Source: Bolinopsis microptera (Eukaryota > Ctenophora > Tentaculata > Lobata > Bolinopsidae). Taken from it: 49,500 bases of DNA. Below are positions 1-49,500 of the stretch, piece after piece (within the stretch, counting starts at the first letter, position 1; the number at the start of each line of letters is the position of its first letter). Below the pieces are notes generated by a model. That model did no database searches. It was given only the letters and a program-made list of their open reading frames with translations, and was not told where the DNA came from. Where the stretch lies: the NCBI RefSeq assembly GCF_026151205.1, contig NC_087084.1, positions 2,515,345-2,564,844 on the forward strand, given 5' to 3'. Made by a program: the position numbers and the translations under genes.

Positions 1-242
1 TCCTGAGGAACACCAGCGCCGATATCTTTAGTATCAATTAGAACATATTGCTGGTCAATAAAACAACGAGCACAAGCTATAAATCAGATAAACGGGGTTG
101 CTAAGTTTTATCCAGTACGATCGATCATAGCAGTAGCTCGAATGATTACTCATATTACTGACTACTCATCCATATAAGTATTTACCCGGTATATTGTTCA
201 CTCGTGGACACAATATAATGATACTTCTGCATTGTGCTAAAC
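1..242. other. Unannotated left edge
   Basis: I see no splice-bounded coding exon, RNA gene or repeat here. The open frames that start near 194 and 234 are produced by the adjoining 7-bp tandem repeat and are not treated as genes. Confidence 0.4.
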
Positions 243-814
243 CTCACCACTCTCTACTCTCTACTCACCACTCTCTACTCACCACTCACCACTCATCACT
301 CACCACTCTCTACTCTCTACTCACCACTCACCACTCACCACTCTCTACTCACCACTCTCTACTCACCACTCACCACTCACCACTCACCACTCACCACTCA
401 CCACTCACCACTCACCACTCTCTACTCACCACTCACCACTCTCTACTCACCACTCACCACTCTCTACTCACCACTCTCTACTCACCACTCTCTACTCACC
501 AGTCACCACTCACCACTCTCCACTCACCACTCACCACTCACCACTCACCACTCACCACTCACCACTCACCACTCACCACTCACCACTCACCACTCACCAC
601 TCACCACTCACCACTCACCACTCACCACTCACCACTCACCACTCACCACTCACCACTCACCACTCACCACTCACCACTCACCACTCACCACTCACCACTC
701 ACCACTCACCACTCACCACTCACCACTCACCACTCACCACTCACCACTCACCACTCACCACTCACCTCTCACCACTCACCACTCACCACTCACCACTCAC
801 CACTCTCTACTCAC
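243..814. repeat. 7-bp minisatellite (CTCACCA)n
   Basis: About 80 head-to-tail copies of CTCACCA with a common variant CTCTCTA, concentrated in the first third and last copies. A 7-bp unit without stop codons opens all three frames, which explains the long His/Ser/Thr/Leu-rich false reading frames across it. Confidence 0.95.
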
Positions 815-1508
815 TGTGGGTACAATTATTATAAGTCTTGTAAAGCGGGACAAGGAGCTTGGGTACTGGATCATCATCCTCCCTATAACTCTATAAGAGT
901 TAGCATAATTATAGCTGTGGCTATCTCCCTTGTGCACACTGATGCACAGTATTTAATGTGTAATGTAGCAAATCCTATCGCTCTTGTGATGAGTGAGTGT
1001 GTGTGTGTAGCTGTGTAATGGTATAATGAGTGTACACGCAGGCCGCAATTTACCTGCCAGCACGGGTAGGATTAAATGACTCTTCTTTTGTACAGATGCT
1101 TGTATTCCTGGATCGTTTTCCTGTGTTTTGTAGTATTAACTTGTAGTTGTACCTATAGGTTCACTTGCTTTGATATTCGCACTGATACACTTTAGCCGCA
1201 TCATCTAAACTTTGGTTTGTGGATTGTGCGCACTTGTGACACTCGTTCACTTTTTGTTAAGCTGACGAATTATATACATGGTCCATCAGTTCAGTTGCTG
1301 CTTTTACTTCGGTCCAATAACTTCGCATCCTTATAACATATCCTTGCCTACGATCGTAATTTGTTTATTTCGCCTTTAAGGATAGAACGTCGTTTCTGCC
1401 TTGCTATTAGATTTGTCTGATAAGTTAGATTTGCCCATAAATCGTATTCGTTTATGTATAATGTACATTTTTCGTTTTGTATTGCACTAACTTATATTAT
1501 TATGATCG
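815..1508. other. Intergenic DNA without a recognised gene
   Basis: AT-rich unique-looking sequence with a short GT run near 988-1008. No exon with matching splice sites and protein-like composition was found on either strand. Confidence 0.4.
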
Positions 1509-1939
1509 CTTAATTAAAGTGATTACTTAATTAAAGTGATTACTTAATTAATGTGATTACTTAATTAATGTGATTACTTAATTAAAGTGATTACTTAATT
1601 AAAGTGATTAATTAAAGTGATTACTTAATTAAAGTGATTAATTAAAGTGATTAATTAAAGTGGTTAATTAAAGTGGTTAATTAAAGTGATTAATTAAAGT
1701 GATTAATTAAAGTGATTAATTAAAGTGATTAATTAAAGTGATTAATTAAGGTGATTAATTAAAGTGATTAATTAAAGTGATTAATTAAAGTGATTAATTA
1801 AAGTGATTAATGAAAGTGATTAATTAAAGTGATTAATTAAAGTGATTAATTAAAGTGATTAATTAAAGTGATTAATTAAAGTGATTAATTAAAGTGATTA
1901 ATTAAAATGATTAATTAAAGTGATTAATAAAAGTGATTA
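1509..1939. repeat. TTAATTAA-containing minisatellite, 17-bp then 13-bp units
   Basis: The array starts with 17-bp units (CTTAATTAAAGTGATTA) and shortens to 13-bp units (GATTAATTAAAGT) by loss of four bases, about 30 copies in all, with single-base variants. The change of unit length within one array shows that the shorter unit was derived and then amplified. Confidence 0.92.
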
Positions 1940-2066
1940 TAGGGGGATGCACCAACCCAAATATGTTAGTAAGCTGGGATCAAGAGTTCATCGCAGATAA
2001 GAACAAAATATTTCATTATGGCTGTATAAAACTTGTTATACGATTCCAGAAACTCAACACAGGTGA

Positions 2067-2182
2067 ACTTACACATTACTTACACATTACTTACACATTA
2101 CTTACACATTACTTACACATTACTTACACATTACTTACACATTACTAACACATTTGATATAACTAACATATATCAAATGTGT
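2067..2182. repeat. 11-bp minisatellite ending in a small hairpin
   Basis: Seven copies of ACTTACACATT occupy 2067-2146. They run into a perfect 13-bp inverted repeat (2148-2160 and 2170-2182, arm ACACATTTGATAT, 9-nt loop). No gene is associated. Confidence 0.85.
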
Positions 2183-2377
2183 AACTTATTTTCAAATGTG
2201 TAAATTATATAAGTTTTAATCTAATTACAACACTATAAATTCATTACATTTATCGAGTATTATGTAAGTATGTATTGCGATGGAAATATTTTAAGCGGGT
2301 AATCCGGATCATTAATCCTGTCCAAATCCAGGATACATAACATGCGAAGACTTGAAAACTCGTATGAAAAGCATTAA

Positions 2378-2530
2378 CCCATTAGGGACGATAGGGTCGT
2401 TTTTATGATCCACCTTTTATAGAGGACAAACCAAATTACTAAACGCTATAACGAATCTATAGCATATATGCTCAAAATTTATTGGGCTAATATATAGGGT
2501 CATAAAAACGACCCTATCGTCCCTAATGGG
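2378..2530. mobile_element. piggyBac-type MITE
   Basis: A 153-bp element with perfect 31-bp terminal inverted repeats starting CCCATTAGGGACGATAGGGT and ending in the complement (...AATGGG). It is flanked on both sides by TTAA (2374-2377 and 2531-2534). TTAA duplications and CCC/GGG termini are the hallmark of piggyBac elements. There is no coding capacity, so it would depend on a transposase elsewhere. The perfect arms suggest recent activity. Confidence 0.88.
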
Positions 2531-2534
2531 TTAA

Positions 2535-3226
2535 GTGTAACATACATTGTAAATTTCAGTACATTGTATATTGTACATTTCCTTAAAGTAAAGCTCGTGA
2601 AAATTTCCATTCATATCGGGCTGGCCCAAAGCGCTATACGTTACAACTCTTTGTTCACGCGGTAGGTTTGACACGTATCATTATTCAACTCGAATCTGTA
2701 AAGGGCGTTGAACAGTGGCTCGAATAACAAAACATCATCAGTGGTTCCAATAGCGCTAATGGCATCACTAGTGTCTATTTTACATGGAGCATGAAATGGG
2801 CGTCAATTTAAAATGGCACCATCGGATACACTGGATAGTTCATACTTTCAGCAACATGTGATCCATATTTGGCGATTTCAATACCCTACATGATGAATGG
2901 CGATAACAATGATTTCTGTGAAGATACAAACTTTTCATCTCATTAACCTCCAAATTTTCCTCGAGATGAACACCGGAACGTATTATGGAAGTGCCGGTGT
3001 TATCACGTACTGTTCCGCACTCAGAGACATATAGAAATACTCATAAAATAGGGCAATATACATTTCAGTTGATGACCGTCCAGCGTGGTTCGCTGTTTAT
3101 CCGCCTCGTGTAGTAGCCGGACATTTCTCCTACAAGGCATCCCCTAGAAAGTCTAAAAGTAGTACGTTTAGTTGCAATGCTCAGGGCAATCTTTTAGTTT
3201 ACTCTTTCTCATATTCTCATATTCTC
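2535..3226. other. Intergenic stretch, no supported gene
   Basis: No exon with convincing splice sites was found. A 53-codon minus-strand open stretch (2641-2802) has a protein-like composition, but it is bounded by stops and continues in another frame upstream. It is recorded under rejected items. Confidence 0.35.
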
Positions 3227-3273
3227 ATAGTAGTGTTTAGTACTTTAGTTACTAAAGTACTAAACACTACTAT
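3227..3273. repeat. Near-perfect 47-bp palindrome
   Basis: Two 23-bp perfectly complementary arms (3227-3249 and 3251-3273) separated by one base. It directly abuts the left end of the next MITE, so it may be part of that insertion or a hairpin target. Confidence 0.9.
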
Positions 3274-3420
3274 AGGGACAAAAGGATTTCGCGATTATTT
3301 TGGCCAAAAATCGCGATACCGCGAATTACATTTTGCGGTATATCAAACTATACATAAAATTTGTCGCAAATAATGGGAAAAATCGCGATTCCGTACATGC
3401 CGCGATTTCCTTTTGTCCCT
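3274..3420. mobile_element. MITE with AGGGACAAAAGGA termini
   Basis: A 147-bp element beginning AGGGACAAAAGGATTTCGCG and ending in the near-complement CGCGATTTCCTTTTGTCCCT. The inside repeats the palindromic core TCGCGA. A diverged relative lies at about 33320-33535. No clear target duplication was seen, so the superfamily is unassigned. Confidence 0.7.
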
Positions 3421-3702
3421 GCTTTAGTAGGAAGCACGAGATCTATACCCTTCACAAATCTTTCATATAGTTGACCGTGAACCTAGGGTATCAGTCTGAC
3501 TATAACTCTTGATTCAATGCTTTAAAAACAGTATTATATGTTTTTGTACTTTTTTTCCTGAGTGTTTTGTTCCTGCAATTTGTGCCTCAGTAACTTTATC
3601 GTTTCCCGGAGAGCTGGCTGAAATTCTCCGACTGATAACAAAAGCCTTATTTTCACCATCAGTTTCTTAAATCTTGTTAACTGGGAATATCCGAATATTA
3701 TA

Positions 3703-4676
3703 CAGGGTGAGTTGAAAATAGTGTGTGGAAAGTAAAAATCTATAACTTTTTTTATGAAGGAGCAAATTTTGAAAGGTGAATTGCTATCAGTTCATAAACT
3801 TTACATATTTCATTCTTGCCTCTCATTTGATTCTAACTCATAATTTGGTTGATTTTTGGCAGTTTTCCAAAAAATCTTAAATTCGTCCTAATGGGGTTCT
3901 CAAATCGTGTGCCCTGAAAATCGAGTCTAAAAATCTATTTTCTCCTACATTTTTAAAGCAATCACCCTGAAACTTTCAGGATATGTTCTAGGGATCATTT
4001 AAAAGAGATAAGCCAGACAAAATTTTGAGATAGGCCTTTTAAAAAATTTTATTTGATTTTGAAAATCGTCGACCTCAAAAAATCATCAAAAAACGAGGTC
4101 CAAGATTTTCAAAGTCGAATAAAAATTTTTTAAAGGCCTATCTCAAAGTTCTGTCCGGCTCATCTCTTCTAAATGATCCTTAGAACATATACTGAAAGTT
4201 TCAGGGTGATTGCTCAAAAAATGTAGGAGAAAATAGATTTTTAGACTCGATTTTCAGGGCACGCGATCAAAAATCGCTCGCGCAATACAATTACCACACA
4301 CGCGCTGACCTTTGACCGGCAATAATTTCGGCTAGGAACGATATTTTTCCACGGCAATAAAAGCATCTGATAGATATTACTCCCCTCTATCAGAAACAAC
4401 TAACTAAAAAGTCGATTTCGAGAAAATTTCCATGAAGACCCCCCTGCCCCCATACAGTCAAGTCGGCTATAGACAATTGTCTTACACGTTATCAATATGT
4501 CCTAGCTAATAAAGGACGATGGGTTGAGCAAATTATTAATTATTAAGTATTTTAATTGTATTATTATAAAAAGTATATATTTTCATTTCCTAAATATGCA
4601 AAAATTAAGTGGAAATTTTATTTGTCAAAAAAATTAGAGCCATTTACTTTCCACACACTATTTTCAACTCACCCTG
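3703..4676. mobile_element. Non-autonomous Tc1/mariner-type element, 974 bp
   Basis: Terminal inverted repeats of about 34 bp begin CAGGGTGAGTTGAAAATAGT on the left and end with the complement on the right. A TA dinucleotide flanks each end (3701-3702, 4677-4678; TATA on both sides). This is the Tc1/mariner pattern. There is no transposase frame; the interior is largely a long palindrome. The element ends 108 bp before the first recognised asparagine synthetase-like exon, so it probably sits in that gene's intron. Confidence 0.85.
3902..4270. repeat. Long palindrome inside the mariner-type element
   Basis: Arms of about 170 bp (about 3902-4073 and 4096-4270) are inverted copies with scattered mismatches around a spacer at about 4074-4095. 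The right arm repeats, in reverse complement, the GTGCCCTGAAAATCGAGTCT block of the left arm. It could fold into a long hairpin RNA if transcribed. Confidence 0.8.
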
Positions 4677-4784
4677 TATAAATTTATTGACATAAAAATT
4701 CACATCTATGACCAGACGTTGAAACCCCAAACCCATATTAATTATCACTATTAGTATTAGCATGTAACATTTATTCATCTTCAG

Positions 4785-5805
4785 ATGACCAAGCCTGGTA
4801 CCCAGAATGCACGTCAATAGACAACATACCATATGCAGCAAAGTACAGACCTATATCCGTTGACATATACCCCGGGGTAGTCCTTATTGCTAATGCTGAC
4901 ATATTCAACTATCATGACCTGCAAGAAAAATATAAGGTTTGTGAAGTTTATTGCTATTGAACTTTTGCTTATATAGTGTACCTTAGGTTCAATATTTAGA
5001 GTTAGAAAACGCAGCTTAGGTTAAAAATTGCATTATGAAATATGTCGTTAAAGTATTTCAATATTAACTTAACTTTAATCTTATCTAGTTCCAATTACAA
5101 AGTGATCGACCGGAGGAGATTTTAATCCACATGTTCAAACTCCACGGCATGTCCGCTGCTCTGAACGAAATACAGGGAGAATATTCCTTTATCCTCTGTG
5201 ACAACGAAATGTAAGCTGTTTCTTTTTCTGAACGTTTATTATACAGGTCACTTACACAAGTAGACACTAAGAAATGCTTCGTCCCGATCTTAAATATTTT
5301 ATTTTGACTTAATAACGACCTCTATCGTTAATATGATTGATAGTGTAGTGTGCATTGATATCTTTATGGATTTGAACATATATTTTTGATCTTGGATACA
5401 GAGGAAGGAGATGCATGATAAGTAACCCAAAAGTAACTCAAAAATAAACTAAAAGTAACTCAAAAGTAATCCAAAAGTAACTCAAAATTGACCCAAAAGT
5501 AAACCAAAAATTACCCAAAAGTGACCCAAAAGTGACCCAAAAGTAACTCAAAGGTGACCCAAAAGTGACCCAAAAGTGACCCAAAAGTGACCCAAAAGTG
5601 ACCCAAAAGTGACCCAAAAGTGACCCAAAAGTGACCCAAAAGTGACCCACAAGTAACCCACAAGTAACCCAACTAACGTGTCAGGTCCTATCTAGTAAGA
5701 GATGGTACAGGAACAAGAGGACTATACTATCTGGAGTACCCTCACAGGAGTGGACCAATGTGTGCCGCTCTGAGAGCTAGTCTTCTTGCTTCTTACCAAC
5801 ATTCT
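4785..5805 (+). CDS. ASNS-like gene, amidotransferase-domain exons
   Basis: Three exons (4785-4936, 5089-5210, 5685-5805). They read like the ASNS N-terminal domain from the segment after the RGPD motif. NADIFNYHDLQEKY stands where the family has the glutamine-binding NGEIYN segment. PEEILIHMFKLHG and GEYSFILCD follow, and a VRDGTGTRGLYYLEY segment stands where the enzyme has a GRDxxGxRPL-type segment. The incoming phase of the first exon (2 nt completing a codon) requires at least one upstream exon. Confidence 0.75.
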
Positions 5806-8800
5806 GTAAGTTTATTTTAGTAACGTTATTATTTAAGTGAAAGAGAAGGTTTGAGATAATAAAGTAAAGAAACGATAGATTAATGTGTATTTCTGTTTAA
5901 GTGCAACTAAAATGTAAGTTGATGATTCAAAATCTATCAGCATCGAATAGAGTTACACGATAAGAAATTCTCGTATGAATGCGATAGGGTATGTTTTACA
6001 AGAGCATGCAATTAATTGCAAAAACTTTAAGTTGCAAGGAGGAATGCATTATTTTATAAGTTTATATGATGCGATAGGGTATGTTTTACAAGAGCATGCA
6101 ATTAATTGCAAAAACTTTAAGTTGCAAGGAGGAATGCATTATTTTATAAGTTTATAATAAAGCAACTAAAGAAAAACCAAATATAGTAAAATCTCAATAT
6201 ACCGCCGCCGCTCGGGAGAACGAAAAGTGCATGATATAAAACGAAAAGTGCACGGTATGGAAAATAAATTTTCGTATGAAAGCGATAGGGTATGTTTGAT
6301 ACTTTTAAAAGATCATGCAATTAATTGCAAACATTTTAAGTCGCAAGGAGGAATGCATCATTTTATAGAGCAACTGAAGAAAAACAGTATAAAACCTCTA
6401 CAAACCGAAAATAGCATTGCATAGATACTGTTTGATTGCTACTAAATCCGAATTTAAATTTTATCAATTACGTACTATCGTATAAGCACTTGCAGCATTT
6501 GTATAGAACATTTTCAGTAGTTTATGACGTCAAATCCTTTTATCAGGTCGGACAGATAAGACATGTTCCTCTTGGTTCTATTATCTACGGTGATAACAAA
6601 AAAGAATGGAGGAGAAAAGTTTTCACAACTGTATTTCAACAGCCATCCTATAGGCTAGACCTGCTTTCTCCACCTTGTAAAAACGGCATTTCCGCCTTGG
6701 GCCAGGTACAACTCCAAAAAATATTTCAATTTGTTCCATCAGTTAGGATACACCAGTATTATATCATTTCTAAATATCAATACTTTTGTATTATGGTTCT
6801 TGATGCAAATTTATTTCAGATGAGAATGCGTCTAAGAAACATAATAAAGCAAAATATAACGTGTCGAAGTAAGAGCTCCACAATAGGAAAAGTTGGGTTG
6901 TTGCTTTCTGGTGGTCTGAACTCCAGAGTTATTGGAAACGTTCTTAGAGATTCTCAAGTAAGATACAAACTAGCATAATTGCATGTTTGTATCGTTTGAA
7001 AAAGCTTGATAACACAGAAATATTATTATCAGCAGTTCATGGGCATACGTATAAATTTTATCATGTTTGCTTATATGATAACAGTTTGTATTAATTTAGG
7101 TGAAAGGACTTAAAACGTTCTTTGTCGGTACAAAGTCAGCCCACGAGCGTAAATCGAGTGAGAACGGAGCAAAATCTATTAGTTCCATACATCACGACAT
7201 TATGTTCGATCCGAAACAGGCTTTTGAAGATATTCCTAAAGTTATAGAATTAGCTGAAACTTATGATACGTCGTCAATCAGAAAGGTGAGTGGATTTTAA
7301 TATTTATAGGACGTACATCATATATACGTAGTTTTCGTCTACGATCAACAAAAATATTATTAATCAATTCTAATAAAACTATTTGTTTTGAAAGATTGAA
7401 AATTTGAGCAATTATCTATTTTTAACTTGGTATCATGCGTTCCGAAAATAAAACTCACTCGTGTCTCCGAAACATGTAGGCGTTACTCCTGTTCACTGTG
7501 TGCAAGTACATACACCAACACAACGCTATTGATGTGCTATTTTGCGGTGAAGGGTTAGACGACATCGCAGGTAGCCAGATCTACTACAAGCAAGCTAAAT
7601 GTGCACAGGAGTTCCAGACTACGTTGGAGAACAACCTTAAACGCCCCATTGGCAGGTTAAACATTATTCAGAATAAAGTAAATTGATATCCAGATTTTGT
7701 ATGATAATTGAAAAACTAAGAAAAATAATCAACTGTATTACAGCACATATGGTAGCTTGGTTGGTAACAACATTTCTTTTTCTCAGAGAAGTTTACGATA
7801 AGATTGGAAGTTGGTTTGGAATAAGAATAGTTTTCCCTTTCCTCGACCCTCTTTTCACGTCTCACTACTTAAACTTCTCCGCTGAAGACAGGATACCTAG
7901 ATTTGGAATTGGTAAAATAAATTAAAGATTTCCTTTTAATTCTAATAACTACTGAGAAACAATTAATGTAATAATAAAGTTGCTTCGAGTGATATTAAGA
8001 TAAATTAGCGTGTATAACTGATCATTAATGAACATATCCCCAACAAAAACATATTCTCAGAGAAATATTTCTTTCGAGTTTGTCTGGATCACAGTGACTT
8101 GATAACGGAGGAGGTGCTCTGGAAGCACAGGGAGGATTGGGTTGATTCAGCTAGCAGCTACGACAGGTGAAAAAGCTGATTAACTAAATGACTTGTTAAG
8201 TTAATAAATTAATAACTAATTTACGAATTAATTAGTTTTTAAGTTAATAACTTAATAACTAATTAACTAGTTAACTGAAAAATTTGTAGTCTCCAATTTG
8301 GCTTAGATTTAAATCAGCTGTGACAAACTGGTAAAGAATCGTATCGCCGAAAGAACCAACTCTCTATCGTACTTGTAACGCGTGTTATTGCAATAATAAG
8401 CTGTGGCCTCGTGACGTCATAAAGTCCCTCAGTGCGCGCTTGCATAGCGTAATTTACATTACAAATGTTTATCATCGTCAATAAAACACGTGTAACTCAC
8501 TCGAATTTTAGAATTATGACTATTATCCTAGTTCTCCAAAATCCTTATAGTTTTGGCTATCATCCTAACTAAAGGAATAGTTGATTTGATGTACAGTGCT
8601 CACGTCATGATTTTAAACAGTGATATATATAGGTTCTTGAACAGTGGCGGGTGAATGTACGGTTAGAAAGTTTCTGATATTACAGTTCTTATGTCATATG
8701 TGATAATTTTGGATTGTTTTCATTGCTTAATTACACAAGTAGGGAGACTGTACCGATTATTTTTCCCCAGTCCATGAAACTCTAACGAATTTAGAAAGGA

Positions 8801-11038
8801 TCTAGATAAGTAGGAGTTTGTTCAATTCCGAGAGCAATTATAGTTATAGCATATAAGCGAAATTTCTAACATTAATCCGCATGTGTCAGCCAGTACAGGA
8901 GACAATAAGTCTGGATACTTTACGGCCGCGTTCCTCTGGGACCATTAGCAGAAGTAGCTTCTATCAGAACAGTGCCGTGGGAAGAGAATTCCCGCCAAAA
9001 TACCCGGTCTACCAAATAGTAATACTGATGGGATCGGAGTGTACAGTGTGCGGTGTGTTTTGAATTAGTCTTACGGCTTACCTAGTTGTTATCCTAATTG
9101 CATTATCATCGGTACATAACATAAATAAACTACTGGTAAGTTTAAATACCAAGTGCAAACGTGTTCAGTCAATCGACCCACTGAACAACTATAGAATTTC
9201 CAAGACCCTATTATTCTCTGGCCATATATTACGGCACGATCGATTGTTAGGTGGCTAAACGACCAACGTTAATCAATACAATTCTAAAACTATGAGCTAG
9301 CACTTTAATCTAAAAATACACTTTTTATATTACTCCTGATTTTTACATTTCACGTAAAACATTGTCGCCACAGGTTGATCATGGACACTAACAGCTTGAT
9401 TTGCGATAAATGACTAATGAGTTTCTCTAAAGTTAACTCTAAAGTTGTGTAGTCCAGTCATTTATGGACATTTATGGAAATGAACCTGCAAATATTCAAA
9501 TACTCACGAAACTTTGCACAGACCTACCCGAAGGTATGAATAAACGATTTTCGTTTGGAGACATTTTTTGACCGTGGAGAAAACCCAGGAGGGCCACGCC
9601 CGTATTGACCCAATAACGTAACCGACCCCTTGCTTCTGAAGGTCGTAGAGACTTCAAAATAGGCTTGAACGAAGCCGCATATGCATGTTTATATAGGAGT
9701 TATTGAGCAACACATGGCCTAAAATCCTTGCTTTTCGATAAATTCGCCAAAAACCATTTTGGGCGTGGTGCTGAGCCCATTTTTGATAGGATCGTGATAG
9801 AGTCTTTAGAGAGGGTGCAAAAGAACCGCAATTAGCATATTAATATACGACTTACGAACAAACATATGCCTTAAAGTGATTACTTTTTCATTTATTGGCG
9901 AAAAACTGATTTTCGGTTCCAGAAATCATGCAAAACTATGGATATCTAATAAATTGGGCTATGAAGGCCCTAAAGGTTTTTGAATGTGTGCAAATTGTGC
10001 AGAATGGCCATGTTTATATACAACTTATGAAGCAACATGTACCCTAAATTACTTACTTTTCGAGTTATTCGGGGAAAAACATTGTATTATGTCCATTTTC
10101 TACCTGTAAAATACAGTCTCACGAGCTCTTCTGCGCGCGCAAGGGACTTTATGACGTCATAGCCAAAATAATACAAACGCTATTTACACGCGTTAGAGAG
10201 CAGTTAGAGATTTAGGAATTTCGACACGTTGCTTAGGTTGCTATTTGTCACAATCTGTCAAAATATGAGGACAACTTTTTTTTCAGTTAACTGGTCCTTT
10301 AAGCTATTATTAAAAACAATTTCTTTAACCAAGCCACAAAGATATTCAGTCTTAACTGGCTATCTTTGTGATTTGGCTGAAGCCATAAGAGGTGAAATAG
10401 AATGCTGTAATAATAGTGGTTTCATTTTTATTTTAAAATAATGACACGTCTTGTTCAGGTTCTGGGTTAAAACATTGCAAAGGTTGTGCAGTAAATTCGT
10501 GGACAATGAAGAGTTTCAAAAAAGAGACGAGGTATGTTTATAGTTATAACTTGACCGATTTTTGTTTTACTTAACCTAACTTTTTGTATATAAGTAGTGT
10601 ATGTATTTTAGATTAAAAGTGTTGAACTATAAATATTATCAAAGGGAAATACATCATATCATAAAATTTAAGTTTTCCGAGATAAGATGCGAAAATGAAC
10701 CAATTTACTTCATTTCATAGAATTTCAAATAAGCATATGACATTACACAATTTCATTGGCAAATGATTTTAAAATCTATGAGCCAAACATCTATGATAAA
10801 CCAGACAATGACCAAATTCCCCCCTCGCCAGACCTACTCACACAACTCTCCACTAACAACAGAAGAATTCTTATACCGTCAAACATTCGAGAAGATTTTC
10901 CCAGACCAACAGTCCTTAGTGCCAGCCATCTTCAGACCGAGTTTCGGAGTAGGAACGGATCCCTCGCCCCGGACCTGGAACATTTATCCTCAACACTTGT
11001 GTGTCGACTTTCTGGCTACTGTTCGCATGATGATTTGA
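4785..11038 (+). CDS. Asparagine synthetase-like protein (11 exons, 5' incomplete)
   Basis: Exons: 4785-4936, 5089-5210, 5685-5805, 6496-6705, 6820-6957, 7100-7285, 7480-7655, 7787-7911, 8061-8166, 10459-10531, 10832-11038 (TGA). All introns are GT-AG and every junction keeps frame, giving about 537 residues. The order matches glutamine-hydrolysing asparagine synthetase (animal ASNS is about 560 residues): glutamine amidotransferase domain, then ATP-pyrophosphatase domain. Recognisable landmarks are NADIFN (usual NGEIYN), SGGLNS (usual PP-loop SGGLDS), AETYDTSSIR, CGEGLDD (usual SGEGSDE), FPFLDP and LITEEVLWK. The exon(s) for the first 50 or so residues, including the nucleophilic Cys2 and the RGPD motif, were not found. 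Several catalytic positions differ, so family membership is secure but enzymatic activity is doubtful. A decayed paralogue is the alternative, although the whole frame is stop-free. Confidence 0.85.
5420..5671. repeat. 11-bp intronic minisatellite (GTGACCCAAAA)n
   Basis: About 22 copies, with the variant AGTAACTCAAA at the left end. It fills most of the second recognised intron of the ASNS-like gene and stops about 13 bp before the acceptor of the exon starting at 5685. Confidence 0.93.
5979..6380. repeat. 90-bp tandem duplication plus a diverged third copy
   Basis: Two copies of a 90-bp unit are essentially identical (5979-6068 and 6069-6158). A third, diverged copy with a small insertion begins near 6281. 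The unit contains the palindrome-like GCATGCAATTAATTGCAA. It lies in an intron of the ASNS-like gene; the open frames over it are incidental. Confidence 0.85.
6496..8166 (+). CDS. ASNS-like gene, synthetase (ATP-PPase) domain exons
   Basis: Six exons: 6496-6705, 6820-6957, 7100-7285, 7480-7655, 7787-7911 and 8061-8166. The pyrophosphate-binding loop reads LLSGGLNSR. Asn replaces the family's conserved Asp, which helps hold Mg-pyrophosphate. HHDIMF and AETYDTSSIR correspond to the EHHEVLF and LETYDxxxxR segments. Around 7640-7830, GREVYDKIGSWFGIRIVF replaces the enzyme's RADRTTAAHGLELRVP stretch. The downstream PFLDP, RIPRFGIG and EEVLWKHRE are well kept. Confidence 0.8.
8267..10294. mobile_element. 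About 2-kb intronic element with long diverged inverted ends
   Basis: The left end (AGTTAACTGAAAAA, then CTGTGACAAACT, AACGCGTGT and GACGTCATAAAGTCCC) recurs in reverse complement at the right end in the same order: GGGACTTTATGACGTC near 10142, then ACACGCG, TTTGTCACA and CAGTTAACTGG. This indicates diverged terminal inverted repeats of about 170 bp. No transposase frame is visible. The interior has three diverged direct repeats starting near 9684, 9836 and 10009 (CATGTTTATATA...CAACATG-like). The element occupies the large ninth intron of the ASNS-like model. No target duplication was identified. Confidence 0.55.
10459..11038 (+). CDS. ASNS-like gene, C-terminal exons
   Basis: Exon 10459-10531 (FWVKTLQRLCSKFVDN) matches the ASNS segment after the EILWRPKE motif. 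Terminal exon 10832-11038 contains LTTEEFLYRQTFEKIFP and GTDPSPRTW, equivalent to TKEGYYYRQVFERHYP and ATDPSART near the ASNS C-terminus, and ends at TGA 11036-11038. Its acceptor follows a short pyrimidine tract (TTCCCCCCTCGCCAG). Confidence 0.78.
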
Positions 11039-12456
11039 TTATTGTTGTTGGCTGTTTGTTCTTTTAGTTAGACTGCTATTGTTAGTGTTCACTGTTCATT
11101 CAAATTCATTTGATCGAGAGACCTGATCAAGACGCGGCATATTATAGTTTTCAACCCAAAATATTGATGAAATGCTTTCGGTTTAAACTGTTTTGAGTGT
11201 TTTTATATGACAGTATAATGTGAGGTCGACACTTTGCTTTACTTCGAGCCCTTTAAAAAGACCAAATCAAACGAGTTAAAGACAAAAGTCGGACAGTTTC
11301 AAATGCATGGGGCTACGTAAACGTTTTATGAGATCCAGTTTTCTTTTTGATAATGATGTGTGTTTGATATCGATTTTGTTTCTTGTAAGAATATTTGGGG
11401 TTGTTTATTTCTTTTCTGTGACAGAAAAATTTTATATTCTATTTATTAAATCATGTGGTTTCATTCTGATTGATCTATGAAATTTTTTTGCAAAGTTATA
11501 ATCTCCGAATTCTAAAGCCTAGCTATAACAATTGCACGAAATATGGATTCTGGCTGTGGAAATTAGGAAAATCTATATATGGACGGATTGCTTTTTACAG
11601 CTGCCACTCAAGGTTTTTAGTTGAATACCTCTACAATCAGAATTTTCACAAATTGTAGTTATGCGTTAGTAATGACCAAATCTATAACTGCAGGATTATT
11701 TTGATAAATTTTTAAGTTTTAATTAGGTTGATAAGGAACAAATAAGATAATGGGCTGTCGGCGATCACCCAATATCACGAGCTCGTTTCTATACACGATA
11801 TGATATATAAATATATATAAATAGAATTAACAATTAAATAAATATAAAGAAAATAGGCTTCAGATTTAACAAGACGTATTATTTAATCATTTTCATGCCA
11901 TTTTCTTCAATGGAATATAAATCCTGTATTTATGGAAAAGCATGTCTTGTCAGCTATAATCTATAAGGTACTAATACATTTTTATGATGTCATACTTATA
12001 TATTCATAATACATAGACATAATCATTAGGTACGTGTTATTTTTATCATTTTAAAGAGGGTGTGGTCCGTGAATCAGGTGTTTAGCGAATTATTTTAATT
12101 GACAAAATGGTTTAGCAAATAGTTGAATACGCAAAATACTGATCACGTTTTGATGATTGTGAATTACGTTACCCACTACGACAGTCGCCGCCCAAATATT
12201 GTAATTTTACGATGTTATGTTTTCATTCAAATGTTAGAAGGTTAGAGAAATTAAACAAACAATGATCAAGTACCCGAAGAAATATTTCGAATATTTGAGT
12301 GTGATCTCACGTATGATCCAGATTGAACACCTCCTTTTTACTAGATAATTAGATAATTATAGCGATGTTAGTATGTGAGACGCATTTCTATGATGGACAA
12401 TGATGTCTAGGAGTGGTATTAATCGATATTCTGGCACGCTTTTCGTTTCTTAGTTC
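11039..12456. other. Intergenic region between ASNS-like and mosaic genes
   Basis: AT-rich sequence holding the 3' end of the ASNS-like transcript and the upstream region of the next gene. No canonical AATAAA was seen just after the stop and no clear TATA box before 12459. No other gene was recognised. Confidence 0.4.
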
Positions 12457-12458
12457 AG
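12439..12458 (+). promoter_or_regulatory. 3' splice acceptor upstream of the mosaic gene start codon
   Basis: A pyrimidine-rich run (TTTTCGTTTCTTAGTTCAG) ends in AG at 12457-12458, 29 nt before the ATG at 12488. It could be the end of a 5'-UTR intron or a spliced-leader trans-splice site. Confidence 0.4.
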
Positions 12459-12487
12459 ATAGTTTTCTTAAATAGTTGTCGACAATT

Positions 12488-12566
12488 ATGTGGTTTCGTA
12501 TTTGTATTATTTGTTTTTTATTGACATGCTCAGCAAGCAAAACAGTTGGTGAAGGTAATCGTAAAG
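12488..12566 (+). CDS. Mosaic gene exon 1: signal peptide
   Basis: The ATG opens MWFRICIICFLLTCSASK, a short basic start, a hydrophobic core and a small-residue cleavage region: a classical signal peptide. A GTAAGG donor follows at 12567, phase 1. Exon 2 begins with the two bases needed to complete the codon, across a 4.4-kb intron that hosts the LINE. Confidence 0.7.
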
Positions 12567-15500
12567 GTAAGGGAATGCACATTTTGATTTTCAACAGGGG
12601 TTTTTCCGATATTGCTTATCAGTTATAATAGAAGAATAGACATAAAACAGAATCCTCAAAATATAATAGACACAACTAAATTTTTTAAATCTTAATGACA
12701 AGATAAAAACATGTCAACCTTATATAATATATTAAATATGAATGTCGTATTTAAACTGATTTCTAAACAGTTGCTACAACCCTAGCTCATTTATAGCAAT
12801 TTCACGACATGACTGTATGTGCGTAACTTTGTCCTTAGCTGTAGAATAGTCGAGAATCGTCTAGTTTAGTTCGGCAGCAACTTGGGCTGTCATATTTGAA
12901 TGTGTTTGTTTTTTAATATTGCATTACAAATGCATGTATGCGATGAGAAAGGGTTGACTAGAAAAGCAGAACAATCGAATAACAATATTAACTCGTATCA
13001 CCTTAATAACACCAGAATGTGTGTGTGTGTGTGTGTGTCATGTGTCTGTCTGTCTGATCGTCTGTGTGTAATTTCCGGTCGGTTATACAAAAAAACGGTA
13101 AGAGTTACGGGACTGGTTTTTTCGGTATAGTGCCGACAAAGCTCTGATGAAGCCCATAAGAAAAAATTTTTTAAATCGGCCGGTGGTAAGTGGTTTAATT
13201 GATGGCTTTGTACCACAAATGTTACATAAAATAGCTTGAGCAGAACGGCAAGAGTTACGGGGCTTGCTCGCTCTCTCATTACTGTATAATATGTTAATGT
13301 TATAGCTGCATTTAAGTAGCGTCATAATTAGATTAGCCCGGAAGATTCGCTGTAATGTTATACCATAAGCTTATTAGGGGAGGGGGGACTGTTAGTGTTT
13401 GGGGTCTGTTTGGACTGCAGAGAGAGATAGAGAGAGTTCATACGACAATGTTATGCGTGTTTTCAAATATAATAGGCGGGTGTGGTGCGGAGTTAACAAG
13501 GGTTAATTTCTATAACGATTTAAATAAAAATGGAAAGCGGTTCAAGACGGGAGTGATGAGGTGTAATAGTCGGTGTTCAGACCTTATGATCATGGAATGT
13601 GGTGCCTCATGGCAAATAATGACTTAATTATCCACAAAAAATAACTGATTATGAGATTATTGTTTAAGAAACTATTGGGTCACCTAATGCGGGTTTTGAC
13701 TCAGCGGGTAATTACTCCTACCCTTTTTAACTGCAGAGTAACAACAGAGTAATTAGTCAACAGATCGCTCATGTTGACACTGATTTCAGCAAGTCCAATC
13801 CTATCAACTACAGCAAACACTCAATGTACTTTGGAACCTGGAATGTTTTATCTTTAGTCAGCTCATCTTCACAGCTTTATCAACTCAGTCAGAACATTGA
13901 TCACTACAGTCTTGATATTTTGGGTATTACTGAAACTCATATGCCAGGATCTGGAAGTACACTTTTGGACAATGGTAGTCTACTTATTCATTCTGGTAGG
14001 GGAGATGGTATCAAAAGGCAAGGGGTTGGCCTATGTCTTTCCAAAAAGGTCAGGAACTCCCTGATCTCTTATGTACCTACATCAGAGCGGGTCTTAACAG
14101 CTAGGTTACACGGCAAACACCTCAACATATCTGTTGTTGTAGCCTACGCTCCGACTGACGGTGCTGATGACGGAGAGAAAGATCGTTTTTACAACGTTTT
14201 ATCAGACACGTTTGGTGAACTGCCCCGACATGATCTGAAACTGCTACTGGGTGACTTCAATGGAAAAGTTACTTCAAACAGATATGGATTCGAGGGAGTT
14301 ATTGGTGGAGAATCTCTCCATAGTTCATCAAGCGACAATGGGACCAGGCTCATGGATTTCTGTGCAGCCAATCAACTTGTTATTGGTGGAACTCCGTTCC
14401 AGCATAGAGACATCCACAAGGGTACATGGCGGTCTCCCAACGGGTTAACTGTGAATCAAATAGATCATATTTGTATTAGTGGACGATTCCAACACTCGCT
14501 ACTCGATGTTAAGGTATGTCGTGGGGCGGACATTGGTTCAGATCACTATCTTGTTCGTGGACGGCTGCAAATCAAACTGCAGTCGGTAGCTAAGATCACT
14601 GCTAAAAGGCACGATGTGCCTGCTATCGAACATTTGCGAAACTCGTCTAAGGTTCAAGAGTACAACGTGGCTCTTCAGAACCGTTTTGATTGTCTGGCTA
14701 ATGAGGTCAACCTTGAGGACATGTGGGATAATTTCAAGCAGACAGTCACTGATGTCTCGATGGAAGTGCTTGGAAAGCGTCCCCGGAAGGTTAAAGAACA
14801 ACACCTTTCGCAAACCTCTAAGAACTTGATAGAGCAACGGGGAATGTTCAAACGGAGGGATCCCACTTCAAACGTCAATAGATCAGCCTACTCTAAACTT
14901 AATAAATTAGTTAAGAAAAGTTGTAAAATTGACGACAACAACTGGGCTACTAAAATAGCGACTGATCTAGAGGAGGCTTCTAAGAAAGGCCAGCAAAGGG
15001 AAGTTTGGGATAAGATAAAGAAGATTTCTGGGAAAAAGAAGAAGAAAGTGGGTATGTCAGTTAGGGATAAGGATGGTCATTTTATTACAGACCCGGACAG
15101 TCAGAAGGAAAGGTGGAAGGAGCACTTTACTGAGCTCTTAAATCCTCCACTATCGGATGCCAATCTTGATGACCTCGATGGTTTGCCCTCACAACCGAGT
15201 TTTGACTACCTTTCTTGTTCTGATGGACCTCCTTCTAGAGATGAGATTAGTTATGCTCTAAAGAAACTGAAGAACTGCAAAAGTGCAGGGGTTGATGAGA
15301 TAACTAATGAACAACTTAAGTATGGTGGAAGTGCTCTTGTTGGCCAACTAGAGCTACTGTTTAAAAAGGTATGGGAGGAAGAGGTGATCCCTGAGGATTG
15401 GCTTAAAGGTGTTATAGTGGTTATCGGAAAGAAGGGAGACACCTCATACTGCTGCAATAATAGGGGTATAACTCTTAGGGCAACGTCTTCTAAGGTTCTT

Positions 15501-18500
15501 CAAATGGTTCTTCTTAAGAGGCTGGATGTTGGAATGGAGTGTCTTCTTAGGGAAAATCAGTGTGGGTTCAGACGGAACCGCTCATGTATTGATCAGATTT
15601 ATTCCATCCGCACCATTATTCACAACTGCATTGAGTTTAACATTCCACTTTATGTTAATTTCATTGATTTTAAGGCAGCGTTTGATTCCATCAGAAGAGA
15701 GTTTATTTGGTCAAGCATGAGACACTATGGACTTCCTGAGAAATATGTTAGAATCTTTCAGGCATTCTTCAACGGAACCATGAGTGCTGTCAGGGTTAAT
15801 GGTGAAATGTCTGATTGGTTCTCTGTTAATTCGGGCACTGGACAGGGTGATATCCAGGGCCCTCCTGTATTTAATTTCTGTCTGAACTTTGGAATCTTTT
15901 TGGCCGAGGTTCACAAGGCAATCAGTCATGGTGCTGTACTGCAAAAGGAACTAAAGGGTGCAGATGAAAAAGTTATTATGGATAGTGACTACGCTGATGA
16001 TCTGGCAGTGATGGACAATACTGAAGAAGGGCTGCAAGAGTCCACTGATCTTATAGCTTATTACACCTCTTATGCTGGGTTGAAGATCAACGCTAAAAAG
16101 ACACAATGCATGGCGATCAGCAAGTGTGCGTCCCAGCGACCTTACACCGAAAGAGACAGTATAAAGCTAACAGTGGAGGGAGAACCTGTTGAACAGGTCA
16201 GCAACTTTGTTTATCTTGGTGCCAACATCAGTGGGGATGGTACCATTGACCGAGATCTTGACATCAGGATCCAGCGTGCTAATGGTGCGTTCCATCAGCT
16301 TTGGAAGATATGGAACAGTCGAACTATAAGAACGCCCACCAAGATCCGTATCTACAAGGCTGCTGTTATTACTATTCTGTTATATGGAGCTGAAGTGTGG
16401 AACACAACAAAGAAGCAGATGAAACGGTTTGAGGTCTTCCATCTGACCTCCCTGAGAAGAATCTTGAAGATAAAGTGGTTCTTCCATGTCTCCAATGAAG
16501 AAGTTCTCAGGCGTGCTGGAATTAAGTCTATCGAAACTTTCATCGGTGCGGCTAGACTAAGGTGGTACGGACATGTTGTCAGAATGCCAGAGACGCGGTT
16601 CCCCAATTTCTTACTGGATTGGAAACCAAACTATGGAAAGAGACTGAGAGGACGACCCCGCAAAGGCTGGATGGCCTGTGTACTCGAGGATGCGGCTGAA
16701 TTTACAGGTGTCGATAACATCAGCAGAGATGCAGTAAAACAGTTGGCTCTAAAGCGAGTGGAATGGAGGAACATATTACGCCGTAGAAGAGATGTGTGTG
16801 ATGCAGGCCACTCCAACGACTAGGAGGAGACCTCTTCATGTAGCATGTATGTATGTATGTATGTATGTGTTTTTAACTGCGGCAGTGAAATCCCGGCCGA
16901 AGGCCGGGTTACACTAATAACTGTATAAGATGAACTAAAACTTTTTTATCAAATTGTATCACGAAATGTCCAATAGTTGTGTTGAAGAAAAGAAGTGACG
17001 TTGCCGGAGCTCGCAGCACCGTTAAAAGAGAAGATGACCCGGAAGATGACCCAGATGGGCCACCAATTCCAAATCCAATTAATCCTATGGAGATCGTTCC
17101 AGAAACTACGTTAGGTCAGTGGCAATTCCAATTACTTATCTACTAAATTGCAGCTGATTCTTCAGCTTCCTTATACAGGTCATGGGAAATAAAGTGAAAT
17201 GATAGATTCAAGCTGACATTTATCAATCATCACTTCCGATTTTTAGCTCAATAATTACTCTCCCTTAGCTCAATCATTATCAAAAAATAATGCATCTTCT
17301 AGTTGTAATCTTTCAATCACGTTTATGCTATAAGTTTAATAATTGGCGAATAGATACCGGGTGGGCCAAAAGTCTCAAAAATGAACTCAAATATTTTTCG
17401 ATTTGACAAATTCCTCGAACCAGTGGTGGTAGTAAGTCATACCAGAAAAAATTATTTCAATTGGCCACTCAGTAACTGAGCTATTAAGGCCAACGTATGT
17501 CCACTGACTTTTTGCCCACCCTGTATAATATTAATATAACAAACCAGTGAACAGTACGTCTCATTCAAGTGAGAATATTCGAATTTCAGTTAGGAAAAGA
17601 CTTCCCGACGAGATAATCCCAGTAGCTGCCTCACAATCCCACGCCTTCCAAGAAAAGGACAAAGAGAACGCCGCTAAATATGCAATAGATCTGGACCTGG
17701 AAACAACTTCTGTTACATCCCACGGGATGGATCATGTTAGTTCATTTTCCGAGTCTTCCAGAGCGCCATTATTTCTATTTTCCTATTTCCCCAGTGTGTC
17801 TTCCAGAGCGCCATTATCTCTATTTTCCTATTTCCCCAGTGTGTCTTCCAGAGCGCCATTATCTCTATTTTTCCGAGTCTTCCAGAGCGCCATTATCTCT
17901 ATTTTCCTATTTCCCCAGTGTGTTGACTCTATTAATTGATTGGTGTTTCGGTGTCCCTAATTTTGTCCCTAATTTTGTTTACACTTGGTCACTTGTCAAG
18001 GCATGTAAGGTCATTCGGCGATATTTTCTTTGAAATAAAATGATGTATTTGTGTAACAATTTGAAAGTTTATTGATAAAAAAATATCACTGACCAACTAT
18101 CTGTCAGAGTGGAGAATCCTGGCTGAAGATAACACTTGATAAGGTTTACTGCGTGCGACACGTGGTGTGGTTTAAGAAGAATGGTAGTCCCCATCTCACT
18201 TGGAATTGTACCTCTGCAGACTGTGACATCTGTGAAGGAGGCTACTGGTTAGTTTTCTGTGGTTCCTGGGACAACACATTCTTGTAGAGAAACCTTTTGT
18301 TACGAATTTATTCATAGAATATGCTATTCTTCCCCTTTTTTATAGGTGTAGTGATTACTCCATGATAGTTGAAAGTGAAAGAGAAACTAAAGATAGTGTT
18401 CGTCCTGTCCCTGGCTGTAAGCATGGAGACAGTGTAAAGTTACAGAGAAATAGTGGTCACGAGTTCTACATGTGGGAGATAGCCATTGTGGGCACTCAAG

Positions 18501-21500
18501 GTATGGGGAAAATTATGCATTCATAATTTATGCATTCATAATTTATGCATTCATAATTTATGCATTCATAATTTATGCATTCATAATTTATGCATTCATA
18601 ATTTATGCATTCATAATTTATGCATTCATAATTTATGCATTCATAATTTATGTATTCATAATTTATGTATTCATAATTTATGCATTCATAATTTATGCAT
18701 TCATAATTTATGCATTAGTCAACTCATGAGGTTTAGATTAGATAATACTCGGCCCCCGTTATAATTATGTGCTTACAAGCGGTTTAAAACCCAAACTTAC
18801 CATCTGTAGATTGATTGTATAGCTAATCACGTTCGTATCTTCAAAAAACTATTCGTTATTTTAATCAATTACAAATTGTTACTGCCAAATAAATAAAATG
18901 TATTTCAGAATTGAGCCTATTGTCGGAGAATCTGGTTGCAACACAAAAAAGCATTGGGTGGGATGGAGAACCTACACGAGCAATCGATGGGAACAGAAGT
19001 GGGGAATGGAGCGACGGGTAAATACTATTGCCTTATTAGTGCTGACCATGTCACTTTATTTAAAACAATGTGGACTATGTTTAGTCGAATACAGGCTTAC
19101 TTGAATTTGTTTGTCATTTAAAAGTAGTTAATAAGATATTTTGTTTTTAGATCCTGCACCCGAACTGAAGGAGCCGCAGGAAACTGGTGGATGGTGGAAC
19201 TTAACCAGAACTACAAAATTACAAAAGTACTTGTGTATAACAGAATGGATTGCTGTCAGGACAGAATTGATGACGCAAAGGTTTGTTGTGGGGTCGCGTT
19301 TTAAAGTCCTCATTTAACTTTTGGCTTTTTTAAAGAGCTAAGTGCAAAATACTTGTATAACGGGAAATGAATAAGAATTGACTTTTTCTAAAGCCAAGTT
19401 TTTAATTTGAATGAATAGATAAACTTCATTGCCCAGGTGTATGCAGGAGCAGTATATTGCGGTGATATTAAGGTTGAGGAAGGCAAACAAGTGTACGAGA
19501 TATCCTGTCAAGGAGCAGTAGCAGGAAGTATTAGGATAGTTCAACCTTACGATTATTTAACTATCTGTGAAGTTGAGGCATTTGGAATACCGACTGATGA
19601 TGTAGCCCTCGAGAACGTTGCTACAGGTATCCGTTTGATCTACTATTGACTGTTTATTGTTGATCTTATTCCATTGGATGGCAGCGAAGGAACTAAAGAA
19701 CTAAAGGAATATAGGAACATTAGTTTTATATAATTTATATTTAAGTTTTACAATAATTCTAATTTAAAACAGGTAAACCTGATTGGCAGAGCAGTACAGG
19801 GTGGGGAGGATTACCATCACGTGCCACTGATGGGAATATTAACGGAATATGGGCCAGGAAGACCTGCAGTCACTCTGCAAACAACCATTTCAACATGTGG
19901 AAGGTTTAAACTTATATTTATACAATTCCGAGCATGGGTTGAAAATGAAGATGATCACGACATTTTGAAGCATCGACCAATTAGTTGGGTGCCAATTTTA
20001 AATTTGCTCGACATTAAAATAATGTGACATACACATTACATGAGGTCATATACATCAGGTGAATCTGATAGAAATGTACGATGTAGATTCAGTAGTTATT
20101 TACAACCGGGTGGATTGTTGCCAACCACGACTAGACGGTGTTCAGGTAAGATGTTACCTTATCGGAATTTATTAAGGCAGAGATTATGAAGAGGAAAATT
20201 ATTTTGGGTAAACAATTCTAATCAAATTTAATTTGTGAGGATATTACGTAAGCGCTGAAACGTTCAGTGACGCACCAACGTTATGTCCGAACAAATAAAT
20301 TTCTATAATCTTAAGATGCTTCTTCACTCGGAAACAAACTGCCAACAATTCTGTTTATCAGAGATATCCTTGGGAATCCAACTTTCAGTACCTCAATCGT
20401 GTCTTGTGCCATCTTCAGTAAGCTTGTAAGATGGTCATTAAAGAAAAATTCAGTCAAAACAGTGGAATTTGGGTTGCGGAAAGCTGAAATTCGAATATGT
20501 CCTACCGGTAGGACATATTCAAAATTGTCATTGCATTAAAGTTTTCTCCGGATATACTGCTTTGCAGTACTTTTATGGCAACTTGTGTTACTCTCACCTA
20601 CCTCACTGATTGGTCACTGGTCAAAATTTTAGTCAAAACCGCGAAATTTCGGTCAAGGGGACGGCAGAAAAGCTCCTCTTCAAACATCTTCTGAAATCTC
20701 TTTTTTATATTCTGATGATTTTCCGTTTATCAAAACTTTCTTTGGGAATAAAACTTTGAGTACCTCAATCGTGCCATCCTCAGTAGTGAGGCGTTAGTGC
20801 CGAGTAATGCCTCTGGGTAGTGCTCCTCAATCAATCAGTAACTTCTTAGTTTACCGACTTATTGTTCATCTTTCTGTTCAGGAAATATCATATTTGAAAA
20901 AAGGACAGACCATGTAAATGAGGTAATCGATCATTCTCGTAAAATTATCACGCTGATACCCTACAACAGGTGTACGTTGGTAAAACACTGTGTGGAGCTG
21001 TTAAATGGGAGACTGACAAGACTGTGTATCGAGTGAGCTGTTTCGGGACCGCTGGTAACACTGTTAAAGTAGCACAGGATGATGAGTTCCTAGCTTTATG
21101 TGAGGTGGAGGTCCTAGGTAAGCATTTGTAATTTAGTAATGAAACAATAAGTTTCATTTTACATTCCTTTTAAGCATGTCAAGTGGTTGTTTTTAGTGAG
21201 ACAGGGTAATTTTCTCTATGATGATTGCAGAATTTTGCGGTAAGTGAAATTTAAATCTAAGTAAAATCCCACTTTGGATGAATTATGTTCAGGGAAACCG
21301 AGTGTCAAGCGTGGACAATTCATAAACGTCGCTGGGGATGGTAAGGCTACACAATCAAGTACTGGGTGGAACGGGGTAGCAGGAATGGCTATTGATGGAG
21401 ACACTAACGGAGACTTGCTTGGGTAAGCTAGTATGAATTTACGACAATTAGTAACTGGGTTAATTGCAAGCGTTCTCAGAATAACGATTAATTATTGTTA

Positions 21501-24500
21501 TCAAGCTTAAAGTGAAATTTTGCAACAATTCACAGAAATAGAGTCGTGAAATAATAAAAATAATCACTGTAATAGTCACAACCTTTGGCAGTATCTAGAT
21601 AGCCCGACCCCTGTCCGCGGACAAATGTCCGCGGACTCTAAGAGTAGGACTAAAGTTCGACTAAAGGATTAACAATGGTACAAAACAAACGATTTAAAAT
21701 AATATCTTACCTCGTTTTCTGCTGTCTGTAGACACTTTGCCCATTGTCCCCTGTTCGCTAACAGATCTAACCCCGCTATAACATCCACATTGGCAAGCTC
21801 CTCGGCCTTGCCTCCTCTCTTCAAACTCTCAACGTACTCCTCCTCCACCCTGTGTTCGAAATGTGGAGCGTGCTCCCTCGCCACTGCTCGAGCCCTGTCC
21901 CACTTGTCCCCCAGTATAAAGGCGTCAATACTCTCCTTGTACCGCTCAATTGACAGATACGCCTCGCCCGCACTCTCGAACCTGGAGATCTCAGCCAGCC
22001 GTTCTGCTACTGTTGTACCCACGTGACTTGCTTTCATTGGCACAAACTTCAGAGCCAGTTCAAGAGCTTTGTACCAAACCTAGGAGAAGAAAAGTTAGCC
22101 CCTGAAAACTCAAGAGATCAGACGCACTGTGTTAGAATTTTCTTTAAGAATATTTGTATATTTTGAAATTTTTGCAAATGTTTGGTCATAAAAAATATAT
22201 TTTTCGCACAACGTAATGGTTTTACTCAATTTACAGTACTACCTTAATCTTCTAATTTGACGTTCTGTAGATGCATTTGATAAAACCTGCTTTGTTCAAC
22301 TTGTTTTATCGATACACTTGCTCGTTTTTTATAGATATCTTGGTTGCCCGACTATAGTATGAAGCAACTCATGGTTATGTTTGGATTGAGTAGTTCTAGT
22401 TGATAGATGTTTCATGTTCGGGTTGTGTGTCGTCACATACATACATGGTAAGGTCTCCTCCTAGTCGTTGGAGTGGCCTGCATCACACACATCGCGTTGG
22501 CGGCGTAACATATGTCTCCACTGTACTCGGTTGGTAGCCAAAGCTTCTGTTGTCTTGTTGTCGATGTTTTCAACACCTGTAAACTTAGCAGCATCTTCGA
22601 GTACGCAGGACTTCCAGTTCTTACGGGGTCTGCCCCTTGACCTCTTTCCATAATTTGGCTTCCAGTTCAACAGGTTGTGTGTCGTCAGGTTGTAAATATC
22701 ATGTTGATTGTTAATAATAAGTGTTGTTGTATCTTTGTTTGTTGTTAATAATCTTTAACATACTTTTAGGAGTTTTATTTTTTACGCCTGCTTTTTGGTC
22801 GTCAAAAAAGTTTTAAAATCCGTTTCTTTTTTTCTTCCTCATTTTTCGATTGTTTTTTTTTTTGTACTTGCAGACAGCTTATCGTACAACAAATAACTAA
22901 TTACTTTAAAACAGTCACAGCACCAGAATGTACAATAAGACAGAGTTCTTTGAGCACTACAAGAGTGCAGATCTTACAGTCGGGACAATATATCTGATCT
23001 GCTTTGCATTTGGACTCCCGAACAACATCTTAGCTCTCTGCTTCTTTGTGAAACAGCGCCTGAGATCCTCTGAGCTGAACGATCACCTTTACATATTGAC
23101 CACTGTGAATGATGCATTCATTTCACTGCTCACCTTGAACTATGGTATGACCATGGTAAGATACAGAGATGTTTGGCTACCAGATTTCTGCCCAACCCAG
23201 CATATCCTCTTCAAGATGTCTCAAAGAATATCTGTCTTTCTGGTTGCCACACTTTCACTTAGTAGAACGTACATCCTTCTCTTTCCCCTAAGAAAAGTCA
23301 GTCAAAGATTAGTTTTGAGCCTCATTGCTGTACTTGTTGTGTCCATGGCATGTTTCTTCGCAATTCCACCTTTTGTAAAGCTGGTCCAGATAACCTACCA
23401 CTGGGAAGATGGCTATTGTTGGGTTGAATCAATACCAGGGAAGAACATGACTAAAGTTTGGGATGTAATTGACAATACCTTGGATACCATCTTTCTTGCA
23501 TGCCCGGTCCTTCCGGTAACTGTTAGCTGCATCATTGCATCTTACAAGATCCTTTCTTCGAGGAAAGACAAGCCTGGGCTGATCAAACTTGCGAAGCAAA
23601 GTCGAGCAGCTGTGAAGAATAAAAGAAACCAGATTACATTGACCATTATCTTGGTTACTCTTCTTTACATCGTCTCCAACATTCCACTCTTCCTGAACTA
23701 CATCCTGTATCTTATAACGATTTATCGTTACAAGTACCCTGGACCCTTCTACAGCTCTCCTGTGGTGTACTTCTACGCCTGGAATTGCACAGCTCTTCTC
23801 AGCACAAGTCTGAACGCAAGTGCTAACCCGATAGTTTATTGGATGAGATTTGGAAACTTCAGAGAGTGGATAAAAGGAGGATGTGGACTCAAGGCAACCA
23901 CTTTATCTTCACTGAAAACGGGTGAGTTGTGCAACTCAAAGTCAGCGATCCAGCAGAGTAAAGGCGATTTGAGAGCTCAAACAAAATCTGTGACGCTGAA
24001 AAGCAACAAAACTTCATCAGATGTGTAGACAGAAACTTCTGGAGGGATTTGGGAGGACCATCGCTCTGGACTCAGACTATTGAATTAGTTCAGACACTCT
24101 TACACCGTGGAAACAAATAACAATAGACTCGAATTTCTTATTATAAACTGAATAAACATACTATCACCTTATATTATTAAGTCCTTTCACAGTTGCATTC
24201 AAAAATTGAATAACCGTTGAATTACGAAACAGCACCAAAATTAGTCCCACAAGGAAGTACACCTTCAAGCACAGACTCCCTGGCGTTAGGTTGCTAAATA
24301 GGCTATCTTGCATTCATAAACATAAGACTTATTGTAGATCTTCAAAGATCTTGTATTAATATATTTTAAAATTAATATCAATGATTATTTTTACCGTAGC
24401 TAAACCTCCTGCTTTGACTTTAAGTTTTGCATGGCCAAATAATTTTAGTTGCATATTGCAATATGAAAGGAAATTTATATCTTTCTTAAGTTTGTTAATG

Positions 24501-27500
24501 ATATTTAACATCTGTTATTACTCACTGCCAAGATCATGGGTAAATACTGTTTTTTATAGTCTTTATATTTTTAATACTTTCAACACTACTATATAACAAA
24601 TAATTTGAGATCATGAATACGATGTAGTCACATTGAAACGTCGAGTAATCTCCTTTCGCTAATAAGAGCATTTTTACTTGTCGCAACAACCGGGATAAAA
24701 ATAATTTTACACAGAATACACTGTTTTTTAAATATTTAATTATGAGTGAGGTATCTCAATTCTCGTCAAAATATGCTACAGATTATTAACGCGATATTTC
24801 CCAGCATCTAACAGAACTTCACTGATTTCATAAATATAGACAAACAATTATATTTCCACAATTGGTTTATTCTCCTCTCTGACGTAACACTAAACACAAC
24901 AATCATATACCAGTATCCGCTGACATGGTACTCTTCTGTCTAAAGGACGAAATTAATGGAGGAAGGAGTTGATGATAGAAATGATTGATGCGGTCTGATG
25001 GAGTGTTATAAAGTTGTTGTACTCTATAAGTGTGTATTCACCTACAAGCATAACTGCTTGGCGTGATGAGGTACATCTTTGATTGGTCGAAGGTCTTTCA
25101 ACAACACAGCATCATCACTTTCATAGTAGTCCCCGGCTTATGACGGGTTCATAGCGGTATTAAACATGTTTTTCTGGGCCCAAACATTCTACGCTCCTAC
25201 TATGCTATTACTGGTCTCTTGACTAACTCCCAATCATCTGTCCATATGGTATTGTTTCTGGACAAATAGATGGTATACGATGCCCTCAGGCTGATCTCAG
25301 CGATCTTCATGCAGGCCTTCTTCTTCTCTTTGTTGTTTACGTTCAGGTGGTTCATAAAGGTTGGGAGGCTATAGTTGTAAATGCCTCGAGCTCCCACTTC
25401 TACTGTCTGGAGCTTGCAAGCCCATCCGTTGGCTTCTATCTCTTCTGTCAGCTGCTGATATCTCTTCATCTTTCGCTTCTCTTGATCAGCAAAGTTCTGC
25501 TCATTTACACAAGTCAGTTATTCTTTATATATTGCATGATGTGAACTGATCTCGTAAGGTTGCTTAATCGTTTAATAATTAGCCTTGACACCACCTCTGA
25601 TTGAAATTCGCGTGCGATGATGTTAACCCTGCTTGATTCAGGGGATACTGGTATCATGCAGTAATATGATCTGGGAGACAGGTGTTCGTGGACAGTTGTC
25701 CGTGGGCAGTTGTCCGCGGACAGGGGTCGGGCTATCTACATACTGCCCAACCTTTTTGATTTTCAAAATAATGATAAGACCTTAACTTCAATACAACGAA
25801 CCGACTAATGGAGCTGAACTTTCAGTGGCAGCTGTTCCCATACAGGAAATGTTGATGATGGCTGGTGGAATCTCGAGTTTCCTGACCCTGTCGATATCAG
25901 GAGTGTTGTTATTTATGATAGAACAGATTGTTGTCGAGACAGGATTGATGGGGTTAAGGTGATCTAATTGGGCATTTTGCTCCTTTATAAAAAAATTTAT
26001 TGTTTTTTTAAATCAGGACATTTTTTTTGAAACACGCTGTATTTAACATGCAATGTTTCACGTCTTGGCAATGTGATTTTAGCTTTAGCCAATAACTAGT
26101 GACTACCCTTAGATGTAAAAATGATAATATACAGTATTCTGAATGTAAACAATAAACATACCTCTTGAACCTTTATAGGTTTACGCGGATGAAATGCTCT
26201 GTGGTGAAGTTAACTACGTTTGGGGACAAGGTGTATATGTCATCAACTGTGAGAGTGACACCTCTGAGAATGTGTTTGGAACTAATATCCGTATAGAAGC
26301 AGCTCCTAAGCAATACCTTGCACTTTGTGAGGTAAATCTTCATATCCTTAGCTTTAAAGTCGAGCTTTTTATTTAGAATTAAAACAAGTCCTTCATATCA
26401 TGTTTCCTCAGTCACACCATAATAATGAAGATAAAAAGATAAATTCTAGGGTTAAAAAGCAATGCAAAAAATCGTAAAGTTTACCAATAAAAAATAACAC
26501 TCAGGTCAAAGTCTTCTCAGACCCCACCGCTGAGGTTGGAGAGGATCGTCTGGTTAATCTGGCGTACCTCAGACCAACATCACAATCTTCAACGGAGTGG
26601 GGAGGCGTCTCCAGCCGTGCTGTTGATGGTAATGAAGCCGGAGCGTGGAAATCGTAAGTTAATCAACTTTGCTCGTGGAACTGCCGCCTCGATTATAAAG
26701 ATTGAAATGTTGACAATTATCTCCTTTTATCACCACAAATTCGTTATGGGGTTACTTGCAACACGTTTGGTTAGGTGTTTATAAACTCAAGTCACTTTAG
26801 TAAAGTGTCTAATTAACCGGTAATTAATCAATTAAGAGGTTACCAAAATGCTATTTGAGTTAACAATACTCCCCAGGGGTGCTTGCACTCACACTGCAAG
26901 CGCAGGCTGGTGGATGGTAGATCTAGAGGACAACTATATTGTCAACAAAGTCTGGGTCAAAAACAGGATTGATTGTTGTGGTGACAGGATCGATGGTGTG
27001 AAGGTAAAAATTACAATTTTATCGGGGGAAATTCCTTTTTTATTTGAATGATTATACGACTGGATAAGACTTTGAGTATGTATGTAGTAGACACATGATT
27101 GTAAATCATAGTTCGAAAATACAACTTAAAATTACACATCCATTTTTTTCAGATTTACGTTGGAGATGTTTTCTGTGGGACCATCAAATACGACCCTCTA
27201 AAGTTCAGCTACGAAGTGATCTGTAAGGAAGGTCAAGGAATAGTTGGTGACACAGTGAAACTTGTAAACGACAAAACTTACCTGACTTTATGTGAAGTAC
27301 GGGTGTGGGGCCCTAAGGAACCGGTTGTTATCAATGTTCCTGATGTGGAGGTTATTGGTGATATGAGTGATGCTGCTGATGATGCTGTTTCCATTGCAGG
27401 GTGTAGTGCTGGACAGGTACTTTCTTCTTTCTTTATTTATTTTTTATTTTGTTTTTATTATGTTTTTTTTTTGTATATTATCAAGCAACCAATGCCGTCA

Positions 27501-30500
27501 TTATTTGTAAATACAACCTCCGACTTCGCCAAAATGTGACATAACATATATAACTTGCAGGTCGTTATCTACTGTGACGTATTCACCGGGAATGTTGGTC
27601 TTTACTCGGATGGAGTGCTGGTTAATCCGAACACGGGATCCTCTTGTTCAGCTTATAACAGTGCTGGAGGTCAGGGTGTTATTGTAAGTTTTTAATACTT
27701 TCAACACTACTAAATAACAACTAATTTGAGCCTGAAGATGGCGTTGACGCCTCCATTCCAAAATTTGCCTCCATTCCAAACTTCTTGTTCCATTTGTCCT
27801 TGTCTCTTCCAACCGGATATTATCTAACTATCAGTATATCAGTAAGTTTATAATACGAATTATTACATTAAATCCCGCTGTCGCCTTTTATTTGCCTTCC
27901 CCCTTACTGACATGTTTTCCGAAATTAGAATTAGAAACGATGGGTACTGCCAACTTTTAGCTTTAGCTGGTATCTTCAAGCTTTGTTATTACACAGCTGA
28001 GATTCGGCGAAGATACAGGTCGTAATATGGCTTTGAATGGTAACGCAAATTTTACTGTTTTACATGTACAGCTGGTACTACTACATTTTAGGGTGAATTG
28101 ATCGTGGTATAAATTATGTATTGACAAAGAGAGACAATATGTATCATACAAAATTATTCGTAACACATTATAATGATATAATCACATAAACCTTTGAACT
28201 TGCACCTTAACAAAATATCGTTTTTTAGCTCAAATGATAAATCCAAAAAAAGTTGTATATCATACCCATTTTATTAAATGTTATAATGTAACTTCTTAAA
28301 AAGATAGATTCAAGGCCAAGAGTAAGATGAGCAATGAGCATACTGGTTCCAATAATTATAATAGGTGAGAAAATCTATAAACTGAGGGATCGCTCGGTAA
28401 AGTGGCCTTTGAAGGGGATGGGATAGGAGTGGTTCTGTTTACGTAATATGTGACCGATCCCGATACAAAATATTAAAGCACATACTAATCTGGTTTTTTT
28501 TTTCAAATAATGAAGAAAACGCATGCACGAAGAGCATAAAATCAACTATAGTCCTTTACTTCACGAATTGATCTTCAAACGACCAACTTATGCTTGTCCG
28601 ACTGGAGATCTGTAGATTGAGTGTCCAGAGTTAGTTCCAACTACTTCGTTTCTGTTCACATCGATTTGCATCAACTTTCCGGATACCTTTACCCATCCTG
28701 TGCCTGTAGGGTTATCTGCAGTCATTCCCTCGCGGTAAAAGATGTCATTAGCAGAATTTACGCCAACAACAAGGTCCGTTCCTGAGCTAATCCATTGCAG
28801 TTTTCCAGGAACCTGTGTCCAGCCTGTTCCAGCAGTGTCGGCGTCACCGTACGTTCCCACTCGGTAGAAGATATCGTGTGCCGAATTCACTCCCCACACC
28901 CCAGATTCCCCGACACTAATTTGGATGAGTTTCCCGACGATATGCTGCCATGAGGAGCCAATCCATCTGAAGATGTCCTGTCCTCTGTTCACTCCCCACA
29001 CATGATCCTTGTTGCTCACATCTACGTTTGTCAGTGCTCCGCCGATCTGTTGCCATTTGTCCTCTCCCAAGTACTTGTAGATTGAATCGGCTTTGTTGAC
29101 CCCCCAAACAGATGCTCCGGATGAAACTTGCACCAATCCACCAGCGATTTGAGTCCAGCTGTTTCCATCAGTATTAAGCTGGTAGATGTTGTCATTGCTA
29201 TTGACACCCCACACTCCTGAGTCTCCTTTCGAGATCTTGGTAAGTCCTCCTGGAATCTGCTGCCAAGCTGCTGTTATCACCTTTTGAACATCATCAACTG
29301 GACAATCTTGTGTGTTGCAATTCTGGTTTTCTGATTCATTTCCCTGACATTCTGCTCCTTTATGTTGAGGTGCAGGGTTAGTGCAGGTCCTGGACCTAGT
29401 TTTGGATCCTCCAGCACATTCAGCAGAGCATCCAGACCAATCTCCGAATTCAGTTCACTCACCATCAACTGGACAATCTTGTGTGTTGCAATCCTGGTTT
29501 TCTGATTCCTCTCCCTGGCAGTCTGCTCCTTTATGTTGAGGGGCAGGGTTAGTGCAGGTCCTGAACCTAGTTTTGGATCCTCCAGCACATTCAGCAGAGC
29601 ATTCAGACCAATCTCCGAATTCAGTCCACCCACCATGGACAGTGTCAGTGCATGTGTAGCCACATTTCTTTAAAACCTCCTCAGATTTTTCACACTTCTT
29701 TGCCTGCTTTTTCTTCAACTTCCCTATCGTCGTTACTGCACAGCCATCTATTATAGATGTATATCCTCCAGCACGGCACTTTTCATACTTCTTTACATTC
29801 TTTTTAAATTTCTTCCCCTCACATTTTACCCCTGCATTCACCAAAATGAAAAGAGTAGAGAAAGTTATAATCAGGATTAAGGTCCTCATCGCAGCAAACA
29901 AATTGAAACGTGATAGAAATTTAGATAATCGAATGATTGAGAACGTATGCTGTTAATGTTATTTATAAGATGTGTGTCGTCACCACCGGCCGCCCCTCAT
30001 TCAATTGAAACAATAAAGCCCAAGAGCTCTATGAGGGAAACCTTTCAAATATCCTTAACTGATAGACAAAACTGGCATCATGCGAATGTGTCATGAGGTG
30101 TGGATGTGGAAGTGGATGTGGATGTGGATGTGGATGTGGATGTGGATGTGGATGTGTCATGATGTTAATTGCTTTTGTAGGCAAACGGCTACAATTCAAA
30201 TGGCAGCGTTTGATCGAAACCTCCCCCCCCCCCCCCCTCGGCCCCCTGTGGGAATTAGGATGGGTGGGGTAGGGACTGGGGAATTGACACGAATGTTTTT
30301 AAAGTATATACAACTACCTTATGGGACCTTATTTGACCGGACATTAAATGAACGGACACAATTATGAACTAACATTAAAATTAACGCTCGAAAGCATTCA
30401 AAACCATCAAAAATTCAAATTTTTTTCATCTCTTTTTGGCTTAAAGTTTTAGCAGATAATTTGTAAATTAATTTTTTATACAATATGCAAGAGAAGCAGT

Positions 30501-33500
30501 CATTAAGCAATTAAATATCACAATATCTGTAGATCAGTGTCTATGATTATGAAAGTTGTGTAAAAACAACAGATACGAAATATGACCAGATTTGAATTTT
30601 GATATCAATGAGCATATCACAGGTCATCTTCGTCAAATGGGTTATCGTGCATTAAATATTCCATGCTTAAAGCATCAGTAATAACCGCTTTTTGAAAACA
30701 ATTTTTTATTTGACCACCTCGCCACCTCAGTCCTGCATTTCAGTATAAACTTTTACAATATGTGGAGGTAGATAGTAACTCCGAAGAAGTGAACGAGGAA
30801 GCCGACGATCAAGAATGTGATCATGCCATAATGTGATGCTTAGAATATTTAAATTTTATACTAAAAAATTAAGTATAAAATTTGAAAGAGGGAAACCTTT
30901 CAAATTTTTCTTAACCGCTACAAAAAACTGGCAACATGAATTACCAATGTCCGTGGTAAAGTTTTATATGTCTAGTGGTCAACTTTATGTCTAGTGGTCA
31001 AGTCTTTGGCCAACAAGGTTACGTCAGCTCTCAGCAGGCGAGTGGGAGTGGGTTAAGAAATGCTTGTGATAGTGGATTCCTGGAAACCAATAAACCCCAG
31101 CTAGCCTACTCCGCTTTTATCTACGGAACCTCCAAAAGGTGGAATTTTTTTGCTGTACCGCCCCAGGGATTTCCGATCATCTAAAACTCTTGGAATAAGC
31201 TGTGTCAAGGAAGATTTTATACCAGCCATTATGGGCAAAAGATTTGTGCCTGATCAGATCAGAAAGATAGCTTTACTTCCCGCAAGAATGGGCGGGCTGA
31301 GCATTCCAGACTGCACTTCAACAGCAGAGATGGAGTACTCTAACTCAGTAAATGCTACAAAACGGCTCACAGAAGCGGTTTTTCAACAGTTTACTACTTT
31401 CCAACTAAACGAAGAACTGCAGCATGACATTATAACTCATAAGTGAAGTAAAGAAGGGTAAGGAAGAGCTTTACAAACACCAACGTGAAACTATTAGTTA
31501 TGAATGAAGTACCCCCATCCACACAAAGGCAAATAGAACTCCTTAGTGTAAAAGGAGCATCCATTTGGTTATCCACACTCTCTCTAAAAGCATGTGGGTA
31601 CGTCCTCTACAAACAAGAATTCTTTGATGCCCTCTCACTCAGATATAATATTACACTGTCTAGTGTCTACAGCTATAACAGAGGTCCCCTATGTGTATGT
31701 GGAAATCAAAATCATATCAACTATACTCTAACCTGCAAAGTCGGAGGCTACGTTTCACTTAGACACGATTCACTCAGAGATACAATAGCTGAACTCCTTA
31801 CCACTGTTTGCAAAGACGTTGAAACAGAACCCCAGCTTCTCTCCGTTCCTCACACACTTGAACTATCTAATGGAACAAATAGACAGGATGGTGCAAGACT
31901 GGACATCAGTGCGAGATCGTTCTGGTTGCCGCTGGACATGGCATTCACAGATGTAAGGGTACTTCACCCTCAAGCCCAGTCCAACAGTGACAAGAGCATC
32001 TCGCAGATGTACCAATCTCACGAAAAGAACAAAAAAGTGAGTACAATGACAGAGACCTCAATGTAGAAAAGGCTACCTTTACGCCACTGGTATTCAGTAC
32101 TCTGTACTACAGGAGGAATGGCGTTTGAGGATTCACAGTTCCTAAAACATCTCGCTGTAAAGATCAGCCTTAAGAAAGGCCAACGGTATTGTGATGTGAT
32201 GTCATTCGTCAGACGCAGACTGCGTTTTGATTTACTCAGAACCTGTATAATCTCTATCATGGGGTACAGAGGTACCAAAAATCTTCCACCCACGGCGATA
32301 AGTGATTTATACCTTAACCTGATTAACAATCCTAAACCTTAAAAGGTCATGGAGTGCTTGTTCAGTGGGGGTCTAAACTGCTTTTTGTTGCGATGTGAAT
32401 TGTTAGATTTTATTTTTAGTTGACCATTTTTATTTTACAAAGGGTTAAATTTTTTTACCCCAGTTTTTTAAATTTGTACCATTTTTATAGCATTTAATCT
32501 ATTGTATTGGTTTATTAATTTTTCGAGGGTGTCTATCCTTTTAGCTAGACAATTACCATTGCTGAAATTATCTGTATACTGTTCGAAACATTTTCTATTT
32601 TCTCCACGGTTCATGCTACCCTGATCGCATTACGAGCCTACATTTTTTTTGTTTTCTGGTTAAGTTCAGGTAGTTAATCCTGTCTAGTGGTAGTCTAGAT
32701 TTGATCATGTTGGGCCTGACTCAGGTTTCGGCTAATAATGATCAGGGTAGCAAGAATAAATGAATCGTGAACAAAAGTAGTTTCTAGAAAAATTTTGAAA
32801 AAATGTTGACTTATAAAATTTTCGGTCCGAGTCATCCTCGATACGTACCTCTGAAGGCAGAGCTCCCGCTTCCGATCATCACATGGCATGAAGTGCGCTT
32901 AGACACGTCTTGATATCATTTAAGAATGTGCAGTGTGTAGGCAGTAATTGAGAGACTCGGGGATCGAGGGACAATAGTCTTACATGTTCTGGAATTGCCG
33001 TTCACAGCACTACACATTCTCAACAATTTCCATACAATTACTACACACTGCACATTCTTAAATGATATCAAGTGTCTAAACGCACTTCATGCCATGTGAT
33101 GATCGGAAGCGGGAGCTTCGCCTTCAGAGGTACATATCGAGGATGACTCGGACCGAAAATTTTATGAGTCAACATTTTTTCTAGAAACTACTTTTGTTCA
33201 CGATTCATTTATTCATGCTACCCTGATCATTATTAGCCGAAAATGTTTTTTTCGATTTTCGAAGTCCGTACCTACATTCGGAAGGCTGTGGACGTGATTG
33301 GTTCCATATACTTGTAGATAACGTGATATTTGACCCGCAGATTTAAAGGAAAATACGCAAATTTGGTTAACAGATTTCAAGGAAAATGCGCGATTTGTCG
33401 CGGAGAACTTAAAAATCGCGAATTGTCGCGAAGATCTGAGAAAATCGCGGCAAACGTGAAACGTGAAATGTCGCGATTTGTTGCGGAGAATGGGGAAAAT

Positions 33501-36500
33501 CGCGATTCCGCACGAGCCACGATTTCATTTTGTCCTTGTTCAGTACTGATAGCTTTAAGCATGGGAATTCTAAATGTTCAAATATAATTGTTTAATAGTA
33601 AGTAATTATAAATGAAATTCAGGCAAAAGCAGTATGCTCGCAAAGTATACAAATCAAGGACCCCTGCAATGGTCCAAAACTTCTGAAGTACATCCACTTT
33701 TACAACAAAGGACCTAATCCTAGCTTAGAGTGCCCCGTGGGTTATGAACCTACCATCTGTAACGCTCATTCCAACTGGGATGACTTGTGAGTTTATTTAT
33801 TATTATATAACTTTATTTAAATCAAAAATAGAACATTTATTTTACCAAAACCCATAATCATGGGTAGAGTGGACCGCTGCCAGTGTCTCTCTTTCCCAAA
33901 CAAAAGGAAATGATATTAATTTGATTGACCGTTCTCAAATGCAAAATGATACCGAGAATGAAATCGGTCGCTCGCTTTTCCCATTCATTAACGGCTTACG
34001 AAATGTATAAAATTAAATAAGTTTCGATTGATTACATCAATCAGATGCTGTAAAAATCTCTTTGGGTTGCGTTCGGGTCGATACCTAGTATTTCGGGGTA
34101 AGGGACAAGGGTGGTAGTTATTACTTATTGAACAAGCTGAAGTTTATTGAATCTTCATTGCCGAGTACAGCTGCCTTTGGGTAGTTCTTCTTAATCTATT
34201 ACAATTGTAAATGAATGGGAAAAGCGAGCGACCGATTTCATTCTCGGTATCATTTTGCATTTGAGAACGGTCAATCAAATTAATATCATTTCCTTTTGTT
34301 TGGGAAAGAGAGACACTGGCAGCGGTCCACTCTACCCATGATTATGGGTTTTGGTAAAATATCATCTCTTTTTGATTATAATGTCAGGGTACTTTATAAA
34401 GTCGAAATATAAACTGATATCTTCATTAATAAGGAGGAAGTTTCAACGATTTCGAAATTTTTCCTTTAAAAACATTTCCTTGTGTTTATGGAAGCATATC
34501 GGTCGATCACTGACTGAATATTTTTGCATGTAGTTGTTTTATATATAGCTTGATAAGCATGCAAAGTTTCAAAGTATTTCAAGAAGAACTGTAATCACAA
34601 CGGCACTCTAAAGTTGACAGAAAATGACGAAAACAGCAATTTTCAGTGATTTTAGCAATTTTCTATCAATTTGGGCGTGTCCCCACGTGTGCAACTTTTA
34701 GATTTTTAACTTTAAAACTAGCCTAATGCACAATTTATACCTGCAGAAAGCAGAACTGAGCTCCACAACCCAAGGCATGGCCCAACACCAGAGAATACTA
34801 AATCGCAAAATTGACGTTTTTATAAAATAATTCTTCAAAAAAGCACAAACTTCAATGACGATTATCTTTATAAAGGAGCAAGCTAGAAAAACTTTCCGGG
34901 AGATTTTCAGAATGCTTGAACAATTATCTAAGATGAAAATTTCCTCAGATTTTGAATAAAATTTCTCCTTAATGGTTTAAAATTAATTTTAAAAGTTATT
35001 ACTTTGTCAAAAATCAAGTTTTAAAAACGGTTAACTTGATGACGTCATCAAGGGGTGTTTATGACGTCAAATAATTTTTTTATACAATGTAAACTAAAGT
35101 GTAAACAATTATTTGCAAGACCTGTGGTCGGAAATGGCTGTATCTTTTATACTTTTGAATCTATGGACACTTAAATACAGGCTACAATTGACTGGCAAAG
35201 CGTCTATCCCTGAATATATATGTATATCTATCTGTATATGTCACGACAATCTGTCGTAAAACAGGGGTTCTAGAAAACCCACTTCCCGATGTTCCTGAAA
35301 CCTGAAACTTTTTTTGCAGTCGATTTGGTCAACGTCTAGACGCCCTAAAAAATTTCAGATCTCTAACTCGATTTTAACATGGTTTTTAAGGCACCTGAAT
35401 ATGGCGATTTTGGGTTTTTTACCGAATTTCGTATAACAGTGCTGGCGAGTATTTTATGCAAATTTCTTAAAAATCTCAACATAACTATTTTTTATTCCTG
35501 TCATCTTTGACATCAAATTAGAATGTTTTGAACTAAAAATAAATCTGCTGAACGACTTCCGATGAGTCTTAATGCCTGAAAAACTCCTGCCGGAGGCGGC
35601 GGCCTTCGGCCGCCGCCTCCGGCCGGAGTGCACGCTTCGCGTGCACGAAAGAGGCTTGTAACGTGTACCAAAGGGGGTATAATAGTAAAGGGGGTATAAT
35701 AGTAAAGGGGGTACATAGTATACCCACAATAAATGCACCGGTCGTGCTTGCCAGCACTGTGATTTATGCAACTTCTTAAACAGCTTTGCCACTAGGCATA
35801 AAACCATTTCTTTTGTAATCTCTTGTTTCTAGCAAAAAAGTATATAAACCTCTGTTGAAATTCTTTCTAAGATTGATTATCATAACAAACAGATTAGCTG
35901 ACCAAGAAATCAACGACAAAGGAATCATTCCAAACGATAAAGCTTGTGCTGTGTCGGGCTGCGAAGAAGATAGGTGGTGTGATATTACCCTGGTCTGCAA
36001 ACTCATGGATGATTTGTAAGGAATAAATTCTCTATAAACATGATAAATATTATGTCAAACATGACAAATACGATTTCAAAAACTGACCATCATATTTGAC
36101 TTGATTTTTACAAAAATTTTCAAATCTAATCCAACAAGCTTATAACTAAAAGCAAATTGATACATGAGCGATAAATCAGCCAGTATCCAAAAATTATCCT
36201 AAATTGCTTTTATCTGTAAAGATTTCCAATATTAATGTAAAAAATTGGCATAAGATTGATAACTTTTTAAAACTAACAACTTAGTTTAATTAAGAGTGCA
36301 TGCTAACCGCAGGGTTGCGTACGCTAGTTTAACTAAGAGTGCATGCTAACCGCAGGGTTGCGTACGCTGCAGCGGTATGTCCGGACTGTGGTGGTTGGAA
36401 CTGTGATCAGGATGAGGATTGTGATATGGTAGAGCAACTTCCTACCTGCTCCTTAATACAGACTGGCTGTGATGTTGACAAGTATAACAATGTTTTTTAT

Positions 36501-39500
36501 TTTATTGTTCTTCGATGAATTTCACATTTGGATACTGTCGGCTGACAGTCAGCAGCATATAATTATATAACTATGAAGCCTCCTTTTTTCTATCCAATAC
36601 CTGAAACACATAGATGTAAATGTGGGCCCTACTATACCGACAGTTGCGCCCATTTCCCACACCTTAACAGGCTATTAACAGTTTCCCAATCAGTGACGTG
36701 ATTTGATTCGTCATGTCAAATTCTCAAAACGACAGTGGCGCCCAAGGACCACTTCCCATGGTAGCTTGATCTAGATAGGGCGCAACTGTCCGGCAGCCAA
36801 ATTTGGATCTAATACCTCGTTCACATATTACGTAATCACTTTTTAACAAATTTTACCCCCCCCCCCCCCCCCTCCGTAATCAGTTTTACACATATCTTAT
36901 CGTGTCAGAATTACACTAGCGTAATCATTTGAAACCCCCCCTCCCCCCTCGGCTGATTACGTAATATGTGAACGACTCCAAGGTGTGGAGAACACGGAGA
37001 GTGCGAAGAAGTGGGAGCTACAGATTACAAGTGTCACTGTGAGGATGGCTTTGAGTTTGATCTTGCTGGAACTTGCCTTCCCAGACACAGCAAATGTGAG
37101 TTTATAATTTATACCATATATTGTGCAATATGGTATCATGGTTTTGCATAAATCTGCTTTAACTTTGATGAAATCAGATATTATTTATTCGTTAAATGCA
37201 ATCCCTGACCTTACACCAGATCGAACTGTTTACGGAGAGAATGCAATTGGAGATGATGCTCGCAGTTACGCATCCTGCAAGGAGGGAGAAAGGGTGATGA
37301 GGTTAGTTTACACTTCCATACCTTATTTAATTTTAATTTGTAGAGGTCAGGGAGCACTTCAATGTTATTTATTTTCTTGTTGTTCAGGGTCTGGACGTCA
37401 CTAAGTACTTTAATTAAAGTATTAATGCTTTTCATACAAAGTTACAACAAAGTCTTCATGTTGTGTATCCTGGGTTTGGACAGGATATTACTCGCTTAAA
37501 ATATTTCCATCGCGTTACAGAATGTTTATAAGTGTTACATAATATTAATAAATGTAATAGATTTGTAGTGCTGTAAAATTGTAATTAGTTATGGCACTTC
37601 TTCTTCAGTTGCCACACGTTTGGTGCACCAAGTGCTGCTGATGGAGTTACCATTACATCGTCAGGGGCAGTTTCAAGGTGTGAGGCTCGGGCTTCAAATA
37701 GCGTGAAATTTCCAATCTTGGTAAGTTCATGAATCATGATCACCGTGAATATTAATGAGAAATATTTTTGATCTTGAATTGTGAGGAATGTTAGAAATAT
37801 AATATGTTAACATTGGTACATAAAATATGACAATACAAGTGAACTATTAGGACTCTTTAGCTGAATTATAGTTTCCATAGTGATGAACGAGCAGGTAAGC
37901 TAACTTTGTTTAATCCAGGCAGTTGCCTATTGTGGTAATGATACAGTGTACACTGACCCTTGCACCCAAGATACGATACATGGCATGGAGTACAGGTAAC
38001 TCATATGACGTAGTTTCTATGACGTAGTTTCTATGACGTAGTTTCTATGACGTAGTTTCTATGACGTAGTTTCTATGACGTAGTTTCTATGACGTAGTTT
38101 CTATGACGTAGTTTCTATGACGTAGTTTCTATGACGTAGTTTCTATGACGTAGTTTCTATGACGTAGTTTCTATGACGTAGTTTCTATGACGTAGTTTCT
38201 ATGACGTAGTTTCTATGACGTAGTTTCTATGACGTAGTTTCATGACGTAGTTTCATGACGTAGTTTCACCAATTTTGTCAGCATGAATAAGAAGTTGCTA
38301 CTTTGAAACGTCGTTTATACTAACAGTGCAGTATCATTTGTCGCAAGAAATCAGAATAATCAGAAACTATTTGGAACTCCCAAAAACTGTCTGTAGTTTC
38401 ATGACGTAGTTTATAGCAGTTTTTATCGTTGGATTGTACTTGCACTTTAGAAACACTTTTTATATCACTTCTTCATTTGATTGTAGATTGTACTTCTGTC
38501 TATTAATTCAAGAAGTGCATTATGATTATTAGAGCTTATAATTCATGAAGGATTTGCTCTGAATAAAAATTTAAGAAATTTTTAAATCACCAACTTCAAA
38601 TTCTTGAACAATAATAAAACATTAGTGTATTCTTTCTATTTTGATAAGGTACAATACGGGACAATCTCCATACGTGACCTGTCCTGATGGGTATTTTATG
38701 CAGAACTGTCTTTTCCACAGCCCCTGGTCACAGGTATTTTACCACAAAACTCTTTATTATGTTTATTTATGTCTGGTAAATGTCTGATTCGATTGTATCT
38801 TTTAACTACTTTATTCGATATTCCAGATTTGGTCGTCAAAATTATCAATTTCTATTTCACATTTTGTCTTTCATAAAGATATTGGTAATAACACTATCCA
38901 GTCTCTAACATCGGCCAACAAAGCACGCATCAAAAGTATCAGTTCAATCGATGTAAATGATGATGACTCTTGTTCTATGGACAACTGCTTAGATAATCCT
39001 TCAGCTAGTATGTGGTGCAAACTAACTGCTATCTGCAAAAAACTAACTGGGTAAGAGTCACCACTTTAGTAACTTTAGTAATCGGGTTAACTTGTAGCTA
39101 CTACTAATTTACTAGGATCGCTTTTCTTATATCACTGGTTTACTACATCTAATACATCTCAGGAAAGTGATCACTAGTGTTATACTTTTATAAATCCAAA
39201 CTCTTATGACTTATATTCGGATCAGTTTAATTGAATTATTAAAATAACATTAATTGCGTCCAGTGCGGAGTACCTGAAGGAAGCTTGTCCAACCTGTGAG
39301 GATGTGAGATGCCCAGTAGGAGAGGAGTGTAACATGGTTCATGACCTGCCTGTTTGTTTACCAAGGGTTCATGGTGGTTGTGAAGTGGCGAGATGCGGTC
39401 AAGGTTTGTTACACTCACTTGTAAAACATATCAACACTATGATAACCTATTCAACTATTTGGTTTGAAATACAAATCAATAGCTGTGTAGGCAAACAGGT

Positions 39501-42500
39501 ACAATGCCGGCCCTCTAACAGCCCTCTAACAGCCCTCTAACAGCCCTCTAACAGCCCTCTAACAGCCCTCTAACAGCCCTCTAACAGCCCTCTAACAGCC
39601 CTCTAACAGCCCTCTAACAGCCCTCTAACAGCCCTCTAACAGCCCTCTAACAGCCCTCTAACAGCCCTTTAACAGCCCTCTAACAGCCCTCTAACAGCCC
39701 TCTAATAGCCCTCTAACAGCCCTCTAACAGCCCTTTAACAGCCCTCTAACAGCCCTCTAACAGCCCTCTAATAGCCCTCTAACAGCCCTCTAACAGCCCT
39801 TTAACAGCCCTCTAACAGCCCTCTAACAGCCCTCTAACAGCCCTTTAACAGCCCTCTAACAGCCCTCTAAATAGCCCTCTAACAGCCCTTTAAATAGCCC
39901 TCTAACAGCCCTCTAAACAGCCCTCTAACAGCCCTCTAAACAGCCCTCTAACAGCCCTCTAACAGCCCTTTAACAGCCCTCTAACAGCCCTCTAACAGCC
40001 CTCTAATAGCCCTCTAACAGCCCTCTAACAGCCCTTTAACAGCCCTCTAACAGCCCTCTAACAGCCCTCTAATAGCCCTCTAACAGCCCTCTAACAGCCA
40101 TCTAACAGCCCTCTAACAGCCTTCTAACAGCCCTTTAACAGCCCTCTAACAGCCCTCTAACAGCCCTCTAACAGCCCTCTAATAGCCCTCTAACAGCCCT
40201 CTAACAGCCATCTAACAGCCCTCTAACAGCCTTCTAACAGCCCTCTAACAGCCCTCTAACAGCCTTCTAACAGCCCTCTAACAGCCCTCTAACAGCCCTC
40301 TAACAGCCCTTTAACAGCCCTCTAACAGCCCTTTAACAGCCCTCTAACAGCCCTCTAACAGCCCTCTAACAGCCCTCTAACAGCCCTCTAACAGCCCTCT
40401 AACAGCCCTTTAACAGCCCTCTGACAGCCCTTTAGCAGCCCTCTAACAGCCCTCTAACAGCCCTCTAACAGCCCTTTAACAGCCCTCTAACAGCCCTCTA
40501 ACAGCCCTCTAACAGCCCTTTAACAGCCCTCTAACAGCCCTCTAACAGCCCTCTAACAGCCCTTTAACAGCCCTCTAACAGCCCTCTAACAGCCCTCTAA
40601 CAGCCCTTTAACAGCCCTCTAACAGCCCTCTAACAGCCCTCTAACAGCCCTTTAACAGCCCTCTAACAGCCCTCTAACAGCACTCTAACAGCCCTCTAAC
40701 AGCCATCTAACAGCCCTTTAACAGCCCTCTAACAGCCCTCTAACAGCCCTCTAACAGCCCTCTAACAGCCCTCTAACAGCCCTCTAACAGCCCTCTAACA
40801 GCCCTCTAACAGCCCTCTAACAGCCCTCTAACAGCCCTCTAACAGCCCTCTAACAGCCCTTTAACAGCCCTCTAACAGCCCTCTAACAGCCCTCTAATAG
40901 CCCTCTAACAGCCCTCTAACAGCCCTTTAACAGCCCTCTAACAGCCCTCTAACAGCCCTCTAACAGCCCTCTAACAGCCCTTTAACAGCCCTCTAACAGC
41001 CCTTTAACAGCCCTCTAACAGCCCTCTAACAGCCCTCTAACAGCCCTCTAACAGCCCTCTAACAGCCCTCTAACAGCCCTTTAGCAGCCCTCTAACAGCC
41101 CTCTAACAGCCCTCTAACAGCCCTTAACAGCCCTCTAACAGCCCTCTAACAGCCCTCTAACAGCCCTTTAACAGCCCTCTAACAGCCCTCTAACAGCCCT
41201 CTAACAGCCCTTTAACAGCCCTCTAACAGCCCTCTAACAGCCCTCTAACAGCCCTCTAACAGCCCTCTAACAGCCCTCTAACAGCCCTCTAACAGCCCTT
41301 TAACAGCCCTCTAACAGCCCTCTAACAGCACTCTAACAGCCCTCTAACAGCCATCTAACAGCCCTCTAACAGCCCTCTAACAGCCCTTTAACAGCCTTCT
41401 AACAGCCCTCTAACAGCCCTCTAACAGCCCTCTAACAGCCCTCTAACAGCCCTCTAACAGCCCTCTAACAGCCCTCTAACAGCCCTCTAACAGCCCTCTA
41501 ACAGCCCTCTAACAGCCCTCTAACAGCCCTCTAACAGCCCTCTAACAGCCCTCTAACAGCCCTCTAACAGCCCTCTAACAGCCCTCTAAACAGCATGGGC
41601 AAATAGCCATAACAAAACACAAATAATCATTTAAACTCACAGAGTTTTGTACTTACAGGTGATTGTCAAGAGGATGAAGCTGACTACAAGTGCCTTTGTT
41701 ACGAGGGCTACAGGTTCAATGGAGTCACGTGTACAGATATTGATGAGTGTGTTGAGGAGGACCCTTGTGGTAACGGACTGTGCAATAACACTATTGGGTC
41801 TCATACGTACGTGATCTTTAAAAATTCGCCCAATTATGATTTCCGGAAATATTCACTGGCCGTTCAAACGAATAGAAGCACTTCTCCTGGATATTCGGTC
41901 AATACTGCAAACTCCAGTAATGTTAGAGCAACCTGAATTATTTAGATCGATATGGCTTTAACCACTGTAACATATAAAAGTATAAACTAAAATGTGTATT
42001 TTGTTTAGATGTGATTGTGATGAAGGTTATGTGTCCCTAAAAGGAACCTGTGAGGATATCAATGAGTGTTTGGCTGACCCCTGTGATGAAACAGAGAGAT
42101 GCTCAAACATTGAGGGTATCTTGTTTATATCTTAATTGTGCTTAGCCCGTCATTTAAAATTTCGATTTATTAGGGGTCGTTCACATATTACGTAATCACT
42201 TTTTGAAAATTTTAAACCCCCCTCCCCCTCCTTAATCAGTTTTACACATAGCTATTGTGTCAAAATTACACTAGCGTAATCATTTGAAACCCCCCCTCCT
42301 CCCTCAGCTGATTACGTAATAATATTTGAACGACCCCTTATTATCGTAAATTCCTGTGTCGTGGTGCCAATAAATCAATTAAATTTATCAGAGGCCGAAC
42401 ATTAAACATGTTGTTTCTTCCATGTTCACCTAAGTTTTCATATATTGTACAGGGAGCTACATCTGTGACTGTTTGGACTCACTAGTAAGGGATCACAGTA

Positions 42501-45500
42501 CTGGTGACTGTATGTGTGCTGATGGTTTTGAGGAGGATAAGGATGGAACTTGTGTGGATATTGACGAGTGCGAGCTGGATCCTTGTAAAGACAATGAGGT
42601 TTGAAATTTTCTGAAATATTCGGTTACTTGATTCTTTATCTTAATTATTAATTAAGAGTAATTAATTAAATTTAAGTTATTGGTTAAAGTAAAGCAAAAT
42701 CTGGATTCTGGTCGTTAAAATCTTACAAATATCATTATCTTAGAGTTAGATGTTCAACCTTAATTCATTTTACAAGGTATTTCGTTTTTTTGTTGTAGAG
42801 AACTCAACAAAAGAATTAAGCGAGGAATATACCAATGATTCAGTATTCAGGTGATCCAGATTCTCATCATTCTCAAACAATCCTTGTTAAAAATTAGACT
42901 TACCCACAGGACTGCTTCAATACAGATGGTAACTATCACTGTGAGTGTAGGGAAGGCACAGAGAGAGGAGAAGGGGGAGTGTGTCAGGAAATGGAGCCGG
43001 GTGAATGTGAGGTCATGCCTATTAAATCAGTTATTGGAGCTTTCCGAGGCAACAATGTTAACGTTAAGGTTTTTATAGTTTATTTTTATTTTTTAACGTT
43101 ACGTTTTACTTTTAGAACTTTTATCATTTTAGAAAGTTTAACTCTTTGAAATGAGCAGGCTCGCGATTATTTCTGATAAAATTTTCAGCTTCGCGGAGAA
43201 TCAAAGAAAACCTTTAAAAAGGATACTCGTATCACCTGGACCAGGAACAATGAACCTTGGAATCCTGATGAAGATGGCACTGATAAAATGAGGGGTTTCA
43301 TCATCAGGTATACATTAATTACAGGGTGTCATGAAATAATGGGGAAATTGGTAGATCACCGACCGGCTATAAGCCGGTTATAAGCCGGCTATAAACCGGC
43401 TTATAGCCGGCTACAATTTTTATAGCCGGCTATAAGCCGGCTTATAGCCGGTTAGTAGCCGCTTACATTTGTTGTTGAGCGACGGCTATTAGCCGGTTAT
43501 AAGCCTGCTATTAGCCGTTTTGGTATCGAAAGTGGTTATAAGCCGGTTATAAGATATTAACTCAACTTCATCGTACTGAACGATAGTCAGGAGCCGGCTA
43601 TAAGAAATTCAGCGAAAACGGCTATTAGCCGGTTATAAGCCGGCTATTAGGCGTTTAGGTATCGAAAGTGGTTATAAGCCGGCTATAAGCCGGCTATAAG
43701 ATATTAACTTAACTTCATCGTACTGAACTGAGTTAATATCTTATAACCGGCTTATAGCCGGCTTATAGCCGGCTTATAACCACTTTCGATACCTAAACAG
43801 CTAATAGCCGGCTTATAACCGGCTAATAGCCGTTTTCACTGAATTTCTTATAGCCGGCTCCTGACTATCGTTCAGTACGATGTAGTTGAGTTAATATCTT
43901 ATAACCGGCTTATAGCCGGCTTATAGCCGGCTTATAACCACTTTTAATACCAAAACGGCTAATAGCAGGCTTATAACTGGCTAATAGCCGTCGCTCAACA
44001 ACAAATGTAAGCGGCTACTAACCGGCTATGAGCCGGCTTATAGCCGGCTATAAAAATTGTTAGTAGCCGGCTTATAGCCGGTCGGTGATCTACCAACTGG
44101 CCAAATAATGAACATGAGAGTTATCTGGAACGACTATATACTTTCAATGGTTGTAGTACTATAGTAACATATTCTAACTAATAACTATTAACTATACGTT
44201 TAAATACAATGTTTGTCCCTGAATGAAGATGCATGATTATCATTTATCATAACATGATCAAATCCAATATCCATCAGCGGTTCATCAGCCATGTGTAATT
44301 GGAACTAGTTTGAAAGTATATAGAATTAATTTTCTATTTTTAACTTCAGACTTCTCCCACAGAGATTTTGATCCAGAAGATGCTGGCGTGTATGTAGGGT
44401 CAATATTCATCGACCAAGATGGAAAGACCTCCAAATGCCAGTTTGACCTGAAGATTGAGCTACTGGATGGCTCAGTAAGTCTCAGGATAACTAATAAAGC
44501 AAGTCTGATGAGGCCTCAGAAAGCAGGAAAAATACTTAAAATAAAATGTGATGTCGACATGGTTAAGGTAGGTGAACAAATACATTTTACAATATAATTG
44601 CAATACGCTTTGTATATGAGCGATAATTTGCCAAATTTATGTTATTGTTTAATGTAAAAGATGCAGAAAGTGATACTTTAAATGCACCCAATTTAGTAAT
44701 ATGAATAACCTGATAATAATTCATTAATATTTTATATATTTACGACTACGTGCAGATTTACTTATATGTTATAGGAACAGATATTCATTATTCAGTTAAG
44801 GTATTCAGTTTTTACCCTTTGTAAAACTTCTACAAACACCAGGTAAAACTGGACGATCCCAAAAATCCGGACAACATTAACTGGTACAAAGTAACAGCTG
44901 ACGGAGAAGTGAAGCTCGATGATGACTCTCACAGCGGCATGTACATTAAAAAAGGCGCAGGTAAAATTTACCGTAAATAACGAAGTTTTTTATAACTTGG
45001 CCTTGGTTAAATGTTGGTTAGTAGTTTAATTAATGAGCTGTTGACCATAATTGTTAATGGACTAGCCCGGCACGCGCTACTTCGTAAAAATTTAGACGAG
45101 TAAAATCCGTCAAAATGAGCTGTGGCATGACGTATCATTATCAGCGTGTACGGATTTACAACTTTTGAAACACTAACAGCACGTCTTATATAACTATACG
45201 CTCAAAGCTATGAATCTAAAATTAAATAGTTAATTAATTTAACCAAAACCCATAATCATGGGTAGAGTGTACCGCTGCCAGTGTCTCTCTTTTCCAAACA
45301 AAAGGAAATGATATTAATTTGAGGAACAGTCCGCTAATGCAAATTGATACCGAGAATGAAATCGGTCGCTCGCTTTTTCAAATCAATAAGCTTTATTACA
45401 ATTCGTGAGCCGTGATCGAATGGAAAAAGCGAGCGACCGATTTCATTCTCGGTATCAATTTGCATTAGCGGACTGTTCCTCAAATTAATATCATTTCCTT

Positions 45501-47611
45501 TTGTTTGGAAAAGAGAGACACTGGCAGCGGTACACTCTACCCATGATTATGGGTTTTGGTTAAATATCATCTCTTTTTGATTATAATGTCAGGATAATTT
45601 ACACAGCTACGTAGTCGAAACACAGCTACGTAGTCGAAACTTCATTAACAAGGAGGTAATTTCGACGATTTCGAAATTCTGCCTTTGAAAACGTTTCCTT
45701 GTGTTTAGTTAGGTATATCTGTCGATAACCGACTGAATATGGCACTTTTTACTCATTCAAGTTGGCATTAAATTCATATATAATGTCATTTAAATATCGT
45801 GGAAAGCAGAATATTGGTAATCTTGTTTTGTCTGAGTCCGTAAATGAAGGTGATTGGATAAAATATACTTGGAAGTTAATGTAATATTGAACTTATAAAC
45901 ATAGATAAAATTTTTGATTAATCAGTTTTATGAAGGAGCTATCTTGGTAAAATGTTTGTAGTATTATGAAGAATTGTTCACGGCTTGTTGCGATTTGGTT
46001 TCTTTTAGCCGTTATATTTTATGTTTCTTTTGGATAAATTTGTGATTGTTGTTGTGTTTCAAGATGTTATTTGTTGTTGTTATATTTCGTAGTATTAATA
46101 GATTATTTTAATAGATTATTTTAACATTGTATCTTTGCAGCTATGTAAGTTTTCAGTACGTCCTGTTTATGACAAAGGCATGTAGCCGAAACGTCGACAA
46201 AGAATTATGTTTTAACACACTGAGTGGAGACTCTCATTTCGTCAACTACAATGAAAGCAGAATATATTCGAAATCACGAATGAGCAAAATTCTCACCTTT
46301 CGCACGTGCAAACTTTGAGCGGACGTTGCGTGCGCATACAGTATTGAATCACCGTAAATTTTTGCATAGTGATATTTAATATATAGTTTGATAAGCATGC
46401 AAAGTTTTAGAAGATTTCAAAAAGAACTTGGATCACAACGGGACTCCAAAGTTGATAAAAATCGTGAAAATCAAAATTTTTAGTGATTTTAGCTATTTTA
46501 AATCAATTTGGGCGTGTCCCCACGTGTGCAACTTTTCGATTTTTAACTTTAAAACTAGCCTATAACACAATTTACACCTTTAAGAAGCAAAATTGAGCTC
46601 CACAACCCAAGGGATAGCCCAACACCAGAGAATACTAATTCACAACTTTTGTGTTTTTATAAAATTATTCTTCAAAAAAGCACTAACTTCAATAGCAAAT
46701 ATCTTTATGAAGGAGTAAGGTAGGAAACTTTTCCGGTAGATTTTTAGAATGCTTGAACAATTATCTAAGTGAAAATGTCCTCAGATTTTGAATAAAATTA
46801 CTCTTTAATGGTGTAAAATCGATTTGAAAAGTTGTTGTTTTGTCAAAAATCAAGTTTTAAAAACACTTAAATTGATGACGTCATCAAGTGATGATGATGA
46901 TGATAAATTATTTTTCAATATAAAGTAAAGTAAAGTATAAACGATTATCTTTAAAACCTGTGGTTCGAAATGACTGTATCTTTTATACTTTTGAATCTAC
47001 GGACACTTAAATGTAGGCTACAATTGACTGCAAAAAGCGTCTATATATATCTTCACGACAATCTGTTGTAAAACAGGGGTTCCAGAAAACCCACTTCCCG
47101 ATACTCCTGAAACATGAAATTTTTTTTACTGTCGACTTGGACAAGGTCTAGACGCCCTGCAAAGTTTCAGATCTCTAACTCAATTTTAACATGGTTTTTA
47201 AGGCACCTGAATATGGCGATTTTGGGTTTTTTACCTAATTTCGTATAACATGCTGGCGCGTATTTTGCGCAAATTTCTTAAAAACCTCCACATAACTATT
47301 TCTTATTCCTGTCATCTTTAACATTGAATTAGAATCTTTTGAACTTAAATGTACCTGCTAAACTACTTTCGAAAAAGTCTTAATGCCTGGAAAACAATAA
47401 AGGGGATATAATAGTATAGGGGGTAAATAGTATTGTGAATATAAGGGCGACGGTAATGCTTGCCAGCATTGTGATAAATATGCAAATACTTGCAGGGAAT
47501 TACCAGCTGATATTCACACAACCCAAACACGAGGATAGCGGCACGTACAGGTGCGAGTTCGACCAAATGGGCGTGTCGGTTTCTACTGATGTCACAATAG
47601 ATGTGGTCTAA
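12488..47611 (+). CDS. Secreted mosaic protein: 5x F5/8C, Cys-rich modules, EGF, Ig (36 exons)
   Basis: Predicted exons: 12488-12566, 16977-17114, 17548-17735, 18108-18247, 18346-18500, 18909-19017, 19151-19280, 19437-19626, 19773-19903, 20059-20145, 20970-21117, 21293-21422, 25826-25958, 26179-26331, 26505-26653, 26877-27003, 27153-27416, 27561-27683, 33623-33786, 35893-36015, 36356-36481, 36983-37095, 37220-37301, 37609-37720, 37919-37995, 38649-38733, 38827-39050, 39264-39403, 41659-41806, 42009-42115, 42453-42598, 42910-43068, 43189-43307, 44363-44567, 44843-44960, 47496-47611. They sum to 4938 nt (1645 residues plus stop). All 35 junctions are GT-AG and agree in phase, which makes one transcript likely. 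The protein has a signal peptide, five fucolectin-type F5/8C domains, duplicated Cys-rich modules, EGF and calcium-binding EGF repeats and two Ig-like domains, with no membrane segment or GPI signal. Extracellular matrix, glycan binding or recognition is inferred from the domains; no orthologue is recognised. Alternative splicing, or two adjacent genes, remain possible. Confidence 0.8.
12567..13734. other. Intron 1, segment before the LINE
   Basis: Contains a GT/CTGT microsatellite (about 13018-13060) and two copies of an AAGAGTTACGGG motif (near 13100 and 13249) that suggest an old repeat. No gene was recognised; the open frames here are short and lack protein features. Confidence 0.45.
13735..16869 (+). 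mobile_element. Full-length APE-type non-LTR retrotransposon (LINE)
   Basis: An 11-bp direct repeat TTTTTAACTGC flanks the element (13724-13734 and 16870-16880) and is read as the target-site duplication. The insertion has an 89-bp 5' leader, one 999-residue ORF, and a short 3' region ending in a GTAT microsatellite (about 16842-16867) instead of poly(A), a style seen in RTE-like families. The intact frame and full length suggest a recent insertion. It sits in intron 1 of the mosaic gene, same orientation. A 5'-truncated relative lies at 22436-22672. Confidence 0.88.
13824..16823 (+). CDS. Endonuclease/reverse transcriptase of LINE
   Basis: A single 999-residue polyprotein. Residues 1 to about 240 form an apurinic-type endonuclease: GTWNVLSL, ITETHMPG, VVAYAPTDG, LLLGDFNGK, and the terminal GSDHYLV with catalytic Asp-His. 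The reverse transcriptase spans about residues 480-800: GVIVVIGKKGDTS, NNRGITL, ENQCGFRRNRSC, YVNFIDFKAAFDSI, SGTGQGDIQGPP, and the catalytic YADD at about residues 723-726, followed by GLKINAKKTQCM. The C-terminus has RLRWYGHVVRMP and RGRPRKGW, common in single-ORF LINEs of invertebrates. No ORF1 is seen. Catalytic residues appear present, so target-primed reverse transcription could be functional. The clade (RTE-like) is inferred from architecture only. Confidence 0.95.
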   Translation: MYFGTWNVLSLVSSSSQLYQLSQNIDHYSLDILGITETHMPGSGSTLLDNGSLLIHSGRGDGIKRQGVGLCLSKKVRNSLISYVPTSERVLTARLHGKHLNISVVVAYAPTDGADDGEKDRFYNVLSDTFGELPRHDLKLLLGDFNGKVTSNRYGFEGVIGGESLHSSSSDNGTRLMDFCAANQLVIGGTPFQHRDIHKGTWRSPNGLTVNQIDHICISGRFQHSLLDVKVCRGADIGSDHYLVRGRLQIKLQSVAKITAKRHDVPAIEHLRNSSKVQEYNVALQNRFDCLANEVNLEDMWDNFKQTVTDVSMEVLGKRPRKVKEQHLSQTSKNLIEQRGMFKRRDPTSNVNRSAYSKLNKLVKKSCKIDDNNWATKIATDLEEASKKGQQREVWDKIKKISGKKKKKVGMSVRDKDGHFITDPDSQKERWKEHFTELLNPPLSDANLDDLDGLPSQPSFDYLSCSDGPPSRDEISYALKKLKNCKSAGVDEITNEQLKYGGSALVGQLELLFKKVWEEEVIPEDWLKGVIVVIGKKGDTSYCCNNRGITLRATSSKVLQMVLLKRLDVGMECLLRENQCGFRRNRSCIDQIYSIRTIIHNCIEFNIPLYVNFIDFKAAFDSIRREFIWSSMRHYGLPEKYVRIFQAFFNGTMSAVRVNGEMSDWFSVNSGTGQGDIQGPPVFNFCLNFGIFLAEVHKAISHGAVLQKELKGADEKVIMDSDYADDLAVMDNTEEGLQESTDLIAYYTSYAGLKINAKKTQCMAISKCASQRPYTERDSIKLTVEGEPVEQVSNFVYLGANISGDGTIDRDLDIRIQRANGAFHQLWKIWNSRTIRTPTKIRIYKAAVITILLYGAEVWNTTKKQMKRFEVFHLTSLRRILKIKWFFHVSNEEVLRRAGIKSIETFIGAARLRWYGHVVRMPETRFPNFLLDWKPNYGKRLRGRPRKGWMACVLEDAAEFTGVDNISRDAVKQLALKRVEWRNILRRRRDVCDAGHSND
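16881..16976. repeat. Short intron segment with GC hairpin
   Basis: A 7-bp stem CCCGGCC/GGCCGGG with a GAA loop (16892-16908) lies 11 bp after the LINE target duplication. It shares the core GGCCGAAGGCC with a larger hairpin at 35590-35622. Confidence 0.6.
16977..18500 (+). CDS. Mosaic gene exons 2-5: acidic linker and F5/8C-like domain A
   Basis: Exon 2 (16977-17114) encodes a basic KKRSDVAGARSTVKRE stretch, a possible dibasic processing site, and an acidic/Pro-rich linker (DDPEDDPDGPPIPNP). Exons 3-5 (17548-17735, 18108-18247, 18346-18500) encode the first galactose-binding-like domain. AAKYAIDLDLETTSVTS resembles the family's AVDGNxxTxxxT segment, LKITLDKVYCVRHVVWF the WxVDLG...I strand, and FYMWEIAIVG the terminal L/CEVEVxG strand. 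It is the most diverged of the five domains. Phases 1/0/2/1 are consistent throughout. Confidence 0.7.
17357..17523. mobile_element. Tc1/mariner-type MITE
   Basis: A 167-bp element starting CCGGGTGGGCCAAAAGTC and ending in the near-complement GACTTTTTGCCCACCCTG, flanked by TA (17355-17356, 17524-17525). It ends 22 bp before the acceptor of mosaic gene exon 3, so it now supplies the sequence just upstream of that acceptor. Confidence 0.8.
17750..17925. repeat. 45-bp minisatellite after exon 3 donor
   Basis: Four copies of a unit containing GAGCGCCATTATCTCTATTT, with periods 45, 45 and 34. It begins about 14 bp after the exon 3 donor (GTTAGT at 17736). Each full copy contains a pyrimidine-rich TTTCCTATTTCCCCAG, a good-looking decoy 3' splice site. 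Confidence 0.88.
18511..18716. repeat. 15-bp minisatellite after exon 5 donor
   Basis: About 14 copies of GCATTCATAATTTAT starting 11 bp after the donor at 18501, with two C-to-T variants. The unit contains inverted ATGCAT/ATAATTTAT motifs. Confidence 0.95.
18909..19626 (+). CDS. Mosaic gene exons 6-8: F5/8C domain B (fucolectin type)
   Basis: Exons 18909-19017, 19151-19280 and 19437-19626. Landmarks are ENLVATQKSIGWDGEPTRAI DGNRSG (strand 1 and metal/ligand loop), SCTRTE, WWMVELNQNYKI, VLVYNRMDCCQDRIDDAK, VYCG and TICEVEAFG. The vicinal-Cys NRxDCCxxRxDG motif is typical of fucolectin/tachylectin-4/pentraxin F5/8C domains, in which His and Arg residues bind fucose. The introns fall after the DG loop (phase 2) and after the DAK strand (phase 0), the same positions as in domains D and E. 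Confidence 0.85.
19773..21117 (+). CDS. Mosaic gene exons 9-11: F5/8C domain C
   Basis: Exons 19773-19903, 20059-20145 and 20970-21117, with the first strand (VALENVATG) at the end of exon 8. Landmarks are QSSTGWGGLPSRATDGN, TCSHSANNHFNMW, VVIYNRVDCCQPRLDGVQ, VYVGKTLCG and LALCEVEVLG. Here the phase-2 intron after the DG loop is absent, and an intron after the NMWK turn is used instead, so this domain's exon layout differs from its neighbours. Confidence 0.82.
20493..20520. repeat. 28-bp perfect palindrome
   Basis: The half-site GAATATGTCCTACC is followed immediately by its exact reverse complement, in intron 10. It could be a dimer binding site or the core of an old inverted element. Diverged copies of TTTGAGTACCTCAATCGTG-like sequence flank it (near 20382 and 20755), indicating an old repeat. 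Confidence 0.85.
21293..26331 (+). CDS. Mosaic gene exons 12-14: F5/8C domain D, split by a 4.2-kb transposon
   Basis: Exons 21293-21422, 25826-25958 and 26179-26331. Landmarks are ATQSSTGWNGVAGMAIDGDT, GSCSHT, WWNLEFPDPVDI, VVIYDRTDCCRDRIDGVK, MLCG and YLALCE. The 21422/25826 junction (phase 2, completing a Gly codon) joins the two halves of one domain exactly as in domains B and E, so the 4161-bp element lies within an intron and is expected to be spliced out. Confidence 0.85.
21711..22079 (-). pseudogene. Captured IFT172 exon (single internal exon, antisense)
   Basis: A 369-nt stop-free segment bounded by a polypyrimidine-AG acceptor (at 22080-22081) and a GTAAGA donor (at 21710), phase 0 at both ends, 123 codons. 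The translation matches a late TPR-like segment of the ciliary intraflagellar-transport protein IFT172. Examples are YKESIDAFILGDKWDRARAV (family KEAIDAFIEGEEWNKAKRV) and NVDVIAGLDLLANRGQWAKC (family [20 protein letters not shown]). No other IFT172 exon is present nearby, and the exon lies inside the TIR element. Capture of an exon with its splice sites by the transposon is the simplest reading; it is unlikely to act as a gene alone. Confidence 0.85.
22436..22672 (-). mobile_element. 5'-truncated LINE copy with 15-bp target duplication
   Basis: The 3' end of the same LINE family as 13735-16869, minus strand. It carries the C-terminal residues (RGRPRKNWKSCVLEDAAKFT), the same stop context and a CATA tail. 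The 15-bp GGTTGTGTGTCGTCA flanks it exactly (22421-22435 and 22673-22687). It lies inside the 4161-bp element, between the IFT172 exon and the GPCR, so it jumped in after, or travelled with, that element. Confidence 0.93.
22850..22873 (+). promoter_or_regulatory. 3' splice acceptor in the GPCR 5' leader
   Basis: A long T run (TTTTTTTTTTTTGTACTTGCAG) ends in AG at 22872-22873, 54 nt before the GPCR ATG. This is a strong acceptor with no coding exon upstream, so it marks a 5'-UTR intron or a trans-splice site. Confidence 0.55.
22928..24028 (+). CDS. Rhodopsin-class (class A) G protein-coupled receptor, intronless
   Basis: 366 residues with seven hydrophobic segments, expected in the plasma membrane with the N-terminus outside (NKT glycosylation site at residues 3-5). 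TM1 contains GLPNN at 29-33. Cys88 and Cys164 can form the usual TM3-ECL2 disulfide. The end of TM3 reads SRT (112-114) instead of DRY. TM7 has the canonical NPIVY at 300-304, followed by a short helix-8-like RFGNFREW and a Ser/Lys-rich tail. The ligand is unknown; the family is chosen from the NPxxY and disulfide pattern. The frame is intact with a consensus poly(A) signal downstream. The single-exon structure and position inside a transposon suggest mobilisation, although many animal class A receptors are naturally intronless. The missing Asp/Glu of DRY may alter coupling. Confidence 0.92.
   Translation: MYNKTEFFEHYKSADLTVGTIYLICFAFGLPNNILALCFFVKQRLRSSELNDHLYILTTVNDAFISLLTLNYGMTMVRYRDVWLPDFCPTQHILFKMSQRISVFLVATLSLSRTYILLFPLRKVSQRLVLSLIAVLVVSMACFFAIPPFVKLVQITYHWEDGYCWVESIPGKNMTKVWDVIDNTLDTIFLACPVLPVTVSCIIASYKILSSRKDKPGLIKLAKQSRAAVKNKRNQITLTIILVTLLYIVSNIPLFLNYILYLITIYRYKYPGPFYSSPVVYFYAWNCTALLSTSLNASANPIVYWMRFGNFREWIKGGCGLKATTLSSLKTGELCNSKSAIQQSKGDLRAQTKSVTLKSNKTSSDV
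24151..24156 (+). terminator. AATAAA poly(A) signal of the GPCR
   Basis: The canonical hexamer is 123 nt after the GPCR stop codon, inside the TIR element, so the transcript could be completed within the transposon. Confidence 0.6.
24564..24645 (+). repeat. Dispersed repeat with hammerhead-like GAAACGTCG end
   Basis: The segment TTTTAATACTTTCAACACTA recurs at about 27688 in intron 18. Here it continues to CATGAATACGATGTAGTCAC and then ATTGAAACGTCG (24611-24645). Similar stem plus GAAACGTCG units occur at 38281-38313 and 46162-46196. Confidence 0.6.
25200..25530 (-). pseudogene. Retroelement C-terminal domain remnant
   Basis: The minus-strand reading starts with QNFADQEKRKMKRYQQLTEE and continues with GWACKLQTVEVGARGIYNYS, KACMKIAEISLRASYTIYLS and a stop near 25200. 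The pattern (A..RK..KY..L..E....GW....VEVG.RG...S then ...ERAS..I) is one I associate with the segment downstream of reverse transcriptase in many cnidarian retroelement proteins. No reverse transcriptase core is present, so it is a fragment. It lies near the right end of the 4161-bp element. Confidence 0.6.
26505..27416 (+). CDS. Mosaic gene exons 15-17: F5/8C domain E
   Basis: Exons 26505-26653, 26877-27003 and 27153-27416. Landmarks are TSQSSTEWGGVSSRAVDGNE, GACTHTASAGWWMVDLEDN, VKNRIDCCGDRIDGVK, VFCG and LTLCEVRVWG. It closely resembles domain B in sequence and intron position. Exon 17 continues past the domain through an acidic linker (DVEVIGDMSDAADDAVS) into CSAGQ, the start of the first Cys-rich module. 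Confidence 0.88.
27561..36481 (+). CDS. Mosaic gene exons 18-21: Cys-rich module, copy 1
   Basis: Exons 27561-27683, 33623-33786, 35893-36015 and 36356-36481. The protein reads VIYCDVFTGNVGLYSDGVLV, CSAYNSAGGQGVI, AKAVCSQSIQIKDPC, ECPVGYEPTICNAHSNW, ACAVSGCEEDRWCDITLVCK and AVCPDCGGWNCDQDEDCDMV. I do not recognise this as a named domain. It aligns with exons 24-28 in cysteine order, in the ADGV and A.AxC motifs, and in some intron phases. The first junction here spans a 5.9-kb intron containing a nested gene. Exon 21 uses the second of two duplicated acceptors, since the first would give a stop. Confidence 0.72.
27684..28585. other. Intron 18 left part: repeats only
   Basis: A copy of the dispersed repeat seen at 24564 lies at 27688-27755 and ends in CCTGAAGATGGCGTTGACGC. 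A degenerate member of the GTTCACATATTACGTAA MITE family occupies 28386-28461. No exon was recognised. Confidence 0.5.
28588..29901 (-). CDS. Secreted TSP1-tectonin (fish-egg-lectin-like) protein, nested gene
   Basis: The reading frame begins at 29901 (MFAAM) or, better, the second Met at 29889, giving the signal peptide MRTLILIITFSTLFILVNAG. Then come a basic Cys-containing region, a thrombospondin type 1 repeat (WTEFGDWSECSAEC...CQGEESENQDC), and a second repeat whose first Trp codon is TGA (29455-29457). In the same frame follow six tectonin repeats (W.QI.GGL..I..G...VWGVN..D.IY), as in fish-egg lectin and tachylectin-1 six-bladed propellers that bind sugars or lipopolysaccharide. The TGA lies in a GTGAGT donor; splicing 29462-29298 removes 165 nt in frame and gives 382 residues. 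It lies antisense in intron 18 of the mosaic gene. It may instead be a pseudogene with one nonsense change. Confidence 0.85.
29298..29462 (-). other. Possible intronised second TSP1 repeat
   Basis: The donor GATG|GTGAGT and the acceptor GATTGTCCAG|TTGATG bound 165 nt (55 codons). The interval covers exactly the second TSP1 repeat including the in-frame TGA. Compared with repeat 1 (GGTGGGTGGACT), this copy reads GGTGAGTGAACT: the two G-to-A changes create both the donor and the stop. The pyrimidine tract before the acceptor is weak. Confidence 0.45.
29961..29967 (-). promoter_or_regulatory. TATA box of the nested gene
   Basis: TATAAAT on the minus strand, about 75 nt upstream of the preferred Met codon. 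This places a start site some 30 nt downstream with a short leader, supporting an independent promoter inside the intron. Confidence 0.45.
30031..30940. repeat. Intron 18 segment with direct repeats and simple repeats
   Basis: A roughly 50-bp sequence (GAGGGAAACCTTTCAAAT...AAAACTGGCA.CATG) occurs at about 30034 and again at about 30886, in direct orientation. Between them are a GATGTG hexanucleotide array (30096-30157) and a C17-type tract (about 30221). The direct repeats may be the ends of an old element; no coding sequence is seen. Confidence 0.6.
30990..32342 (+). pseudogene. Frameshifted retroelement remnant (region downstream of RT)
   Basis: Several frames together spell a protein typical of the end of cnidarian-style retroelement polyproteins: PQLAYSAFIYGTSKRWNFF, LPARMGGLSIPDCTSTAEME, KGASIWLSTLSLKACGYVL, KQEFFDALSLRYNITLSSV, GPLCVCGNQNHINYTLTCKV, GGYVSLRHDSLRDTIAELL, MYQSHEKNKK, then after a frameshift QRYCDVMSFVRRRLRFDLLR. 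There are frame changes near 31150, 31450 and 32040-32120. No reverse transcriptase catalytic core is present. It sits in intron 18, same strand as the host gene. Confidence 0.7.
32728..33240. mobile_element. 513-bp foldback element
   Basis: Inverted arms of about 220 bp (about 32728-32950 and 33034-33240) begin TCGGCTAATAATGATCAGGG and end with its complement, with few mismatches. A further fragment of the same end (TTCATGCTACCCTGATC) lies near 32610. No target duplication or coding sequence was identified. Confidence 0.75.
33320..33535. mobile_element. Diverged relative of the 3274-3420 MITE
   Basis: The right end (AAAATCGCGATTCCGCACGA, then CACGATTTCATTTTGTCC) matches the right end of the element at 3274-3420. 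Multiple TCGCG motifs occur inside. The left end is too diverged to define. Confidence 0.5.
33843..35778. mobile_element. About 2-kb repeat, copy A (intron 19)
   Basis: The element opens with a 145-bp inverted repeat (about 33843-33990 and 34208-34356) around a copy-specific loop. About 1.4 kb of unique-looking sequence follows, and it ends near CTTGCCAGCACTGTGATTTA. Copy B (45238-47488) has the same order and orientation. The right part has its own inverted motif (CAGTGCTGGCGAG near 35439, CTTGCCAGCACTG near 35750). No protein was recognised. The A copy alone carries two GC-rich hairpins (35590-35646) and a short GGGGGTATAATAGTAAA tandem repeat. Confidence 0.75.
35590..35646. repeat. Tandem GC-rich hairpins with TTC loops
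   Basis: The first is a perfect 15-bp stem (35590-35604 with 35608-35622) and the second a perfect 8-bp stem (35628-35635 with 35639-35646). Both have the trinucleotide loop TTC. They stand out from AT-rich surroundings and are absent from the matching position of copy B. Confidence 0.85.
36282..36368. repeat. 43-bp tandem duplication of a 3' splice region
   Basis: Two copies (36282-36324 and 36325-36367) differ by one base. Each contains CTAACCGCAGGGTTGCGTAC, a branch-like CTAAC followed by CAG. Only the second acceptor (AG at 36354-36355) gives an open frame into exon 21; use of the first would meet a TAA. Confidence 0.85.
36637..36792. mobile_element. MITE with GACAGTTGCGCCC termini
   Basis: A roughly 155-bp segment bounded by CGACAGTTGCGCCC and the near-complement GGGCGCAACTGTCC, plus an internal GACAGTGGCGCCC copy. 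The superfamily is unassigned and no clear target duplication was seen. It lies in intron 21. Confidence 0.6.
36812..36980. mobile_element. GTTCACATATTACGTAA MITE adjoining exon 22
   Basis: Termini TCGTTCACATATTACGTAAT and its complement are shared with the element at 42173-42337. The interior has a run of 18 or so C and a CCCCCCCTCCCCCCTC tract. Its right end stops 2 bp before the exon 22 acceptor, so the pyrimidine tract that would define that splice site comes from the MITE. Confidence 0.78.
36983..37095 (+). CDS. Mosaic gene exon 22: EGF-like repeat
   Basis: Encodes CGEHGECEEVGATDYKCHCE and then DGFEFDLAGTC, a six-cysteine EGF-like repeat. It follows copy 1 of the Cys-rich module, as exon 29 follows copy 2. 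The donor is GTGAGT, phase 1. Confidence 0.78.
37220..39403 (+). CDS. Mosaic gene exons 23-28: Cys-rich module, copy 2
   Basis: Exons 37220-37301, 37609-37720, 37919-37995, 38649-38733, 38827-39050 and 39264-39403. The protein reads ADGVTITSSGAVSRCEARAS, AVAYCGNDTVYTDPC, TCPDGYFMQNCLFHSPW, DDDSCSMDNCLDNPSASMWC, KLTAICKKLTG, ACPTCEDVRCPVGEECNMV and GGCEVARCGQ. It parallels copy 1 segment by segment (for example ACPTCED...CPVGEECNMV against VCPDCGG...CDQDEDCDMV). Exon 23 has a weak acceptor and is the least certain of the set. The final segment resembles short EGF-like or trypsin-inhibitor-like cysteine patterns, but I cannot name the module. Confidence 0.72.
38003..38268. repeat. 14-bp minisatellite (TATGACGTAGTTTC)n after exon 25 donor
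   Basis: About 19 copies beginning 8 bp after the donor at 37996; the last copies are two bases shorter. The unit contains TGACGT, a CRE-like half-site. A stray copy lies near 38400. Confidence 0.95.
39508..41594. repeat. 2.1-kb minisatellite (CAGCCCTCTAA)n in intron 28
   Basis: About 190 copies of an 11-bp unit with point variants (CCCTTTAA, TAGCCC, CCATC, CAGCA) that themselves recur in higher-order blocks (for example every fourth unit CCCTTTAA at 40440-40720). It lies between EGF-region exons 28 and 29 of the mosaic gene. The reading frames crossing it are incidental. Confidence 0.97.
41659..43068 (+). CDS. Mosaic gene exons 29-32: EGF and calcium-binding EGF repeats
   Basis: Exons 41659-41806, 42009-42115, 42453-42598 and 42910-43068. 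After an EGF repeat (CQEDEADYKCLCYEGYRFNG) come three calcium-binding EGF starts, DIDECVEEDPC, DINECLADPC and DIDECELDPC, with matching Asn and aromatic positions (CNNTIGSHTCDC, CSNIEGSYICDC, CFNTDGNYHCEC). The D-I-D/N-E-C signature binds calcium and stiffens tandem EGF arrays outside the cell. An extra CMCADGFEED segment interrupts the second unit. Confidence 0.88.
42173..42337. mobile_element. PIF/Harbinger-like MITE in intron 30
   Basis: A 165-bp element starting GGGGTCGTTCACATATTACG and ending in the complement (...GAACGACCCC), flanked by TTA (42170-42172, 42338-42340; TTATTA on both sides). It is the best-preserved member of the family seen at 36812-36980 and, degenerate, at 28386-28461. 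A 3-bp TTA duplication fits PIF/Harbinger. Confidence 0.78.
43189..47611 (+). CDS. Mosaic gene exons 33-36: two Ig-like domains and C-terminus
   Basis: Exons 43189-43307, 44363-44567, 44843-44960 and 47496-47611. The first Ig-like domain, beginning in exon 32, has ITWTRNNEPW and DPEDAGVYVGS; the usual second Cys after DxGxY is missing. The second is canonical: ILKIKCDVD, NINWYKVTAD, YQLIFTQPKHEDSGTYRCEF. The protein ends STDVTIDVV and TAA at 47609-47611, with no transmembrane segment or GPI signal. Confidence 0.85.
43342..44102. mobile_element. 761-bp foldback transposon built of GGCTATAAGCC units
   Basis: Two inverted arms of roughly 370 bp meet near 43722. The ends read GG..A.TTGGTAGATCACCG on both sides, and an 8-bp duplication AAATAATG flanks the element (43334-43341 and 44103-44110). 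The arms are packed with the short palindromic words CCGGCTATAAGCCGG and GCCGGCTTATA. GG termini and 8-bp duplications match the 4161-bp element at 21587, suggesting the same superfamily. No coding sequence. Confidence 0.88.
45238..47488. mobile_element. About 2-kb repeat, copy B (intron 35)
   Basis: Same architecture as copy A: inverted repeat at about 45241-45390 and 45415-45562, then a long common segment. It differs by about 610 bp of extra sequence (about 45741-46352) and lacks copy A's GC hairpins. Its right end reaches within a few bases of the acceptor of the last exon (AG at 47494-47495). Confidence 0.75.
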
Positions 47612-47673
47612 CGAATATAATGAAGTGGAACCGTGCAATAATAATATGCAACGAAAATAATATTGAATTGTTT

Positions 47674-47679
47674 AATAAA
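47674..47679 (+). terminator. AATAAA poly(A) signal of the mosaic gene
   Basis: The canonical hexamer is 63 nt after the TAA of the terminal Ig exon. It supports 47496-47611 as the last coding exon. Confidence 0.65.
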
Positions 47680-49345
47680 GATTGTTGGATTTAAGAAATT
47701 GAATTAGACTTAGAGACCGAAATATAAACTATAAGCATTTTAATTACTCGTTTTTTAGCTTAATCAGTTCTGTTATGGAAGACTATCTGGTCAAATTAAA
47801 ACGAATTGCATACTTAGCTGTTTAGATTCTGAATTTTATCACTATCAATAGGATACTCAAACTTGTTTTATATCGTTGTCGGACGTTGGTAGTGCTACAA
47901 ACTATAAATGATTAAAATCGATTAGTTCTGACGTTAGCTATAGAGGTTCTTTCACAATTTAATGCCTATTTTTGCGGTATTACAGACGTATTAATTATGA
48001 AAATAAATTTGTTGAAACCCTAACATTTTCTTGAAATATCTAAATCGATTTTTCGAAAAGACTTATGTATGCGTGTCTTATAATGTCATTAAAAAACAAT
48101 CCATATTCTCTGTCGTCGAGTCTAGATAATTTATAAGGGACCGTTCACTTTTTTACATGAACAAGCTATTTTGAATTTGACCGCAGACGTGCAGTCTTTT
48201 ATTTATATTGTTTTGTTTTGAACAAGTAAAATAGATCCGAAGAAAATCCATTTGTCGTTTTAGAACTTGAACCGTAGAAATCAATTTACAATTTTAATTT
48301 GACCATTGAACTTCATTAAACAGGACATCACAAATAGATTCTACACAAATACCCTACCACTTGAATCCAAAAGACAAATTGATACGTTCAAGATAGCTCT
48401 AACCGGATCACATGCAGCTCCACATCAGATATGTTCAATTTATATCTGATACCAAATATACATTACATTATAATGTACATACTACATATTAATGTACATT
48501 ACATTCCCGGACTTTATCGTTTATATTACCATTGACATTAATATTATCTACTATTTCCAGTTCAAGAAAATTCCTTCAACTTTAAATCAGGTTAAGATCA
48601 TTTAACAATCTAAATCTAACAAAAAGCTCAAACCAATCTGTTATCATACCACAATTAAATATTCAAGAAAAAATGAAGCTTTAAAATGCACAATCACTGA
48701 GAGTAGAGATTAAGAAAATATAAGAACAGGAAACTGAGCTCTATTTATACAGCTAACAATAATACACGTTGAAGCGACTGTTATATAAACCACGCTCTCA
48801 ATTTGTCAGCGGGAGGGATAGGAATTGGAGATTGGGAGGAGGAGGAGTCACTCATAGTTTGATAAAACGAGGTACAGTATTAACACACGAAAATACATCT
48901 CAACTGCCCAAAACACAACTTAACCGTTGAAAGCGAAAAATAAATACATGTGATCAAATTGTGATGAAATAAAAAACTACGATTGTCATCAGCCAAGGAC
49001 ATCATATTACAAAAGCTTCCAGATTATCTTCATTCACTGCACCGTTAGGGTAAAGCTGATCTTAAAGTTGTTCACAAGTTAACAAATTAAGTTCTTTTCA
49101 AATCTCCAATTTATCGACATTTACATATTAATATGTAGTTTTGATATACCTAACTGTCACCAAGATGTAAATCAGATCGAACCAATTGTTCGATCTAATT
49201 AGATCGAACTGCGCGCGTCCAGTTTAGATCAAACCAAACCTCGTCACACAGCGCTGACACGTATATTAACCTTATGTTTAAACACTGCTATGACTTTCGC
49301 GCAATACATATTAGTATTGCTTTGATATAAACCGTTTGATCGAAC
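47680..49345. other. 3' intergenic flank, no gene recognised
   Basis: AT-rich. There are short repeats of TACATTA/TAATGTACAT near 48460-48500 and a 10-bp-arm palindrome AGATCGAACcAATtGTTCGATCT at about 49173-49197. No exon or RNA gene could be supported. Confidence 0.4.
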
Positions 49346-49500
49346 GGTTTAAGATCAAACGGTTGGATCGTACGGTTAGATCGGACGGTTAGATGGAACG
49401 GTTAAATCGTACGGTTAGATCGTACGGTTAGATCCAACGGTTAGATCCAACGGTTAGATCCAACGGTTAGAAAGAACGGTTAGATCCAACGGTTAGATCC
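49325..49500. repeat. 13-bp minisatellite (GTTAGATCCAACG)n, runs off the window
   Basis: About 11 copies; the earlier ones vary at the two bases after GATC (GATCGTACGG, GATCGGACGG) and the last ones are uniform. The first units are partly inverted (AAACCGTTTGATCGAACGG). The array continues beyond 49500. Confidence 0.9.

Follow-up and report, generated by a model that had tools for sequence, protein, structure and literature searches.

A Merlin-type transposon of the ctenophore Bolinopsis microptera that appears to have copied a complete receptor gene and an IFT172 exon from another chromosome

The Pack-MULEs of plants are terminal inverted repeat (TIR) elements with host gene fragments inside; their transposon superfamily is a different one from that treated here. 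In animals, 370 Pack-TIRs are reported from 100 genomes (Tan et al. 2021, PMC8277862), a figure against which the remark in a preliminary description of the present locus, that gene-carrying TIR elements are rarely described in early animals, does not hold up. According to that account, Pack-TIRs are mostly single-copy, 87% are hAT or Tc/mariner, the captured size has a median of 224 bp (largest human case, 3585 bp), short letters are common to the junctions in 67.6%, and 59.8% lie on the donor's chromosome, so that cases from other chromosomes are common; the words "Merlin" and "ctenophor" are absent from its main text. Merlin matches are given for three ctenophore genomes (PMC8101967). In the ctenophore Hormiphora californensis, a transposable element is counted on at least one side of 1109 of 2357 nested intronic genes and on both sides of 176, and trans-splicing is described as widespread in ctenophore messages (PMC8527503). 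Here, we describe a B. microptera element in which a Merlin-type vehicle, its donor and its landing site can be compared.

The window is a stretch of 49,500 nucleotides (NC_087084.1, positions 2,515,345 to 2,564,844, forward strand) on the chromosome called C13 below; feature positions are those of the window. The element spans 21587-25747, as first described, and is flanked on both sides by an exact 8-bp target-site duplication, CAACCTTT (left, 21579-21586; right, 25748-25755; unstranded), likewise as first described. Its outer 38-bp ends differ at one position, in keeping with the single mismatch noted earlier, and its outer 50-bp ends at four (positions 9, 39, 42, and 45). Repeat comparison places the left end (a TIR of about 50 bp plus junction) at 21587-21641 (+ strand); the right end (25516-25747, + strand) matches that of a relative, L016, at 93.5%. 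A genome search with a 25-nt element end, a check proposed at the outset, returned 336 matches at up to two mismatches and 0 for the reversed control, and a chance inverted repeat was dropped on these counts.

The family is most likely Merlin rather than MULE, because both ends carry a 5'-GG terminus (GGCAGTAT...), the duplication is 8 bp long and L016 holds a piece of an IS1595-type transposase. This incomplete DDE_Tnp_IS1595 piece scores slightly below the Pfam cut-off (E 6.9e-6; 26.6 bits versus 27) and well below that of NCBIfam IS1595 (E 1.6e-6; 28.2 bits versus 75). No complete transposase was found in the element or its examined relatives, and no Mutator transposase name appeared among the open reading frames (ORFs) covered by the general domain scan. 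The same kind of scan placed a FLYWCH domain inside relative L015; this domain occurs also with some MULE-type transposases. The three features above led us to drop a MULE-type identity, and with it the original label of Pack-MULE type.

Between these ends, a captured segment (21642-24905, unstranded) is collinear with C5:14482282-14485129 (minus strand), on another chromosome, at 94 substitutions in 2785 aligned bases, both nested insertions and other gaps left out; the exon stretch falls to 89% once indels are counted. The donor-derived stretch amounts to 2.85 kb and comprises an IFT172 exon, flanking intron and a whole G protein-coupled receptor (GPCR) gene. Its donor is a stretch of the IFT172 gene on C5, where a complete intronless class A GPCR lies antisense in an IFT172 intron. 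Elsewhere in the genome, the exon segment matches a single place, on C5 (2 of 2 candidates scored). Next to it on C5 lies a 97% match to the GPCR segment, and the two are collinear there as in the element. PMC8277862 describes Pack-TIRs by two ends of one TIR element around an interior of 100-5000 bp, an unambiguous donor at 90% identity or more and a length ratio of 80-120%, a donor without transposons within 100 bp, and the exclusion of intronless retrocopies; here, two such ends enclose an interior in that range, the one donor matches at 96.6% by substitutions with a length ratio of 1.15 (BLAST and pairwise alignment, not BLAT), and no Merlin end, the only transposon feature checked, occurs within 6 mismatches in the 30 kb around the donor.

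The exon copy (21711-22079, - strand, 123 codons) is whole and keeps its splice donor and acceptor, as initially proposed, and matches IFT172 of PDB 8bd7 at E 3.2e-16. It corresponds to IFT172 residues 1326-1457 and follows in order the other C5 ORF matches, all on one strand, to residues 1-167 (E 1.1e-51), 611-763 (E 2.5e-49), 1042-1111 (E 5.8e-27) and, weakly, 1287-1323 (E 0.066). In the cargo, the exon is bordered on either side by IFT172 intron sequence, and the copy is thus not an intronless retrocopy. C5 homology ends inside the TIRs; the exceptions are short spliced-leader-like matches and a single inverted match of 49 bp. At the right junction, ACAACAA is common to C5 and several Merlin relatives, and of the next 17 nt, 16 agree with the right arm of the element itself. 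Genome searches (two of them with 40 candidates scored each) brought up no further copy of the chimera. These alignments point firmly to a transposon that copied donor DNA from another chromosome, C5, into C13, and the proposal of a gene-carrying TIR transposon stands, with TIRs and duplication around C5-derived cargo.

The element sits in an intron (21423-25825, + strand) of a gene with F5/8-type-C-like domains. The intron is 4403 bp long, 234 bp without the element and one duplication copy; the exons joined across it read in frame, and the joined peptide matches PF22633 (E 2.6e-10; 41.2 bits versus a cut-off of 27.8). Native C13 genes with TIRs around them were dropped as an explanation, since the rest of IFT172 is on C5 and the host intron is in frame. 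Searched against the assembly, the left flank gave no further full-length match among the 40 of 66 candidates scored.

The receptor gene (22928-24028, + strand) is an intact, intronless ORF of 366 codons, running parallel to the host gene. A CAG after a T tract (22871-22873, + strand), 54 nt before the start codon, is a putative trans-splice acceptor, and an AATAAA polyadenylation signal follows at 24151-24156 (+ strand). Direct matches to class A receptors are weak (best E 1.3e-5) and its own Pfam match is below cut-off, but it has 33 homologous proteins, of which P0002 (59% identity) passes 7tm_1 (PF00001), and the predicted model has seven helices plus helix 8 (pLDDT 81.8). By the model and the profile of this relative, the product would be a class A GPCR, so that the first reading of a complete receptor with its own acceptor and AATAAA was borne out. 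Since acceptor and polyadenylation signal are kept and the gene runs parallel to its host gene, expression from within the intron, as a nested gene, is possible.

Two insertions within the captured segment are missing from the assembled C5 locus. A truncated LINE copy (22436-22672, - strand) lies between 15-bp duplications (22421-22435 and 22673-22687), as earlier recognised, and is 76% identical to the 3' end of a LINE at 13731-16823; a second insertion, with approximate boundaries from alignment (24559-24717, + strand), contains a spliced-leader-like sequence at 24569-24609. As proof of time since capture they were dropped, because both may pre-exist in the source haplotype. Beyond the segment, matches to relatives identify leftover Merlin interior (24907-24999, + strand): a 17-nt subterminal piece (24907-24923), 41 nt of the transposase start (24920-24960) and 38 nt of its end (24962-24999). 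The earlier statement that there is no transposase is therefore right as to a gene, although the last two coding pieces persist. Next comes a truncated copy of a high-copy retroelement (25000-25517, - strand, no clear duplication), LINE-like in our reading and 99.2-99.6% identical to six of six fetched copies; what had been called a retroelement remnant is such a truncated copy. The six copies have a common left end and a variable other end, for which reason an ordinary truncated insertion is likelier than a second captured filler of 518 bp, and the latter was dropped.

Other members of the family were compared. Of 19 further end pairs fetched, the fixed ends were flanked by an exact 8-bp duplication in 16, while L021 had a partner end without one; around other ends, 38 loci (18 + 20) were fetched, of which 30 lacked a partner end within the stretch and two (L038 and L072) had one without duplication. 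A host gene is carried by 1 of the 25 duplication-bearing elements examined, the present one, which is not a genome-wide rate, 100 of the 336 Merlin ends being listed. Both flanks are common to L007, L009, L011, L012, and L013, and likewise to L015 and L019, so these are not independent insertions. The interior is a repeat in L014 (about 30 near-full-length matches among 40 scored), includes reverse transcriptase in L016 and L024, and is, by our reading, retroelement-ORF1-like in L012 and low-complexity tandem repeats in L007; L073 and L076 enclose 581 and 653 bp with no recognised ORF, L025 and L033 enclose small unmatched pieces, and the remaining interiors match other Merlin copies. Receptor-like places number at least 110 (112 of 535 candidates scored; two C5 rows merged and one overlapping C2 row omitted), and 105 of the 112 rows are free of stops.

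The locus is, very probably, a non-autonomous Merlin-type transposon whose interior was largely replaced by the C5 IFT172 stretch with its nested GPCR, that is, a Pack-TIR. The ends, duplication, repetitive family, donor locus, collinearity and intron context are read directly; the copying route and its timing are inferred. Template switching would have copied the C5 stretch while a break in a Merlin element, or at one, was repaired. We lean towards copying in place on C13; copying at another site followed by transposition seems the less probable course, if not by much below even. Taken as a complete account, capture elsewhere and then transposition into C13 has a little less in its favour again: the exact duplication at C13, a donor on another chromosome and a family that left exact duplications at many sites all suit it, but the chimera was found once, and single-copy cases are mostly explained in PMC8277862 by filling in place. 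In the one assembly, with 40 of 66 left-flank candidates scored, no empty site or cargo-free Merlin is seen at the C13 place, so the two courses look alike. If C5 sequence had reached C13 by ordinary segmental or ectopic duplication, and the TIRs were coincidental or later, a contiguous genomic segment with intron sequence would likewise be expected; this is the least credible alternative, given that C5 homology stops inside the TIRs with the exceptions named, an exact duplication flanks them, the donor's 30 kb yielded no Merlin end, and the leftover intron is short and in frame. Hardly better placed is the idea that Merlin elements repeatedly transport receptor genes to new places in the genome, the dispersal route for chemoreceptors offered in the preliminary description. 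A complete receptor between ends that look mobilisable, and some 110 receptor-like places, nearly all stop-free, would fit it, but there is no second chimera in the genome searches, a single host-gene carrier among the 25 elements, and just 1 of the 110 places, the present one, within 20 kb of any of the 100 Merlin ends (of 336) listed.

The timing and the state of the receptor bear on a further reading. The exon copy differs from C5 by eight substitutions, seven of them synonymous (P 1.9e-4 if all changes were neutral), and so few nonsynonymous changes have P 0.005 if the element copy alone drifted for half of the divergence; at a neutral level of 2-3%, the one such change is unremarkable (P 0.23-0.08). 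Because seven of eight changes are synonymous, the capture was probably recent and its source a C5 haplotype that had diverged from that in the assembly. Either side of the GPCR, non-coding divergence from C5 is uneven: 5.6-7.0% in three stretches towards the exon, and 2.0 and 3.2% in two stretches away from it. Strongly diverged haplotypes are not favoured by PMC9585324, which reports low heterozygosity in Californian B. microptera. It is unlikely, to our mind, that the element-borne receptor works under selection and has taken over from a dying C5 copy. For this reading speak the kept acceptor and AATAAA and the ORFs themselves: in the assembly, a 1-bp deletion at codon 172 breaks the C5 ORF (frameshift) and leaves the C13 copy as the only intact one of the pair. 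The copies also show a dN/dS of 0.20 (18 synonymous and 13 nonsynonymous changes), and the nonsynonymous ones are fewer than drift of the C13 copy over half of the divergence would give (P 0.003-0.014). We dropped this ratio as proof of function, because the purifying pattern is the same in the IFT172 exon, which sits in this segment without the rest of its gene, and so can predate capture. Polarised amino-acid changes, moreover, are split almost evenly: the C13 branch has 7 and the C5 branch 6 besides the frameshift, with two or more sites depending on a single close outgroup. The 1-bp gap is possibly a sequencing error, since a PacBio CLR library was made for the genome (PMC9585324). A bolder version, more doubtful still, is suggested by widespread trans-splicing of ctenophore messages together with an intronless receptor that has an acceptor and a polyadenylation signal: the receptor might be a portable cassette expressed from whichever gene it lands in, and in some individuals the transposon copy would now be the one that works. 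If true and general, it would help explain the transposons beside many ctenophore nested genes.

A capture, probably recent, into a Merlin-type element remains our reading. On it, a DNA transposon of a ctenophore has copied a complete gene, and the case is well resolved as to vehicle, donor, landing site and near-exact breakpoints; ctenophores branch at or near the base of the animal tree. The case bears on the origin of nested intronic genes and on whether intronless genes with their own acceptor move easily, and both questions could be addressed if all Merlin ends were paired and set against the nested genes of ctenophore genomes. A literature search (titles and abstract openings) recognised no earlier report of this element.

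Like plant Pack-MULEs, the element is a TIR element with host gene sequence, from a different transposon superfamily. It resembles the Merlin superfamily as characterised in PMC8101967 in its GG termini, its 8-bp duplication (8 or 9 bp there) and, tentatively, the IS1595-type DDE piece of a relative, which scores below cut-off; it departs from that superfamily in having host genes and no transposase. As in the H. californensis nested genes of PMC8527503, a gene lies inside another gene's intron; there, elements are recorded as neighbours, whereas here donor, copy and transposon boundaries are identified. The closest likeness is to the Pack-TIRs of PMC8277862, with which it has in common a TIR DNA transposon, host DNA copied into the interior and a donor that is unambiguous, and from which, as they are presented there, it differs in being Merlin-type and in holding 2.85 kb of donor DNA with a whole receptor gene. 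The kind is thus already described in animals, and the present cargo is unusually large and gene-complete.

The window was placed at C13:2515345-2564844 of the 264.65-Mb Bolinopsis microptera assembly, and the terminal inverted repeats (TIRs) and 8-bp target-site duplication that the preliminary description had reported around window positions 21587 to 25747 were recovered from the window's sequence. A 25-nt element end gave 336 genome matches at ≤2 mismatches (reversed control, 0). Among 19 other end pairs fetched, 16 had an exact 8-bp duplication at fixed ends; L018 had one with a single mismatch, L024 had an exact one once its left end was shifted by one base (read by eye from the printed letters), and L021 had none. 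The element ends start with GG and its duplication is 8 bp long, as described for Merlin transposons (PMC8101967). A 7,650-bp relative on C2 with a LINE nested within it (L016) holds a truncated coding piece resembling an IS1595-type transposase domain (E 6.9e-6, just below the Pfam cut-off) and the NCBIfam IS1595 model (E 1.6e-6, far below the NCBIfam cut-off), and two remnants of transposase coding sequence, approximately 41 and 38 bases long, persist in the window element. With the piece in this relative below profile cut-offs, the window element is filed as putatively Merlin-type.

The cargo was traced to C5. The IFT172 exon segment has one other genome match (C5:14484526-14485129, minus strand, 89% with indels counted), and for the GPCR segment the match is the adjoining C5:14482734-14484254 (97%), followed next by a paralogue on C11 (67%). 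The two segments are collinear, window 21642-24905 corresponding to C5:14482282-14485129 (2,848 bp), and the copies differ at 94 of 2,785 aligned positions (two nested insertions and other gaps left out). The remaining parts of IFT172 lie in order on the C5 plus strand as open reading frames (ORFs) matching residues 1-167 (E 1.1e-51), 611-763 (E 2.5e-49), 1042-1111 (E 5.8e-27), and 1287-1323 (weak match, E 0.066), followed by the captured exon (plus strand, residues 1326-1457). Since the C5 GPCR occupies the minus strand in the gap separating the final two of these plus-strand parts, the source was a gene nested antisense within an intron of IFT172. No Merlin ends were found in 30 kb around the C5 locus, where homology to C13 beyond the cargo consisted of just short spliced-leader-like and inverted matches.

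On C13, the element lies inside an intron whose host gene encodes F5/8-C-like domains; once the element and one duplication copy are removed, the intron is 234 bp, the flanking exons join in frame, and the joined peptide exceeds the PF22633 cut-off. Relative to this host gene, the GPCR is parallel and the IFT172 exon antisense. The GPCR has a T-rich CAG acceptor 54 nt upstream of its start and AATAAA downstream of its stop. In Hormiphora, a spliced leader is reported on at least 56% of full-length reads, and 2,357 genes are intron nested, 1,109 of which are flanked by a transposable element on one or both sides (PMC8527503). Given these signals and precedents, we propose that the intronless GPCR could be expressed inside its new host intron.

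At the right junction, the motif ACAACAA is common to C5 and several Merlin relatives. Of the 17 nt that follow it, 16 are identical to the right arm of the element itself and 15 to other Merlin arms; this stretch may be copied filler or a left-arm remnant. The left junction is blurred across ~5 bases (read by eye). Template switching in repair has been proposed for single-copy Pack-TIRs, TIR DNA transposons holding an internal copy of host DNA (PMC8277862), and the cargo would have been copied in by this route, with which the junction features are compatible, short of proof.

Between the C13 and C5 copies, three non-coding stretches to the exon side of the GPCR show substitutions at 7.0, 5.7, and 5.6%, and two such stretches past the GPCR at 2.0 and 3.2%; the GPCR untranslated ends differ by 3.7 and 3.5%, the GPCR coding sequence by 2.8%, and the IFT172 exon by 2.2%, with 7 of 8 exon differences synonymous. 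A lone IFT172 exon inside a transposon should drift freely; the observed pattern has P 1.9e-4 under neutrality of all changes and P 0.005 if drift occurred in the element copy alone, over half the divergence. Counted by itself, the one nonsynonymous change has P ≤0.004 at a neutral level of ≥5.6% and is unsurprising at 2-3% (P 0.23-0.08). The simplest reading, and a fairly likely one, is that most differences are older and arose between normal IFT172 alleles, in which case the capture would be recent and from a diverged haplotype; two insertions missing from the assembled C5 locus may already have been in that haplotype. This reading is favored by heterozygosity in another ctenophore (2% single nucleotide, 3.2% combined; PMC8527503) and by the existence of two lineages within this species that meet in a Californian contact zone (PMC9585324), but low heterozygosity in Californian animals and nuclear genomes most alike within California, both from PMC9585324, speak against it.

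The C13 GPCR ORF is intact (366 codons), and the assembled C5 ORF is broken at codon 172, where 1 bp is deleted; this frameshift is not taken as established because the libraries prepared for the species' genome included a PacBio CLR one (PMC9585324). Between the copies, dN/dS is 0.20, which, given the exon's synonymous excess and a probably recent capture, is no proof of a functional element-borne copy. Polarization against other ctenophore proteins (at some sites with one close outgroup) assigned 7 amino acid changes to the C13 lineage and 6 to the C5 lineage.

Near matches to the spliced leader published for Hormiphora occur at window 24569-24609 and 27690-27730 (the latter, within 27684-27730, starting one base past a splice-donor-like GTAAG) and in other loci carrying Merlin-type ends (L016:7070-7110, L024:773-813, L027:3467-3502, L034:2857-2900, and L036:2682-2721). 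The L016 and L024 copies lie at apparent 5' ends of nested LINEs and look like trans-spliced RNAs copied back to DNA; retrocopies of this kind may make up some of the leaders counted in ctenophore genomes. The window also holds an unbroken LINE frame of 1,030 codons (13731-16823) that encodes an endonuclease and a reverse transcriptase domain, possibly a recently active copy, and, at 28588-29454 on the minus strand, a frame encoding a thrombospondin type 1 repeat together with a tectonin domain. Five Merlin copies on four chromosomes (L007, L009, L011, L012, and L013) have 300-bp flanks 94.7-100% alike and an identical duplication, probably reflecting a single insertion within a larger repeat that later multiplied.

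Among the loci examined, 25 elements have a duplication with ≤1 mismatch (the window element, 18 of the 19 fetched pairs including L018 and the shifted L024, and 3 of 18 and 3 of 20 further loci); 7 fall in two shared-flank sets and so are not independent. A recognizable host gene is present in the window element alone, and two others hold stretches of no recognized identity. Receptor-related genome places number ~110 among the matches listed (of 112 rows, 105 contain no stop), mostly as single open frames, the nearest listed paralogues after the C5 parent being three neighbors at C11:5341186-5360800. Of these places, the window GPCR alone lies 20 kb or less from any of the 100 Merlin ends listed (of 336 in all). 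With one host-gene carrier among the 25 elements and no other receptor near a listed end, the earlier suggestion that such elements disperse receptor genes is unsupported. The window element is very probably a real Pack-TIR, of putative Merlin type and in a ctenophore. Its kind is already known in animals; its cargo, which includes a whole receptor gene, is unusually large, and the donor is identified.
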